From Demequina soli (lineage in GTDB: Bacteria; Actinomycetota; Actinomycetes; Actinomycetales; Demequinaceae), in assembly GCF_000971195.1 (NCBI RefSeq), contig NZ_BBLZ01000004.1:310001-374000 (forward strand): DNA of 64,000 nt, read 5' to 3'. A program made the translations under genes and the position numbers. Each line of letters starts with the position of its first letter. The first letter of the stretch is position 1. This document shows positions 1-64,000 of this stretch, piece by piece. Below the pieces are notes generated by a model that saw only the letters and a program-made list of their open reading frames with translations, was not told the origin of the DNA and ran no database searches.

Positions 1-1251
1 CCCGCGGGCCTCGCCGCCGCCTTCGCGCTCCAGCAGCGCGGCCTGCCCTACACGCATCTCGAGCGCAACCGTGGGGTGGGCGGCCTGTGGGACATCGACG
101 CCCCGGGCAGCCCGATGTACGAGTCGGCGCACTTCATCTCCTCGAAGACCTTGTCGGGCTTCCCGTCCTTCCCCATGCCGGACGACTACCCGGACTACCC
201 CAGCTACAAGCAGATCTACGCGTACCTCAACGCGTTCGCGGAACACAACGGCCTCGACAAGGCCATCGAGTTCGACACCGCCGTCGAGAAGGTCGAGAAG
301 ATCGAAGGCGGCTACCGCGTCACCCGCACCAACGGGACCAGCACCGACCACGCGCACGTGATCGTCGCTTCCGGCGTCCAGTGGATCCCCAACGTCATCG
401 ACCTCCCCGGGAACTACACGGGCGAGGTCCGCCACACCGTCACCTACCGCTCCCCCAAGGAGCTGGAAGGCCGAAGGGTCCTGGTGATCGGCGCCGGCAA
501 CTCGGGCGCCGACATCGCCTGCGACGCCGCCCGCTCCGCCGACCACGCCGTCATCAGCCTGCGCCGCGGCTACCACTTCATCCCCAAGCACGTGTTCGGC
601 AAGCCCGCCGACGTGTTCGCCGACGAGGGCCCCACCATGCCCATGTGGCTCGAGCAGCGCGTCTTCGGCGTCCTGCTGAGGATCCTCAACGGCGACCCGA
701 CGCGCCTGGGCCTGCCCAAGCCCGACCACAAGGTGTTCGCGACCCACCCGCTCATGAACACCCAGCTGCTCCACCACCTCGGGCACGGCGACGTCACCGC
801 GCGGCCGGCCATCGCGACCACGAGCGGCACCACGGTCACCTTCGCCGACGGCACCACCGAGGACGTCGACCTCATCCTCCTCGCGACCGGCTACCACCAC
901 GCCGTGCCGTACGCCCAGGATCTCGTGGGCGACGGCCCGCACCCCGACTTCTACCTCACCGCCTTCTCCAGGAACCCCGGCCTCTACGGCCTCGGCTTCG
1001 TCGAGACCAACGGCGCCGCGTACGTCCTCATGGAGCAGCTCGCCGCGATGATCGCGCAGCACATCGACGACCGCTTGAGGCGCCCCGAGCGCTGGGCGGA
1101 GTTCGAGAGGACGATCGCCACGGACACCCCCGACCTCACGCGCGGCATCAGGTTCGTCGACTCCACGCGCCACGCCGGCTACGTCGACGGCGTCGCCATC
1201 ACGAGGTACCTGCACAGGACCGCGAAGCGCATGGGCTGGACCATCCCGTGA
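1..1251 (+). CDS. Flavin-containing monooxygenase, 5'-truncated by window edge
   Basis: An open frame runs from base 1, so the true start lies outside the window; 416 residues are visible. The visible N-terminus (PAGLAAAFALQQRG) is the end of a GxGPAG FAD-binding Rossmann motif. A second nucleotide-binding motif, VLVIGAGNSG (about residues 160-170), would bind NADPH. Between them is YTGEVRHTVTY, close to the FxGxxxHxxx(Y/F) fingerprint of class B flavin monooxygenases, and a LLATGY motif near residue 295 is also typical. The family inserts one oxygen atom into a substrate using FAD, NADPH and O2; the substrate cannot be read here. The stop overlaps the GTG start of the following dehydrogenase by 4 bp, so the pair is probably co-translated and may act on one substrate. 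Confidence 0.88.
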   Translation, partial: PAGLAAAFALQQRGLPYTHLERNRGVGGLWDIDAPGSPMYESAHFISSKTLSGFPSFPMPDDYPDYPSYKQIYAYLNAFAEHNGLDKAIEFDTAVEKVEKIEGGYRVTRTNGTSTDHAHVIVASGVQWIPNVIDLPGNYTGEVRHTVTYRSPKELEGRRVLVIGAGNSGADIACDAARSADHAVISLRRGYHFIPKHVFGKPADVFADEGPTMPMWLEQRVFGVLLRILNGDPTRLGLPKPDHKVFATHPLMNTQLLHHLGHGDVTARPAIATTSGTTVTFADGTTEDVDLILLATGYHHAVPYAQDLVGDGPHPDFYLTAFSRNPGLYGLGFVETNGAAYVLMEQLAAMIAQHIDDRLRRPERWAEFERTIATDTPDLTRGIRFVDSTRHAGYVDGVAITRYLHRTAKRMGWTIP

Positions 1252-2135
1252 GCCGCGCGCGCCTCGACCTCACCGACCGCGTCGTCGTGGTCACCGGCGG
1301 CGCCGGGGGCATCGGCCGCGCGGTCAGCGCCCTCGCGGCGCAGCGCGGCGCCCGCATCGTCGTGGCGGACATGAGGGACGATGCGGCGCGCGCCGCCGTC
1401 GACCGCCTCCCGGGCGGCACGGACCGCCACACCGCCGAGGTCGCCGACCTCACCGACCGCGCCCAGGTCGAGGCGATGCTCGCCCGCATCGGCGGCCGCC
1501 ACGGCCGCATCGACGTCCTCATCAACAACGCCGGCATGACCAGCGCCGAGCGCTTCGACGTGCGCAGCGTCGAGTCCATCGAGCACGAGCTCGCCGTCAA
1601 CCTCACCGCGCCGCTCATCTTGACGCGCCTCGCGGTCCCGCTCCTTCGCGCCGCACCGGACCCGCGCGTCATCACCACCGTCTCGCTGGGCGGGATCTTC
1701 CCGCTGGGCGAGACCCCGATCTATACGGCGAGCAAGTTCGGCCTGCGCGGCGCGATGCTGTCGATCGCTCTCGACCTGCGCGACAAGGGCATCACCGTGA
1801 GCTCGGTGCTGCCGTCCGCGACGGACACCCGCATGCTGCGTCAGGAGGCGCTCGACGGCGGCAACGCGCTCCAGTTCCAGGATCCGCCGCAGTCCCCCGA
1901 GCACGTCGCCCGCACCATGATGCGCCTGCTCGACAAGCCCCGGCTCGAGGCGTACCCGCGTCCCAGCGAGTCGTGGCTGGTGCGCGCGGCGATGCTGATG
2001 CCGAACGCGCTGCCCCGCCTCATGCCCCTGTTCCGCGGCAAGGGCGAGCGCGGCCAGGCGCGCTACATCAGGCAGCTGCGCGAGCGCGGCCTCATCGCCA
2101 CGGTCGACGGGGTGGAGACCGCGGTCGACGCCTGA
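1248..2135 (+). CDS. Short-chain dehydrogenase/reductase (classical SDR)
   Basis: This 295-residue protein uses a GTG start inside the stop of the monooxygenase gene (GTGA overlap). Classical SDR signs are the dinucleotide motif TGGAGGIG (residues 16-23), NNAG (93-96), a catalytic Ser near 146, and the YTASK motif with Tyr159 and Lys163. Such enzymes oxidise or reduce alcohol/ketone groups with NAD(P)(H). Asp41 at the end of beta-2 (VVADMRD) suggests NAD preference. A C-terminal stretch after residue 220 with long hydrophobic segments resembles SDRs acting on lipids or steroids, but this is only a hint. The tight coupling to a flavin monooxygenase suggests a joint catabolic step (ketone to ester or similar); the substrate is unknown. 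Confidence 0.88.
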   Translation: MSRARLDLTDRVVVVTGGAGGIGRAVSALAAQRGARIVVADMRDDAARAAVDRLPGGTDRHTAEVADLTDRAQVEAMLARIGGRHGRIDVLINNAGMTSAERFDVRSVESIEHELAVNLTAPLILTRLAVPLLRAAPDPRVITTVSLGGIFPLGETPIYTASKFGLRGAMLSIALDLRDKGITVSSVLPSATDTRMLRQEALDGGNALQFQDPPQSPEHVARTMMRLLDKPRLEAYPRPSESWLVRAAMLMPNALPRLMPLFRGKGERGQARYIRQLRERGLIATVDGVETAVDA

Positions 2136-2165
2136 GCGTCGTCGGCCCGCGCGCCCGCCACCGCC

Positions 2166-2171
2166 TACCCT
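2166..2171 (+). promoter_or_regulatory. -10 box (TACCCT) for a leaderless start
   Basis: TACCCT fits the actinobacterial TAnnnT -10 pattern and ends 6 nt before the ATG at 2178, the spacing expected when transcription begins at the start codon. The same geometry recurs at many genes in this window. The intervening GGAG lies too close to the ATG to be a good ribosome binding site. Confidence 0.5.
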
Positions 2172-2177
2172 GGAGCC

Positions 2178-3155
<978 letters not shown>

Positions 3156-3181
3156 CCCCCGCATCGTCCCCCGGAGGAGCC

Positions 3182-3790
3182 ATGGCCGACGGCCTCGCGA
3201 CCAGCGTCACCCTGTCCCTGCCCGAGTGGCTGATCGCCGAGATCTCGGCGCTGCCCGACGCGCTCGCGACGCCCGAGGAGCAGATGGCGCTCGTGCATCG
3301 GCTCGCGGACCGCAACTGGCGCGAGGGCGGCGGCGGGCCGTTCGCCGCGATCGTCGTGGACTCGGCGACCGGCGCGCTCGTGTCCGTGGGCGTCAACGTG
3401 GTGCTCGACACGGGCATCAGCGCCGGCCACGCCGAGGTGATGGCGCTCGCGCTCGCGCAGCGACGGCTCGGCACGTGGGACCTGGGCGACGGGCGCGACC
3501 TCACGCTCGTGGTCAACTGGCGGCCCTGCGTGCAGTGCTACGGCGCGACGCTGTGGTCGGGCGTGCGCCGGCTCGTGGTCGCGGGCGAGGGCCCGGAGCT
3601 CGAGGAGCTCACGCGCTTCGACGAGGGTCCCGTGGTGGACGACTGGGCCGCGCAGTTCGAGGCCCGCGGCATCGCGGTCACATCGGACGTCCTGCGCGAC
3701 GAGGCCCTCGCGGTCTACCGGGCGTACGGCGACTCGACCTCGACGGTCTACAACGCGCGCGGCACGGGACCGGTCGAGTCGCGCCCGTGA
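3182..3790 (+). CDS. Cytidine/deoxycytidylate deaminase-fold protein (nucleoside deaminase-like)
   Basis: This 202-residue protein carries both zinc motifs of the CDA superfamily: HAE at residues 83-85 (His zinc ligand, Glu proton shuttle) and PCVQC at 115-119 (two Cys ligands). The order and roughly 30-residue spacing suit the guanine deaminase / tRNA-adenosine deaminase side of the family, and the FAAIVVD strand precedes the HAE motif as usual. The substrate cannot be assigned. A purine-rich GGAGGAG immediately precedes the ATG. It lies 26 bp after the pyroglutamyl-peptidase homologue on the same strand. It is too divergent from tadA (no neighbouring tRNA genes, longer C-terminus) to name as such. 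Confidence 0.8.
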   Translation: MADGLATSVTLSLPEWLIAEISALPDALATPEEQMALVHRLADRNWREGGGGPFAAIVVDSATGALVSVGVNVVLDTGISAGHAEVMALALAQRRLGTWDLGDGRDLTLVVNWRPCVQCYGATLWSGVRRLVVAGEGPELEELTRFDEGPVVDDWAAQFEARGIAVTSDVLRDEALAVYRAYGDSTSTVYNARGTGPVESRP

Positions 3791-3798
3791 CCCCCGGT

Positions 3799-3947
3799 TC
3801 GGGACGCTCTGTCCTCAGGAATCGGCGTAGCCGACGATCTCGGGACGCTTAGTCCTCATCGGTCAGAGAGAGCGTCAACCGGGGGGTCGAGGACTGAGCG
3901 TCCCGAAACGCGCCGCGTCCCGCGAATCCGAGGACTGAGTGTCCCGA
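3799..3947. repeat. Four-copy ~18-bp repeat, two direct and two inverted, between converging genes
   Basis: Two plus-strand copies (about 3800-3817 and 3841-3858) and two minus-strand copies (3888-3906 and 3929-3947) fit the consensus CGGGACGCTCAGTCCTC with 1-2 changes each. The flanks also pair: GACCCCCGGTT near 3788-3799 has an imperfect inverted partner near 3876-3888. The block fills most of the gap between the converging deaminase and MFS genes. It has no coding potential. It could fold into alternative cruciforms or hairpins, act as a two-way terminator, or be a small repeat element. Confidence 0.75.
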
Positions 3948-3955
3948 CCCGTCGG

Positions 3956-5308
3956 TCAGCGCGTCGGGAGCTTGACCAGCAGCATCGCGCCGAGCCCGAG
4001 CGCCAGCACCACCACGATGCCGACCACGCCCCAGATGGTCGCGCCCGTCAGCGCGATCGTGAGCGTCCACATGAGCGGCGCGAGGAACGACACGGCGCGG
4101 CCCGTGGTCGCGTAGAGCCCGAAGATCTCCCCCTGCTTGCCCGGCGGGCTCACGCGGGCCAGCAGTGACCGCGACGCCGACTGCACGGGCCCCACGAACA
4201 GGCACAGGACCAGGCCGGCGACCCAGAACACCACGGGACCGAGCGGGTGCAGCACCGCGACCGCGAGCCCCGACACCACCATGAGCGCGAGCGACCACAG
4301 GATCAGTCGGCGCGGACCGAAGCGGTCGTCGACGAACCCGGACAGCATCGTCGCGACGCCCGCGACCAGGTTCGCGGCCACGCCGAAGTAGATGACCTGG
4401 TCGCCCGAGAAGCCGTAGGCGACCGACGCGATGATCGCGCCGAACGTGAACACCCCCGCGAGGCCGTCGCGGTAGATGGCGCTCGCGACCAGGAACCACA
4501 GGGTCGCGCGCGAGTCGTGCCACAGGCGCACCAGGTCGCGCCACAGCCGCGCGTAGCCCGCGACAAAGGAGACGGGCTCGCGGCCCGTCGCCGTCGACTC
4601 CGGCACCCACCGGAACAGCGGCCATGCGAACGCCAGGCACCACACCGCACAGCCCACCGCGATGAGCCGATACGCCATGCCGTTGGACGTGTCGAGCCCG
4701 AACCAGTCGGCGGACTGCGCCACCACCACGAGCACGAGCGCCACGATGCCGCCCGTGTACCCGAAGCCCCACCCCAGGCCCGACACCCGCCCGACGTTCG
4801 CGGGGGTGCTCACCTGCGTGATGAGGGCGTTGTAGTTCACCCCGCCGATCTCGGAGAAGATCGAGCCGATCGCGATGAGCCCGACGCCCAGCACGAAGTA
4901 CGGGGGCGCCGCCTGCACGAACGCGAGCCCCAGCATCGACAGCACGAGCAGCCCCGTCATCCAGCCGAGCCACAGCTTGCGCCTGCCCGCGGTGTCGGCG
5001 CGCTGGCCCAGCACCGGCGCGAGCACGGCCACGATGATCCCGGCGACCGTCATCGCGGCGCCGAACCCGCTCGACAGGCTCGCCAGCGCGAGCTCGTAGG
5101 CGGCGTTGCCCTCCCCCAGCTTGGCGATCTCGGGGTCCATGAAGTCGTCGCCCACCAGGTACAACGCCGCGAACACGAACGTGATGATCACCGAGTTGAA
5201 CGGCTGCGTCGCCCAGTCCCACAGCGCCCACGCGAGCACGCGGCCGCGGCTCACGGGTCGGTCGGCCAGGTCGAGCGAGGGCGACGGCGTCGTCGCGTCG
5301 GAAGTCAT
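3956..5308 (-). CDS. MFS permease, UMF1/Atg22-like family
   Basis: A 450-residue polytopic membrane protein with about 12 hydrophobic segments. The N-terminal ALWDWATQPFNSVI segment with Trp-Asp-Trp-Ala is typical of UMF1/Atg22-like MFS proteins, followed by GQRADTAGRRK in the loop between helices 2 and 3 (MFS signature region). GGVNYNALI and ISxxGWGxGYxGG-like segments further support the family. Fungal Atg22 exports amino acids from the vacuole; the bacterial substrate is unknown. The ATG at 5308 lies 6 nt from a CACGCT element (5315-5320), a plausible leaderless -10 box. It is divergent from the hydrolase at 5398. Confidence 0.82.
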   Translation of the reverse strand: MTSDATTPSPSLDLADRPVSRGRVLAWALWDWATQPFNSVIITFVFAALYLVGDDFMDPEIAKLGEGNAAYELALASLSSGFGAAMTVAGIIVAVLAPVLGQRADTAGRRKLWLGWMTGLLVLSMLGLAFVQAAPPYFVLGVGLIAIGSIFSEIGGVNYNALITQVSTPANVGRVSGLGWGFGYTGGIVALVLVVVAQSADWFGLDTSNGMAYRLIAVGCAVWCLAFAWPLFRWVPESTATGREPVSFVAGYARLWRDLVRLWHDSRATLWFLVASAIYRDGLAGVFTFGAIIASVAYGFSGDQVIYFGVAANLVAGVATMLSGFVDDRFGPRRLILWSLALMVVSGLAVAVLHPLGPVVFWVAGLVLCLFVGPVQSASRSLLARVSPPGKQGEIFGLYATTGRAVSFLAPLMWTLTIALTGATIWGVVGIVVVLALGLGAMLLVKLPTR

Positions 5309-5384
5309 GGGGCAAGCGTGCCGGTCACGCGTGAACGATGCGCGTCCAACACGCCAACACGCGCTGAACGATGCCCGAAGGTGG

Positions 5385-5390
5385 CACCAT
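5385..5390 (+). promoter_or_regulatory. Candidate -10 box (CACCAT) for a leaderless start
   Basis: CACCAT keeps the key A at position 2 and T at position 6 of the TAnnnT box and ends 7 nt before the ATG at 5398. This favours 5398 over the in-frame ATG at 5371, which has neither a box nor a ribosome binding site. Confidence 0.35.
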
Positions 5391-5397
5391 CGGGGGT

Positions 5398-6324
5398 ATG
5401 GACGAGGCCCGCACCTGGGAGGACGATGCGCTGGCCGGCTTCGAGCGCAGCCCGCTCGGCCCGGCGACGCTCGTGAGGTCGCGCACGTCGCCCGAGCTGC
5501 CGCGCGCCGCGGTGCTCCACGTGCACGGCTACAACGACTACTTCTTCCAGGCGCACCTCGCGCGGTTCTTCGAGGAGCAGGGCCTCGCGTTCTTCGCGGT
5601 CGACATGCGACGCGCCGGCAGGTCGCTACGCGAGAACGACACCCCGCACCTCATCGCGGACATCGCGGAGCTGGGCGACGACATCGACGCCGCGGTCGCC
5701 GCGATCGCCGAGGAGCTGCCCGCACTGCCCGTGGTCGTCCACGCGCACTCGAACGGCGGCCTCGCGGCGGCCATCTGGGCCTCCGACCGGCCCTCCCCCG
5801 CCCTCGCCGGGCTGGTCCTGGACAGCCCGTTCTTCGCGCCGTTGACCACGCGCGTCCAGCGCCTCGGCACGCGCGCCCTGCCGGCGCTCGCGCGGTTCAG
5901 CCCGATGACGGTGATGCACCGCGCCCCGTCGCACTACGCCGCGCGGCTGCTGCGCCCGGAGGGCGGCGGCTGGGAGTTCGACGTCGCGTGGAAGAACCCC
6001 GGCGGCGTGCCCGCGCGCGCCTCCTGGCTCGCAGCCGTCACCCGCGCGCAGGCCCGCGTCGCGCGCGGCCTCGACATCCGGGTGCCCGTGCTGGCGGCGC
6101 GCTCGCACAGCTCCGGCCCCGACAGCCCGACCAACCCGCTGCTCGGCCTCCAGGACACGGCGGTGGACGTGGGCGCGATCGCCCGACACGCGCATCGTCT
6201 GGGCCCCGATGTCACCGAGGCCGTGGTCACGGGCGGCCTCCACGAGCTGTCCCTGTCCTCCCCCGTCCCCCGCGCCGCGTACCTCGCGGCGATCCGCACC
6301 TGGCTCCCGAAGGCGATCCCATGA
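5398..6324 (+). CDS. Alpha/beta hydrolase, serine aminopeptidase S33 / monoacylglycerol lipase-like
   Basis: A 308-residue protein from ATG 5398 (an in-frame ATG at 5371 would add 9 residues). The oxyanion motif HVHGYND and the nucleophile elbow HAHSNGG (Ser near residue 118) mark the alpha/beta-hydrolase fold. The elbow starts with Ala rather than the classical Gly of GxSxG, which occurs in this group. A C-terminal GGLHEL provides a His near residue 280. The family hydrolyses lipid or other esters; the substrate is not evident. Its stop overlaps the ATG of the glycerophosphodiesterase gene by 4 bp, so the two may act in turn: acyl removal, then glycerophosphodiester cleavage. That link is an inference. 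Confidence 0.8.
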   Translation: MDEARTWEDDALAGFERSPLGPATLVRSRTSPELPRAAVLHVHGYNDYFFQAHLARFFEEQGLAFFAVDMRRAGRSLRENDTPHLIADIAELGDDIDAAVAAIAEELPALPVVVHAHSNGGLAAAIWASDRPSPALAGLVLDSPFFAPLTTRVQRLGTRALPALARFSPMTVMHRAPSHYAARLLRPEGGGWEFDVAWKNPGGVPARASWLAAVTRAQARVARGLDIRVPVLAARSHSSGPDSPTNPLLGLQDTAVDVGAIARHAHRLGPDVTEAVVTGGLHELSLSSPVPRAAYLAAIRTWLPKAIP

Positions 6325-7100
6325 CCCGACGCCCCACGCACCCGTACTTCGACGCCCCGTTCGCCGCGCTGGCCCACCGGGGCTTCTCGCGCGACGGGCT
6401 GGAGAACTCGATGGCGGCCTTCCAGGCGGCGGTCGACCTGGGCTTCCGCTACGTCGAGACCGACGCGCACGGCACCGCCGACGGTGTCGCCGTCGCGCTG
6501 CACGACTCGTCGCTGGACCGCACCACCGACGCCGAGGGCGAGGTGTCCGCGCTGCCCTGGGCACGGGTGAAGGAGGCGAGGATCGGCGGCGTCGAGCCGG
6601 TGCCGCTGCTCGAGGACCTGCTGGGGACCTTCCCCGGCCTGCGGGTGAACATCGACGTCAAGGCCGAGTCGGGCATCGTCCCCGTCGCGGACGCGATCGA
6701 GCGCACCTCCGCCCACGACCGCGTGTGCGTCGCGTCGTTCTCGACGGCGCGCCGCGAGGCGACCGTCGCGCGCCTGTCGCGCCCGGTCGCCACGAGCGCG
6801 GGCACGTCCGAGGCCGGACGGTTCTTCGCGGGGGGCCTGCTGGGGCTGGGCACGCTGCGCTCGCTCGAGCGGGTCGACGGGCTGCAGATCCCGTGGCGCG
6901 TGGGCGCGGTGCCCGTGCTCACGCAGCGGCACGTGCGGATCGCGCACGAGGCGGGGCGCGTGATCCACGTGTGGACCGTCAACCGGGCCGAGGAGATGGA
7001 GTCGCTGATCGACGCCGGCGTCGACGGCATCGTGTCGGATCGCGCCGACGTGCTGCGCGAGGTGCTCGAGAAGCGCGGCCTCTGGTCCGACTCCCAATGA
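6321..7100 (+). CDS. Glycerophosphodiester phosphodiesterase
   Basis: This 259-residue protein has the GDPD TIM-barrel motifs in order: AHRG with catalytic His19-Arg20, ENS (28-30), ETDAHGTADG with metal ligands Glu46 and Asp48, and HDSSLDRTTD with the second catalytic His61. VNIDVK and VHVWTVNR are later barrel motifs of the family. It hydrolyses deacylated phospholipid head-group esters to glycerol-3-phosphate and an alcohol. No signal peptide is seen, so it is probably cytoplasmic. The ATG at 6321 overlaps the hydrolase stop (ATGA). Its own stop codon lies inside the left arm of a 17-bp inverted repeat. Confidence 0.9.
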   Translation: MTRRPTHPYFDAPFAALAHRGFSRDGLENSMAAFQAAVDLGFRYVETDAHGTADGVAVALHDSSLDRTTDAEGEVSALPWARVKEARIGGVEPVPLLEDLLGTFPGLRVNIDVKAESGIVPVADAIERTSAHDRVCVASFSTARREATVARLSRPVATSAGTSEAGRFFAGGLLGLGTLRSLERVDGLQIPWRVGAVPVLTQRHVRIAHEAGRVIHVWTVNRAEEMESLIDAGVDGIVSDRADVLREVLEKRGLWSDSQ

Positions 7101-7272
7101 CAGATGTGACGGAAGCGACGGGTGAGACTTGGGTGGCCGCATCGGCCGGGTGATCGACCACCGGGCGCGTCGCGCGCCCGAACCTCGGGCCCGGTTGAAG
7201 TGCCGGGCGACCAGACACGAGTCCGTCAGCGAGCGGCGACGCCCGCAGTCACATGCGTCACATCTGTCATTG
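7095..7272. repeat. Perfect 17-bp inverted repeat pair bounding a 144-bp spacer
   Basis: CAATGACAGATGTGACG at 7095-7111 is exactly inverted at 7256-7272. The left arm contains the stop codon of the glycerophosphodiesterase gene, and the right arm ends 8 bp before the stop of der. The spacer has no convincing ORF but holds a smaller hairpin (GGGCGCG/CGCGCCC near 7165-7181). No flanking target duplication is visible. Candidate roles are a two-way terminator with a long stem, a MITE-like remnant or a structured RNA. Confidence 0.8.
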
Positions 7273-7280
7273 CCAATCGC

Positions 7281-8762
7281 CTACCTGCGCTTGGAGCCTC
7301 GCTTCTCGCGCACGCGCACCGAGATCTGGATCGGGGTGCCCTCGAAGCCGAAGTTCTCGCGCAGGCGACGCTCGATGAAGCGGCGGTACTGCGGGTCGAG
7401 GAAGCCCGACGCGAAGATGACGAAGCGCGGCGGACGGGTCGACGCCTGGGTCGCGAACAGGATCTTGGGCTGCTTGCCGCCGCGGACCGGGTGCGGGTGC
7501 TCCGCGACGAGCTCGCCGAGGAACGCGTTGAGGCGGCCGGTCGAGACGCGCTGGTCCCAGCTGGACAGCGCGAGGTCGATCGCGGGCAGCAGGCGGTTGG
7601 TGTGCCAGCCCGTCATCGCGGACAGGTTCACGCGAGGCACCCACGAGTGCTGGACCATGTCCTTCTCGATGGAGCGCTCGAGCAGGAACCGCTCGTCCTC
7701 GCCCACCAGGTCCCACTTGTTGAACACGAAGATCATCGCGCGGCCGGCGTCCACGACCTGCTGGACCACCCGCAGGTCCTGGTCGGTGAGCGGCGCGGAC
7801 GAGTCGAGCAGCACGAGGGCGACCTCGGCGCGCTCGATCGCGGTCTGCGTGCGCAGCGAGGCGTAGAAGTCCGCGCCCTTGGACATGTGGACGCGGCGGC
7901 GGATGCCGGCCGTGTCGACCAGCGTCCACGGGCGCCCGCCGATCTCGACGATCTCGTCGACCGGGTCGCGCGTGGTGCCGGCGATCTCGTTGACCACCAC
8001 GCGCTCGGAGCCCGCCAGCTTGTTGAGCAGAGACGACTTGCCGACGTTGGGGCGCCCGACCAGCGCGATGCGGCGCGGCGCGTGCTCGTCGACCTCGACC
8101 TGGTGCATCTCGGTCGGGAGGATCGCCATCGCGGCGTCGAGCAGGTCGCCCGTGCCGCGGCCGTGCAGCGCGGACACCGGGTACGGCTCGCCCAGGCCCA
8201 GGTTCCACAGAGCCGCGGCCTCGAGCTCGCCCTGCGGGCCGTCGACCTTGTTGGCGGCGAGCACCACGGGCTTGTCGGCCTTGCGCAGCAGCCGCACCAC
8301 CTGCTCGTCGGTCGCGGTCGGGCCGACCATCGCGTCGACGACGAAGAGGATGGCGTCGGCCATCTCGATCGCGGCCTCCGCGGCCTGCGCGACGGACAGG
8401 TCGATGCCGGTGACGTTCTTCTCCCAGCCGCCCGTGTCGAGCAGCGTGAAGTCGCGGCCCGCCCACTCGGCCTTGTACGCGACGCGGTCGCGCGTGACGC
8501 CGGGGGTGTCCTCGACGACGGCGAGGCGCTTGCCGATGATGCGGTTGACCAGCGTTGACTTGCCGACGTTGGGGCGGCCGACGATCGCGAGGATCGGCAG
8601 CGCCTCCTCGGTCTCGGGCAGCGGCTCCCCGGACAGCTCGGCGAGGTCCTCGTCGGTCAGGTCGTACGCCTCGAGGCCGGCGCGGAGCGCGGCCTCGCGG
8701 ATCTCGTCGAGCGTCTCGGGCGCGTCCGAGGGATGGGGCGCGGGCAGCTGCTCGTCGTTCAT
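7281..8762 (-). CDS. der: Ribosome biogenesis GTPase Der (EngA)
   Basis: Der is a tandem-domain GTPase needed for 50S ribosomal subunit maturation. This 493-residue protein shows both G domains: GRPNVGKS at residues 62-69 with DTPGVTRD and DTGGWE, and a second GRPNVGKS near 235 with GTTRDPVD and DTAGIRRR, followed by the C-terminal KH-like domain ending in the basic KRGSKRR. The first ~55 residues form an acidic extension, common in actinobacterial Der. The ATG overlaps the plsC stop by 4 bp, placing it last in the parA-scpAB-rluB-aroH-tyrA-cmk-plsC-der run. The cmk-plsC-der order is conserved in actinobacteria. Confidence 0.97.
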
Positions 8763-9457
8763 GAATGGTCCTTCTCTGTGCGCGCATCACGGCGCGGGTC
8801 GTCGAGCGGAAGCTCGAGGTCTGTCGTGTCAAGGGTACGGGCCACCTGGTCGCGCAGCGCCTCGGCAAGCCTCTCGGCCGCCCACGCCTGCTTCGCGCGG
8901 CCGCCGCGTACCTCGTCCGGCGGCGTGAGCACCACCGGGGTGCCGAACGCCACCACGAGGCGGCGCCCGGGCTTGGGCCAGATGTTCACGGACTCGCCCG
9001 TGCGGCGCGAGCCGACGATCGCGGTGGGCACCACGGGCGCGCCCGACTGGATCGCGAGCCACGCCGCGCCGCCGTGGACCGCCTCCGCGGTGCCGACGCC
9101 GCGCGTGCCCTCGGGGAACACGCCCACGACGCCGCCCCGGCGCAGGACGCCCAGGCCGCGCGCGAGGGCGTCGCGGCCCGAGCCCTCCACCGTGATCTGC
9201 TGCGCGGCGCGCAGGATCGCTCCGAGCGGGCCGCTCATCATGCCCTCACGGATGAGGAAGTGCGAGCCGCGCGGGATCACGCCGTGCACCACGGGGCCGT
9301 CGATGAGGCCCACGTGGTTGCACACGACGATGACCGCGCCCTCCCGCGGCACGGACTCGCGCCCGCGCACCTCGGTGCGCCACAGGACGCGCGCGAGGAA
9401 CCGTCCGACCCACCGGGACCAGCGCGGCCCCCACGGGCTGGGGACGGGTGCGCTCAC
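8759..9457 (-). CDS. plsC: 1-acyl-sn-glycerol-3-phosphate acyltransferase (PlsC family)
   Basis: A 232-residue acyltransferase with the catalytic HxxxxD box in [10 protein letters not shown] and the substrate-binding FPEGTRG motif. The family transfers a fatty acyl group to lysophosphatidate in phospholipid synthesis at the inner face of the membrane. The protein ends in a charged tail. The start overlaps the end of cmk by 4 bp and the stop overlaps der by 4 bp, so translation is likely coupled. Acyl specificity cannot be read; other family members act on mannosyl lipids or ornithine lipids. Confidence 0.9.
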
Positions 9458-10182
9458 TCGATACCCGGCTCTTCCAGGGACGATGCGCCACCCTCCCCGG
9501 CATCGTCCCCCCGCACCTCGGTCACCAGGTCGAGCACGGCCTGCACGGCCTCCTCGATGGTGAGGTCGGACGTGTCGAGGGTGTGGACGCCGTCCGCGGC
9601 GGTGTGGAACGACACGACGGTCGCGTCCTTCCTGTCCCGCCCGAGCACGGCCTCGCGCACGGTGGCGAGGTCGGCGCCCTCGCCGGCGCGGCGGGCGACG
9701 CGGATCTCCTCGTCGGCGGTCATGAGGATGCGCACGTCGGCGTCGGGGGCGATCACGGTGGTGATGTCGCGGCCCTCGGACACGATGCCGCGCCCCTCGG
9801 ACGAGCCTCCGGCGACCTCCGAAGCGATGATCTCACGCTGCCAGCGGCCCAGCGCGGCGCGCGCCTCGAGGTTGGTCGCGACCTTGGAGACGGTCAGCGC
9901 GACGGAGTCGGTGCGGATGAGCGAGGACACGTCCTCGTCCTCGAGCACCACGCGCGGGTTCCGCGGGTCGAGCACCAGGCGGACGTTCATGGTCTCGACC
10001 ATCGCCGTCACGTCGTCCTGGTTCGCCAGGTCGACGCCCTCGCGCATGCACCACAGGGTGGCGACGCGGTACGTGGCGCCGGTGTCGAAGTACGCGAGCC
10101 TGAGGCGGCGCGCGACCTCGCGGGCCACCGTGGACTTGCCGGTGCCCGCGGGCCCGTCGATCGCGATCGAGATTCCGGTCAT
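9454..10182 (-). CDS. cmk: Cytidylate kinase
   Basis: CMP/dCMP kinase phosphorylates (d)CMP with ATP. The 242-residue protein begins MTGISIAIDGPAGTGKST, containing the P-loop GPAGTGKS, followed by FDTGATYR and SEGRDITTVIAPDAD (GRDIGT region), all family landmarks. The start was set at 10182 because it overlaps the tyrA stop (ATGA) and places the P-loop at the N-terminus as expected; the frame stays open upstream but has no family sequence. The last ~25 residues are a Gly/Glu-rich tail absent from shorter homologues. Confidence 0.95.
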   Translation of the reverse strand: MTGISIAIDGPAGTGKSTVAREVARRLRLAYFDTGATYRVATLWCMREGVDLANQDDVTAMVETMNVRLVLDPRNPRVVLEDEDVSSLIRTDSVALTVSKVATNLEARAALGRWQREIIASEVAGGSSEGRGIVSEGRDITTVIAPDADVRILMTADEEIRVARRAGEGADLATVREAVLGRDRKDATVVSFHTAADGVHTLDTSDLTIEEAVQAVLDLVTEVRGDDAGEGGASSLEEPGIE

Positions 10183-11225
10183 GATGCAGCGATCTCCCAA
10201 CCGTGCCGTTCGAGCGCCGCGACGAGGGCCGCGGCGTGCGTGGGCAGCACGTAGAGCGTGGTGAGTCCCACCGGCTGCCGCGGCGAGTGCTCGATGGCGA
10301 TGTCCTCGACGTTGACGTCCTCCGCGGCGGTGTGCTGCAGCAGGCGCAGCAGCTGGCCGGGGGTGTCGGGCACGATGACGGTCACGGGCGTCCAGTCGCG
10401 CGTCGCGCCGCCGTGCTTGCCGGGGATGCGGGCGACCTCGAAGCGGCCGCGGTCGATGAGGTCGGTGAGGGCCTCGCCGATGTCGTCGGCCTCCCTCACC
10501 TCCTCGAGGTCCGCGATGATGTGGTCGAGGCTGTCGATGAGGTGCTTGCGGTTGAGGCGCGCGATGTCGGCCCACATGCCCGGCAGCGACGCCGCGATGC
10601 GGGTGACGTCGCGCAGCCCCTGGCCCGCGAGGGCGACGTCGTCGGCGTCGAGGATGCCCAGCGCCGCCGCGACGGCGGACGCCGCGACCTGCGGCGCATG
10701 CGAGACGCGAGCAACCGCCGCATCGTGCGCCGCCGCCTCCATGGTCACCACGTCGCACTGGAGGGCCTCGGGCACGAGCGCCACCGTCGCGATGGCCTCG
10801 GGTGTCGCCCCGTTGGGGCAGAGCACCCACGGGCGCGCCTTGAACAGGTCGCCCTGCGCGCCGAGCCCGCCGGAGACCTCGCGGCCGGCCATCGGGTGGG
10901 AGCCGACGTAGCGGGACGATGCGCCGGTCGCCTCGGCGGCGGCGGCGATGGGGGCCTTGACGCTCGCGACGTCGGTGACGACGGCGTCCGGGTAGCGCCC
11001 GAGCGCGGCCGCGACCACGGCCGCGGCGGCCGACGGCGGGACCGCGACGATGACGAGCTCGGGGGCGTCGCCGGTGGGGGTGCCGCCGGCGCCGATGGAG
11101 CGGGCGAGCCGCTCGGCCTCGGGGTCGTTGTCCTCGATGGTGACGGTCCAGCCCTCAGCGGCGAGGCCGATGCCGAGGCTGGCGCCGATCAGGCCGGCGC
11201 CGACGATGTGCGTGCGGGGTGCCAT
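10179..11225 (-). CDS. tyrA: Prephenate dehydrogenase with C-terminal ACT domain
   Basis: The 348-residue protein has an N-terminal NAD(P) motif (GAGLIGASLGIGL, residues 8-20), a central VGSHPMAGREVSG substrate motif, and the C-terminal helical domain of prephenate dehydrogenases. Residues from about 275 on (VTVIVPDTPGQLLRLLQ...) form an ACT domain, the likely site of feedback control by tyrosine. The reaction oxidatively decarboxylates prephenate to 4-hydroxyphenylpyruvate. It follows the chorismate mutase gene by 8 bp, so chorismate-to-prephenate and prephenate-to-hydroxyphenylpyruvate are encoded side by side. The ATG at 11225 gives the Rossmann motif its usual N-terminal position. Confidence 0.95.
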   Translation of the reverse strand: MAPRTHIVGAGLIGASLGIGLAAEGWTVTIEDNDPEAERLARSIGAGGTPTGDAPELVIVAVPPSAAAAVVAAALGRYPDAVVTDVASVKAPIAAAAEATGASSRYVGSHPMAGREVSGGLGAQGDLFKARPWVLCPNGATPEAIATVALVPEALQCDVVTMEAAAHDAAVARVSHAPQVAASAVAAALGILDADDVALAGQGLRDVTRIAASLPGMWADIARLNRKHLIDSLDHIIADLEEVREADDIGEALTDLIDRGRFEVARIPGKHGGATRDWTPVTVIVPDTPGQLLRLLQHTAAEDVNVEDIAIEHSPRQPVGLTTLYVLPTHAAALVAALERHGWEIAAS

Positions 11226-11233
11226 CGCGGCTC

Positions 11234-11596
11234 CTACTGGGCGAGGTCGCGGCGCAGGCTCACGGCGTCGCGGAGGTACACGTGCGAGATCTCGTCCCGC
11301 GGGCGGTCGAGGTGGGCGTGCATCATCACGCGCACGACGAGCGGCAGCGCCCCCGGCACGGCCATCTCCTGCGCGCACATGAGCGGGACGGCGCCGAAGC
11401 CGAGCGCGCGGGCCGCGGCGGCCGGGAAGTCGGCGTGGATGTCCGGGGTGCAGGTGAAGATGACCGAGATGAGGTCGTCGGTGGTGAGGGTGTTCTCCCG
11501 CATCAGCGCCTCGATCAGCTCGATGGTGCGCTCGTGCAGGTGGTCCTTCTCGTCGCGGTCCAGGGTGATGGCGCCACGGATCGCTCGGATCGTCAT
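11234..11596 (-). CDS. aroH: Chorismate mutase, AroH type
   Basis: A 120-residue protein from ATG 11596: MTIRAIRGAITLDRD, then TPDIHADFPA, CAQEM, RVMMH and HVYLRDAVSLRRDL. These match the trimeric pseudo-alpha/beta-barrel AroH family, with the active-site Arg, Glu and Tyr in the expected places. It converts chorismate to prephenate for Phe and Tyr synthesis. An ATG three codons upstream (11605) overlaps the putative -10 box; the second ATG sits 7 nt after TACGAT and matches the usual N-terminus of the family, so it was chosen. Confidence 0.93.
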   Translation of the reverse strand: MTIRAIRGAITLDRDEKDHLHERTIELIEALMRENTLTTDDLISVIFTCTPDIHADFPAAAARALGFGAVPLMCAQEMAVPGALPLVVRVMMHAHLDRPRDEISHVYLRDAVSLRRDLAQ

Positions 11597-11603
11597 GGCG
11601 TCC

Positions 11604-11609
11604 ATCGTA
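11604..11609 (-). promoter_or_regulatory. -10 box (TACGAT) for leaderless aroH
   Basis: On the minus strand TACGAT ends 7 nt before the ATG at 11596. This suggests an internal promoter that can drive aroH-tyrA-cmk-plsC-der apart from the upstream genes, in the 48-bp gap after rluB. Confidence 0.5.
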
Positions 11610-11644
11610 TCGGCTGGCAGGGTGCCCGCCTGGCGCCCTGGGGG

Positions 11645-12394
11645 CTACAGCCCGGCGGCATCCATGAGCTTGCCGACCTCGGACGGCGACAGCTCGCGGA
11701 TCTCCCCCGGCGCCATGGTGCCCAGGCGGATGGGACCGAACTGGGTGCGCACGAGCTCGAGCACCGGGTGGCCCACCTTGTCGAGCATGCGGCGGACGAT
11801 GCGGTTGCGGCCCTCGTGCAGCTCCACCTGGACGAGCGACGAGTCGCCCTGGACGTCGAGGATGGTGCACGCGGTCGCACGGACCGGGCCGTCGTCGAGC
11901 TCGACGCCCTGCTTGAGCAGCGTCGGCAGGTTCTTCGACACGCGGCCCTTGACCTTCGCGACGTAGACCTTCGACACGCCGTGGGTGGGGTGCGCGAGGC
12001 GGTTCGCGAGCTCGCCGTCGTTGGTGAGGATGAGCAGGCCCGTGGTCTCCGCGTCGAGGCGGCCCACGTGGAACAGCCGCTCGGGGTAGCGCGCCACGAA
12101 CGTGTCGAGCGCGGGCCGTCCCTGCGGGTCGGACATGGTGCTCACCACGCCGAACGGCTTGTTGAGGACCACCGTGAGGTGGCTCGAGTCGACCATGATG
12201 CGGTTGCCGTCGACCTCGATCGCGACGGACTCGGGGTCCACGCGGACGCCGAGCTGGTCGACGACCTCGCCGTTGACCTTCACCCGCCCGGCCTCGATGA
12301 GGTCCTCGCACTTGCGCCGCGAGCCGACGCCCGCCGAGGCGAGCACCTTCTGCAGGCGGATGCCCTCGGGGCGGTGGATCTCCAGCTCGGCCAT
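11645..12394 (-). CDS. rluB: 23S rRNA pseudouridine synthase, RsuA/RluB family
   Basis: The 249-residue protein has an N-terminal S4-like RNA-binding domain (LQKVLASAGVGSRRKCEDLI, residues 14-33) and a pseudouridine synthase domain with the catalytic-Asp motif GRLDAETTGLLILTNDG and the C-terminal EGRNRIVRRM motif. RluB isomerises a uridine in domain V of 23S rRNA (U2605 in E. coli). Position downstream of scpA-scpB is conserved across actinobacteria and Firmicutes, which supports the assignment. The ATG shares one base with the scpB stop. RsuA or RluE specificity is possible but less likely given the context. Confidence 0.92.
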   Translation of the reverse strand: MAELEIHRPEGIRLQKVLASAGVGSRRKCEDLIEAGRVKVNGEVVDQLGVRVDPESVAIEVDGNRIMVDSSHLTVVLNKPFGVVSTMSDPQGRPALDTFVARYPERLFHVGRLDAETTGLLILTNDGELANRLAHPTHGVSKVYVAKVKGRVSKNLPTLLKQGVELDDGPVRATACTILDVQGDSSLVQVELHEGRNRIVRRMLDKVGHPVLELVRTQFGPIRLGTMAPGEIRELSPSEVGKLMDAAGL

Positions 12395-12939
12395 CAGCGA
12401 CCCTCTCCATCGATGTCGGCGAGGTCGGGCAGGTACGGCGCGAGCGGCGGGAGGTCGTCCAGCGTGGACATCCCCATCCGCTCGAGGAACTCCGTCGACG
12501 TGCCGTACTGCACGGCACCGCCGCTCTCCCCCACCTCGGTGACGAGCCCGCGCGCGGCGAGCGTCTTCATGACGGAGTCGACGTTGACCCCACGGATCTG
12601 CGACACCTGGCCGCGCGTGACCGGCTGGCGGTACGCGACCACGGCGAGCGTCTCGAGCGCGGCCTGCGACAGGCGCGCCGACTGGCCGTCCACGATGAAC
12701 CGCCCGACCACATCGGCGTACAGGCGCGACGAGTAGATGCGCCACCCGCCGTCGACCTCGCGCAGCTCGAAGCCGCGGGGCGCGTCGGGGTCGGCGTACT
12801 CGTCGCGCAGCGCCTCGAGGGCAGCCTGGACGTCGGCGACGGGCAGCTCGATCGCGGCGGCGAGCTCGGCGGCGGGCACCGGCTCGTCGACGACCATGAG
12901 CACGGCCTCGAGCGCGCCGCGCAGCTCCATGACGTTCAC
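12394..12939 (-). CDS. scpB: Segregation and condensation protein B
   Basis: A 181-residue winged-helix protein that binds ScpA and SMC to form the bacterial condensin. Family motifs include LxAVLMVxDEPV near the start, GFELREVDGGWRIYS, and LSQAALETLAVVAYRQPVTR followed by IRGVNVDSV. A GTG start at 12939 is proposed because GTGA overlaps the scpA stop by 4 bp and the second codon block (NVMELRG) matches the family start; ATG 12930 is a 3-residue shorter option. smc itself is not in the window. Confidence 0.94.
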   Translation of the reverse strand: MNVMELRGALEAVLMVVDEPVPAAELAAAIELPVADVQAALEALRDEYADPDAPRGFELREVDGGWRIYSSRLYADVVGRFIVDGQSARLSQAALETLAVVAYRQPVTRGQVSQIRGVNVDSVMKTLAARGLVTEVGESGGAVQYGTSTEFLERMGMSTLDDLPPLAPYLPDLADIDGEGR

Positions 12940-13796
12940 TGCCCCTCCTCGTCTCGCACCACGGTCAGGCCCGCGGCCTCGGAGGCGACGCCCATCGCAT
13001 CGTCCTCGTCGAACTCCGCCGACACCTCGACGGCGGACTCGCCGCCGGTCCAGCGGACCGTCAGCTCGCCGAGGGAGCGTACCTGATCGAACGCGACCAC
13101 GGCCTCGCGGAACAGCTCGAGCAGCGCGAGGAAGCGCGCGACCACGACGGCGGTGCTGCCGGCGTCCCGCGTGAGCGAGCGGAAGGACACCGAGCCCTCG
13201 CGCTGCAGGCGATTCGTGATGACCGCGGCCTGCTCGCGCACGCTCACCGCGGGCGCGTGCAGGTGGGACAGGCTCACCGTGGGCGCCGACCTGGGCTCCA
13301 GGGCGTGCGCCGCGAGCTGCGCGAGCAGCTCGGGGGTCGCGGTCCACACGAGCTCCGGCAGCAGCATCGCGAACTGGGGCTCGAGCGCGACGTCGCGGGG
13401 CACGCGCCGGGGTGCCGCGAGCATCGTCCCGAAGGCGCCCGCCGCCTGCTTGAAGGCGCGGTACTGGAGCAGACGGGCGAACAGCAGGTCGCGCGCCTCG
13501 AGCAGCTCGAGGTCCTCCGCATCGTCGACCTCGCCCTGCGGCAGCAGGCGCGCGGCCTTGAGATCGAGCAGGGTCGCGGCGACCACCAGGAACTCGGAGG
13601 CCTGCGACAGGTCCCAGTCCCCCTCGCGCGCGGCGAGCACGCCGAGGAACTCGTCCGTGACCTGCGCGAGCGCGACCTCGGTGATCTCGAGCTGATGCTT
13701 CGAGATGAGGCTGAGCAGCAGGTCGAACGGCCCCTCGAAGTTGTCGAGGTGGACCTCGAAGCCCTTGGCGGGCTCGGTCGCGACCTCGGCCGTCAC
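12936..13796 (-). CDS. scpA: Segregation and condensation protein A (kleisin)
   Basis: This 286-residue kleisin bridges the SMC heads. It begins with the diagnostic FEVHLDNFEGPFDLLLSLI and KHQLEITEVALAQVTDEFL, continues with EFLVVAATLLDLKAARLLP, and ends with the winged-helix part FLALLELFREAVVAFDQ. It starts 1 bp from the stop of parA and overlaps scpB by 4 bp, forming a chromosome-segregation unit parA-scpA-scpB. An acidic tail (EFDEDDAMG) follows the winged helix. Confidence 0.95.
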   Translation of the reverse strand: MTAEVATEPAKGFEVHLDNFEGPFDLLLSLISKHQLEITEVALAQVTDEFLGVLAAREGDWDLSQASEFLVVAATLLDLKAARLLPQGEVDDAEDLELLEARDLLFARLLQYRAFKQAAGAFGTMLAAPRRVPRDVALEPQFAMLLPELVWTATPELLAQLAAHALEPRSAPTVSLSHLHAPAVSVREQAAVITNRLQREGSVSFRSLTRDAGSTAVVVARFLALLELFREAVVAFDQVRSLGELTVRWTGGESAVEVSAEFDEDDAMGVASEAAGLTVVRDEEGQ

Positions 13797-13797
13797 G

Positions 13798-14613
13798 CTA
13801 GGCGGCGACCCCGCGCGCCACGAGCTCGCGGGCGAGCTGACGGTAGGCCTCGGCGCCCGCGTGCGACGGGGCGAACGAGGTGATGGGCTCGGCGGCGACG
13901 GTGGCGTCGGGGAACTTCACCGTGCGGTGGATCATCGTGTCGGTGACCCGGTCCCCGAACGCGTCGCGCACGCGCTCGACGACCTCCTGGGCGTGCAGCG
14001 TGCGGCCGTCGTACAGCGTCGGGACGATCGCGTCGATGGTGAGGCGCGTGTTGAGGCGGTCCTGGACCTTGCCGATCGTGTCGACCAGCAGCTTGACGCC
14101 GCGCATCGCGAAGTACTCCGCGGCCAGCGGGATCACGACGCCGTGCGCGGCGACGAGGGCGTTGACGGTGAGGAGGCCGAGCGACGGCTGGCAGTCGATG
14201 AGGACCGCGTCGTAGTCGTCGAGCACGGGGCGCAGCGCGCGCGCGAGGGCGCTCTCGCGGGCGACCTCGCCGACGAGCTGCACCTCGGCGGCGGACAGGT
14301 CGATGTTCGCGGGCAGCAGGTCGAGGCCCGGCACCTTGGTCTCCAGGATGACGTCGCGCGTCGCGACGCCCGTCTCCATCAGGAGGTTGTAGACGGTGTT
14401 GTCGAGGCCGTCCGCGTTGATGCCGAGGGCGGCCGACGCGGCGCCCTGCGGGTCGAAGTCGATGAGGAGCACCCGGCGGCCGTACTCGGCGAGGGCCGCG
14501 GCGAGGTTGACCGACGTGGTGGTCTTGCCCACCCCGCCCTTCTGGTTGCACAGCGCGACGACGCGCGCGGGACCGTGGCTGGGAAGGGGTTCGGGTGCAG
14601 GGAAGTCGGACAC
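13798..14613 (-). CDS. ParA/Soj-family ATPase
   Basis: A 271-residue Walker-type ATPase with the deviant Walker A motif KGGVGKTT (residues 26-33), LIDFDPQG (A' motif) and VLIDCQPSLG (Walker B). The family powers DNA or protein-cargo positioning. This copy sits beside xerD and scpAB rather than beside parB and the origin, a conserved second parA-like location in actinobacteria, so it may not be the main chromosome-partition ParA. No parB is nearby. The GTG start lies 6 nt after a TAAGGT box. A 14-residue Pro-rich leader precedes the fold. Confidence 0.9.
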   Translation of the reverse strand: MSDFPAPEPLPSHGPARVVALCNQKGGVGKTTTSVNLAAALAEYGRRVLLIDFDPQGAASAALGINADGLDNTVYNLLMETGVATRDVILETKVPGLDLLPANIDLSAAEVQLVGEVARESALARALRPVLDDYDAVLIDCQPSLGLLTVNALVAAHGVVIPLAAEYFAMRGVKLLVDTIGKVQDRLNTRLTIDAIVPTLYDGRTLHAQEVVERVRDAFGDRVTDTMIHRTVKFPDATVAAEPITSFAPSHAGAEAYRQLARELVARGVAA

Positions 14614-14619
14614 GCGCCA

Positions 14620-14625
14620 ACCTTA
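14620..14625 (-). promoter_or_regulatory. -10 box (TAAGGT) for leaderless parA-scpA-scpB
   Basis: On the minus strand TAAGGT ends 6 nt before the GTG at 14613, within the 32-bp gap between xerD and the parA-like gene. This suggests that the segregation genes have their own promoter. Confidence 0.5.
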
Positions 14626-14645
14626 CCGCCTGGTGACCAGGCCCC

Positions 14646-15563
14646 TCAGCGGGCGCGCGGGTGCGTCGCGGCGTACACCTCGCGCAGCGTGTCACGGGTC
14701 ACGAGCGTGTAGATCTGGGTGGTCGTGACGGACGCGTGCCCCAGCAGCTCCTGCACCACGCGGACGTCCGCGCCGCCGTTGAGCAGGTGCGTCGCGAACG
14801 AGTGGCGCAGCGTGTGCGGCGAGACTTCCTCGACGCCCGCGCGCTCCGCCGCGGCCCGCAGGATGGTCCACGCGGACTGCCGCGACAGGCGCCCGCCGCG
14901 CGCGTTGAGGAACAGCGCCGGGGTGCCCTTGCCGGCATGCGCGAGCGGCGCGCGGGCGCGCACCAGGTACGCCTCGAGCGCCCCCACCGCGTACCCCCCG
15001 ACGGGGACGATGCGCTCCTTGCGACCCTTGCCGCGCAGGAGCACCGCCTCCTCGCCCGGGGCGAGCTCCACATCGTCCACGTCGAGGCCCACGGCCTCGG
15101 AGATGCGCGCGCCGGTGGCGTACACGAGCTCCAGGAGGGCGCGGTCGCGCAGCGGCGCCGCGCCGTCGCCCAGGCCCGCCTGCGCGAGGATCCGGTCGAC
15201 CTCGTCGGTGCTGATCGCCTTGGGCAGGCGCTTGGGGATGGCGCGCGGCTTGACCTGCGCGGACGGGTCGCCCTCGGTCCAGCCCTCGAGCACGGCGAAG
15301 CGGTGCCACCCGCGGATGGCGACCACCGTGCGGGAGGCCGATGCGGGGGCCAGGGCGCGCCCGCCGTCCTCCCCCGTGCTCACCCCCTGGGCGAACGCGG
15401 CGACCTCCTCGCGGGTGACGTCCTTGAGGTCGTCGAGGCCGCGGGTGGCGAGGAAGGTCGCGTAGCGGTCAAGGTCGCGGCGGTACGCCGCGACGGTGTT
15501 CGGGCTCAGGCCGCGCTCGACGGCGACGTGCGCGAGGTACGCGTCACGCTGCCGCTCGAGCAT
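14646..15563 (-). CDS. xerD: Site-specific tyrosine recombinase XerD
   Basis: The 305-residue protein has the SAM-like N-terminal DNA-binding domain (RGLSPNTVAAYRRDL) and the tyrosine recombinase catalytic domain. Catalytic residues visible in order are Arg in TGARISEAVGLD, Lys in RGKGRKER, HTLRH (His-x-x-Arg), His in LLGHASVTTTQIY, and the nucleophilic Tyr in IYT. XerD acts with XerC at dif to resolve chromosome dimers. Location between ctaB and parA-scpAB is the usual actinobacterial xerD context and argues against an integron- or phage-type integrase. It starts 3 bp after the ctaB stop. Confidence 0.94.
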   Translation of the reverse strand: MLERQRDAYLAHVAVERGLSPNTVAAYRRDLDRYATFLATRGLDDLKDVTREEVAAFAQGVSTGEDGGRALAPASASRTVVAIRGWHRFAVLEGWTEGDPSAQVKPRAIPKRLPKAISTDEVDRILAQAGLGDGAAPLRDRALLELVYATGARISEAVGLDVDDVELAPGEEAVLLRGKGRKERIVPVGGYAVGALEAYLVRARAPLAHAGKGTPALFLNARGGRLSRQSAWTILRAAAERAGVEEVSPHTLRHSFATHLLNGGADVRVVQELLGHASVTTTQIYTLVTRDTLREVYAATHPRAR

Positions 15564-15566
15564 CGG

Positions 15567-16520
15567 TCAGCGGACCGACAGGACGTCGGTGAGGAAGGGG
15601 TCCACCATCACGGCGGCGAACACGATCGACAGGTACGTGATCGAGTCGTGGAAGAGGCGCATCTCGCGCAGCTTCGCCTCGCCCGCCTTGGAGCGGCGGT
15701 AGAGGCGGATGCAGCCGGCCAGGAACCACGCGCCGGTCACGGCGGCGACGCCGAGGTACACCCAGGTCATGTTCGCGACCCACGCGAGCGCGAGGCTGGT
15801 CGCCACCATCGCGGCCGCATACCCGACCATCTCGACGGCGACCTTGCGCACGGGCGCGACCACCGGGAGCATCGGCACGCGGGCCTGCTCGTAGTCGCCC
15901 TTGAACTTCATCGACAGCGGCCAGTAGTGCGGCGGCGTCCAGAAGAAGATGATGAGGAACAGCAGCACGGGGGTCCACGCGAGCGAGTGCGTGACGGCCG
16001 CCCAGCCGATGAGCACGGGCATGCAGCCCGCCATACCGCCCCACACGATGTTCTGCGCGGTGCGGCGCTTGAGGATCATCGTGTAGACGACGGCGTAGCC
16101 GACGATCGCGACCACGTTGAGCGCGGCGGCGAGCCACGAGCCCACCACCAGCCAGAACCACAGCGTCGACACGATCGACAGCACCCACGCGAAGATGAGC
16201 GCGCCGCGCGGGGAGGCGGCGCCGGTGACGAGCGGGCGCTTGCGGGTGCGCTTCATGACGGCGTCGATGTCGCGGTCGAGGTAGCTGTTGAAGACCTGGG
16301 CGCCTCCCGCGGACAGCGCGCCGCCGACCAGCGTCCCCAGGAGCAGGCCGAACGAGGGCCAGCCGTCGGCCGCGAGGACCATGGTGGGGATGGTGGTGAC
16401 GAGCAGCAGCTCGATGATGCGGGGCTTGGTCAGCGCGACGTACGCGGCGACGACGGACACCACTCGGCGGGGAGCCGCGACGGGCACGGCGGCATGAGCC
16501 TCGGAGGTGGCGGTCGGCAT
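15567..16520 (-). CDS. ctaB: Protoheme IX farnesyltransferase (heme O synthase)
   Basis: A 317-residue UbiA-family integral membrane prenyltransferase with about nine hydrophobic helices. The first Asp-rich motif is [20 protein letters not shown], which binds Mg-diphosphate of farnesyl-PP, followed by [17 protein letters not shown], typical of the heme O branch. It converts heme B to heme O for cytochrome c oxidase. It is divergent from tkt, the common arrangement in actinobacteria, where heme A synthase usually lies nearby (not seen here). The ATG at 16520 lies 7 nt after TACACT. Confidence 0.95.
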
Positions 16521-16527
16521 GCGGACA

Positions 16528-16533
16528 AGTGTA
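16528..16533 (-). promoter_or_regulatory. -10 box (TACACT) for leaderless ctaB
   Basis: TACACT on the minus strand ends 7 nt before the ATG at 16520. It is probably the promoter of the ctaB-xerD pair. Confidence 0.55.
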
Positions 16534-16561
16534 GCCGCGCGGTACGGGACCAGGGTCCGTG

Positions 16562-16594
16562 GCGGGCACGTCTCACCGCGTGAGATGTGCCCGC
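16562..16594. repeat. 33-bp near-perfect palindrome in the ctaB/tkt divergent region
   Basis: GCGGGCACGTCTCAC (16562-16576), a 3-nt centre, and GTGAGATGTGCCCGC (16580-16594) pair with one mismatch. It lies about 28 bp upstream of the ctaB -10 box and about 40 bp upstream of a TAGGCT element (16636-16641) that may serve tkt. It could be an operator for both promoters or a hairpin element. No known regulator motif is recognised. Confidence 0.65.
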
Positions 16595-16676
16595 TCCCAG
16601 CAATGTGAACGTCCTACAAGCGGGATTCGCCCCGGTAGGCTGACCCCGTATCCGCTACCTGTCGAGGGAGACACCT

Positions 16677-18740
16677 GTGACCATCAACTGGACCGACGTC
16701 GACCGCCGCGCGGTCGACACCCTGCGCGTGCTCGCCGCCGACGCCGTCGAGAAGGTCGGCAACGGCCACCCCGGCACCGCGATCTCGCTGGCGCCCGCCG
16801 CGTACCTGCTCTTCCAGAACGTGATGCGCCACGACCCGTCGGACTCGCACTGGCTCGGCCGCGACCGCTTCGTGCTGTCCGCGGGCCACTCGTCGCTGAC
16901 GCTGTACCTGCAGCTGTTCGCGTCGGGCTACGACCTCACGCTCGACGACCTCAAGGCGCTGCGCACCGAGAACTCGCGCACTCCCGGCCACCCCGAGTAC
17001 GGCCACACCGACGGCGTCGAGATCACCACCGGCCCCCTGGGCACCGGCATCGCGTCCTCCGTGGGCATGGCGATGGCCGCGCGCCGTGAGCGCGGCCTGC
17101 TCGACCCCGACGCCGCCCCGGGCGCCTCGCCGTTCGACCACTTCGTCTACGTGATCGCCGGCGACGGCGACCTGCAGGAGGGCGTGTCCCACGAGGCGAG
17201 CGCGCTCGCCGGCACGCAGGAGCTCGGCAACCTCATCGTCATCTGGGACGACAACCGCATCTCGATCGAGCACGAGACCGACATCTCCTTCACCGAGGAC
17301 GTCGCCAAGCGCTACGAGGCGTACGGCTGGCACACCCAGCACGTGTCCTGGATCACCGAGGACGGCTACCAGGAGGACCCCGAGGCGCTCTACGACGCGA
17401 TCCGCGCCGCGCAGGCCGAGACCTCGAAGCCCTCCTTCATCCGCCTCTCCACCATCATCGGCTGGCCGTCGCCCACCAAGCAGAACTCGGGCGGCGTGCA
17501 CGGCTCGGCGCTCGGCGCCGCCGAGGTCGCGGGCCTCAAGGAGGTCCTCGGCTTCGACCCCGAGCAGTCCTTCGCCGTCGAGCCCGAGGTGCTCGCCCAC
17601 ACGCTCGAGGTCAAGGACCGCGGCCAGGCCGCGCACTCCGAGTGGAACGCGCAGTTCTCCCGGTGGGAGGCCGAGAACCCCGAGCGCGCCGCGCTGCTCG
17701 CCCGCCTCGTCAAGCGCGAGCTGCCCGAGGGCTGGGAGGACGCGCTCCCGACGTTCGAGGTCGGCGGCTCCGTCGCGACCCGCTCGGCGTCCGGCAAGGT
17801 CCTCACCGCCCTCGCCCCCGTGCTGCCCGAGCTGTGGGGCGGCTCGGCCGACCTCGCCGGCTCCAACAACACCACGATGGACGGCGAGCCGTCGTTCCTC
17901 CCGCCGAGCCGCGCCACCCACTCGTGGCCGAACGCCGACTGGTACGGCCGCACGCTGCACTTCGGCATCCGCGAGTTCGGCATGGGCACCATCCTCAACG
18001 GCATCACGCTGCACGGCCTGACCCGCGTCTACGGCGGCACCTTCCTGGTGTTCTCCGACTACATGCGCGCCTCGGTGCGCCTCGCCGCGCTCATGCGCAT
18101 CCCCACCACGTTCGTGTGGACGCACGACTCGGTGGGCCTGGGCGAGGACGGCCCGACGCACCAGCCGATCGAGCACGTCGCCACGCTGCGCGCGATCCCC
18201 GGTCTCGACGTCATCCGCCCCGCGGACGCCAACGAGACCGCCTTCGCGTGGAAGTCGATCCTCGAGACCACCGACCGCCCGTCCGCGATCATCCTCACCC
18301 GCCAGAACGTCCCCACCCTCGAGGGCACCTCGGCGGAGGGCGTCGCGAAGGGCGCGTACGTGATCGCCGGTGCCGACGAGGACGCCGACGTCGTGATCCT
18401 CGCGACCGGCTCCGAGGTCTCCGTCGCCGTCGAGGCGCGCTCGCTGCTCGCCGCCGAGGGCGTCAAGGCCCGCGTCGTGTCGATGCCGTCGCGCGAGCGC
18501 TTCGAGCGTCAGGACGCCGAGTACCGCGAGTCGGTGCTCCCCGCCGCCCTCAAGGCGCGCGTGTCCGTCGAGGCGGGCTCCCCGCTCGGCTGGCGCGAGC
18601 TGGTCGGCGACGCCGGCCGCATCGTCGGCGTCGACCACTTCGGCGAGTCCGCCTCGGGCGGGCTGCTGCTCAAGAAGTACGGCTTCACCGCGGAGAACGT
18701 GGCCGCGCAGGCGCGCGAGTCCATCGCCGCCGCCGGCTGA
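16677..18740 (+). CDS. tkt: Transketolase
   Basis: Transketolase moves two-carbon ketol units between sugar phosphates with thiamine diphosphate. The 687-residue length is normal. Visible landmarks are [11 protein letters not shown], the ThDP motif [14 protein letters not shown] with the downstream Asn of [17 protein letters not shown], the pyrimidine-domain ADLAGSNNT and IREFGMG, and [17 protein letters not shown]. The GTG start at 16677 has GAGGGAG about 6 nt upstream, so this gene has a leader and a ribosome binding site. It is followed by zwf-opcA-pgl, but transaldolase, usually next, is absent from the gap. Confidence 0.97.
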
Positions 18741-18755
18741 CGCGCCGCACCCCGG

Positions 18756-18787
18756 GGAGGCCTCGCATCGGACGATGCGGGGCCTCC
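18756..18787 (+). terminator. Hairpin terminator after tkt
   Basis: A 14-bp stem (GGAGGCCTCGCATC with GATGCGGGGCCTCC, one G-T pair) closes a 4-nt loop 16 bp after the tkt stop. There is no U-tract, as is common in high-G+C actinobacteria. The structure embeds one copy of the GGACGATGCG 10-mer. Confidence 0.75.
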
Positions 18788-18819
18788 TTCGCGTCTCGCC
18801 CCGCCTCGCGCCGCCACCC

Positions 18820-18917
18820 GATTCGCTCAGCACGGTTTCCGCTGCGACACGCCGAGCCGAACCCGGGCATCCTCCGTTCGACGCCGCGCGCCTCATCTCG
18901 AACCGTGCCGAGCGAAC
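18820..18917. repeat. ~98-bp inverted-repeat element, copy A
   Basis: GATTCGCTCAGCACGGTTTC starts the left end, and the right end (18899-18917, GAACCGTGCCGAGCGAAC) is its imperfect inverse. The left ~37 bp, including a GACACGCCGA segment near 18846, closely match the left end of a second element at 22205 of almost the same overall length. The cores differ. It lies in the tkt-zwf gap where transaldolase is often found. It may be a MITE/REP-like element; no transposase is nearby. Confidence 0.7.
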
Positions 18918-18966
18918 GAGGCGCTGCCGTCTCACGAGGTGGCGCCACCGCATCGTCCACCCGCAA

Positions 18967-18972
18967 TAGGAT
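18967..18972 (+). promoter_or_regulatory. Candidate -10 box (TAGGAT) for zwf-opcA-pgl
   Basis: TAGGAT lies 48 bp before the zwf GTG start, leaving room for a leader with GGAAGG about 10 nt upstream of the start. No clear -35 box is recognised. Confidence 0.4.
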
Positions 18973-19020
18973 GACAAGAGCAGCGTCGCCCCTTCGACGT
19001 CCCCCCTGGAAGGTCTCAGA

Positions 19021-20534
<1,514 letters not shown>

Positions 20535-20538
<4 letters not shown>

Positions 20539-21455
20539 TCATCGACCTGCCCCGCACCACGACCGGCGCCATCAACAAGCGCCTGGTCGACTCCCGCAAG
20601 GACGGCGGCGTCGTCACGCTCGCGCGCGTGATGACCCTCGTCATCGACGCCACCGGCGCCGACGCCGAGCAGGCGATCGCCACCGCGAACGTCGCCTCGC
20701 GCGAGCACCCGTGCCGCATCATCGTCATCGCGCCCGGCTCCGCCGAGGAGGCCCGCCTCGACGCCGAGATCCGCGTGGGCGGGGACGCCGGCGCGTCCGA
20801 GGTCGTGGTGCTGCGCCCGTCCGGCGCGCAGATCGGCCACGACGACACCCTCGTCACGCCGCTGCTGCTGCCCGACGCCCCCATCGTCGTCTGGTGGCCC
20901 GCCGCCGTGCCCGAGGACATGGGCTCGTGCCCGCTCGGCCGCATGGCGCAGCGCCGCATCACCGACAGCAAGGGCGAGACCGACCCCGTCGGCACCCTCC
21001 TGGGCCTCGGGCAGTGCTACCGCCCCGGCGACACCGACCTCGCGTGGACGCGCCTCACCCGCTGGCGCGCGCTCCTCGCCGCGGCGATGGACCAGGTCCG
21101 CCTGCCCGAGGTGTCGGTCGCGCGCCTGCACGGCGACACCAACAGCCCGTCGATCCTGCTGCTGGGCGCATGGCTGAAGAAGGCGCTCGGCTGCGAGGTC
21201 GAGGCCGCGTTCGACGACTCGGTGGCGGCGCTGCAGAGCATCGTCCTCGAGACCCCCGAGGGTCCCATCCGGATCGCGCGGCCCGATGGCCACAACGCCA
21301 CCATCAGCCAGCCGGGCCAGCCCGACCACATCATCGCGCTGCCGGCCCGCACGCTCGAGGAGGCGCTCGCCGAGGAGCTGCGCCGGCTCGACGCCGACGC
21401 CGTCTACGGCGACGTGCTCGCGGAGTTCACCGCCGAGACCGTGGTGTCGCTGTGA
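20535..21455 (+). CDS. opcA: Glucose-6-phosphate dehydrogenase assembly protein OpcA
   Basis: OpcA supports assembly or activation of Zwf in cyanobacteria and actinobacteria. The 306-residue protein has the family traits EHPCRIIVIAPG, VVWWPAAVPEDMG and ITDSKGETDP, plus the LTRWRALLAAAMDQ segment. It lacks catalytic motifs of any known enzyme, as expected for a non-enzymatic partner. The ATG at 20535 is set by the 4-bp overlap with zwf; the frame remains open far upstream but only as the antiphase of zwf. The gene is coupled to pgl by another 4-bp overlap. Confidence 0.94.
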
Positions 21456-22195
21456 CGGGCACCGCCGACGCGGGGTCGCACGCGACCCGGGTGGTCGTGC
21501 ACCCGTCGGCGGGCTCCGTCGCCGAGGCGACGGCGGCGCGCCTGCTGCTGACGCTGATCGACACGCTGTCGGTCCAGGCCCGTGCCGACGTGGTGCTCAC
21601 CGGCGGGACCGTCGGGATCGCGACCCTGGCCGCGGTGGCGCGCTCTCCCCTGGCGACCGACGTCGACTGGACGAGCGTCCACGTGTGGTGGGGCGACGAG
21701 CGGTTCGTGCCGGCGGGCGACGCCGACCGCAACGAGGGCCAGGCCCAGGAGGCGCTGCTGGGCGCCCTGCCGCTTCCGGAGGACAACATCCACCGCATGG
21801 GCGCCTCGTCCGCGTTCGCCACCGTCGAGGAGGCCGCCGCCGCGTACGCCGCCGACATCGAGGCGGCCGGCACGCCCGCGTGGGACGTGCTCATGCTGGG
21901 CATGGGACCCGACGGCCACGTCGCCTCGCTGTTCCCCGGGCACCCGGGCTACGAGGCGCGCGACGCCGAGGCGATCGCGGTGCACTCCTCCCCCAAGCCG
22001 CCGCCCATGCGCGTCAGCCTCACGCTCGAGTCGATCCGCCGCGCACGCCGCGTGTGGGTCGTCGCCGCGGGAGCCGCAAAGGCCGACGTGGTCGCCCGAT
22101 CGCTGCACGGGGACCTCGAGCTGCCCGCCGCCGCGGTGCGCGGCACGCTCGAGACGCTGTGGCTCGTGGACGCCGAGGCAGTCGCGAAGGTCTGA
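21452..22195 (+). CDS. pgl: 6-phosphogluconolactonase
   Basis: This enzyme hydrolyses 6-phosphogluconolactone to 6-phosphogluconate. The 247-residue DevB/Pgl protein shows LTGGTVGIATLA near residues 48-59, VHVWWGDERFVP, DADRNEGQA, and GMGPDGHVASLFPGHP, all family signatures. The GTG start overlaps the opcA stop (GTGA). It ends the zwf-opcA-pgl operon, next to a strong hairpin that faces a converging gene. Confidence 0.95.
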   Translation: MTGTADAGSHATRVVVHPSAGSVAEATAARLLLTLIDTLSVQARADVVLTGGTVGIATLAAVARSPLATDVDWTSVHVWWGDERFVPAGDADRNEGQAQEALLGALPLPEDNIHRMGASSAFATVEEAAAAYAADIEAAGTPAWDVLMLGMGPDGHVASLFPGHPGYEARDAEAIAVHSSPKPPPMRVSLTLESIRRARRVWVVAAGAAKADVVARSLHGDLELPAAAVRGTLETLWLVDAEAVAKV

Positions 22196-22204
22196 CGCCA
22201 CCCT

Positions 22205-22300
22205 GATTCGCTCCGCACGGATCCCGTGCCGACACGCCGATGGCCGGCCCCCAGAGGGGCCGGCCATCGGCGTGTCACGGTCGGAACCGTGCTGAGCGAA
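22205..22300. repeat. ~96-bp inverted-repeat element, copy B
   Basis: The left end GATTCGCTCCGCACGGATCC and following CGACACGCCGA match copy A at 18820. The right end (about 22283-22300, GGAACCGTGCTGAGCGAAC) is the inverted partner. A further inverted TTCGCTCCGCAC lies at about 22306-22318. The core of this copy is a long perfect hairpin that can serve as a terminator. It lies between the converging pgl and Rdx genes. Confidence 0.7.
22231..22276. terminator. 21-bp perfect stem, two-way terminator candidate
   Basis: GACACGCCGATGGCCGGCCC begins the 21-nt left arm (22231-22251); the exact inverse is at 22256-22276, with a 4-nt loop. It sits between converging pgl and the Rdx-family gene and is symmetrical enough to stop transcription from both sides. 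There is no U-tract. Confidence 0.7.
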
Positions 22301-22330
22301 CTGCGTGTGCGGAGCGAAGCACGGGAACGC

Positions 22331-22612
22331 TCAGTGGCGCTTGCCCATGAGCAGGTCGCGGCCCTCGGGGGTGACGCCGGCGGGCTCGGGCAGGCGCTCG
22401 CGCACGGTCGCGACGATCGAGTCGATGTCGAACTCGGCGGGCTTGGCGTAGATCTCCTCGCCGTCCGCACGGAACGTGAACACGCCCTTGCGGCCGGTCT
22501 TGAGGGTCACGCCGGCGATCGCGTTGCCGAACTCCTCCAGCAGGCGGGTCTGCGCCTCGGTGGCGCGCGGCAGGTAGCCGCAGGGCACGCAGTACTCGAT
22601 CTCGATCTGCAT
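22331..22612 (-). CDS. Rdx-family (SelT/SelW/SelH-like) thioredoxin-fold protein, Cys form
   Basis: A 93-residue protein starting MQIEIEYCVPCGYLPRA. The CVPC redox motif lies at residues 8-11 after the first strand, as in SelW/SelT-type selenoproteins, with Cys where some members have selenocysteine. KTGRKGVFTFRADGEEIYAK matches the rest of the small fold. Members are thought to handle thiol redox chemistry, but no precise reaction is established for bacterial forms. A good ribosome binding site (AAGGAG) precedes the ATG. It stands alone between the pgl hairpin and the rbpA terminator. Confidence 0.85.
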   Translation of the reverse strand: MQIEIEYCVPCGYLPRATEAQTRLLEEFGNAIAGVTLKTGRKGVFTFRADGEEIYAKPAEFDIDSIVATVRERLPEPAGVTPEGRDLLMGKRH

Positions 22613-22726
22613 CGGTTCTCCTTGGTGAGATGGTTGGCGGGTCCACTATCCCCGACGCCCGACGCGCCCCGGACATTCCCGGCGCCGCGCACGCGCGCAT
22701 CGTCCACGCGCCCCACGAACGCGCGA

Positions 22727-22752
22727 GGGCCGCTCCCCCGAAGGGGAACGGC
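22727..22752 (-). terminator. Hairpin terminator after rbpA
   Basis: GGGCCGCTCCCC and GGGGAACGGCCC form an 11- to 12-bp stem with a mismatch and a short loop, 18 bp past the rbpA stop on the minus strand. It probably ends the tpiA-secG-rbpA transcript. Confidence 0.7.
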
Positions 22753-22769
22753 CCGGGATCACACGGTGA

Positions 22770-23132
22770 TCAGTCCGCGACGGCGAGGTCGCCGCGGCGG
22801 ATGCGAAGCGAGGTGAGCGCCTCGTCGAGGAGGGCGGCGCCCTCCTCGTCGCTGCGACGCTCCTTCACGTACGCGAGGTGCGTCTTGTACGGCTCGTTGC
22901 GGATCGGCTCCGGAGGGTTCTCCGGGTCCAGCCCCGCGGGAAGCCCGCAGCGCGGGCAGTCCCACTCGACCGGGATCTCCTGATCGTCGCCGATCGCGAA
23001 GCTCGGCGAGTTCACGTGCCCGCGCGCACAGTAGTAGGAGACGACCTGACGCGGCGCGGACTCGCCCCGCTCGTCCTCTCCCATGGGCCCGGCGCCTACG
23101 CGCGAGCCTCGGATGGCGTTGCCCCCTGCCAT
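22770..23132 (-). CDS. rbpA: RNA polymerase-binding protein RbpA
   Basis: RbpA is an actinobacteria-specific factor that binds the sigma subunit and RNA polymerase and stabilises the open complex. The 120-residue protein has the N-terminal AIRGSRVGAG segment, a core with CARGH (Cys-x-x-x-His) and CPRCG that would hold a zinc ion as in Streptomyces RbpA (the mycobacterial form lacks it), and a C-terminal sigma-interaction domain (KTHLAYVKERRSDEEGAALL). GGAGG precedes the ATG. It lies 19 bp after secG. Confidence 0.94.
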   Translation of the reverse strand: MAGGNAIRGSRVGAGPMGEDERGESAPRQVVSYYCARGHVNSPSFAIGDDQEIPVEWDCPRCGLPAGLDPENPPEPIRNEPYKTHLAYVKERRSDEEGAALLDEALTSLRIRRGDLAVAD

Positions 23133-23151
23133 GGGACGTCCTCCGTTGCTG

Positions 23152-23397
23152 CTAGAGGGAGAAGCGGGACACGAGGCCCAGCAGGACGACCGACGCGACC
23201 CAGACGATGGAGACGCCCCACGTGATACGCGTGAGGTTCCTCTCGCCTACGGCCGACGACTGGACGCCGGAGGCGAGGCCGCCGCCGAACATGTCCGTGA
23301 TGCCGCCGCCCCGACCGCGGTGGATGAGCACCAGCGCGATGATGAGCAGCGAGGTCACGACCAGCATGACCCACAGGATGGTGTTCAGGATGTCCAC
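23152..23397 (-). CDS. secG: Preprotein translocase subunit SecG
   Basis: An 81-residue membrane protein with two hydrophobic segments (about residues 3-25 and 58-76) separated by the Gly-rich cytoplasmic loop HRGRGGGITDMFGGG, which is characteristic of SecG. It assists the SecYE channel in protein export. The GTG start has GGGAGAG upstream. Position between tpiA and rbpA is the standard actinobacterial order. Confidence 0.94.
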   Translation of the reverse strand: MDILNTILWVMLVVTSLLIIALVLIHRGRGGGITDMFGGGLASGVQSSAVGERNLTRITWGVSIVWVASVVLLGLVSRFSL

Positions 23398-23446
23398 GTC
23401 TCTCCCAGATGATGGATGGCGGGTACAAGAATACCCGCCGCGGGAC

Positions 23447-23478
23447 GCAGGCCCGGCCCATTCTCGGGCCGGGCCTGC
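23447..23478 (-). terminator. Hairpin in the tpiA-secG gap
   Basis: A perfect 13-bp stem, GCAGGCCCGGCCC (23447-23459) with GGGCCGGGCCTGC (23466-23478), closes a 6-nt loop 9 bp after the tpiA stop. It may end or attenuate the gap-pgk-tpiA transcript before secG. A second small hairpin, GCGGGTA/TACCCGC, lies at about 23419-23438. Confidence 0.7.
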
Positions 23479-23487
23479 ATCACGGCG

Positions 23488-24276
23488 TCAGCCCACCTGG
23501 TGGGACTTGAAACGCGCGATCTTCGAGAACTCCTCGGGGTCGAGCGACGCGCCGCCGACGAGGCCGCCGTCGACGTCCTCCTCGGCCATCAGCTGCGCGA
23601 TCGACGAGGACTTCACCGAGCCGCCGTAGAGGACGCGGACGCCGTCCGCGAGCTCGGCGTCGTACAGCTCCGCGAGGCGGCCGCGGATGGCCGCGCAGAC
23701 CTCCTGCGCGTCCGCCGGGGTCGCGACCTCGCCGGTGCCGATGGCCCACACGGGCTCGTACGCGATGACGACGTCCTTCGCGAGATCGGCGGACAGGCCC
23801 TCGAGGGCGCCGTCGACCTGCGCGAGCGTGTACTCGACGTGCGTGCCCTCCTTGCGGATGTCGAGGCCCTCGCCCACGCACACGATCGGCACGATGCCGT
23901 GCTCGAACGCCGCCTTGGTCTTGGCCGCGACGACCGCGTCGGTCTCGCCGTGGTACTGACGGCGCTCGGAGTGGCCCACGGCCACGTAGGAGACGCCGAG
24001 CTTCGACAGCTGGGTGCCGGACACCTCGCCGGTGTAGGCGCCCGAGACGTGCTCGGAGATGTCCTGCGCGCCGTACTTCAGCTCGAGCTGGTCGGCGTCC
24101 ACGAGCGTCTGCACGGAGCGCAGCGACGTGAAGGACGGGAGGACCGCGACCTCGACCTCGGAGAAGTCGTGCTTCGCGTCACGGAGCAGCCACGCGAGCT
24201 TCTGGACGGTGTGCGTGGCCTCGAGGTGGTCGAGGTTGAGCTTCCAGTTGCCGGCGATCAGGGGGGTACGTGCCAT
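23488..24276 (-). CDS. tpiA: Triosephosphate isomerase
   Basis: Tpi interconverts dihydroxyacetone phosphate and glyceraldehyde-3-phosphate. The 262-residue TIM barrel shows GNWKLN with catalytic Lys, VGHSERRQY with the His electrophile, [11 protein letters not shown] with the catalytic Glu, and the phosphate-binding VLYGGSV. Length and order are normal. It follows pgk by 5 bp in a gap-pgk-tpiA run. It competes with MgsA (about 28 kb away in this window) for dihydroxyacetone phosphate. Confidence 0.97.
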
Positions 24277-24281
24277 GGGTA

Positions 24282-25472
24282 TCAGTCCTCCAGAACGGCG
24301 AGGCCCGGCAGGACCTTGCCCTCGAGCAGCTCGAGCGACGCGCCGCCGCCCGTAGAGATGTGGCCGAAGCCGGCCTCGTCGAAGCCGAGCAGGCGCACGG
24401 CCGCGGCGGAGTCGCCGCCGCCGACGACCGAGAAGCCGTCGGAGTCGATCATGGCCTGCGCGACGGCCTTGGTGCCGGCCGCGAAGGCCTCCATCTCGAA
24501 CACGCCCATCGGACCGTTCCAGACGATGGTCTTGGCGTCGGCGAGCTTCGACGCGAACAGCGCGGCGGAGTCGGGGCCGATGTCGAGACCCAGGCGGTCC
24601 TCGGGGATCGCGTCGGCGGCGACCACGATGTGGTCGGCGTCCGCGGCGAACGCGGTCGCGGCGACGATGTCCGTCGGCAGCACGATCTCGACGCCGTTCG
24701 CCTTGGCGGTCTCAAGGTAGCCCTTGACGGTGTCGATCTGGTCCTCCTCGAGGAGCGACTTGCCGACGCCGTGGCCCTGGGCCGCGAGGAACGTGAAGAC
24801 CATGCCGCCGCCGATGAGGAGGCGGTCGGCCTTGGTGAGGAGGTTCGCGATGACGCCGAGCTTGTCGGAGACCTTCGAGCCGCCGAGCACGACCGCGTAG
24901 GGGCGGGCGGGGTCGGTGACGGCCTTCGACAGCGACTCGACCTCGTTCTGGACGAGCAGGCCGGCGGCGGCGGGCAGGATCTGCGCGACGTCGTACACGG
25001 ACGCCTGCTTGCGGTGCACGACGCCGAAGCCGTCGGACACGAACACGTCGGCGAACGCCGCGAGCTCGGCGGCGAGCGCCTGGCGCTCCTCATCGACCTT
25101 GGAGGTCTCGCGGGCGTCGAAGCGCACGTTCTCGAGCATCGCGACCTGGCCGGGCTCGAGGGCGTCGGTGACGGCCTTGGCCGACGGGCCCACGAGGTCC
25201 TCGGCGAGGGTGACCGGCTTGCCGAGCAGCTCCGCGAGGCGGGCCGCGGCGGGCGCGAGCGAGTACTTGGCCTCGGGCTCGCCCTTGGGGCGGCCCAGGT
25301 GGGCGGTGACGATGACGGAGGCGCCGGCGGCGAGCAGCCTCTCGATCGTGGGGACCGAGGCGCGGACGCGGCCGTCATCCGTGATGGTGGTGCCGTCGAG
25401 CGGGACGTTGAGGTCCGAGCGGACGAGCACCTTCTTGCCGGCGAGGTCGCCGAGCGAGTCGATGGTCTTCAT
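24282..25472 (-). CDS. pgk: Phosphoglycerate kinase
   Basis: Pgk makes ATP from 1,3-bisphosphoglycerate. The 396-residue protein has the N-terminal signature [24 protein letters not shown], the hinge, and the nucleotide-binding [12 protein letters not shown] with [12 protein letters not shown] near the C-terminus. The ATG at 25472 matches the family N-terminus (MKTIDSL); an in-frame upstream extension of 21 codons lacks family sequence and is preceded by a hairpin. The preceding gap gene is 106 bp away. Confidence 0.97.
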
Positions 25473-25521
25473 GGGTGTTCCGTTCCTGCGAGATGGGAAG
25501 GGTGAAACCGGGGTGACGCGA

Positions 25522-25557
25522 CGACGGCCGCACACGCCAGAGCGTGCACGGCCGTCG
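25522..25557 (-). terminator. Hairpin between gap and pgk
   Basis: CGACGGCCG (25522-25530) pairs with CGGCCGTCG (25549-25557), with an inner CACGC/GCGTG stem. It lies 21 bp past the gap stop on the minus strand and could lower read-through so that gap mRNA exceeds pgk-tpiA mRNA. Confidence 0.65.
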
Positions 25558-25578
25558 AAGCGATCACATCGGGAACGC

Positions 25579-26712
<1,134 letters not shown>

Positions 26713-26753
26713 TCAGCCGGACAGAAGTCCCAGGTCCGACCCCTGCCGGGGCC

Positions 26754-27737
26754 CTAATCGTCCTCGAGGAGCTCCTGGTTGATGCCCGCCTCGGTGTCCG
26801 GGATGCCCAGGTCCTCGGCCCGCTTGTCGGCGGTCGCGAGGAGGCGTCGGATGCGCCCGGCGACGGCGTCCTTGGTCAGCGGCGGGTCCGCCAGCTTGCC
26901 CAGCTCCTCGAGGGACGCCTCGCGGTTGGCGAGGCGCAGCTCGCCCGCCTCGCGCAGGTGCTCCGGGAGGTCGTCGCCGAGGATCTCGAAGGCGCGGGCG
27001 ACGCGGGCGCCCGCCGCGACGGCGGCCCTGGCGCTGCGGCGCAGGTTGGCGTCGTCGAAGTTCGCGAGGCGGTTGGCGGTGCCGCGCACCTCGCGGCGGG
27101 TCCGCTTCTCCTCCCACGCGAGGACGGAGTCGTGGGCGCCGAGGCGCGCGAGCAGCGTCGCGATGGCGTCGCCGTCGCGGATCACCACGCGGTCGACGCC
27201 GCGCACCTCGCGGGACTTGGCGCCGATGCCGAGGCGGCGGGCCGCGCCGACGAGCGCGAGGGCGGCCTCGGGGCCGGGCGACGTCACCTCGAGCGCGGAC
27301 GAGCGGCCGGGCTCGGTGAGCGAGCCGTGCGCGAGGAACGCGCCGCGCCACGCGGCGACGGTGTCCTCGAGCGCGCCGCCGACCACGTGCGGCGGGAGGC
27401 CGCGCACGGGCCGGCCGCGGTGGTCGAGCAGCCCGGTCTGGCGGGCGAGCGACTCGCCCTCCTTGACCACGCGCACCACGTAGCGGTTGCCCTTCTTGAG
27501 GGCGCCGCCGGAGACCACGATGATCTCCGAGCCGAGCCCGTACGTCTCGTGGATGAAGCCGCGCAGGCGGCGTGCCGCGGCGGCCGTGTCCAGCTCCGCC
27601 TCGATCACGATGCGTCCCGACACGATGTGCAGCCCGCCTGCGAACCTGAGGGTCGCGGCGATCTCCGCCTTGCGTGCGGAGACCTTCTCGAGGGGGACGC
27701 GGGCGAGCTCGTCCTTCACCTGTGCCGTCAAAGCCAT
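26754..27737 (-). CDS. whiA: Sporulation/cell-division regulator WhiA
   Basis: A 327-residue DNA-binding protein with an N-terminal LAGLIDADG-like fold ([16 protein letters not shown] is the conserved core) and a C-terminal helix-turn-helix ([23 protein letters not shown]). In Streptomyces it controls sporulation septation with WhiB; in non-sporulating actinobacteria it is linked to division and cell-cycle control. The uvrC-rapZ-yvcK-whiA order is conserved. The ATG at 27737 fits the family N-terminus ([13 protein letters not shown]) and lies 20 bp after yvcK. Confidence 0.95.
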
Positions 27738-27757
27738 GGCGACAATCCTGCCATCTG

Positions 27758-28705
27758 TCAGCGCACCGGCGTGCCGCCGGAGCGGACCCACGTCACGAGC
27801 GCCTGATACTGCTCGCGCAGCAGCGCCGCGTCGTGGCGGTCGAGCGTCCCGGGCTCGCGCATCGGCGCCGCGACGTAGCGCGCGCCCCACGCCTCGACGG
27901 CGGCCCGGAGCGCCGCATCGTCCTCCGACGCGTCGACGAGCACGGCCGCCGGCACGAATCCGGGCGCCGCGGCACGCAGCGCCGCGATGTCGTCGACGCG
28001 GTCGGTGCCGGCGGTCTCCTCGTCCTCGTCGGCGATGTTGAGCGTGAGGATGGTGCGCGGGCCGGCGTCGACGAGCGCGGCCGCGACGCGCGGCACCAGG
28101 AAGTGCGTGAGCACCGAGGTGTACCAGCTGCCGGGGCCCAGGATGATCGCGTCCGAGGAGGCGAGCGCCTCGAGCGTGCCCGCCGGGACCGCGGGGTCGA
28201 CGGGATCGATCGCGAGCGACCTCACCCGTCCGGGCGCCGTCGCGACCGCCACCTGGCCGACCACGCGGCGCGGGCCCTCCGCGCAGTCGACGACGGCGCT
28301 CACCGTGATGGGCTCCGTGGACACGGGCAGCACGCGGCCTTCGGCACGCAGCAGCCGGCCCACCCAGTCGAGACCCTCGACGATCCCGCCGGTGCGGTCC
28401 CACAGGCCCGCGATGAGCAGGTTGCCGACGGCGTGCCCGTCGAGCGGACCCGCCGTCGCGAAGCGCCACTGGAGGACGTCGCGCCAGGTCCTCCCCCACT
28501 CGGTGTCCTCGCACAGCGCGGACAGCGCCATGCGCAGGTCGCCGGGCGGCGGGACGGGCATCTCCGCGCGGATGCGGCCGGACGAGCCGCCGTCGTCGGC
28601 GACCGTCACGACGGCGGTGATGGACTCGCACGCGCCCCGCAGCGCGGTGAGCGTCGCGTAGAGGCCGTGTCCGCCTCCGAGGGCGACCACGTGCGGCCCG
28701 GTCAT
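27758..28705 (-). CDS. yvcK: Gluconeogenesis factor YvcK/CofD-like
   Basis: The 315-residue protein has the YvcK pattern: [17 protein letters not shown] with the nucleotide-sugar site, [34 protein letters not shown], and [18 protein letters not shown]. In Bacillus YvcK is needed on gluconeogenic carbon sources and for cell shape, binds UDP-sugars, and is a partner of cell-wall kinases; it is not a coenzyme F420 enzyme despite its homology to CofD. Start and stop overlap or abut rapZ and whiA, so the three are co-expressed. Confidence 0.93.
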
Positions 28706-29622
28706 CGGGGCTCCCGGTCACGATGCGTGACGCGCACCTGGTAGCCGCGGTCGCCGAGGACGCGACCCAGCTCCTCGGCGATCGCGACCGACCGGTGCTT
28801 GCCGCCGGTGCAGCCGACGCCGATGGTGACGGAGTGCTTGTCGTGCGCGCGGTAGCGGTCGAGCACGCCCGCGATCACGTCCGCGTAGCCGTCGACGAAC
28901 TCCCGCGCGCCGTCGGACGCGAGCACGTAGTCGCGCACCGGGGCGTCGAGCCCGGTGAGGGGGCGCAGCTCGGGCTCCCAGTGGGGGTTCTGGAGGAAGC
29001 GGACGTCGGCGACGAAGTCCGCGTCGCGCGGCGACCCGTTCTTGAAGCCGAAGGACTGCACGTTGACCTGGAGGGGTCGCTCGGTCTCCCCCGCCACCTC
29101 GGTCATGACGTCGCGCAGCTGGTGGACGTTGAGGTGCGAGGTGTCGACCACCTCGGTGGAGCGCTCGCGCACGGCGGCCAGCGCGGCGCGCTCCCGGGCG
29201 ATGCCCTCGAGGATGGTGCCGTCGCCCTGCAGCGGGTGGGGCCGGCGGGCCTCCTCGAAGCGGTGCACCAGCGTCGCGTCGGACGCGTCGAGGAACACGA
29301 GCCGGACGGTGATGCCGCGCTCCTCGAGCTCGTCGAGGACCGCGTCGACGTCCTGGAAGAAGTCACCCCCGCGGACGTCGACCACGGCCGCGAGGCGGTG
29401 GTGGCGCCCGCGGCCCACCATCTCGACCAGGCCGGCGAGCAGCTGCGGCGGCAGGTTGTCGACCACGTACCAGCCCAGGTCTGCCAGGGCCGCGGCGGCC
29501 TTGGTGCGGCCCGCGCCGGACATGCCGGTGAGCACCATGACCTCGGCGTCGACGCCCGTCATGTCGAAGGTCGGGCGCGGGATGCCCGACGGGTAGGTGA
29601 CCGGGGGGACCTCGTCCATCAT
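28702..29622 (-). CDS. rapZ: RNase adapter protein RapZ
   Basis: A 306-residue P-loop protein. The Walker A motif is [10 protein letters not shown], with Arg in place of the usual Lys, a substitution that would weaken nucleotide binding. The C-terminal domain has [22 protein letters not shown] and [10 protein letters not shown], hallmarks of the family. In E. coli RapZ guides RNase E to the GlmZ small RNA; in actinobacteria the target is unknown. The ATG at 29622 overlaps the uvrC stop (ATGA) and the stop overlaps the yvcK start by 4 bp. Confidence 0.93.
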
Positions 29623-31502
29623 GCGTCCAGCATGCCAGCCTTGCCCCGGAGGGCCTGGTAGACGGTCCGCGCGGTGCCCGATCCCACGCCGGGCACGAGC
29701 GCGATCTGCTCGATCGACGCCTCCTTGAGGCGCGCGAGCGACCCGAAGTGCGTGAGCAGCGCCTTGGCCCGCGTCGGGCCCACGCCGGGGACCTCGTCGA
29801 GCTGCGAGACCTTCATGGCCTTGGTGCGCTTGGCGCGGTGGTGCTTGATCGCGAACCGGTGGGCCTCGTCGCGGACGCGCTGGAGCAGGTAGAGGGCCTC
29901 GGAGCCGCGCGGCAGGATCACCGGGAAGTCGTCGCCCGGCACCCACACCTCCTCGAGGCGCTTCGCGAGCCCCACCACGGCGATGTCGGGCACGCCGACC
30001 TCGTCGAGCGTGCGCCGCGCGGCGTTGACCTGGGGCAGGCCGCCGTCGACCACCACGAGCTGCGGCGGGTAGGCGAAGCGCGCGGACTCGCGCTCCTCGG
30101 GGGGCAGCCGCGACTCCTCGAGGTAGCGCGTGAAGCGCCGCGACAGCACCTCGTGCATCGCCTCGGTGTCGTCGACCGCGTCCGCGATGGAGAACTGGCG
30201 GTACTCCGGCTTGCGCGCGATCGCGTCCTCGAACACCACCATCGAGCCCACCTGGTTGGTGCCCTGGGTGTGGGAGATGTCGTAGCACTCGATCCGGAGC
30301 GGCGCCTCGGTGAGCCCGAGCGCCTCCTGCAGCTCCTGCAGCGCCGCCGACCGCGTGGTGATGTCCGACGCGCGCTTGAGCCGGTGCTGCTCGAGCACCT
30401 GGACCGCGTTGCCGTGGCCCGTGGTCGCGAGCTCGGCCTTCTTCCCCCGCGCAGGCACGCGCATCGTCACCTTGGAGCCTCGCAGGCCCGACAGCCACTC
30501 CGTGAGGGACGATGCGTCGCCGGGCAGGTGCGGCACCAGCACCTCGGGCGGCACGTCCTCCGCATCCACGGACCCGTAGGCCTCCTCGAGCAGGCGGCTC
30601 ACCATCGCGGGGCCGTCGAGCGGCTCGGGCTTGTCGACCACCCAGCCGCGCTCGCCGGCGATGCGCCCGTCGCGGACGTGGAACACGTGGGCGGCGGCCT
30701 CGAGCTCGTCGTCCTCGAGGGAGAAGATGTCGGTGTCGACGCCCGGGTCGAGCACGATCGCGTTGCGGGCCATCACCGCGTCGAGCGCGCGGAGCCGGTC
30801 CCTCGCGCGCGCCGCGGACTCGAAGTCCTCGCGCTCCGCCGCCGCGTGCATCGTCTCCGTGAGGTCGCGTACCAGGGGCTTCGCGTCACCCGCGAGCACG
30901 TGGCACACGCGATCGGCGAGCTCGCGGTGATCCTCGGGCGAGATCCGGCCCACGCACGGCGCGGAGCACTTGTCGATGTATCCGAGCAGGCACGGCCGGC
31001 CCTGCCGCTCGGCCTTGCGGAACACGCCGGGCGCGCATGTGCGGACCGGGAGCGCGGTGAGCAGCGTGTCGACCGTCTCGCGGATCGCCCACGCCTTGGC
31101 GTACGGCCCGAAGTAGCGGACGCCCTTCTTGCGGTCGCCACGCATCACCTGGATGCGCGGGAAGCGCTCGTTCATGGTGACCGCGAGGTACGGGTAGGAC
31201 TTGTCGTCGCGGAAGACCACGTTGAACCGCGGGTCGTACTGCTTGATCCAGGTGTGCTCGAGGATGAGCGCCTCGACCTCGTTGCGCACCACCGTCCATT
31301 CGACGGACGATGCGGTGGTCACCATGGCGCGCGTGCGCGGGTGGAGCTGGGAGAGGTCCTGGAAGTAGTTGGCCAGGCGGGCGCGCAGGCTCTTCGCCTT
31401 GCCCACGTAGACCACGCGGCCGTGCGGGTCGCGGAACCGGTACACGCCGGGCTGCGTCGGGATGGTGCCCGGCGCGGGGCGGTACGAGGCGGGGTCGGTC
31501 AC
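29619..31502 (-). CDS. uvrC: Excinuclease ABC subunit C
   Basis: UvrC makes both incisions in nucleotide excision repair. The 627-residue protein has the N-terminal GIY-YIG nuclease (PGVYRFRD...[11 protein letters not shown]), a Cys cluster ([13 protein letters not shown]), the UvrB-binding UVR helix near residue 210 ([16 protein letters not shown]), the C-terminal RNase H-like nuclease ([13 protein letters not shown] and VVVDGG), and a helix-hairpin-helix pair at the end. The GTG start lies 6 nt after a TAGGCT box. It is 20 bp after uvrA. Confidence 0.96.
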
Positions 31503-31508
31503 GTCGCC

Positions 31509-31514
31509 AGCCTA
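31509..31514 (-). promoter_or_regulatory. -10 box (TAGGCT) for leaderless uvrC
   Basis: TAGGCT on the minus strand ends 6 nt before the GTG at 31502, in the 20-bp gap after uvrA. It implies that uvrC-rapZ-yvcK-whiA can be transcribed independently of the LexA-controlled uvrA promoter. Confidence 0.55.
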
Positions 31515-31522
31515 CGCACGCC

Positions 31523-34363
31523 TCACGCGGGCGCCGGGGCGCCCAGGATCTCCGCGAGGAAGAGGCCCGTGTGGGAGCCCTCCGCGCGCGCGATCTCCTC
31601 GGGCGTGCCTTCCGCGATCACCATGCCGCCGCCGGAACCGCCCTCGGGACCCATGTCGATCACCCAGTCCGAGGACTTGATGACGTCGAGGTTGTGCTCG
31701 ATCACGATCACCGTGTTGCCCTTGTCGACGAGGCCCTGGAGCACGCCGAGGAGCTTGCGGACGTCCTCGAAATGCAGGCCGGTGGTGGGCTCGTCGAGGA
31801 CGTAGATGGTGCGGCCGGTGGAGCGGCGCTGGAGCTCGGAGGCGAGCTTGACGCGCTGCGCCTCGCCGCCCGACAGGGTGGGGGCGGGCTGGCCGAGGCG
31901 GACGTAGCCGAGCCCCACCTCGACGAGCGTGGTGAGGTGGCGCGCGATCGACGGGATCGCCTCGAAGAAGTGGGCGGCCTCCTCGATCGGCATGTCGAGC
32001 ACGTCGGACACGTTCTTGCCCTTGAAGTGCACCTCGAGCGTCTCGCGGTTGTAGCGGGCGCCCTTGCACACCTCGCACGGGACGTACACGTCCGGCAGGA
32101 AGTTCATCTCGATCTTGAGCGTGCCGTCACCCGCGCACGCCTCGCATCGTCCGCCCTTGACGTTGAAGGAGAACCGGCCGGGCCCGTAGCCGCGGACCTT
32201 CGCCTCCTGGGTGTCCGCGAAGAGCTTGCGGACCTTGTCCCACACGCCGGTGTAGGTCGCGGGGTTGGAGCGCGGGGTGCGGCCGATGGGCCCCTGGTCG
32301 ACGTGGACGATCTTGTCGAGCTGGTCGACGCCCGTGATGCGGGTGTGGCGGCCCGCGACCTGGCGCGCGCCGTTGAGGGTGTTGGCGAGCGACGTGTAGA
32401 GGATGCCGTTGACCAGGGTCGACTTGCCGGAGCCGGACACGCCGGTCACCGCGGTGAGGACGCCGAGCGGGAAGTCCACGTCGATGCCGCGCAGGTTGTT
32501 CTCGCGCGCGCCGACCACGGTGACCTTGCGCTTCCGATCGATCGGGCGGCGGCTCTCGGGCAGCGCGATCGAGCGGCGGCCCGACACGTAGGCGCCCGTC
32601 ATGGAGCGCTCGTTGACCAGCAGCTCCTCGTAGGTGCCCGAGTGGACCACCTCTCCCCCGTGCTCGCCGGCGCCGGGGCCGATGTCGACCACCCAGTCGG
32701 CGGTGCGGATGGTGTCCTCGTCGTGCTCGACGACGATGAGCGTGTTGCCCAGGTCGCGCAGGCGCGTGAGGGTGTCGATGAGGCGGCGGTTGTCGCGCTG
32801 GTGGAGGCCGATCGACGGCTCGTCGAGGACGTAGAGCACGCCCACGAGGCCCGAGCCGATCTGCGTGGCCAGGCGGATGCGCTGCGCCTCACCGCCCGAC
32901 AACGTGCCCGCGGCGCGCGAGAGCGTGAGGTAGTCGAGACCCACGTCGAGCAGGAAGCCCAGGCGCGCGTCGATCTCCTTGAGGACCTGGACGGCGATCT
33001 GGCGGCCGCGCTCGTCGAGGTCCGCCTCCTGGAGGAAGCTGCGGGCCTCGGCGATGGACAGCTCGGCGAGCTCCGCGATGGAGCGGCCGCCGATGGTGAC
33101 GGCGAGCACCTCGGGCTTGAGGCGCGCCCCACCGCACACGGGGCACGGGACCTCGCGCATGTACGCCTCGTAGCGGTCGCGCGAGAACTCGGACTCGGTC
33201 TGCTCGTGGAGGCGCTCGATCCACGTGATCGCGCCCTCGAAGCCGGTGGTGTACTGCCGCTCGCGGCCGTAGCGGTTCTTGAAGCGGACGTGGACCTTGT
33301 AGTCCTTGCCCGTGAGGATCGCGGACTGGACGTCCTTGGGCAGGTCCCTCCACGGGGTGTCCATCGAGAAGCCCAGGTCGTCGGCGAGCGCGGTGAGCGT
33401 GCGCGCGAAGTAGTCGCTCGACGTGGAGGCCCACGGCGCGACGGCGCCGCCGGCGAGCGACAGGTCGCGGTCGGGGACCACCAGGTCGGGGTCCACCTCG
33501 AGGCGGATGCCGATGCCGGTGCACTCGGGGCACGCGCCGTACGGGGCGTTGAAGGAGAAGGTGCGCGGCTCCATCTCCTCGAGCGTGAGGACGTGGTCGT
33601 TGGGGCACGCACGCTTCTCGGAGTAGCGGCGCGGCTCGATGTCGCCGTCGACCGGGTCGATCACGACGAGGCCGTCGGCGATGCGCAGCGCGGTCTCGAC
33701 GGAGTCGGTGAGGCGCTGGCGGACGCCGTCGCGCGCCACCAGGCGGTCGACGACCACCTCGATGTCGTGCTTGAGCTTCTTCTCGAGCTGGGGCGGCTCG
33801 GTGAGCTGGACGGTCTCGCCGTCGACGCGGGCGCGCGCGAAGCCCTGCTGCTGGAGGTCCTCGAACAGGTCCTGGTACTCGCCCTTGCGGCCGCGGATGA
33901 CGGGCGCGAGCACCTGGTAGCGCGTGCCCTCGGGCAGCGCGAGCACGGAGTCGACGATCTGCTGCGGCGTCTGCGCCTGGATGATCTCGCCGCACACCGG
34001 GCAGTGCGGGGTGCCGACGCGCGCGTAGAGCAGGCGCAGGTAGTCGTAGACCTCGGTGATGGTGCCGACCGTCGAGCGCGGGTTGCGGTTGGTCGACTTC
34101 TGGTCGATCGACACCGCCGGGCTGAGGCCCTCGATGAAGTCGACGTCGGGCTTGTCCATCTGCCCGAGGAACTGTCGCGCGTACGCGCTCAGCGACTCGA
34201 CGTAGCGGCGCTGCCCCTCCGCGAAGATCGTGTCGAACGCGAGGGACGACTTGCCGGAGCCGGACAGGCCGGAGAAGACGATGAGTGCGTCGCGGGGAAG
34301 GTCGAGGTCGACACCCTTGAGGTTGTGCTCACGCGCACCGCGGACGAGGAGACGGTCGTTCAC
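31523..34363 (-). CDS. uvrA: Excinuclease ABC subunit A
   Basis: UvrA recognises damaged DNA and loads UvrB. The 946-residue protein has two ABC ATPase modules ([11 protein letters not shown] near residue 33 and [12 protein letters not shown] near 645), two LSGGEAQR signatures, and zinc-finger Cys pairs ([15 protein letters not shown] and CEACAGDG...CEVCKG). The GTG start at 34363 is 6 nt after a TAGCAT box; an upstream ATG is out of frame. A perfect LexA box overlaps the expected -35 region, so SOS induction is likely. Confidence 0.97.
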
Positions 34364-34369
34364 CCGGCC

Positions 34370-34375
34370 ATGCTA
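34370..34375 (-). promoter_or_regulatory. -10 box (TAGCAT) for leaderless uvrA
   Basis: TAGCAT on the minus strand ends 6 nt before the GTG at 34363. The LexA box starts 13 bp further upstream, placing the repressor across the -35 region. Confidence 0.6.
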
Positions 34376-34388
34376 CGCGGAAACGCCT

Positions 34389-34404
34389 TCGAACACACGT
34401 TCGA
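34389..34404 (-). promoter_or_regulatory. Perfect LexA (SOS) box upstream of uvrA
   Basis: TCGAACACACGTTCGA matches the actinobacterial SOS consensus TCGAAC-N4-GTTCGA without a mismatch. It is centred about 33 bp upstream of the uvrA start and overlaps the predicted -35 region. No comparable box was seen near uvrB, uvrC or polA. Confidence 0.88.
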
Positions 34405-34480
34405 CTCGCGCGTGTCGCGGCCCGGAGGCGCCACCTCGACGCACCGCGCCTGGCGCCCGAGCACCGCGCCCGCTTCCTGG

Positions 34481-34527
34481 GAGGTGCTCAGTGCGCAAGA
34501 TCGCAAGAATCGGGCACTGAGCACCTC
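34481..34527. repeat. 14-bp perfect inverted repeat in the uvrA / membrane-protein divergent region
   Basis: GAGGTGCTCAGTGC (34481-34494) is exactly inverted at 34514-34527, with a 19-nt spacer that is relatively A-rich. It is 77 bp upstream of the uvrA LexA box and 54 bp upstream of the operator of the divergent cassette. It could be a regulator site, a transcript hairpin, or another member of the intergenic paired repeats. Confidence 0.6.
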
Positions 34528-34580
34528 GAAGCGCGACGGCCCGTCGCACGCGGCAACCCACACCACTGCGCCGCACGGTG

Positions 34581-34625
34581 GACTTTCCAGATCGGCAAGT
34601 CATAGGGTTGCCGATATGGAAAGTC
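34581..34625 (+). promoter_or_regulatory. Large palindromic operator covering the cassette promoter and start codon
   Basis: The left arm GACTTTCCAGATCGGCAA (34581-34598) and right arm TTGCCGATATGGAAAGTC (34608-34625) are inverse with one mismatch. Between and within them lie TGGACT (34579-34584, -35-like) and TAGGGT (34603-34608, -10), 18 bp apart, with the ATG 7 nt after the -10. The ATG lies inside the right arm. Binding here would block RNA polymerase; the winged-helix protein encoded by the second gene is the obvious candidate repressor. Confidence 0.7.
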
Positions 34626-35059
34626 ACGAGATGGCCGGCGCGGAGCTTGCCGCGGTCGAGGCCACGCGACGGCGCGCAGCCACACGCACCACACCATCGC
34701 CATGGTTCAGCGCGGCCTCCAGCACCCTTGTCGCCGCGTACGTCCTCACCATCCTGATCCCGGATGGCCTGCCGAAGTTCGCGAGCACCGCGGTGCTCGG
34801 GGGGCTCACGGTCGCGCTCGCGTTCGGTCAAGCTCGGCGGACCGGCGTGCGTCGGTACTCATGGTCGAAGCGCCAGGCCGCGGCCCTCGCAGCGGGCATC
34901 GCGACCCTGCTCGGGATCCTCTGCTTCGCCGTGTGGCTCCACGTCGCGCATCCGCTCACATGGGCGACCGTGGCATGCGCGACCGCGGCGTGGGCCACGA
35001 CGTTCACGTGGCACCGGTGGATCTACCGGTTGCGCAACGACGTGGTTCTTGCGACATGA
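34616..35059 (+). CDS. Small integral membrane protein paired with a winged-helix regulator
   Basis: A 147-residue protein with four hydrophobic segments (roughly residues 34-52, 58-74, 88-108 and 112-130), basic loops (QARRTGVRRYSWSKRQ) and no signal peptide. I do not recognise a named family. The soluble N-terminus (about 30 residues) is charged. The ATG is set by the leaderless promoter and palindrome. Its stop overlaps the ATG of the regulator gene (ATGA), so the two are co-translated. Small membrane protein plus wHTH pairs occur in many actinobacteria; they could form a membrane-stress sensor or an antibiotic-response unit, but the function is unknown. Confidence 0.75.
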   Translation: MESHEMAGAELAAVEATRRRAATRTTPSPWFSAASSTLVAAYVLTILIPDGLPKFASTAVLGGLTVALAFGQARRTGVRRYSWSKRQAAALAAGIATLLGILCFAVWLHVAHPLTWATVACATAAWATTFTWHRWIYRLRNDVVLAT

Positions 35060-35382
35060 CGGCCCAACCGCCGTTCGACGAGCTCATCCATGCTCCCCAC
35101 CGCCTGCGGATCATGGCGACGCTCGTGGCGGTCGGCACGGACGTCGAGTTCCAGGCGTTGCAGGACATCCTGGAAGTCGCCGCTCCTGTGGTGAGCAAGC
35201 ATCTGCGCTTGCTTGCCGACGCGGGCTACGTCCGTATCCTCAAGCCTCGCGGACTAGGGCGGGCGCGTACCTGGGTTGAGGCGACGCCGGCGGGCCGCGA
35301 CGCCTACATCAGCCACGTCGCCGCACTGCGCACAATCCTCGAGCAGGTCGGACCCGAGACACGCACCAGTGGTGAAGGATGA
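35056..35382 (+). CDS. Winged-helix transcriptional regulator (ArsR/MarR-like fold)
   Basis: A 108-residue single-domain DNA-binding protein. The sequence FDELIHAPHRLRIMATLV opens the fold, followed by the recognition region FQALQDILEVAAPVVSKHLRLLADAGYVRI (helix-turn-helix, residues about 34-63) and a basic wing (KPRGLGRARTWVEATPAG). This resembles the stand-alone winged-helix proteins annotated as DNA-binding HTH_27/ArsR-like in actinobacteria. No metal-binding Cys are present, so metal sensing is unlikely. It probably autoregulates the cassette through the palindrome at 34581-34625. Confidence 0.82.
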   Translation: MTAQPPFDELIHAPHRLRIMATLVAVGTDVEFQALQDILEVAAPVVSKHLRLLADAGYVRILKPRGLGRARTWVEATPAGRDAYISHVAALRTILEQVGPETRTSGEG

Positions 35383-35386
35383 GCAC

Positions 35387-35671
35387 ATGAGCCTCTACGC
35401 CGTCCACTACTCCTACGACGAGCGCTCCGCCGAGCGCGAGGACATGCGTCCGGTCCACCGCGAGTGGATCATGACGCTCGTCGACGAGGGGGTCGCCAAG
35501 GCGTTCTCGCGCTACGAGGACGGCGGCGAGCCCGGCGCCCTGTTGATCTTCGAGGCCGACAGCGCCGATGACATCGAGGCGATGCTCGCGGACGACCCGT
35601 ACCAGCGCGCGGGCCTCGTGGTCTCGCACTCGGTGCGGACATGGCCGGCCGGCGGCCCCTGGACCGCCTGA
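35387..35671 (+). CDS. YciI-family protein
   Basis: A 94-residue ferredoxin-like alpha+beta protein: LYAVHYSYDERSAEREDMRPVHREWI, with the conserved His-Arg region, then GALLIFEADSADDIEAMLADDPYQRAGLV, which matches the YciI dimerisation domain. Some family members carry an active His/Asp pair and act on chlorinated aromatics; most have no known function. GAAGGA lies 8 nt before the ATG. It is 4 bp after the regulator gene, so it is probably the third gene of this small operon. Confidence 0.85.
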   Translation: MSLYAVHYSYDERSAEREDMRPVHREWIMTLVDEGVAKAFSRYEDGGEPGALLIFEADSADDIEAMLADDPYQRAGLVVSHSVRTWPAGGPWTA

Positions 35672-35682
35672 CGCCTCAGCCC

Positions 35683-35751
35683 GGCCCTTGCGGCAGCGGA
35701 TCCTGTCGCCCATGCCCCGCTCGGCGGCCTTGTGGCAGCGGATCCTGTCGC
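35683..35751. repeat. Two direct copies of a 26-bp repeat between converging genes
   Basis: Both copies share TTG(C/T)GGCAGCGGATCCTG followed by TCGC and a GGCC(C) lead: copy 1 at 35683-35709, copy 2 at 35726-35751, about 42 bp apart. They fill the gap between the converging YciI and terC genes. Only two units, no arrays and no cas genes, so not a CRISPR. This is the only converging junction here with direct rather than inverted copies. Confidence 0.75.
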
Positions 35752-35822
35752 GTCGGGGAAGGGCTAGGGCGCCGCGTCCTCGTAGCGGTGCTCCCGCGGG
35801 AGCCCCTCCCTCAGTGCGCGCA

Positions 35823-36818
35823 TCAGTCCTCCGCGGGTGCCTCGGCCTCGCGCCGCCCCGACACGACGATCGACACCAGCGCCGCTCCCCCGATCGCGAC
35901 CACGATCACCCCGAGCGACAGCCACGTGGGGATCTCGGGCACCGCCTCGACCGGGTGGCCGCCGTTGATGAACGGCAGCGTGTTCTGGTGCAGCGCCTCG
36001 AACACGAGCTTGACGCCGATGAACGCGAGCACGATCGCGAGCCCGACATTGAGGTAGATGAGCCTGCTCAGCAGACCCTCGACCACGAAGAACAGCTGCC
36101 GCAGGCCCATGAGCGCGAACGCGTTCGCTGTGAAGACGATGTACGGGTCGTCGGTGAGCCCGAAGATCGCCGGGATCGAGTCGAGGGCGAACAGCACGTC
36201 CGTCGAGCCGATCGCGATCATCACGATGAGCAGCGGCGTGACCATGCGCCGGCCGGCCTCACGCACGAAGGCCCTGCCGTCGCGGTAGCCGTCGGTGGTC
36301 GGCAGCACGCGCCGCGCGTACGCGACCAGGCGGTTCTCGCGGTACTCCTCCTCGCCGTCGCCTCCCCCGCTCTCACGGGCGACGTGCACCGCGGTGTAGA
36401 GGAGGAACGCGCCGAAGATGTAGAAGACCCACGAGAACGCGCTGAGCGCGGCCGCGCCGGCCGCGATGAACAGGCCGCGCAGCACGAGCGCGAGCGCGAC
36501 GCCGAACAGCAGCACCTTCTGGCGATGCTCCGGCGGCACCTGGAAGCGCGCGAGGATCACCAGGAACACGAAGAGGTTGTCGACCGAGAGGGACCACTCG
36601 GTCAGCCATCCCGCGAAGAACTCGGTCGAGCTCTGGGCGCTGTCCCACGCGATCATCGACACGCCGAACACTGCGGCGAGCCCCACGTAGAAGAGCGTCC
36701 AGGTCACCGACTCACGGAACGTGGGCTGGTGAGGCCTGCGCACGACGACGTAGAAGTCGAACGCGATGATGGCGATGACGCCGATGATGGTGACAGCCCA
36801 GACGAGTCCCGATTCCAC
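35823..36818 (-). CDS. TerC-family integral membrane protein
   Basis: A 331-residue membrane protein with about nine hydrophobic helices. The family motifs are WSLSVDNLFVFLVILARF (with the acidic residues thought to bind metal) and GSTDVLFALDSIPAIFGLTDDPYIVFTAN. TerC/Alx-type proteins export or balance manganese and help insert or metallate exported proteins; tellurite resistance is only one named trait. It lies downstream of uvrB, a common actinobacterial neighbour. The short 56-bp upstream gap leaves no room for an Mn2+ riboswitch of the yybP-ykoY type. Confidence 0.9.
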   Translation of the reverse strand: MESGLVWAVTIIGVIAIIAFDFYVVVRRPHQPTFRESVTWTLFYVGLAAVFGVSMIAWDSAQSSTEFFAGWLTEWSLSVDNLFVFLVILARFQVPPEHRQKVLLFGVALALVLRGLFIAAGAAALSAFSWVFYIFGAFLLYTAVHVARESGGGDGEEEYRENRLVAYARRVLPTTDGYRDGRAFVREAGRRMVTPLLIVMIAIGSTDVLFALDSIPAIFGLTDDPYIVFTANAFALMGLRQLFFVVEGLLSRLIYLNVGLAIVLAFIGVKLVFEALHQNTLPFINGGHPVEAVPEIPTWLSLGVIVVAIGGAALVSIVVSGRREAEAPAED

Positions 36819-36874
36819 CGGTTCATCCTAGGGGCCGCGACCCCACCGCCGGCCCGCATGGGGACGGGAACGCC

Positions 36875-38935
<2,061 letters not shown>

Positions 38936-38942
38936 GGGGTCC

Positions 38943-38948
38943 ACGGTA
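38943..38948 (-). promoter_or_regulatory. -10 box (TACCGT) for leaderless uvrB
   Basis: TACCGT on the minus strand ends 7 nt before the ATG at 38935 and overlaps the alternative GTG codon, arguing against that GTG as the start. Confidence 0.5.
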
Positions 38949-38996
38949 CGCCGGGCCTCCGACAGGACGATGCGGCGGCCGCCCGCCGCGGCGGCG

Positions 38997-39590
38997 TCAC
39001 CGGGGGACGTTCAACGACCAGAACGCGTCGACCTGCGCGTCGAGGTCCTCGACCGCGCCCGAGCCGTCGAGCACCACGTCCGCGATCGCGGCCCGCTGCT
39101 CGTCCGTCGCCTGCGCGCGGATCCGGGCCCGCGCATCGTCCGCCGTCATGCCGCGCGTCTCGACCATGCGCCGCACGCGCACGTCCTCGGGCGCAGCGAC
39201 CGTGACGACCAGGTCGAAGTCGGGGCCCTGGCCGCTCTCGAGCAGCAGCGGGATGTCGTGCACGATCACGCCGACGCCCTCGCGCCGCGCCTGCCGGTCC
39301 GCCGCGGATCCCATCGCGATGACGTACGGGTGGACGATCGCGTTGAGGCGCAGCCGCGCGCCCTCGTCGCGGAACACGATCGCGGCGAGCGCGAAGCGGT
39401 CGAGCGCGCCGTCCGCGATCACGCGGTCGCCGAACTCCGAGGCGATGTCGACGAGCGCGGCCGAACCGGGCTCCACCGCCCGCCGCGCCAGCTGGTCGTG
39501 GTCGATGACGCGCGCCCCGAGCGCACCGAAGCGCGCGGAGGCGGTGGACTTGCCCGAGGCGATCCCCCCGGTGAGGCCGATGCGAAGCAC
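38997..39590 (-). CDS. coaE: Dephospho-CoA kinase
   Basis: CoaE phosphorylates the ribose of dephospho-CoA in the last step of coenzyme A synthesis. From GTG 39590 it has 197 residues: [20 protein letters not shown] (P-loop GGIASGKS, residues 8-15), [18 protein letters not shown] and [11 protein letters not shown], all family motifs. The frame continues upstream, but the start was placed so the P-loop is N-terminal, as in the family. It lies between rpsA and uvrB, the usual actinobacterial position. Some actinobacterial CoaE proteins carry a C-terminal extra domain; this one does not. Confidence 0.93.
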
Positions 39591-39642
39591 GGGGGCAGTC
39601 AAGCATGCCCCTCCGACGGGCGCCAATCCAGGCCGGATGCGA

Positions 39643-39676
39643 CGAAGGCCGCCACCCCGGAGGGTGACGGCCTTCG
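39643..39676 (-). terminator. Hairpin terminator after rpsA
   Basis: A 15-bp stem (CGAAGGCCGCCACCC with GGGTGACGGCCTTCG, one G-U pair) with a 4-nt loop lies 15 bp past the rpsA stop on the minus strand. Confidence 0.75.
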
Positions 39677-39690
39677 ATCGAGCTTGGGGC

Positions 39691-41196
39691 TTAGTTGCCG
39701 CCGGTGAGCTTCTCGCGCAGAGCGGCGAGGCGCTCGTCGGAGGCGAGGGTGCCCATGTCCGACGACGACTCGTCCTGCGACGAGTACGAGGTCGGGCCGT
39801 CGGCCTTGCGGCCGCCCTTGCGGGGAGCGGACGACGACGACGATGCCGCGGGAGCGGTGGCCTCGGCCTCGGCGGCCTGAGCGTCCTGCTTCGCGACGAA
39901 CGCCTTGTGCGCCTCCCAGCGCTCGTGCGCCTTGGCGTACTCGGCCTCCCAGGCCTCGCGCTTCTCCTCGAAGCCCTCGCGCCACTCCTGCGTCTCGGGG
40001 TCGAAGCCCTCGGGGTACAGGTAGTTGCCCTGGGCGTCGTACTCTGCGGTCATGCCGTAGAGCGCGGGGTCGAAGTCCTCGCCCTGCGGGTCGACACCCT
40101 CGTTGGCCTGCTTGATGGACAGCGAGATGCGGCGACGCTCGAGGTCGATGTCGATGATCTTGACGAAGACGTCCTCGTCGGCCGACACGACCTGCTCGGG
40201 CAGCTCGACGTGGCGGGTCGCCAGCTCCGAGATGTGCACGAGGCCCTCGATGCCCTCGTAGACGCGGACGAACGCGCCGAACGGGACGAGCTTGGTGACC
40301 TTGCCCGGGACGATCTGGCCGATCGCGTGGGTGCGGGCGTAGACCGCCCACGGGTCCTCCTGGGTCGCCTTGAGCGACAGCGAGACGCGCTCGCGGTCCA
40401 TCTCGACGGTGAGGACCTCGACCTCGACCTCCTGGCCGACCGAGACGACCTCGGACGGGTGGTCGATGTGCTTCCACGACAGCTCGGAGACGTGCACGAG
40501 GCCGTCCACGCCGCCGAGGTCGACGAACGCGCCGAAGTTGACGATCGAGGAGACGACACCCTTGCGGACCTGGCCCGGCGCGAGCGCGGTGAGGAACGAC
40601 GAGCGCACCTCGGACTGCGTCTGCTCGAGGAAGGCACGGCGCGACAGGACCACGTTGTTGCGGTTCTTGTCGAGCTCGATGATCTTCGCCTCGATGGACT
40701 GGCCGATGTAGGGCGCGAGGTCGCGCACGCGGCGCATCTCGACGAGCGAGGCCGGGAGGAAGCCGCGGAGACCGATGTCCACGATGAGGCCGCCCTTGAC
40801 GACCTCGATGACGGTGCCGGAGACGACGCCGTCCTCTTCCTTGATCTTCTCGATCGAGCCCCACGCGCGCTCGTACTGCGCACGCTTCTTCGAGAGGATC
40901 AGGCGACCCTCCTTGTCCTCCTTGGTGAGGACGAGCGCCTCGATGGTGTCGCCGACGTTGACGACCTCATCCGGGTTGGCGTCGTGGCGGATGGAGAGCT
41001 CGCGCGAGGGGATCACACCCTCGGTCTTGTAACCGATGTCGAGGAGGACCTCGTCACGGTCGACCTTGACGATGGTGCCCTCAACGAGGTCACCGTCGTC
41101 GAAGTTCTTGATGGTCGCGTCGACGGCAGCGAGGAAGTCCTCAGCGGTGCCGATGTCGTTGACAGCGATCTGGGAGTCGGGGGTGGAAACGGACAT
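39691..41196 (-). CDS. rpsA: 30S ribosomal protein S1
   Basis: S1 helps mRNA bind to the ribosome. The 501-residue protein has four S1/OB repeats, beginning near residues 37 (DLVEGTIVKVDRDEVLLDIGYKTEG), 120, 208 (RKGVVSSIVNFGAFVDLG) and 293 (VPGKVTKLVPFGAFVRV). This is the four-repeat actinobacterial form, shorter than the six-repeat E. coli S1. The C-terminal ~130 residues are charged and low-complexity (Ala/Glu and Ser-rich) with no S1 motif. The start codon has only a weak purine-rich stretch upstream. A terminator follows. Confidence 0.96.
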   Translation of the reverse strand: MSVSTPDSQIAVNDIGTAEDFLAAVDATIKNFDDGDLVEGTIVKVDRDEVLLDIGYKTEGVIPSRELSIRHDANPDEVVNVGDTIEALVLTKEDKEGRLILSKKRAQYERAWGSIEKIKEEDGVVSGTVIEVVKGGLIVDIGLRGFLPASLVEMRRVRDLAPYIGQSIEAKIIELDKNRNNVVLSRRAFLEQTQSEVRSSFLTALAPGQVRKGVVSSIVNFGAFVDLGGVDGLVHVSELSWKHIDHPSEVVSVGQEVEVEVLTVEMDRERVSLSLKATQEDPWAVYARTHAIGQIVPGKVTKLVPFGAFVRVYEGIEGLVHISELATRHVELPEQVVSADEDVFVKIIDIDLERRRISLSIKQANEGVDPQGEDFDPALYGMTAEYDAQGNYLYPEGFDPETQEWREGFEEKREAWEAEYAKAHERWEAHKAFVAKQDAQAAEAEATAPAASSSSSAPRKGGRKADGPTSYSSQDESSSDMGTLASDERLAALREKLTGGN

Positions 41197-41288
41197 TAAG
41201 GAGTAGCTCCGGTGGACAGGGATCGTATGGATGGTTGTGGACCGGCACGCGGGCGCGCCAGACCATCGGACATACTACCCCGTCGGGC

Positions 41289-41318
41289 GCCCCCGGGGCA
41301 ATGCGACGGCCCGGGGGC
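41289..41318 (-). terminator. Hairpin terminator after pfkA
   Basis: GCCCCCGGG (41289-41297) pairs with CCCGGGGGC (41310-41318) across a 12-nt loop, about 41 bp past the pfkA stop. A TACGAT element at 41222-41227 (minus strand) may be the rpsA -10 box. Confidence 0.6.
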
Positions 41319-41359
41319 GGCGCGCGATCGCGCCTGCTCCCCGGGCCGGTCGGACTGCC

Positions 41360-42382
41360 TCAGAGGCCGCGGGCCGCCATGAGCAGCTCCTCGGGCACCC
41401 ACTTGGTCTTGCCCATCATGGTGTCGAACGGCTCGAGCACGATGTGGTCGCCCTGCAGCGCGGTGAACTTGTGGCTCTCCCCCGCGACGATGCCGTCGAT
41501 CGCCGCGACGCCCATGCGGGTGCCGAGCAGGCGGTCCGCCGCGGTGGGCACGCCGCCGCGCTGCACGTAGCCGAGCACCGTGAGGCGCGACGTGAAGCCC
41601 GTGGCCGCCTCGATCGCCTTGGTGACCTCGTGGCCGATCGAGCCGGCGATGGGGTTGCCCTTCTCGTCGATCGTGGCCTTGCCCGTCCAGTTGGAGCCCT
41701 CGGCCGGGAGCGCGCCCTCGGCGACGGCCACGATCGAGAAGTTCTTGTAGCGGTGACGGTGCTTGATGCGCTTGGCGATCACGTCGATGTCGAACGGCTC
41801 CTCGGGGGCGAGGATGATGTCGGCGCCACCCGCGATGCCCGCGGTGACGGCGATCCAGCCGCTGTGGCGGCCCATGAGCTCGACGACCATGACGCGGTTG
41901 TGCGACTCGGCGGTCGAGTGGAGGCGGTCGATCGCCTCGGTCGCGATCGACACCGCGGTGTCGAAGCCGATCGCGGCGTCCGTGCCGACCACGTCGTTGT
42001 CGATGGTCTTCGGGATGCCGATGACCGGCACGCCGAGCTCCTTCGAGACCTTGCCCGCCGCCTTGAGCGTGCCGTCGCCGCCGATGCAGATGAACCCGTC
42101 GAGCTTCTCGTTCTCGAACGTCTCCTTGACGGCCTCCATGCCGCCCTCGACCTTGTGCGGGTGGCACCGGGCGGTGCCCAGCATCGTCCCGCCGTGCACG
42201 AGGATCCCCGACACGTCGTCCCTGGTGAGCGGCTTCGCGTCGCCGTCGATCACGCCCTGCCAGCCGTTGTTGAACCCGACGATCGAGCAGCCCAGCTCCG
42301 AGGTCCCCCTCTTCACCACCGCCCGGATCGCAGCATTCAGGCCGGGGCAGTCTCCGCCGCCCGTGAGAAGTCCGATTCGCAT
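41360..42382 (-). CDS. pfkA: 6-phosphofructokinase
   Basis: Pfk phosphorylates fructose-6-phosphate. From ATG 42382 it has 340 residues: MRIGLLTGGGDCPGLNAAIR, FNNGWQGV, ICIGGDGTLKAA, PKTIDNDV with catalytic Asp, and ELMGRHSGW. The GGDGT motif (Gly at the position called 104 in E. coli) points to ATP use, while Lys in PKTIDND (position 124) is a trait of PPi-type enzymes; this mixed pair is typical of actinobacterial group III Pfk. The start is set by the leaderless box and the family N-terminus. Confidence 0.95.
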   Translation of the reverse strand: MRIGLLTGGGDCPGLNAAIRAVVKRGTSELGCSIVGFNNGWQGVIDGDAKPLTRDDVSGILVHGGTMLGTARCHPHKVEGGMEAVKETFENEKLDGFICIGGDGTLKAAGKVSKELGVPVIGIPKTIDNDVVGTDAAIGFDTAVSIATEAIDRLHSTAESHNRVMVVELMGRHSGWIAVTAGIAGGADIILAPEEPFDIDVIAKRIKHRHRYKNFSIVAVAEGALPAEGSNWTGKATIDEKGNPIAGSIGHEVTKAIEAATGFTSRLTVLGYVQRGGVPTAADRLLGTRMGVAAIDGIVAGESHKFTALQGDHIVLEPFDTMMGKTKWVPEELLMAARGL

Positions 42383-42389
42383 GGCACCA

Positions 42390-42395
42390 ACCCTA
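42390..42395 (-). promoter_or_regulatory. -10 box (TAGGGT) for leaderless pfkA, containing the polA stop codon
   Basis: TAGGGT on the minus strand ends 7 nt before the pfkA ATG. Its first three bases (42395-42393) are the TAG stop codon of polA, so one trinucleotide serves as terminator of translation and as part of a promoter. Confidence 0.6.
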
Positions 42396-45053
42396 GTGTC
42401 CAGCGGTGCGCCAGTCACCGCCCGTTCCGACGTTGACATCGAGAGGGACGCTGAGATCGCCGGCGGCGCGCATCTCCTCCCGGAGGATGGCCTCGACCGC
42501 CGCGCGTTCACCCGGGGCTGTCTCGACCACGAGCTCATCATGCACCTGGAGTACCTGCCTGGATGCCAGACCTTCGTCCCTCAGGCGGCGGTCCACGCCC
42601 AGCATCGCGCGCTTGATGAGGTCCGCCGCGGAGCCCTGGATGGGGGCGTTGAGCGCGACCCGCTCGGCGATGTCGCGGCGCTGCCGGTTGGTCGACGTGA
42701 GGTCGGGGATGTAGCGGCGACGGCCGAACAGCGTCTCGGTGTAGCCGTCCTTGCGCGCCTGCTCGACCACGGCCTGGAGGTAGTCGCGCACGCCGCCGAA
42801 GCGGGAGAAGTAGTCGTCCATGAGCGCCTGGGCCGCCCCGACGGGCAGGCTCAGCTGCCGCGCGAGTCCGAACGACGACAGCCCGTACGCGAGTCCGTAG
42901 GACATCGCCTTGACGTGGGAGCGCATCTCCGGGGTGACGTCCTCGGGCGCGACGCCGTAGACCCGGGAGCCCACGAACCGGTGCAGGTCCTCCCCCGCCG
43001 CGAACGCCTCGATGAGGCCCGCGTCGCCCGACAGGTGCGCCATGATGCGCATCTCGATCTGCGAGTAGTCGGCCGTCACGAGCGTCTCGAAGCCGCCACC
43101 TACGGTGAACGCCTCGCGGATGCGGTGGCCCTCGGGGGTGCGGATCGGGATGTTCTGGAGGTTCGGGTCCTTGGAGCTGAGGCGCCCCGTGGCCGCGACG
43201 ACCTGCGAGAAGGTGGTGTGGATGCGGCCGTCCGGCTGCACGGCCTGCGCGAGCGTCTCGATGATCTGCGACAGCTTGGTCGCGTCCCGGTGCGCGAGCA
43301 GCGCGGTGAGGAACGGGTGCGGCGCCTTCTCGTTGAGGTCGTGGAGGGACGATGCGTCGGTCGTGTAGCCCGTCTTGATCTTCTTGGTCTTGGGCATGCC
43401 GAGGCGGTCGAACAGCACCTCCTGGAGCTGCTTCGGCGAGCCGAGGTTGACCCGGTCCCCGCCGATCGCGGCGTACGCGTCCTCGGCCGCGCGGTCGGCG
43501 CGGGCGCGGGTCTCGTCGGCCAGGCCGGCCAGGGTGGACCTGTCGACGGCCATGCCGGCGTGCTCCATCCACGCCAGGACCGTGACCAGCGGGATCTCGA
43601 GGTCGCGGTAGAGGTCGGCCATGCCGCGCTCCGCGACCATCGGGTCGAGCACCGCCGCGAGGGCGCGCACGTGGGCCGCACGCTCGCCGGCGGTCTCGGC
43701 GGCCGAGCCTCCGAGGCCGAGGTCCAGCTCGCCCGCGGCGGGCCCGGCGTCGAGGCTGACGCCCATGTGACGCTGCAGGATCTGCTCGAGGTCGAAGCCG
43801 CGCTGGTCGGGGTTGACCAGGAACGCCGCGATCTGGGTGTCGCCGACGATGCCCGCCAGCTCCCAGCCGCGCGCCCGGAGGGCGTGCCAGCCGTCCTTCG
43901 CGGCGTGGAGGACCTTGGGGACCGATGCGTCCGCGAGCCACGCGCCGAGCGTCGCCTCGTCCGCGGGCGACAGGGCGGCGAGGTCCACGCCCCACGCGGC
44001 GTCGGCGGCGTCGGCGACGCCCAGGGCCCACGCGTCGGCGTCCACGCCGCCCCTGCCCTCGACGTGCAGCGCGACCGGGCCGGTCATCGCGGTGATGGCC
44101 GCGACCGCGCCCTCCGAGCGGACCACCACGGCCACGGTCTCGACGGCCGTCTCCCCCGCATCGTCCCCCTTGACGAACGGCATGAGGCGGTCGCGCAGCG
44201 TGCGGAACTGGAGCGCGTCGCACATGCGGTGGATCTCGGCGGCGTCGCCGCCGCCGAACTCGAGGTCCGCGAGCGGGACCGCGACGTCGAGGTCGGTCAG
44301 CAGGTGGTTGAGCTCACGGTTGAGCCGCACCTGATCGAGGTGGTCGCGCAGCGACTGGCCGGCCTTGCCCGGGACGTCGTCGGCGGCGTCGAGGATGCCG
44401 GGCAGCCCGCCGTACGTGGTGATCCACTTGGCGGCGGTCTTGGGCCCCACGCCGGGCACGCCCGGCAGGTTGTCGCTGGTCTCACCGACCAGCGCGGCCA
44501 TGTCGGGGTACTGCTCGGGCCGCACGCCGTACTTCTCCACGACGGCGTCGGGAGTGAAGCGGACCAGGTCCGAGACGCCCTTGCGCGGGTAGAGCAGCGT
44601 GACGTCGTCGTTGACGAGCTGGATGGTGTCGCGGTCGCCCGACACGACGAGGACGCGCATGCCGGCCTCGCGGCCCAGGCGCGCGTAGGTGGCCAGCAGG
44701 TCGTCGGCCTCGAAGTTGGCCTTGTCGACCGCCGCGACGCCGAGCGCGCCGAGCATCTCGCGGATGAGCGGCACCTGCGGCTCGAACTCCGGCGGGGTCG
44801 CGTCGCGCGTGCCCTTGTAGGACGGCAGGCGCTCGGTGCGGAACGTGCCGCCCGGCAGGTCGAAGGCCACGGCGACGTGGGTGGGGTCGTTGTCCTTGAG
44901 CAGCGTCGCCAGCATCGTCGTGAAGCCGTACACGGCGTTCGTCGACACGCCGGTCGAGGTCGCGAAGTTCTCGACCGGAAGCCCGAAGAAGGCTCGGAAG
45001 GCCATCGACAGTCCGTCGACGAGCAGGAGGGTTCCCTTGGTGGATTCGGTCAC
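42393..45053 (-). CDS. polA: DNA polymerase I
   Basis: An 886-residue PolA from GTG 45053. Domain order: 5'-3' exonuclease (residues 1-290, with VSGDRDTIQLV and VGETSDNLPGVPGVG), a degenerate 3'-5' exonuclease region in which the acidic metal ligands (FDxE) are not seen, and the polymerase domain with TADYSQIEMR (motif A), the O-helix RDIAERVALNAPIQGSAADL and VHDELVVE (motif C). Loss of proofreading is usual in actinobacterial PolA. The TTG three codons upstream is a weaker start; the GTG is 7 nt after TAGGTT. Its stop is part of the pfkA promoter. Confidence 0.96.
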   Translation of the reverse strand: MTESTKGTLLLVDGLSMAFRAFFGLPVENFATSTGVSTNAVYGFTTMLATLLKDNDPTHVAVAFDLPGGTFRTERLPSYKGTRDATPPEFEPQVPLIREMLGALGVAAVDKANFEADDLLATYARLGREAGMRVLVVSGDRDTIQLVNDDVTLLYPRKGVSDLVRFTPDAVVEKYGVRPEQYPDMAALVGETSDNLPGVPGVGPKTAAKWITTYGGLPGILDAADDVPGKAGQSLRDHLDQVRLNRELNHLLTDLDVAVPLADLEFGGGDAAEIHRMCDALQFRTLRDRLMPFVKGDDAGETAVETVAVVVRSEGAVAAITAMTGPVALHVEGRGGVDADAWALGVADAADAAWGVDLAALSPADEATLGAWLADASVPKVLHAAKDGWHALRARGWELAGIVGDTQIAAFLVNPDQRGFDLEQILQRHMGVSLDAGPAAGELDLGLGGSAAETAGERAAHVRALAAVLDPMVAERGMADLYRDLEIPLVTVLAWMEHAGMAVDRSTLAGLADETRARADRAAEDAYAAIGGDRVNLGSPKQLQEVLFDRLGMPKTKKIKTGYTTDASSLHDLNEKAPHPFLTALLAHRDATKLSQIIETLAQAVQPDGRIHTTFSQVVAATGRLSSKDPNLQNIPIRTPEGHRIREAFTVGGGFETLVTADYSQIEMRIMAHLSGDAGLIEAFAAGEDLHRFVGSRVYGVAPEDVTPEMRSHVKAMSYGLAYGLSSFGLARQLSLPVGAAQALMDDYFSRFGGVRDYLQAVVEQARKDGYTETLFGRRRYIPDLTSTNRQRRDIAERVALNAPIQGSAADLIKRAMLGVDRRLRDEGLASRQVLQVHDELVVETAPGERAAVEAILREEMRAAGDLSVPLDVNVGTGGDWRTAGH

Positions 45054-45060
45054 GGGTGCC

Positions 45061-45066
45061 AACCTA
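45061..45066 (-). promoter_or_regulatory. -10 box (TAGGTT) for leaderless polA
   Basis: TAGGTT on the minus strand ends 7 nt before the GTG at 45053 and is only 6 bp from the divergent thioesterase ATG, so the two transcripts probably start within about 20 bp of each other. Confidence 0.55.
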
Positions 45067-45071
45067 TCTTC

Positions 45072-45488
45072 ATGTCAGACGCCGACGACCCCCGCCCGTA
45101 CCCCCCGCTCGAGGTCGGGCTGATCGCCCGCATGGGCATCTCCATCATGACGGTCACCCCCGACAGCGCGGTGGGGACGATGCCCGTCGAGGGCAACACC
45201 CAGCCGGCCGGCCTGCTTCACGGCGGGGCCTCCGGAGTCCTCGCCGAGACCCTCGCGTCGGTGGCCGCCGACGCGCACGCGAAGTCGATTCACCCCGATG
45301 GCGTCGCGATGGGCGTCGACCTCAACATCACGCACGTGCGCGGCGCGCGCGAGGGGATCGTCACGGGCACCGCCACCGCGCTCCACCTCGGCCGCACCAT
45401 CGCGGCCTACAGGATCGACGTCACCGACGAGGACGGCGCGCTGCTCGCCTCGGCGCGGCTCACCTGCGCGGTGCGCACGCCGCGCTGA
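45072..45488 (+). CDS. Hotdog-fold thioesterase (PaaI/MenI-like)
   Basis: The 138-residue protein has the hotdog helix and active-site pattern of PaaI-type thioesterases: MPVEGNTQPAGLLHGGASGVLAETLAS, with the HGG motif and Glu residue that act in hydrolysis, then GVDLNITHVRGAREGIVTGTAT. It hydrolyses an acyl-CoA; hydroxybenzoyl-, phenylacetyl- or dihydroxynaphthoyl-CoA are typical for the family, but the substrate is unknown here. Divergence from polA is conserved in actinobacteria. The ATG follows a CAACCT element by 6 nt, a weak leaderless candidate. Confidence 0.88.
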   Translation: MSDADDPRPYPPLEVGLIARMGISIMTVTPDSAVGTMPVEGNTQPAGLLHGGASGVLAETLASVAADAHAKSIHPDGVAMGVDLNITHVRGAREGIVTGTATALHLGRTIAAYRIDVTDEDGALLASARLTCAVRTPR

Positions 45489-45560
45489 CCCCGCCGCGCA
45501 CCCCTCCCCCAGCCCCGCGAGACCCGGGACGCCCGATATGTCCCGCATCGTCAGGGCTGG

Positions 45561-45624
45561 AACACGCCTAGAAACGCCGACAAAGCATGTCCACAACACG
45601 CCGTTAACACGCCGGGTCTAGGGT
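45561..45624 (+). promoter_or_regulatory. Phased AACACGCC repeats and -10 box upstream of livHMGF
   Basis: AACACGCC occurs at 45561-45568, 45595-45602 and 45606-45613, with a near copy AAACGCC at 45572-45578. Start-to-start distances are 11, 23 and 11 bp, close to whole turns of the helix, which suggests paired binding of a dimeric regulator. TAGGGT (45619-45624) follows as a -10 box, with GGAGGGAG in the leader. The spacing recalls the 11-bp period of GlnR sites, but the sequence does not match that consensus. Confidence 0.5.
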
Positions 45625-45647
45625 GTCGCCCAATCGGAGGGAGAACG

Positions 45648-46718
45648 GTGATCACCAAACCCGACACACGGCTGCTCAAAGCGGTCGCACTGCTGCTGGT
45701 CGCGGCCACAGCATTCGTCATCGCGTCGCTGGTGCTGGGGGGTGATCACGCGGCCGCGACCACGGTCGACCCGGTGGTCGCCCCGGCCAACACGCCCAAG
45801 TCCCAGCTGGTCGTCCAGGGCCTCATCAACGGCACCGTGTTCGGCATCCTGCTCGCGCTCGCCGCGGTGGGCCTGTCGCTGATCTACGGCACGACCGGCC
45901 TGAGCAACTTCGCCCACGGTGAGCAGGTGACGTTCGGCGCGGTGCTGACGTACTTCCTCACCACCAAGAGCGACGTGTCGCTGCCGCTGATCCCGGCGCA
46001 GTTCAACATCGGGCTGCCGCTGCCGATCGCCGCGATCGTGGCGATCATCATCGCGGGCGGCACCGGATGGCTGCAGGACAAGCTCCTGTGGGGCCCGCTG
46101 CGCCGGCGCCGGATCGCCGCGCTGCAGCAGATGATCGTGAGCATCGGCCTCTCGCTCGCGCTGGTGAACCTGTTCCAGTGGTGGGTCGGCGGCGAGCGCT
46201 ACCGCCTCACCACGTCGATCGACTCGCGCCTCACCTTCGGCGACTACTACATCGGCCGGCAGACGCTGCTGTCCGTCGTGATCGCGCTCATCGCGCTCGC
46301 CGGCGTCGCCTTCTTCCTGCTGCGCACCCGCCTCGGACGCGCGACCCGCGCGATCGCCGACAACCCGGCGCTCGCCTCCGCGTCCGGCATCCGCGTCGAC
46401 GGCATCATCCGTCTCGTCTGGGTGATGGCGGCGGCGCTCGCCGCGCTCGGCGGCATCCTGCTCGCGCTGTACGAGAACGGCCTGTCGTTCGACCAGGGCG
46501 CGCGCCTGCTGCTGCTCATGTTCGCGGCCGTCACGCTCGGCGGCCTGGGTCAGGCCTTCGGCGCGCTCGTCGGCGCGCTCGTCATCGGCATCGTCACGGA
46601 GGTCTCCACCGTCGTGGTCGCCCCGGACATGAAGTACGCGTCGGCACTCGTGATCCTGATCGTGGTGCTGCTGATCCGGCCGCAGGGAATCCTGGGCCGC
46701 GCGGAGAGGGTGGGCTGA
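45648..46718 (+). CDS. livH: Branched-chain amino acid-type ABC permease LivH
   Basis: One of two permeases of a high-affinity HAAT-type importer. The 356-residue protein has the LivH core (INGTVFGILLALAAVGLSLIYGTTGLSNFAHGE and the ALAALGGILLALYENGL region) with about eight helices. The N-terminal ~60 residues form an extension with one extra hydrophobic segment (residues 11-31), not usual in LivH. The GTG start has GGAGGGAG upstream. The operon livH-livM-livG-livF is complete, but the binding protein is on the opposite strand. Urea or amides are alternative substrates for this family. Confidence 0.9.
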   Translation: MITKPDTRLLKAVALLLVAATAFVIASLVLGGDHAAATTVDPVVAPANTPKSQLVVQGLINGTVFGILLALAAVGLSLIYGTTGLSNFAHGEQVTFGAVLTYFLTTKSDVSLPLIPAQFNIGLPLPIAAIVAIIIAGGTGWLQDKLLWGPLRRRRIAALQQMIVSIGLSLALVNLFQWWVGGERYRLTTSIDSRLTFGDYYIGRQTLLSVVIALIALAGVAFFLLRTRLGRATRAIADNPALASASGIRVDGIIRLVWVMAAALAALGGILLALYENGLSFDQGARLLLLMFAAVTLGGLGQAFGALVGALVIGIVTEVSTVVVAPDMKYASALVILIVVLLIRPQGILGRAERVG

Positions 46719-46719
46719 C

Positions 46720-47694
46720 ATGGATCTCCTCATCGACGCGCTGGGCGAGAGCTTCGCCCCCGCGACCGCCGCCTTCGCCATCGCGGCGATCGGCCTCAAC
46801 TTCCACTTCGGACTCACCGGCCTCCTCAACATGGGCCAGGCGGGCTTCATGCTCCTGGGCATGTACGGCTACGCGATCTCGATCCGCAACGGGCTGCCGA
46901 TCTGGGCCGCGATCCTCATCGCGATGGGCACCGCCATCGTCTTCGGCGCCATCCTGGGCTGGCCCACGCTCAAGCTCAAGGGCGACTACCTGTCGATCGT
47001 CACCATCGCCGCGGCCGAGATCGTGAGATACGCCGGACGCTCGCAGACGTTCGTCAACCTCACCGGCGCGTCCGTCGGCATCCGCGGCAACGAGTACAAG
47101 GGCCCCTTCGAGGACCTGTCGCCGTTCCCAGACGAGCGCATCACCGTGCTGTGGTGGACCTATCACGGCTCCGCGTCCAACTCGTGGTGGCTGCGCCTGG
47201 TCGCGTGGACCTTCGTCGGGCTCATGCTCCTGGTCTTCTGGCGCCTGTCGCGCTCCCCGTGGGGACGCGTGCTCAAGGGCATCCGCGAGGACGAGGACGC
47301 CGTGCGCTCGCTCGGCAAGAACGTCTACTGGTACAAGATGCAGGCCCTCATCATCGGCGGCGTCATCGGCGCCCTCGGCGGCGTGATCTGGTCGCTCGGC
47401 AACTCGGTCCAGCCGGACTCGATGGGCCGCGCCACCACGTTCTGGATCTGGACCCTGCTGCTGCTCGGCGGCGCCGCGACGGTCTTCGGCCCGGTGGTCG
47501 GGTCGATCGTGTTCTGGACGGCGCTGAGCCTGGTCAAGGGCCTCGCCAAGCTGTTCATCCCGGAGTCGATCATGCCGTCGACCGTCATCGAGCCGTTCGC
47601 GCTCATGCTGGTCGGTGTGACGCTCATGCTGCTCGTGATCTTCAGGCCGCAGGGCCTGCTCGGCAACAAGAAGGAGCTGGCCTTCCATGCCTGA
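46720..47694 (+). CDS. livM: Branched-chain amino acid-type ABC permease LivM
   Basis: The second permease, 324 residues with about nine helices. GLNFHFGLTGLLNMGQAGFMLLGMYGYA matches the LivM family core, and SRSPWGRVLKGIREDEDAVRSLGKNVYWYKMQALIIGGVIGALGG is the conserved cytoplasmic loop that contacts the ATPases. It starts 1 bp after the livH stop region and overlaps livG by 8 bp. A soluble insertion near residues 105-145 is somewhat longer than in E. coli. Confidence 0.92.
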   Translation: MDLLIDALGESFAPATAAFAIAAIGLNFHFGLTGLLNMGQAGFMLLGMYGYAISIRNGLPIWAAILIAMGTAIVFGAILGWPTLKLKGDYLSIVTIAAAEIVRYAGRSQTFVNLTGASVGIRGNEYKGPFEDLSPFPDERITVLWWTYHGSASNSWWLRLVAWTFVGLMLLVFWRLSRSPWGRVLKGIREDEDAVRSLGKNVYWYKMQALIIGGVIGALGGVIWSLGNSVQPDSMGRATTFWIWTLLLLGGAATVFGPVVGSIVFWTALSLVKGLAKLFIPESIMPSTVIEPFALMLVGVTLMLLVIFRPQGLLGNKKELAFHA

Positions 47695-48526
47695 TCCCAC
47701 CATCGTCGCCGGCATCGATCCGGTACCGGGCGTCGCCAAGCCCGACGCGATCCTCGTCGCCGACGGCGTCAAGCGCCGCTTCGGCGGCCTCACCGCCGTG
47801 GACGTCGCTCACTTCGAGGTGCAGCGCAACACCATCACGGCGCTCATCGGCCCGAACGGCGCCGGCAAGTCGACGTTCTTCAACCTGTTGACCGGCTTCG
47901 ACCAGGCGCAGGAGGGCACGGGCACGTTCGACGGCCAGCCGCTACGCGGGATGCCGCCGGCCAAGGTCGCGCGCGCCGGCATGGTCCGCACGTTCCAGCT
48001 GACCAAGGCTCTCGAGGGCATGTCGGTCATGGAGAACATGCGCCTGGGCGCGCAGGACCAGCCCGGCGAGAACTTCTTCACCGCGTTCGTGCCGCCGCTC
48101 TGGCGCGCCCGCGAGCGGGAGATCACCGAGCAGGCCCACGAGCTCCTCCACCGCTTCAAGCTCTACGAGAAGCGTGACGACTCGGCCGGCTCCCTGTCCG
48201 GCGGCCAGCGCAAGCTCCTCGAGATGGCGCGCGCGCTCATGTCGAAGCCGACGATGGTCATGCTCGACGAGCCGATGGCGGGCGTCAACCCGGCGCTCAC
48301 CGAGTCGCTGCTCGACCACATCATCGAGCTCAAGGAGGAGGGCATGACCGTCCTCTTCGTCGAGCACGACATGCACATGGTGCGCCGCATCTCCGACTGG
48401 GTGGCCGTCATGGCGCAGGGCAAGCTCATCGCCGAGGGTCCCGCCGGCTCGGTCATGCAGAACGAGGCCGTCCAGGACGCCTACCTCGGCGCGCATCACG
48501 ACACCGACCTCGGGGAGGACCTCTGA
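47687..48526 (+). CDS. livG: Branched-chain amino acid-type ABC transporter ATPase LivG
   Basis: A 279-residue ATPase with GPNGAGKSTFFN (Walker A), the LSGGQRKLLEMARAL signature and TMVMLDEPMAGVNP (Walker B), plus the switch His in FVEHDMHMV. The LivG-type loop with GMVRTFQLTKALEGMSVMEN is present. A 25-residue N-terminal leader precedes the nucleotide-binding domain. It overlaps livM by 8 bp and shares one base with the livF start. Confidence 0.94.
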   Translation: MPDPTIVAGIDPVPGVAKPDAILVADGVKRRFGGLTAVDVAHFEVQRNTITALIGPNGAGKSTFFNLLTGFDQAQEGTGTFDGQPLRGMPPAKVARAGMVRTFQLTKALEGMSVMENMRLGAQDQPGENFFTAFVPPLWRAREREITEQAHELLHRFKLYEKRDDSAGSLSGGQRKLLEMARALMSKPTMVMLDEPMAGVNPALTESLLDHIIELKEEGMTVLFVEHDMHMVRRISDWVAVMAQGKLIAEGPAGSVMQNEAVQDAYLGAHHDTDLGEDL

Positions 48527-49257
48527 TGACCGACACGAACGACGTCCTCATCACCGCGGACGACGTCTGGGCCGGCTACATCCCCGGCGTCTCCATCCTC
48601 AACGGCTGCACGCTCGAGGTGAAGCGCGGCGAGCTGGTCGGGATCATCGGCCCCAACGGAGCCGGCAAGTCGACGTTCCTCAAGGCGCTGTTCGGGCTGG
48701 TGCCCGTCACCGGCGGCTCGTTCAACCTCGACGGCGACGACATCACGAACCTCCGCGCCGACCAGCTCGTGCGCCGCGGCATCGGCTTCGTCCCCCAGAC
48801 GAACAACGTGTTCCCGTCGCTGACGATCGCGGAGAACCTCGAGATGGGCGCCTTCCAGGCCCCCAAGACGTACAAGCAGCGCCTCGAGGTGGTCGGCGAC
48901 CTGTTCCCCGTGCTCATCGACCGCAAGGACCAGCGGGCGGGCTCGCTCTCGGGTGGCGAGCGCCAGATGGTCGCCATGGCGCGCGCGCTCATGATGGACC
49001 CGAAGGTGCTGCTGCTCGACGAGCCCAGCGCCGGCCTCTCCCCCGCCCGCCAGGACGAGACCTTCGTCCGCACGCGTGCGATCAACCAGACCGGCGTCAC
49101 CGTCATCATGGTCGAGCAGAACGCCCGCCGCTGCCTGCAGATCTGCGACCGCGGCTACGTCCTCGACCAGGGCACGGCCGCCTACTCGGCGACCGGCCGC
49201 GAGCTGCTCAAGGACCCCAAGGTCATCGAGCTGTACCTCGGCACGCTCGGCGCGTAG
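48526..49257 (+). CDS. livF: Branched-chain amino acid-type ABC transporter ATPase LivF
   Basis: The 243-residue partner ATPase: GPNGAGKSTFLKALFGL (Walker A), RGIGFVPQTNNVFPSLTIAENLEMG with the Q-loop, LSGGERQMVAMARALM and LLLDEPSAGLSP (Walker B). LivF and LivG form the heterodimeric motor under LivH-LivM. This is the last plus-strand gene of the operon. The next gene, the binding lipoprotein, converges on it. Confidence 0.94.
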   Translation: MTDTNDVLITADDVWAGYIPGVSILNGCTLEVKRGELVGIIGPNGAGKSTFLKALFGLVPVTGGSFNLDGDDITNLRADQLVRRGIGFVPQTNNVFPSLTIAENLEMGAFQAPKTYKQRLEVVGDLFPVLIDRKDQRAGSLSGGERQMVAMARALMMDPKVLLLDEPSAGLSPARQDETFVRTRAINQTGVTVIMVEQNARRCLQICDRGYVLDQGTAAYSATGRELLKDPKVIELYLGTLGA

Positions 49258-49277
49258 CGCCTCGTCCCTCGCCCGCA

Positions 49278-49311
49278 GGCCCCGGCTCCACCCCCACGGT
49301 GGGCCGGGGCC
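49278..49311 (+). terminator. Hairpin terminator after livF
   Basis: GGCCCCGGC (49278-49286) pairs with GCCGGGGCC (49303-49311) across a 16-nt loop, 21 bp past the livF stop. Confidence 0.65.
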
Positions 49312-49364
49312 TTCCGCTTGCCCGGGGACGATGCGGGGGGCGCGGGGTGCACCTCCCCGCGACG

Positions 49365-49528
49365 CTCTCCGTTTTCACGGGGTTGCGAATCGGCCGCGGC
49401 GGATCATTGCGTCCATCGGGACGATGCGCGGGTTCCGTGCGCGTCTGGCGCCCCTCTGAGGGTGCCAGGCCGGCATGGCGGCCCTCATCGCGGCCCTCCC
49501 GCGTTCGCAACCACGTGAATTCGGAGAG
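49365..49528. repeat. 25-bp imperfect inverted repeat pair in the livF / binding-protein gap
   Basis: The stretch 49258-49632 (about 375 bp) holds no gene. Inside it, 49365-49389 (beginning CTCTCCG, ending GGTTGCGAA) is inverted at 49504-49528 with 22 of 25 matches, around a 114-bp spacer. The spacer contains a smaller hairpin (CTGGCGCCC/GGGTGCCAG, 49445-49468) and one copy of the GGACGATGCG 10-mer; a second copy is at 49326. The region also holds terminators on both flanks. A structured RNA or a repeat element are options. Confidence 0.7.
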
Positions 49529-49585
49529 CGCGCGGAACGGATCCCCGGGAGCCGCTCACCGCGCGGCGTGGCGCCCGGGAACGCG

Positions 49586-49617
49586 GGAAGGGCCCCGGCC
49601 GAAGCCGGGGCCCTTCC
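49586..49617 (-). terminator. Hairpin terminator after the binding-protein gene
   Basis: A perfect 14-bp stem, GGAAGGGCCCCGGC (49586-49599) with GCCGGGGCCCTTCC (49604-49617), and a CGAA tetraloop lies 16 bp past the stop of the minus-strand gene. Confidence 0.8.
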
Positions 49618-49632
49618 GTGAGGATCCGTCGA

Positions 49633-50907
49633 TCAGGAGGCGGACCAGGCGACCTCGTCCACGCGGTGCGGGACGTTGTTCTCGTCGTACTGGTACACGC
49701 CGATGATGGCGGTCGTGGGGTCGTTCTGGTCGTTGAACGAGCCGGCACCCGAGATCGACTTGTACGCGATCTCCGAGCCGTCGTTGATCAGACCCGAGCA
49801 CTCGACCCAGCCGGTGCACTCGGTGCCGCCGGTCGAGCCCGACACCGCGGCCATGTTGGCCTGGATGTCGTCGGGGGCCGAGGAGCCGCCCTTGAGCGCG
49901 GCCAGCGCGACGAGCATGACGGCGTCGTACGACTCGGGGCCGTAGGAGTAGTCGCTCAGCGTGCTGCCGTTGGCCTCGTCGAGACGCTTCTTGAAGGCGT
50001 CGTCGGCGGCGGCGCCGGGGATGGTGCCCTTGCCGCCCTCGAGCGTGCCCGGGTCGAAGGTCTCGGACCAGTCGGCCGTGTTGCCGTCCGTCATGTAGAT
50101 CTTCGTCGCGTCGTAGCCGGAGCTGACGAGGGCGGGGATGATCTGCGCGGTCTGGTTGAACGCGATCATGAGGATGGCGTCGGGGTTGGTCGCGAGGGCG
50201 TTCTGGACGTCCGCCTCGTAGTTGGTCGCCTTGGGGTCGATCTCCTGGCCCGAGGTGCCGTAGGTGATCGTGCCGCCGGCGGCCTCGACCGTCTCCTGGA
50301 CCACGTTCCGGAAGGAGGTGCCGTAGTCGTCGTTCTGGACGAGGACCGCGATGTTCTTCGCGCCGTCGGTCATCATCAGGTCGGCGACCGCCGCGCCCTG
50401 AGCCGTGTCCGGCGGGGCGGTGCGGAAGTAGTACGGCGAGTAGCCGGACAGCGACGTCGAGGTGTTGGCGGGCGACACCATGACGATGCCGGCCGCGTCG
50501 ACGTCGTCGATCACGTTGAGCGTCACCGAGGAGGACGCCGCGCCGATGATCGCGGACACGTTGTCCGAGATCAGGTCGTTGATCGACTGGGAGCCGATGG
50601 TCGGGTTGTCGGCGTCGGACGAGTCCGTCTCCTTGAGCGACACGTCCGCGCCGAAGATGCCGCCCGCCTCGTTGATCTCCGAGATGGCGAGCTTGACGCC
50701 GGCGATCTCCGGCGGGCCGAGGAACGCGAGCGAACCCGTGACCGGCAGGAACGTGCCGACCTTCAGGGGCTCACCCGACGCACCACCACCGGTGCTGGCG
50801 TCCGCGCTCGAGTCTCCGCTGCTGGAGTCCGTCGAGCACGCGGCGAGGGACAGGGTCGCGACGGCGGCGAATGCCGCGCCTCGCGCGATGGAGTTCCATC
50901 GTGCCAT
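49633..50907 (-). CDS. Substrate-binding lipoprotein, Leu/Ile/Val-binding (LivJ-like) family
   Basis: A 424-residue type I periplasmic-binding protein. From ATG 50907 (GGAGG about 7 nt upstream; the in-frame start 5 codons earlier overlaps that site) it has a lipoprotein signal peptide ending LSLAAC, so Cys is lipidated, then a Ser/Asp/Gly-rich linker. The fold begins LKVGTFLPVTGSLAFLGPPEIAGVKLA, typical of LivJ/AmiC-type proteins. It is very likely the binding protein of livHMGF although it is encoded on the opposite strand and converges with that operon, so the two are under separate promoters. Confidence 0.88.
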   Translation of the reverse strand: MARWNSIARGAAFAAVATLSLAACSTDSSSGDSSADASTGGGASGEPLKVGTFLPVTGSLAFLGPPEIAGVKLAISEINEAGGIFGADVSLKETDSSDADNPTIGSQSINDLISDNVSAIIGAASSSVTLNVIDDVDAAGIVMVSPANTSTSLSGYSPYYFRTAPPDTAQGAAVADLMMTDGAKNIAVLVQNDDYGTSFRNVVQETVEAAGGTITYGTSGQEIDPKATNYEADVQNALATNPDAILMIAFNQTAQIIPALVSSGYDATKIYMTDGNTADWSETFDPGTLEGGKGTIPGAAADDAFKKRLDEANGSTLSDYSYGPESYDAVMLVALAALKGGSSAPDDIQANMAAVSGSTGGTECTGWVECSGLINDGSEIAYKSISGAGSFNDQNDPTTAIIGVYQYDENNVPHRVDEVAWSAS

Positions 50908-50951
50908 GTTGTTTCCTCCCACTCGGCGAGATGATCTCGCCTCGGTTGACT

Positions 50952-50975
50952 CGCCACCGGCGATATCCGGTGGCG
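50952..50975. promoter_or_regulatory. 24-bp palindrome in the binding-protein leader
   Basis: CGCCACCGG (50952-50960) and CCGGTGGCG (50967-50975) pair across a 6-nt centre. It lies between a likely -10 box (TAGGTT, about 50988-50993 on the minus strand) and the start codon, so it would be in the mRNA leader. A second small palindrome, TCACGATTCCGTGA, is at 51024-51037, near the -35 region. Either may regulate the lipoprotein; no known consensus is recognised. Confidence 0.45.
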
Positions 50976-51067
50976 GTAAGCGTCAACCTAGCGTGGGAAG
51001 ATTTCACGTTCGCGTCGTGTCTATCACGATTCCGTGACAGAAAACGCCGTCCCCCGAACGGTTTGGG

Positions 51068-51697
51068 CTACTTTCCACCCATCTGCTCGATCACGGCCTC
51101 CGCGACCTCTCGCATCGTGAGACGGCGGTCCATCGAGGTCTTCTGGATCCAGCGGAAGGACTCGGGCTCGTTGAGCTTCATCTTCTCCATGAGCAGGCCC
51201 TTCGCGCGCTCGACCTTCTTGCGGGTCTCCATGCGCTCGGTGATGTCCGCGATCTCGTTCTCGAGCGCACGGATCTCGACGTAGCGCGACGCGGCGATCT
51301 CGACGGCGGGCAGCAGGTCTCCCGGCGTGAAGGGCTTGACCACGTACGCCATGGCGCCGGCGTCGCGCGCGCGCTCGACCAGCTCGGTCTGCGAGAAGGC
51401 GGTGAGCAGGACCACGGGCGCGATGCGCTCCTTCGCGATCTGCTCGGCCGCGGTGATGCCGTCCATCACGGGCATCTTCACGTCCATGACGACCACGTCG
51501 GGCTTGTGCTCGCGCGCGAGCGCGACGCCCTCCTCGCCGTTGGCGCCCTCGCCGACGACGTCGTAGCCGCCCTCGCGCAGGGTCTCGACGATGTCCATGC
51601 GGATCAGCGCCTCGTCCTCCGCGACAACGGCGCGACGCGCGCGCGTGGTGGCCGGGATCGCCGGCTCGGCCTGGGTGGTGTCGTTCGCATCAGTCAC
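51068..51697 (-). CDS. ANTAR-domain response regulator (PdtaR-like)
   Basis: The 209-residue protein has an N-terminal receiver domain (AEDEALIR acidic pocket near residues 27-33, phospho-acceptor Asp72 in VVMDVKMPVMDG, and conserved Lys in VVKPF) and a C-terminal ANTAR domain (about 140-205: RKKVERAKGLLMEKMKLNEPE, with the pattern that binds two-stem RNA terminator loops). PdtaR-type proteins act as antiterminators. GTG 51697 is chosen because it lies 7 nt after TAGGCT; longer starts would run into the tRNA region. Its location beside pyk and tRNA-Leu is common in actinobacteria. The partner kinase is not in the window. Confidence 0.92.
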   Translation of the reverse strand: MTDANDTTQAEPAIPATTRARRAVVAEDEALIRMDIVETLREGGYDVVGEGANGEEGVALAREHKPDVVVMDVKMPVMDGITAAEQIAKERIAPVVLLTAFSQTELVERARDAGAMAYVVKPFTPGDLLPAVEIAASRYVEIRALENEIADITERMETRKKVERAKGLLMEKMKLNEPESFRWIQKTSMDRRLTMREVAEAVIEQMGGK

Positions 51698-51704
51698 AGG
51701 CGAT

Positions 51705-51710
51705 AGCCTA
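51705..51710 (-). promoter_or_regulatory. -10 box (TAGGCT) for the leaderless response-regulator gene
   Basis: TAGGCT on the minus strand ends 7 nt before the GTG at 51697 and starts only 9 bp from the tRNA 5' end on the other strand. Confidence 0.6.
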
Positions 51711-51718
51711 GTGCCCCC

Positions 51719-51792
51719 GCCCCGGTAGCCCAACTGGCAGAGGCACGCGGCTCAAACCCGCGGTGTTGTGGGTTCGAATCCCACCCGGGGTA
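51719..51792 (+). tRNA. tRNA-Leu (anticodon CAA), 74 nt
   Basis: A cloverleaf folds with a 7-bp acceptor stem (GCCCCGG/CCGGGGT, first pair G-U), a D arm, a 5-bp anticodon stem (CGCGG/CCGCG) around loop CTCAAAC (anticodon CAA at 51753-51755, reading UUG), a T arm with GTGGG-TTCGAAT-CCCAC, and discriminator A73. The CCA end is not encoded. The variable region is only 5 nt (51763-51767), whereas tRNA-Leu normally has a long class II variable arm. Confidence 0.88.
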
Positions 51793-51856
51793 CGCATCGT
51801 TCCTGGGACGACGGTCCCGGTGACGCGCACGTCGCGGCCCGTGGGATGCTCGGAGC

Positions 51857-52327
51857 ATGACCACCACCGACACGCCCGCGGCGCACGCGCCGATGCACAT
51901 CGCGCTCGTGGCGCACGACAACAAGAAGGCCGAGCTGCTCGAGTGGGCCTCGTTCAACAAGGGCTCGCTCTCCCCGCACCACCTCTATGCGACGGGCACC
52001 ACGGGCACGATGCTCGAGTACGAGCTGGGCCTCAGGATCCACCGGTTCCTGTCGGGTCCTGTGGGAGGCGACCAGCAGATCGGTGCGCGCATCGCCGAGG
52101 GCCGGCTCGACATGCTCATCTTCTTCTGGGACCCGTTGGAGCCGCAGCCGCATGACCCGGACGTCAAGGCGCTGCTGCGCCTGGGCGCGCTGTGGAACAT
52201 CCCGATGGCCTCCAACGTCTCGACCGCGGACTTCCTCATCTCCTCGCCCCTGTTCGCGCAGGGCTACGAGCGCAAGGTGCCCGACCTGGGCCCGCGCGAC
52301 TGGGAGGAGATGCGCGAGGGCGACTGA
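51857..52327 (+). CDS. mgsA: Methylglyoxal synthase
   Basis: MgsA converts dihydroxyacetone phosphate to methylglyoxal and phosphate, a bypass of lower glycolysis under phosphate limitation. The 156-residue protein has [45 protein letters not shown] with catalytic Asp, and [20 protein letters not shown], followed by NVSTADFLI: essentially the full family signature. It converges with pyk. A 12-residue Thr/Ala-rich leader precedes the fold. A GATGCT element 6 nt before the ATG may be a leaderless -10 box. Confidence 0.96.
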
Positions 52328-52348
52328 CGCATCGTCCCGTGAACGACG

Positions 52349-52380
52349 AGGACCCCGCCGGCCGAGGCCGACGGGGTCCT
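52349..52380. terminator. Two-way hairpin terminator between mgsA and pyk
   Basis: AGGACCCCGCCGGC (52349-52362) pairs with GCCGACGGGGTCCT (52367-52380), one G-U pair and a 4-nt loop. It lies 21 bp after the mgsA stop and 20 bp after the pyk stop on the other strand. Confidence 0.75.
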
Positions 52381-52400
52381 GTCGTGTGCAGGCGTGGCGC

Positions 52401-53822
52401 TTAGCCGCGGACCTGACCGACCTTGTGCACGAAGATCGAGTTCGTGGTGCCGGGCACGCCCACCGGGGTGCCGGACACGACGACCACGTAGTCGCCGTCC
52501 ACCGCGCGGCCCGACTCCTTGAGGTAGGTGTCGACCAGCGTCACCATCTCGTCGGTCGAGTCGACCTTGTTGACGAGCTCGGCGTGGATGCCCCAGGAGA
52601 GCGCGAGGCGCTTCTGGGTGGCCGCGTCGGGCGTGAACGCCAGCATCGGGGTCGAAGGACGCAGGCGCGACATGCGCAGCGCCGAGTCGCCCGACTGGGT
52701 GAACGTCACGATGTACTTGATGTCGAGGTTCTCGGCGATCTCGGCCGCGGCGTGGGTGACGGCGCCACCGCGCGTGTGCGGGGTCGAGAGGTACGGCGCG
52801 ATGCGCGAGTAGCCCTTCTCCTCCGTGTTCTTCACGATGCGGGCCATGGTCTCGACCGTGACGATCGGGAAGTCGCCGACCGAGGTCTCGCCGGAGAGCA
52901 TGACCGCGTCGGTGCCGTCGAGGATCGCGTTGGCGCAGTCCGAGGTCTCGGCGCGCGTGGGGACCGGCGAGTGCGTCATCGACTCGAGGACCTGCGTGGC
53001 GACGATGACCGGCTTGGCCTGCGAGCGGCACAGCTCGATGGCGCGCTTCTGGACGAGCGGCACCTCCTCGAGCGGGAGCTCGACGCCGAGGTCGCCGCGG
53101 GCGACCATGACGCCGTCGAACGCGTCGACGATCTCGGCGAGGTTCTCGACGGCCTGCGGCTTCTCGACCTTCGCGATGACCGGGCGGACGATGCCCTCCT
53201 CGGCCATGATGCGGGCGACGTCGTCGTAGTCCTTGGCGGAGCGGACGAACGACAGGGCGATGAAGTCGGCGCCGAGGTGGAGGCCCCAGCGGAGGTCCTC
53301 CTCGTCCTTCTCCGACATCGCGGGGACCGACACGGCGACGCCCGGGAGGTTGATGCCCTTGTTGTTGGACACGGGGCCCGGGACGACGACCTTCGTCACG
53401 ACGTCGGTGCCGTCGACGACCTCGGTCACCTCGAGGCGGACCTTGCCGTCGTCGATGAGGAGGATGTCGCCGGGCTTGCAGTCGCCCGGGAGGCCCTTGA
53501 ACGTGGTGCCGCAGATGTCCTTGGTGCCCACCACGTCGCGCGTGGTGATCGTGAAGACGTCGTCGACGGCGAGCTCGTGCGGGCCGTCCGCGAACTTCTC
53601 GAGACGGATCTTCGGGCCCTGGAGGTCCACGAGGACGGCGACGTTGCGACCGAGCTCCTCGGCAGCCTGGCGGATGTTGCGGTAGACGTTCTCGTGCTCC
53701 TCGAAGGAGCCGTGGCTGCGGTTGATACGGGCGACATCCATGCCCGCCCCCACCAGCTTGCGCATCTGGTCGATCGGCGACGTGGCCGGTCCGATCGTGC
53801 AGACAATCTTCGCGTTACGCAT
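52401..53822 (-). CDS. pyk: Pyruvate kinase
   Basis: Pyk makes ATP and pyruvate from phosphoenolpyruvate. From ATG 53822 it has 473 residues: KIVCTIGPATSPIDQMRKLV, SHGSFEEH, LVDLQGPKIRLE, the active-site PVIAKVEKPQAVENL with catalytic Lys, VARGDLGVELP (Mg ligands), and RAETSDCANAILDGTDAVMLSGET. The C-terminal allosteric domain is present. A TTG three codons upstream is an alternative start; GGAG precedes the ATG. The gene is 15 bp after gltD, so it may share the gltBD transcript. Confidence 0.96.
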   Translation of the reverse strand: MRNAKIVCTIGPATSPIDQMRKLVGAGMDVARINRSHGSFEEHENVYRNIRQAAEELGRNVAVLVDLQGPKIRLEKFADGPHELAVDDVFTITTRDVVGTKDICGTTFKGLPGDCKPGDILLIDDGKVRLEVTEVVDGTDVVTKVVVPGPVSNNKGINLPGVAVSVPAMSEKDEEDLRWGLHLGADFIALSFVRSAKDYDDVARIMAEEGIVRPVIAKVEKPQAVENLAEIVDAFDGVMVARGDLGVELPLEEVPLVQKRAIELCRSQAKPVIVATQVLESMTHSPVPTRAETSDCANAILDGTDAVMLSGETSVGDFPIVTVETMARIVKNTEEKGYSRIAPYLSTPHTRGGAVTHAAAEIAENLDIKYIVTFTQSGDSALRMSRLRPSTPMLAFTPDAATQKRLALSWGIHAELVNKVDSTDEMVTLVDTYLKESGRAVDGDYVVVVSGTPVGVPGTTNSIFVHKVGQVRG

Positions 53823-53837
53823 GTTCTCCAACCTCGT

Positions 53838-55304
53838 TCAGGCGCGAAGCGCCGTCGTGTGCGCCGTCACCGGCGCCGGGAGCTCGGTGCTCCCTGACAA
53901 GTATTCATCTATGGCGGCCGCGGCCGCTCGTCCTTCCGCGATCGCCCAGACGACGAGGGACGCTCCGCGACCGGCATCGCCGGCCACGTACACGCCCTCC
54001 TGGGTGGTCGCGTAGTCGTGCGCGCGCTCGATCTGACCGCGCGTTGTCAACGCTACCTGGGACTGTGCCTGGAGGTTCGTGACCTCTGGCCCAGTGAAGC
54101 CCATCGCGATGAGGACCAGGTCCGCCGGGATCTCGCGCTCGGTCCCCGGGGTCGGGGTGCGGGATCCGTCGGGGTTGTACTGCGTCACGGCGACGCGGAG
54201 CGACCGCACGTGACCGTTCTCGTCGCCGAGGAACTCGACGGTGGACGCGAGGTAGTCGCGCTCTCCGCCCTCCTCGTGGCTCGAGGACACTTCGAAGAGC
54301 CGCGGGTCGGTGGGCCACGGCTGGCTGTCGGGACGCTCCGTCGGGGGCTTCTTGCCGATGGCGAGCGTGGTGACGCTCGCGGCGCCCTGGCGCAGGGCCG
54401 TGCCGATGCAGTCGGAGCCCGTGTCGCCGCCGCCGATGACGATGACGTGCTTGCCCTGGGCGTGGATCTGGTGCACGACCTCGTCGCCCGCGGCGGCCTG
54501 ATTGCCCTGGTGCAGGTACGGCATCGCGAAGTGGATGCCGTCGAGCTCGCGGCCCGGGATCGGCAGGTCGCGCTCGACCGGGGCGCCCGTGGCGATGAGC
54601 ACGGCGTCGTAGCGGGCGCGCAGGTCGTCCCAGGTGATGTCGGTGCCGATCGTCACGCCCGTGCGGAAGCGGGTGCCCTCGCGGTCCATCTGCGCCACGC
54701 GGCGGTCGATGACGTGCTTCTCCATCTTGAAGTCCGGCACGCCGTAGCGGAGCAGGCCGCCGATGCGGTCGTCCTTCTCGTACACCGCGACCGTGTGGCC
54801 GGCGCGCGTGAGCTGCTGGGCGGCCGCCATGCCGGCGGGGCCCGAGCCGACCACGGCCACCGTCTTGCCGGTGTGGCGCTGCGCGATGTGCGGCGTGACG
54901 TTGCCGTCCTCGAACGCGCGCTCGATGATCTCGACCTCGACGTTCTTGATGGTGACGGCGGGCTGGTTGATGCCCAGCACGCACGACGTCTCGCACGGCG
55001 CCGGGCAGATGCGGCCCGTGAACTCCGGGAAGTTGTTGGTCGCGTGGAGCCGCTCGATGGCGTCGGCGTACTGGCCGCGCCACACGAGGTCGTTCCACTC
55101 GGGGATGAGGTTGCCCAGCGGGCAGCCCTGGTGGCAGAAGGGGATGCCGCAGTCCATGCATCGTCCGGCCTGGCGCTTGAGGACCACCTCGTCGCGCCCC
55201 AGCTCGTCCTTGACCTCGCTCCAGTCGCGCAGGCGGACGGGAACGGGACGGTACGGCGGGACCTCCCGCTCGCGCACCTTCAGGAATCCACGCGGGTCAG
55301 CCAC
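53838..55304 (-). CDS. gltD: Glutamate synthase [NADPH] small subunit
   Basis: GltD takes electrons from NADPH through FAD and 4Fe-4S clusters to GltB. The 488-residue protein has the N-terminal Cys sets [22 protein letters not shown] and CPAPCETSC for the clusters, [17 protein letters not shown] for [18 protein letters not shown] for NADPH, and [18 protein letters not shown] at the C-terminus. The GTG start overlaps gltB by 8 bp. This is the NADPH-dependent bacterial form of GOGAT. Confidence 0.96.
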
Positions 55305-58300
55305 CGGTCACCTCCAGGAACTCGGCCCACGCACCGGGGGCGGTGAGATCGCCGCCACGGGCGTCGAGCTCGGACAGCGCCTCGCGGACGCGTGCGTACT
55401 GTGCGGGCAGGATGCGCGTGAACCGCGCAACCGTCATCGGCCAGTCGGCGAGCAGCTCGCGCGCCACCGGCGAGTGGGTCTCGGCCTCGAACCGCTCGAC
55501 GAGCGTGCGGACGATGACCTGGTCCTCGGGGTCGAGCGGGCTCAGCGTGAGCTCCCCCGAGGCCACGGACTGCGCGTTGACGCGCTCGGGCCGCAGGTCG
55601 AGCACGTAGGCCGTGCCTCCCGACATGCCTGCGCCCAGGTTGCGGCCCGTGCGGCCGAGGATCACGGCCGTGCCGCCGGTCATGTACTCGAGGCCGTGGT
55701 CGCCCACGCCCGACACGACCGCGGTCACGCCCGAGTTGCGGACGAGGAAGCGCTCGCCGACCTGGCCGCGCAGAAGGATCTCTCCCCCGGTGGCGCCGTA
55801 GCCGACCACGTTGCCCGCGATGACGTCGCGCGTCTCGTCGAGCATGGACTCGCGGGCGGGACGCACGACGATGCGGCCGCCGGACAGGCCCTTCGCGACG
55901 TAGTCGTTCGCGTCGCCCTCGAGGCGCAGCGTGATGCCGCGCGGGACGAACGCGCCGAACGACTGGCCGGCGCTGCCGCGGAACGTCACGTCGATCGTGT
56001 CGTCCGCGAGGCCCTCGCCGCGGTAGCGGCGCGTGACCTCGTAGCCGAGCATCGTGCCGACGGTGCGGTTGATGTTGCGCACGTCGCTGACGATGCGGAC
56101 GGGCTCGCCGCGCTCGAGCGCGGGCTGGGCCTGCGCGATGAGCGTGTTGTCGAGCGCCTCGTCGAGGCCGTGGTCCTGCGTCGTCGAGTTCATGAGCGCC
56201 GCGCCGGCCTTGGGACGCGCGAGGATCGGCGCGAGGTCGAGACCCTGCGCCTTCCAGTGCGCGATCGCGGCGCGGGTCTCGAGCGCCTCGACGTGGCCCA
56301 CGGCCTCCGCGATGGAGCGGAAGCCGAGCGCCGCGAGGTGCTCGCGGACCTGCGTCGCGATGAACTCGAAGAAGGTCTCGACGAACTCCGGCTTGCCCGA
56401 GAAGCGCGAGCGCAGCTCGGGGTTCTGGGTGGCGACGCCCACCGGGCAGGTGTCGAGGTGGCAGACGCGCATCATGATGCAGCCCTCGACCACCAGCGGG
56501 GCGGTCGCGAAGCCGAACTCCTCGGCGCCCAGCAGGGCGGCGATGACGACGTCGCGGCCGGTCTTCATCTGGCCGTCGACCTGGACCACGATGCGGTCGC
56601 GGAGGTCGTTGAGCACGAGCGTCTGCTGGGTGTCGGCGAGGCCGATCTCCCACGGGGCGCCGGCGTGCTTGAGCGAGTTCAGCGGGCTCGCGCCGGTGCC
56701 GCCGTCGTGTCCCGAGATGAGGACCACGTCGGACTTGCACTTGGCGACGCCCGCGGCGATGGTGCCGACGCCGACCTCGGCCACCAGCTTGACGTGGACG
56801 CGCGCCTTGGGGTTGGCGTTCTTCGCGTCGTGGATCAGCTGCTTGAGGTCCTCGATCGAGTAGATGTCGTGGTGCGGCGGCGGGGAGATGAGGCCCACGC
56901 CGGGGGTCGCGTGGCGGGTCTCGGCCACCCACGGGTAGACCTTGTTGCCCGGCAGCTGGCCGCCCTCGCCGGGCTTGGCGCCCTGCGCGAGCTTGATCTG
57001 GATGTCGTCCGCGTTGACCAGGTACTCGCTCGTGACGCCGAAGCGGCCCGACGCGATCTGCTTGATCGCGGAGCGGCGCTCGGGGTCGTACAGGCGCTCG
57101 ACGGGCTCGCCGCCCTCGCCGGTGTTGGAGCGGCCGCCGAGGCGGTTCATCGCGATCGCGAGCGTCTCGTGCGCCTCCTGCGAGATGGAGCCGTACGACA
57201 TGGCGCCCGTGTTGAAGCGCTTGACGATCTCGCTGATCGGCTCGACCTCGTCGATGTCGACGGCGGGCAGGCCCGAGTTGAGCTCGAGCAGGCCGCGCAG
57301 CGTCATGAGGCGCTTGGACTGCTCGTCGACGCGGTCCGTGTACTCCTGGAACACGTCGTAGCGGCGGGTGCGCGTCGAGTGCTGGAGCTTGAACACCGTC
57401 TCCGGGTCGAACAGGTGCTCCTCGCCGTCGCGGCGCCACTGGTACTCGCCGCCGGTGCGCAGGCGCTGGTGCGGCGGCAGCTCGCCGGACGCCGGGTACG
57501 CGTCGGCGTGGCGGGCCGCGACCTCCGCGGCGACCACGTCGAGCCCGACGCCGTCGATCTGGCTGGGGGTGCCGTTGAAGTGAAGGTCGACGAGCTCCTT
57601 GGACAGGCCGATCGCCTCGAACACCTGCGCGCCGCGGTAGGACGCCATGGTGGAGATGCCCATCTTGGACATGATCTTGAGGACGCCCTTGCCGAGCGCC
57701 TTGATGAGGTTCCGCGTCGCCTTCTCGGGGGTGACGTCGCCGAGGTAGCCGCGGTTGGCGAGGTCCTCGACCGTCTCCATCGCGAGGTACGGGTTGACGC
57801 AGCCCGCGCCGTAGCCGATGAGGAGCGCGACGTGGTGGACCTCGCGGACGTCGCCGGCCTCGACGACCATCGACAGCTGAGTGCGGCGGTGCGTGCGCAC
57901 GAGGTAGTGGTGCACGGCCGACGTGAGCAGCAGCGACGGGATGGGCGCGAGGTCCGGGTTCGCGTCGCGGTCGGACAGCACGAGGAAGGACACGCCGTCC
58001 TCGATCGCCTCGTCGACCTCGCGGAAGATCTCCGACAGGCGCTGGTCGAGCGCCTCGGCGCCGCCCTTGACCGGGTACAGGCCGCGGATCTTGCGCGCCG
58101 AGAACACCCCGCGACGCTTGGGGTCGCGGTCGATGTGCAGGATCTTCGCGAGCTCGTCGTTGTCGATCACCGGGAAGTCGATGATGATCTTGCGCGCGTG
58201 CTCGGGGGTCGCGTCGAGCAGGTTCGGCTCGGGGCCGAGCGCGCCGCCGATCGCAGTGACGATCTCCTCGCGGATGGAGTCCAGCGGCGGGTTGGTCACC

Positions 58301-59832
58301 TGCGCGAACATCTGCACGAAGTAGTCGAACAGCAGGCGCGGCCGCTGCGACAGGACCGCGATCGGGGTGTCGGAGCCCATCGCGCCGATCGGCTCGACAC
58401 CCTCGCGGGCCATCGGTGCGAGCAGGATCTTGAGCTCCTCCTCGCTGTAGCCGAAGGCGCGCTGACGGCGCTGGACCGAGCGGGCCGAGTGGGAGATGTG
58501 CTCGCGGTCGGGCACCTCGGACAGGCGGATCGCGTTGTCGGCGACCCACTGCTCGTACGGCTGCTCCTCCGCGAGGGCGGACTTGATCTCCTCGTCCTCG
58601 ACGATGCGGCCCGCGCCGGTGTCGACGAGGAACATGCGGCCCGGCTGGAGGCGGCCCTTGCGGATCACCTTCGCGGGGTCGAGGTCGAGCAGGCCGGCCT
58701 CGGAGCCGCACACGACGAGGCCGTCGTCGGTCACCCAGAAGCGTCCGGGGCGCAGGCCGTTGCGGTCGAGCGTGGCGCCGATGACGGTGCCGTCGGTGAA
58801 GTGCAGCGCGGCGGGGCCGTCCCACGGCTCCATGAGCGCCGAGTGGTACTCGTAGAAGGCGCGGCGGGCGGGGTCCATCGCCTCGTTGTTCTCCCACGCC
58901 TCGGGGATCATCATGAGCAGCGCGTGCTGGATGGGCCGGCCGCCCAGGTGCAGCAGCTCGAGGACCTCGTCGAAGGACGCGGTGTCGGACGCGGAGGGCG
59001 TGCACACCGGCATGAGCGGCGCGAGGTCGCCCAGCAGCTCGGAGCGCAGCATGCCCTCGCGCGCGGCCATCCAGTTGCGGTTGCCGCGGACGGTGTTGAT
59101 CTCGCCGTTGTGCGCGATGCCGCGCAGCGGCTGCGCGAGCGGCCACGACGGGAACGTGTTGGTCGAGAAGCGCGAGTGCACGAGCGCGAGCTCGGACGCG
59201 AACAGCGGGTGCGTGACGTCCGGGAAGACCTGCTCGAGCTGGTAGGTCGTGAGCATGCCCTTGTACGTGAGGGTGCGCGACGACAGCGACGCGAAGAAGG
59301 GGCCGCCAGCGTTCTCGGCGCGCTTGCGCACACGGTAGGCGCGGCGGTCGAGGTCGATCCCGGACACCCCGTCGACCGCGAGGAAGACCTGGCGGAACGT
59401 CGGCATGGCGCCGCGGGCGCTCGGGCCGAGCGGCTCGGGGTTGGTGGGCACGTCGCGCCAGCCGAGGACGGTCACGCCCTCCTGGTCCGCGGCGGACTCG
59501 AACGCGGCCACCTCGGCGGCCTCGGAGCCGGGCGTGAGGAACGCGATGCCGACGGCGTACTCCCCCGCCTCGGGCAGCTCGAACGGGGCGACCTCGCGCA
59601 GGAACGCATCGGGCACCTGGGTGAGGAGGCCCGCGCCGTCGCCGGTCTCCGTCTCGGCGCCGACGGCGCCGCGGTGCTCGAGGTTCTTCAGCGCGGTGAG
59701 GCCGGCATCGACGATGTCCCGGCCCGCCGTCCCGCGCAGGGTCGCCACGAAGGCGACGCCGCACGCGTCGTGCTCGTACGCGGGGTCGTAGAGCCCCGTC
59801 GCAGGCTGGGGAGCGCCAAGATGCGCGACCAT
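55297..59832 (-). CDS. gltB: Glutamate synthase [NADPH] large subunit
   Basis: GltB converts glutamine and 2-oxoglutarate to two glutamates. The roughly 1511-residue protein has an N-terminal Ntn-type glutaminase whose catalytic Cys (HDACGVAF, residue about 24) would be exposed by removal of a short propeptide, a central domain, the FMN/2-oxoglutarate barrel (GEGGEP and [10 protein letters not shown]), the 3Fe-4S Cys set [12 protein letters not shown], and the GXGXG beta-helix ([21 protein letters not shown]). ATG 59832 is used; a GTG one codon upstream is possible. AAGGAC is the likely ribosome binding site. Confidence 0.95.
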
Positions 59833-59848
59833 CACACCGTCCTTAAGC

Positions 59849-59922
59849 GTCCCCGGGAGTACGGGGACATTCGTAGATTTCGGGGCGCCGTCGACCCGGT
59901 GTTGACACGGGCGTTCAGCCTA
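59849..59922 (-). promoter_or_regulatory. gltB leader: -10 box (TAGGCT) and leader hairpin
   Basis: On the minus strand TAGGCT (59917-59922) lies about 85 bp before gltB. Within the leader, GTCCCC and GGGGAC (59849-59854 and 59863-59868) form a small hairpin just upstream of the ribosome binding site. Nitrogen control of gltBD is expected but no clear GlnR site was recognised. Confidence 0.4.
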
Positions 59923-59954
59923 CCGCGAACGACGGCAGGCGCGGAATCCCGTGC

Positions 59955-60884
59955 TCAGGCCCCGGTGGGGCCGTCACCCTGGGTGTCGGCGACATCAGAC
60001 GTTCCATCGACGCCAGGCGCAGCATCGTCCTCGGGGTGGGAGGCGGGCGCCGCGAGCAGCGACCGGTCCGGTCGCTCGGGCGCCTTGCGCTGCCGCCATC
60101 CTAGGCCCACGAACGCGCCGATGGCGCCGAGCAGCACGACGACCGACACCCACTCGTTGATCCGGAGACCCAGGACCGTGACCGCCTCGTCGATGCGCAG
60201 GTGCTCGATCCAGATGCGTCCCGACACGTACACGATGACGTACAGCCAGAACACGCGGCCGCCGTACAGCTTGAGACGGCGGTCGAGGTAGATGATGAGC
60301 GCCGCGCCGGCGAGGTTCCACAGCAGCTCGTAGAGGAACGTCGGGTGGAACGTCGCGAACTGCGCGTAGCCGTCCGGGCGGAAGGCGGGGTCGATCTCGA
60401 GGCCCCACGGCAGCGTGGTGGGGCCGCCGAAGAGCTCCTGGTTGAAGTAGTTGCCCATGCGGCCGATCGCCTGTGCGATGAGCACGCCGGGCGCCGCGGA
60501 GTCCGCGAAGGCCGTGAAGCTCACGCCCGCACGCCGGGCGCCGATGTACGCGCCGAGCGCCCCGAGCGCGATCGCGCCCCAGATGCCCAGGCCGCCGTTC
60601 CAGATCTTGAGCGCGTCCCACGGGTGCCCGTTCGGCCCCCAGTACGGGGCCGGCGTGCTGATGACGTGGTAGATCCGCCCGCCGACGATCCCGAACGGGA
60701 TCGCCCAGAACGCGATGTCGTAGACGGCCTCGGGGTCGCCGCCGCGCTCGACCCAGCGCCGCGTGGTGAGCCACACGGCCACCACGATGCCGAGCATGAT
60801 CCAGAGCGCGTAGGCGTGGATGGTGAGCGGGCCGATCGAGAACGAGCTCCACTCGATGGGCGGGCTGGGGATGAAGGTCCTCAC
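59955..60884 (-). CDS. lgt: Prolipoprotein diacylglyceryl transferase
   Basis: Lgt adds diacylglycerol to the lipobox Cys of prolipoproteins, the step needed for the binding lipoprotein seen in this window. From GTG 60884 the 309-residue protein has about seven helices, the signature GRMGNYFNQELFGGPTTLPWG with essential Arg and Asn, HPTFLYELLWN, and GRIWIEHLRID. The C-terminal ~45 residues are a charged, Asp/Pro-rich tail typical of actinobacterial Lgt. The GTG overlaps the trpA stop (GTGA); lgt after trpA is a conserved actinobacterial order. Confidence 0.94.
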   Translation of the reverse strand: MRTFIPSPPIEWSSFSIGPLTIHAYALWIMLGIVVAVWLTTRRWVERGGDPEAVYDIAFWAIPFGIVGGRIYHVISTPAPYWGPNGHPWDALKIWNGGLGIWGAIALGALGAYIGARRAGVSFTAFADSAAPGVLIAQAIGRMGNYFNQELFGGPTTLPWGLEIDPAFRPDGYAQFATFHPTFLYELLWNLAGAALIIYLDRRLKLYGGRVFWLYVIVYVSGRIWIEHLRIDEAVTVLGLRINEWVSVVVLLGAIGAFVGLGWRQRKAPERPDRSLLAAPASHPEDDAAPGVDGTSDVADTQGDGPTGA

Positions 60885-61669
60885 GCGGCCGACCTCACGC
60901 CCGCCGCGAGCTCGGCCACCTTGGCGCGCAGGCGCTCGAGGTCGCCCTCGTCGCCCAGGGCGCGGACGAAGGCCGTGCCGACGATGACGCCGTCGGCGAA
61001 GCCGGCGACCTCGGCCGCCTGCTCGCCGGTGGACACGCCCACGCCGATGCAGACGCGCTCGGCACCGGCCTCGCGTGCCTCGCGGACCACCCGCTCGGCC
61101 GCGTCGCCCAGCGCGGCGCGCTCGCCCGTCACGCCCATGAGCGGGGTGGCGTACACGAAGCCGCGCGTGGCGTCGCACGTGAGCCGCATGCGCTCGCGCG
61201 TCGTGGACGGGGCGACCAGGAAGATCGTGTCGACCTCCGCCGCGCGCGCCGCGTCCACCCACTCGGGGGCGGCGTCCGGGGTGAGGTCGGGCGTGATGAC
61301 GCCCGCGCCCCCGGCGGCCCTGAGGTCGGCGGCGAAGCGGTCCCAACCACGCTGGAGCATGAGGTTCGCGTAGCTCATCACGACCGGCACCGCGCCCGCC
61401 TCCGCGACCGCGCGCACGGCGACGAACGCATCGTCCACCGTGACGCCGCGCTCGAGCGCGACCGCGGCCGCGTGCTGGATCACGGGGCCGTCGAGCACCG
61501 GGTCGGAGTACGGGGGGCCGACTTCGACCACATCGCAGCCGGCCTCCACCAGCACGCGCATGGCGGCGATCGACGTCTCGACGTCGGGGTAGCCGACGGG
61601 CAGGTAGCCGACGAGCGCGGCGCGCCCCTCGGCCTTGCACGCGTCGAGGCGGTCGGTCAGGGCGCTCAC
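60881..61669 (-). CDS. trpA: Tryptophan synthase alpha subunit
   Basis: TrpA cleaves indole-3-glycerol phosphate to indole and glyceraldehyde-3-phosphate. The 262-residue TIM barrel has [31 protein letters not shown] with catalytic Glu and Asp, and the phosphate site [19 protein letters not shown] 61669 overlaps the trpB stop by 4 bp. Confidence 0.96.
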
Positions 61670-62874
61670 GCGTCCTCCTCCGGGAGCATGTCGAACCAGC
61701 GGGCGGCCTGCTCCACATCCTTGTCGCCGCGCCCCGACAGGGTCACGAGCAGCGTGGCGCCGGGACCCAGCTCCTTGCCGAGCCGGATCGCCCCGGCGAG
61801 GGCGTGCGCGGACTCGATGGCGGGCAGGATGCCCTCGGTGCGGGTGAGCAGGCGGAAGGCCTCCATGGCCTCGGCATCGGTGACGGGCCAGTACTCGGCG
61901 CGGCCGATGCTCGACAGCCATGTGTGCTCGGGGCCGACGCCCGGGTAGTCCAGGCCGGCCGAGATCGAGTGGGAGGGCTGCGTCTGGCCGTCGGCGTCCT
62001 GGAGGATGTACGACAGCGAGCCGTGGAGGATGCCGGGGCGGCCGCCCGTCAGGGTCGCCGCGTGGCGTCCCGTCTCGACCCCATCGCCCGCGGCCTCGCA
62101 GCCGATAAGCCGGACCGATGCATCGTCCAGGAAGGCGTCGAACGAGCCGATCGCGTTGGAGCCGCCGCCCACGCACGCGAGGACGGCGTCGGGCAGTCCG
62201 CCGAGGGCGAGCATCTGCTCGCGCGCCTCGACCGAGATGACGCGCTGGAAGTCGCGCACCATCGCCGGGAAGGGGTGCGGGCCGGCCGCGGTGCCGAACA
62301 CGTAGTTGGTGGTGTCGACGTTGGCGACCCAGTCGCGGAACGCCTCGTTGATGGCGTCGCGCAGGGTGCGGGTGCCGGTCGCGACGGGGATCACCTCGGC
62401 GCCGAGCAGGCGCATGCGGGCGACGTTGAGCGACTGGCGCTCGGTGTCCTCCTCGCCCATGTAGATGACGCACTCGAGGTCCATGAGCGCCGCCGCGGTC
62501 GCGGTCGCGACGCCGTGCTGGCCGGCGCCGGTCTCGGCGATCACGCGGGACTTGCCCAGGCGCTTGGTGAGCAGCGCCTGGCCGAGCACGTTGTTGATCT
62601 TGTGCGAGCCGGTGTGGTTGAGGTCCTCGCGCTTGAGGAACACGCGGGCGCCGCCGGCGTGGGCGGCGAAGCGGGGCACCTCGGTGACGATGCTGGGGCG
62701 GCCCGTGTAGTCGCGGGCGAGGCGCTCGAGCTCGCCGGTGAAGGCGGGGTCGATGCGCGCCTTGTCGTACGCGTCGGTGAGCTCGTCGAGGGCCGCCATG
62801 AGGGCCTCGGGCACGAAGCGCCCGCCGAACTCGCCGAAGAAGGGCCCCGGGGCCGACTGGAGCGAGCCCGTCAC
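61666..62874 (-). CDS. trpB: Tryptophan synthase beta subunit
   Basis: TrpB joins indole and serine with pyridoxal phosphate. The 402-residue protein has the PLP-lysine motif [13 protein letters not shown] (Lys92), [10 protein letters not shown], the phosphate loop VGGGSNAIG, and the monovalent-cation region. Glu in AETGAGQHG is the catalytic acid. GTG 62874 overlaps the trpC stop; the upstream frame has no family sequence. Standard TrpB1, which works with TrpA. Confidence 0.96.
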
Positions 62875-63680
62875 GGACGAACCGAACGCAGCGCGGGGTG
62901 GGCGCCGGCGGCGACCATCTCCGCCACGGTCGCGCGCGGGTCGCGGTCCTTGACCAGCGCCTCTCCGCACAGCACGGCGTCGGCGCCCAGGCGGGCGTAC
63001 TCGACCACGTCGTGGCTGTCGCGGATGCCCGACTCGGCGATCTTGAGGATGCCGTCGGGGATGTGCGGGGCGACACGCGCGAACGTGGTGCGGTCGACCT
63101 CGAGCGTGCGCAGGTTGCGGGCGTTGACCCCGATGACCGTCGCGCCGGCGTCGGCGGCACGCTTGGCCTCCTCCGCATCGTGCACCTCGACGAGCGCGAG
63201 CATGCCGAGCGAGTGGACGCGCTCGACCAGGCTCTCGAGCGCGAGCTGCTCGAGCGCCGCGACGATGAGCAGGACGACGTCCGCGCCGTGGGCGCGCGCC
63301 TCCCACACCTGGTAGGGGGTGACGATGAAGTCCTTGCGCAGGATGGGGATGTCCACCTTCGCGCGGACCGCGTCGAGGTCCGTGAGCGAGCCGTTGAAGC
63401 GGCGCTGCTCGGTGAGCACGGAGATGACCGACGCGCCGCCGGCGGCGTACTCGGTGGCGAGCAGCGCCGGGTCGGCGATGTCGGCGAGCTCGCCCTTCGA
63501 CGGGCTCGAGCGCTTCACCTCCGCGATGATGCCCACCTCGTCGCGGGCCAGCACGGCCCGGGCGTCGAGGGCGCTCGGGAGGCGCGCGGCGCGCTCCTTG
63601 AGCTGGTCCATGGAGGTGAGCTCCTGGCGGACCGCGAGGTCCTCGAGCACACCTCCCACGATGCTGTCGAGAACGCTCAT
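62871..63680 (-). CDS. trpC: Indole-3-glycerol phosphate synthase
   Basis: TrpC closes the indole ring from carboxyphenylaminodeoxyribulose phosphate. From ATG 63680 the 269-residue barrel has [15 protein letters not shown] with catalytic Lys, [23 protein letters not shown] and [16 protein letters not shown] 63680 gives the usual MSVLDSI N-terminus and has GGGTGG upstream. An in-frame ATG at 63695 lies 7 nt after a TAGCAT box and would be a leaderless start adding five residues; either may be used. trpE, trpD and trpF are not in the window. Confidence 0.95.
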
Positions 63681-63702
63681 TCCACCCTCTCCCATAGCGG
63701 TC

Positions 63703-63708
63703 ATGCTA
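63703..63708 (-). promoter_or_regulatory. Candidate -10 box (TAGCAT) for trpC-trpB-trpA-lgt
   Basis: TAGCAT on the minus strand ends 7 nt before the ATG at 63695, the leaderless spacing seen elsewhere in the window. It lies in the 78-bp gap after the small membrane protein gene and would let trpCBA-lgt be expressed apart from genes upstream. Confidence 0.45.
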
Positions 63709-63758
63709 CCGCCGTCAAGGGACGCCCAAGGACGCCCCAAGGTTCCGGCACAGGGTGC

Positions 63759-63995
63759 CTAGGCGAGCGGCTGACCGTGGCCGAGCGCGCGCAGGACGGC
63801 GCCGGCGGCGAGCGACACGACGGCGACCCCGATGCCGGCGAAGGTCAGCGGGTGGACCGGGATCGCGATGCCGACGGACATGATCAGGGCTGCGATCACG
63901 AGGCCCACGTTGGTGACCCAGGCGGCGCGCGTCTTGCCGTGGTTGTGCGGCGCGATCTCGGGAAGGTCCTGGGGCTCCAGGTGGATGCTCGACAT
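63759..63995 (-). CDS. Small membrane protein of the HGxxPAAW type
   Basis: A 78-residue protein with a soluble N-terminus containing NHGKTRAAW, then two hydrophobic helices (about residues 28-45 and 50-68). HGKTRAAW matches the HGxxPAAW motif that names this actinobacterial family except that Pro is Arg. Members are found beside trpC in many actinobacteria, often between trpE and trpC, and have no known function. The ATG is 6 bp from the window edge, so its promoter is not visible. Confidence 0.8.
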   Translation of the reverse strand: MSSIHLEPQDLPEIAPHNHGKTRAAWVTNVGLVIAALIMSVGIAIPVHPLTFAGIGVAVVSLAAGAVLRALGHGQPLA

Positions 63996-64000
63996 TGTTG

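Follow-up and report, generated by a model that had tools for sequence, protein, structure and literature searches.

Among described systems, the closest counterpart of the locus analysed here is the SdpRI immunity operon of Bacillus subtilis, which, according to two published accounts, encodes the autorepressor SdpR together with the membrane protein SdpI (PMC1626106 and PMC11995493) and in which SdpI sequesters SdpR at the membrane (PMC1626106). On the side of the regulator, a similar winged-helix fold is found in the ArsR/SmtB metalloregulators and in PH1061 of Pyrococcus horikoshii (PDB 1ub9), which is listed just as a transcriptional regulator homologue. In the 64-kb stretch of DNA analysed in the present study (hereafter the window), a gene for a membrane protein overlaps a gene for a winged-helix protein of the HTH_34 family. 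No description of this gene pair was found in the open-licence literature, and a word search of that literature for PF13601 and HTH_34 found no paper. From a comparison of the locus with its relatives we propose, with a probability of roughly 55%, that the pair is an autorepressed two-gene module in which the membrane protein controls the repressor.

Three genes on the same strand, encoding the membrane protein, the winged-helix protein and YciI, lie between uvrA and terC (Table 1). The first two are joined at an ATGA junction with a 4-bp overlap, and yciI starts 4 bp past the end of the second; the gene coordinates thus confirm the layout given in an earlier reading of this DNA (hereafter the original prediction). 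That reading had also described a weaker codon bias than that of the neighbouring genes. This holds for the pair, with GC3 values of 0.838 for the membrane gene and 0.789 for the winged-helix gene compared with 0.949–0.981 for uvrC, uvrA, terC, uvrB and rpsA (names assigned by reading the translations; 0.973–0.981 for the uvr genes alone), but not for yciI, with a GC3 of 0.958.

Table 1. Features of the locus, with position in the window, strand and remarks
Membrane protein gene, 147 aa, first of the pair	34616..35059	+	Four helices; both ends predicted inside by hydropathy and charge
HTH_34 (PF13601) winged-helix gene, 108 aa, proposed autorepressor	35056..35382	+	Pfam 56.8 bits
yciI, old uvrA neighbour, outside the module	35387..35671	+	PF03795; may be co-transcribed here
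Predicted -35 hexamer TGGACT	34579..34584	+	Read from the sequence
Predicted distal operator O1, TTTCCAGATCGGCAA	34584..34598	.	From the last base of the -35 towards the -10; a second site recurs in relatives at 23–29 bp
Predicted -10 hexamer TAGGGT	34603..34608	+	Last T shared with O2, as its first base
Predicted proximal operator O2, TTGCCGATATGGAAA	34608..34622	.	Contains the start codon

Upstream of the pair, two 18-nt arms (34581–34598 and 34608–34625), 17 of whose 18 positions are matched (94% complementary), form an inverted repeat with a 9-nt spacer. When 18-nt arms with at most one mismatch and a spacer of 0–12 nt were searched for, two such places were found in the window, the other being a GC-rich hairpin near 22231, and none in 20 dinucleotide shuffles of the window. 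The repeat noted in the original prediction is therefore real and rarer in shuffles than in the window. Its description as one palindrome with 18-bp arms stood as far as the inverted repeat is concerned and was rejected as far as the unit is concerned, because the arms are separate dyads and relatives carry single or double 15-bp sites. Each arm contains a 15-bp dyad of the form TTTCC-N5-GG(A/C)AA: O1 reads TTTCC-AGATC-GGCAA and O2 reads TTGCC-GATAT-GGAAA, with their centres 24 bp apart. In the predicted promoter, 18 bp separate the two hexamers and 7 bp lie between the -10 hexamer and the ATG at 34616, a spacing that fits a probably leaderless mRNA starting at or next to this ATG. The claim that the repeat extends over the -35, the -10, the transcription start and the start codon was likewise supported, with the repeat now read as the predicted operator of the pair. 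A start codon inside the operator would be a compact design, as one bound protein would mask the -10 end, the transcription start and the start codon. In the genome of the window, TTTCC-N5-GGNAA occurs three times; as two of these occurrences are at this locus and the third (TTTCCGCCCCGGGAA) looks like a chance match, the target of the repressor is most likely this one operon.

Two other repeats were seen in the window. Just upstream of the pair, positions 34481–34527 hold a hairpin repeat, GAGGTGCTCAGTGC-N19-GCACTGAGCACCTC, the arm of which has 20 genomic copies at no more than one mismatch, with six pairs exactly 33 bp apart; this is an interspersed REP-like family, several copies of which have an additional CCG..CGG inner stem. 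The GC-rich repeat at about 22231–22276 is a perfect long inverted repeat that looks like a strong terminator and sits after a gene reading like 6-phosphogluconolactonase.

Relatives of the locus were collected using a profile of the repressor (A1, seven rows), a search of genome contigs with a single repressor as the query having returned only two. At E ≤ 1e-16 the profile found relatives in 187 of the 396 genomes sampled from the order (62 of 107 genera), and in a phylum-wide sample of 396 genomes 33 had a relative at the stricter E ≤ 1e-20, of which 12 belong to other classes. The operator was defined as two half-sites with 5 bp between them, each TTTCC or TTGCC but not both TTGCC, and was counted in 80 loci that were the best-scoring new relatives from the order-level list of 187 genomes. 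It was present upstream in exact form in 54 of these 80 newly fetched relatives and with at most one mismatch in 69, fractions that apply to the top-scoring members of the repressor family and not to HTH_34 as a whole, and two or more dyads were present in 34. In all such counts related species share descent, so the loci are not independent events; the loci at which the motif was first noticed are included in the counts over 87, 89 and 39 loci and lie outside the 54/80 and 69/80. Over the 87 loci whose upstream DNA was long enough, among them the window and the starting loci, there were 61 exact operators against a shuffle mean of 0.1, with three exact operators in the control region from -300 to +300 and no exact dyad when the half-sites were placed 3, 4, 6 or 7 bp apart. 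When one mismatch was allowed, 76 of the 87 loci had a site at the 5-bp spacer (shuffle mean 0.95), compared with two at 3 bp, seven at 4 bp, 19 at 6 bp and none at 7 bp.

A membrane partner, taken as a reading frame with at least two hydrophobic stretches whose end adjoins the repressor gene, was detected in 75 of the 80 relatives. All five partner-less loci (L089, L137, L143, L144 and L148) are among the 11 in which no operator was found, whereas the other six of the 11 do have the partner; one of these six, L090, has only 616 bp ahead of the repressor. When the scan was relaxed by dropping the TTTCC rule, sites appeared in L082, L113 and L144. Conservation of the palindrome with the gene pair in other actinobacteria had been set by the original prediction as its own test, and the 69 of 80 relatives carrying the operator at no more than one mismatch answer this in the affirmative.

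The placement of the operator in the relatives resembles that in the window. In 39 of 89 loci the membrane frame begins at an ATG at operator offset 8 (TTTCCnnnATGGAAA) and runs into the repressor gene, the commonest junction being a -4 overlap (21 of the 39). Seventeen of these 39 loci, including the window, have TANNNT ending on the first base of the proximal operator (background 0.0014 per position), and 25, again including the window, have at least a 4/6 match to TTGACA 28 or 29 bp before it. The spacing of double sites falls into two modes, 23–25 bp (16 pairs) and 27–29 bp (22 pairs), with one pair at 26 bp; as read from the predicted promoters, the second operator lies on the -35 or just behind it and the promoter position is kept. 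At other loci, judged by eye, the operator is at the -35 and the start codon is further downstream. At one locus (L009, genome G032) the pair is not near uvrA; it is preceded by TTGACA-18-TAACTT, and its neighbour is a gene with a terC-like end.

A sister group of regulators, also encoded behind a membrane gene, has TxGNL(S/T) in the recognition helix where the first group has SK. A different dyad, TTTG-N5-CAAA, which was chosen post hoc after viewing the sequences and controlled by other spacers and by the first group, occurs at seven of the eight sister loci and at none of 88 first-group loci, and its half-sites at spacers of 3, 4, 6 and 7 occur at none of the eight; the remaining sister locus (L011) shows TTTA-N5-TAAA by eye. 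This dyad replaced the sister pattern tried first, CAAACTAGTTTG, which matched with at most one mismatch in five of seven loci. The first-type operator (TTTCC type) was absent from all seven sister loci tested. The half-site and the recognition helix change together, with the geometry kept, and we regard this as the best non-experimental evidence that the repressor reads the operator.

The module was also found on plasmids. Relatives of the winged-helix protein (P0002) were present in 28 of 72,556 plasmid records, of which five were viewed. In Sphingomonas insulae, Kocuria flava, Streptomyces sp. 769 and Thermomicrobium roseum the membrane gene beside the regulator is annotated as hypothetical, and on the Arthrobacter alpinus plasmid it is unannotated and was recognised by its first codons only. 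Exact operators lie upstream on the Arthrobacter, Sphingomonas and Streptomyces plasmids and a one-mismatch site on that of Kocuria; the first-type operator was not found at the Thermomicrobium locus, which belongs to the sister group. At this last locus (L158, 1942–4515) the membrane gene, an HTH_34-like gene, an ABC ATPase gene and a permease gene form one run under a palindrome, AGTACTTTG-N5-CAAAGTACT, and these ABC transporter neighbours are the only hint of function found. The viewed plasmid records label the genes, if at all, 'hypothetical protein' and 'transcriptional regulator'; the labels stay this generic there although about half of the sampled genomes of the order carry a relative of the repressor.

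The membrane protein of the window (P0001) and the ten proteins of alignment A4 matched no Pfam family above its cut-off. A SpoIIGA match (18.1 bits, cut-off 28.4), unique to the window's protein among the ten of A4, was taken as chance. An alignment of 39 sequences, with that of the window, showed a short charged start, four hydrophobic stretches, and a middle loop and a tail that are both basic, with a conserved proline before aromatic residues (W, W and Y) ahead of helix 1. Hydropathy was judged by a simple sliding window, and both ends of the protein are predicted to be inside. The AlphaFold model was poor (pLDDT 52.9), with helices at the same places as the hydrophobic stretches. Two further observations concern this gene: in genome G017 a second membrane gene apparently lies between the first one and the repressor gene (by eye), and a 50-bp segment elsewhere in the genome of the window (L002; G000:C16:196119-196168) is 79% identical to the beginning of the membrane gene.

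In the module that we propose, one sigma-A-type promoter would give a leaderless mRNA for the four-helix membrane protein and the overlapping HTH_34 repressor. Repressor dimers would bind the two 15-bp operators, one against the -35 and the other over the -10 end, the transcription start and the start codon, and the bound repressor would hold the operon at a low level. On meeting its signal, the membrane protein would capture or inactivate the repressor, so that its own synthesis would rise; it may be a sensor, a protective protein or both. The likeliest signals are a peptide or drug active on the envelope, or a change in the membrane. We infer binding, repression, the leaderless start and the nature of the signal, and contact between the two proteins from natural fusions only. 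The comparison supports the pair, the operator, its geometry, the co-change with the recognition helix and the absence of the operator elsewhere in the genome, and we consider autorepression by repressor dimers on both predicted operators highly probable. That the membrane protein controls the repressor in the way that SdpI controls SdpR is an analogy that we put forward tentatively, at somewhat less than even odds.

The other candidate for the site of signal reception is the repressor itself. Its Pfam score (Table 1) is above the HTH_34 cut-off of 27, and its model (pLDDT 85.4) has a winged-helix fold with 1ub9 as the best PDB match (TM 0.80/0.86, rmsd 1.3). In the 89 unfused repressors S47 is invariant and K48 is 96% conserved. 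The protein was rejected as an ArsR/SmtB member (NF033788, 32.2 bits, below the cut-off of 55), and weak PADLOC Csa3 matches were taken as general winged-helix similarity. The fold neighbours of the model include ligand-sensing MarR, ArsR and PadR proteins, as would be expected if the repressor bound a small molecule and released the operator like MarR/ArsR, with the membrane protein only protecting or exporting and making no contact with the repressor; the ABC transporter ATPase and permease next to the distant relative on the Thermomicrobium roseum plasmid point in the same direction. However, the repressor has just 108 residues without an extra ligand domain, and membrane and repressor parts occur in one chain in three species, so that we judge this arrangement unlikely, although it is the strongest competitor of control by the membrane protein.

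Considerably less probable is a pure autoregulated housekeeping pair, in which the operator keeps the dose of the membrane protein constant and no inducing signal exists. Such a pair would agree with an operator that is found only at this locus in the genome and with the close overlap of operators and promoter, but the patchy spread of the repressor (187/396 in the order; 33/396 in the phylum at the stricter threshold) suits a conditional trait, and its occurrence on plasmids and in another phylum also speaks for a conditional trait rather than for housekeeping. An inducible module with the membrane protein in control remains our preferred reading.

The place of yciI was clarified by reading the uvrA flank in 44 genomes of the genus. 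The YciI protein belongs to the YciI family (PF03795, 37.9 bits, cut-off 24), and its gene directly follows uvrA, with no pair found in between, in 37 of the 43 informative genomes (in G018 the contig ends too soon). In G000, G011, G024, G025 and G026 uvrA and yciI are separated by the pair, a fusion or a remnant, and in G009 yciI was not found at the uvrA flank. Because yciI directly follows uvrA in the 37 genomes without the pair at this site, the pair is best read as a guest between two old neighbours, and the membership of yciI in the cassette, as originally claimed, was not borne out and was rejected. A three-gene stress cassette with YciI as its enzyme, for which the 4-bp distance to the repressor gene and a promoter that could serve all three genes may be cited, is thus highly improbable in view of this adjacency, of a yciI GC3 that matches the neighbours, unlike that of the pair, and of the five plasmid loci viewed (of the 28 records matched), where no YciI is annotated after the repressor. 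In this strain, yciI may be read from the promoter of the pair.

In three sister species the same site is occupied by single frames of approximately 250 aa that encode a membrane part followed by a winged-helix part: G024 and G025 each have two of them in tandem and G011 has one. The two parts of a remnant in G026 are out of frame with each other. With one fused protein as the query, the 44 genomes yielded no additional sites; this search missed the second G024 copy and possibly also weaker relatives. No fusion was seen among the 80 fetched relatives. S47 and K48 are kept in none of the six fused or remnant domains, and the consensus residues H12, F32, R36 and D37 are lost in all six (the window's own repressor has Q at position 36), whereas all six retain W73, T77 and G80 of the wing and H87, A90, L91 and R92 of the last helix. 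The operator was absent from all fusion and remnant loci, with a trace visible by eye at the aligned start. The tandem genes of G024 and G025 (L024 and L025) encode membrane-anchored winged-helix proteins without the conserved recognition-helix residues and represent a separate kind of protein.

The repressor tree had too few columns, and a grouping of the window's repressor with the fused domains (p-AU 0.606) was neither rejected nor established by it; the argument for a common origin of the fusions and the pair is their position at the same site and their moderate identity. Our reading is that the two proteins belong together physically and that the module, once it had lost the ability to read DNA, may have been put to new use as a domain anchored in the membrane. 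The fusions demonstrate that one chain can contain both domains; as their conserved recognition-helix residues are gone, they do not demonstrate control of DNA binding by the membrane part. A wider version, in which the pair is a widespread actinobacterial module whose membrane protein is both direct receptor and anti-repressor, and in which the two have merged within the genus of the window into a winged helix anchored in the membrane and no longer reading DNA, is conceivable but somewhat doubtful; if true, a transcription factor would have become a component of a membrane protein in that genus.

With this operator, its geometry and a specificity switch found in nature, the regulator and its target can be tested directly, and the promoter offers a ready reporter with which to look for the signal. 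With SdpRI, as described in PMC1626106 and PMC11995493, the module shares the two-gene operon, the small HTH repressor, the polytopic membrane protein and, as we infer for it, self-regulation. It differs in having the membrane gene first and about four helices rather than six. The repressor was rejected as an SdpR (NF033789, 12.9 bits, far below the cut-off of 100), and no SdpI family was among the Pfam matches of the membrane protein or of the ten A4 proteins. Since the genes are in another order, the number of helices differs and neither protein matches its SdpRI family, the module is not a member of SdpRI by these tests; by analogy, it would work like SdpRI if the membrane-capture step holds.
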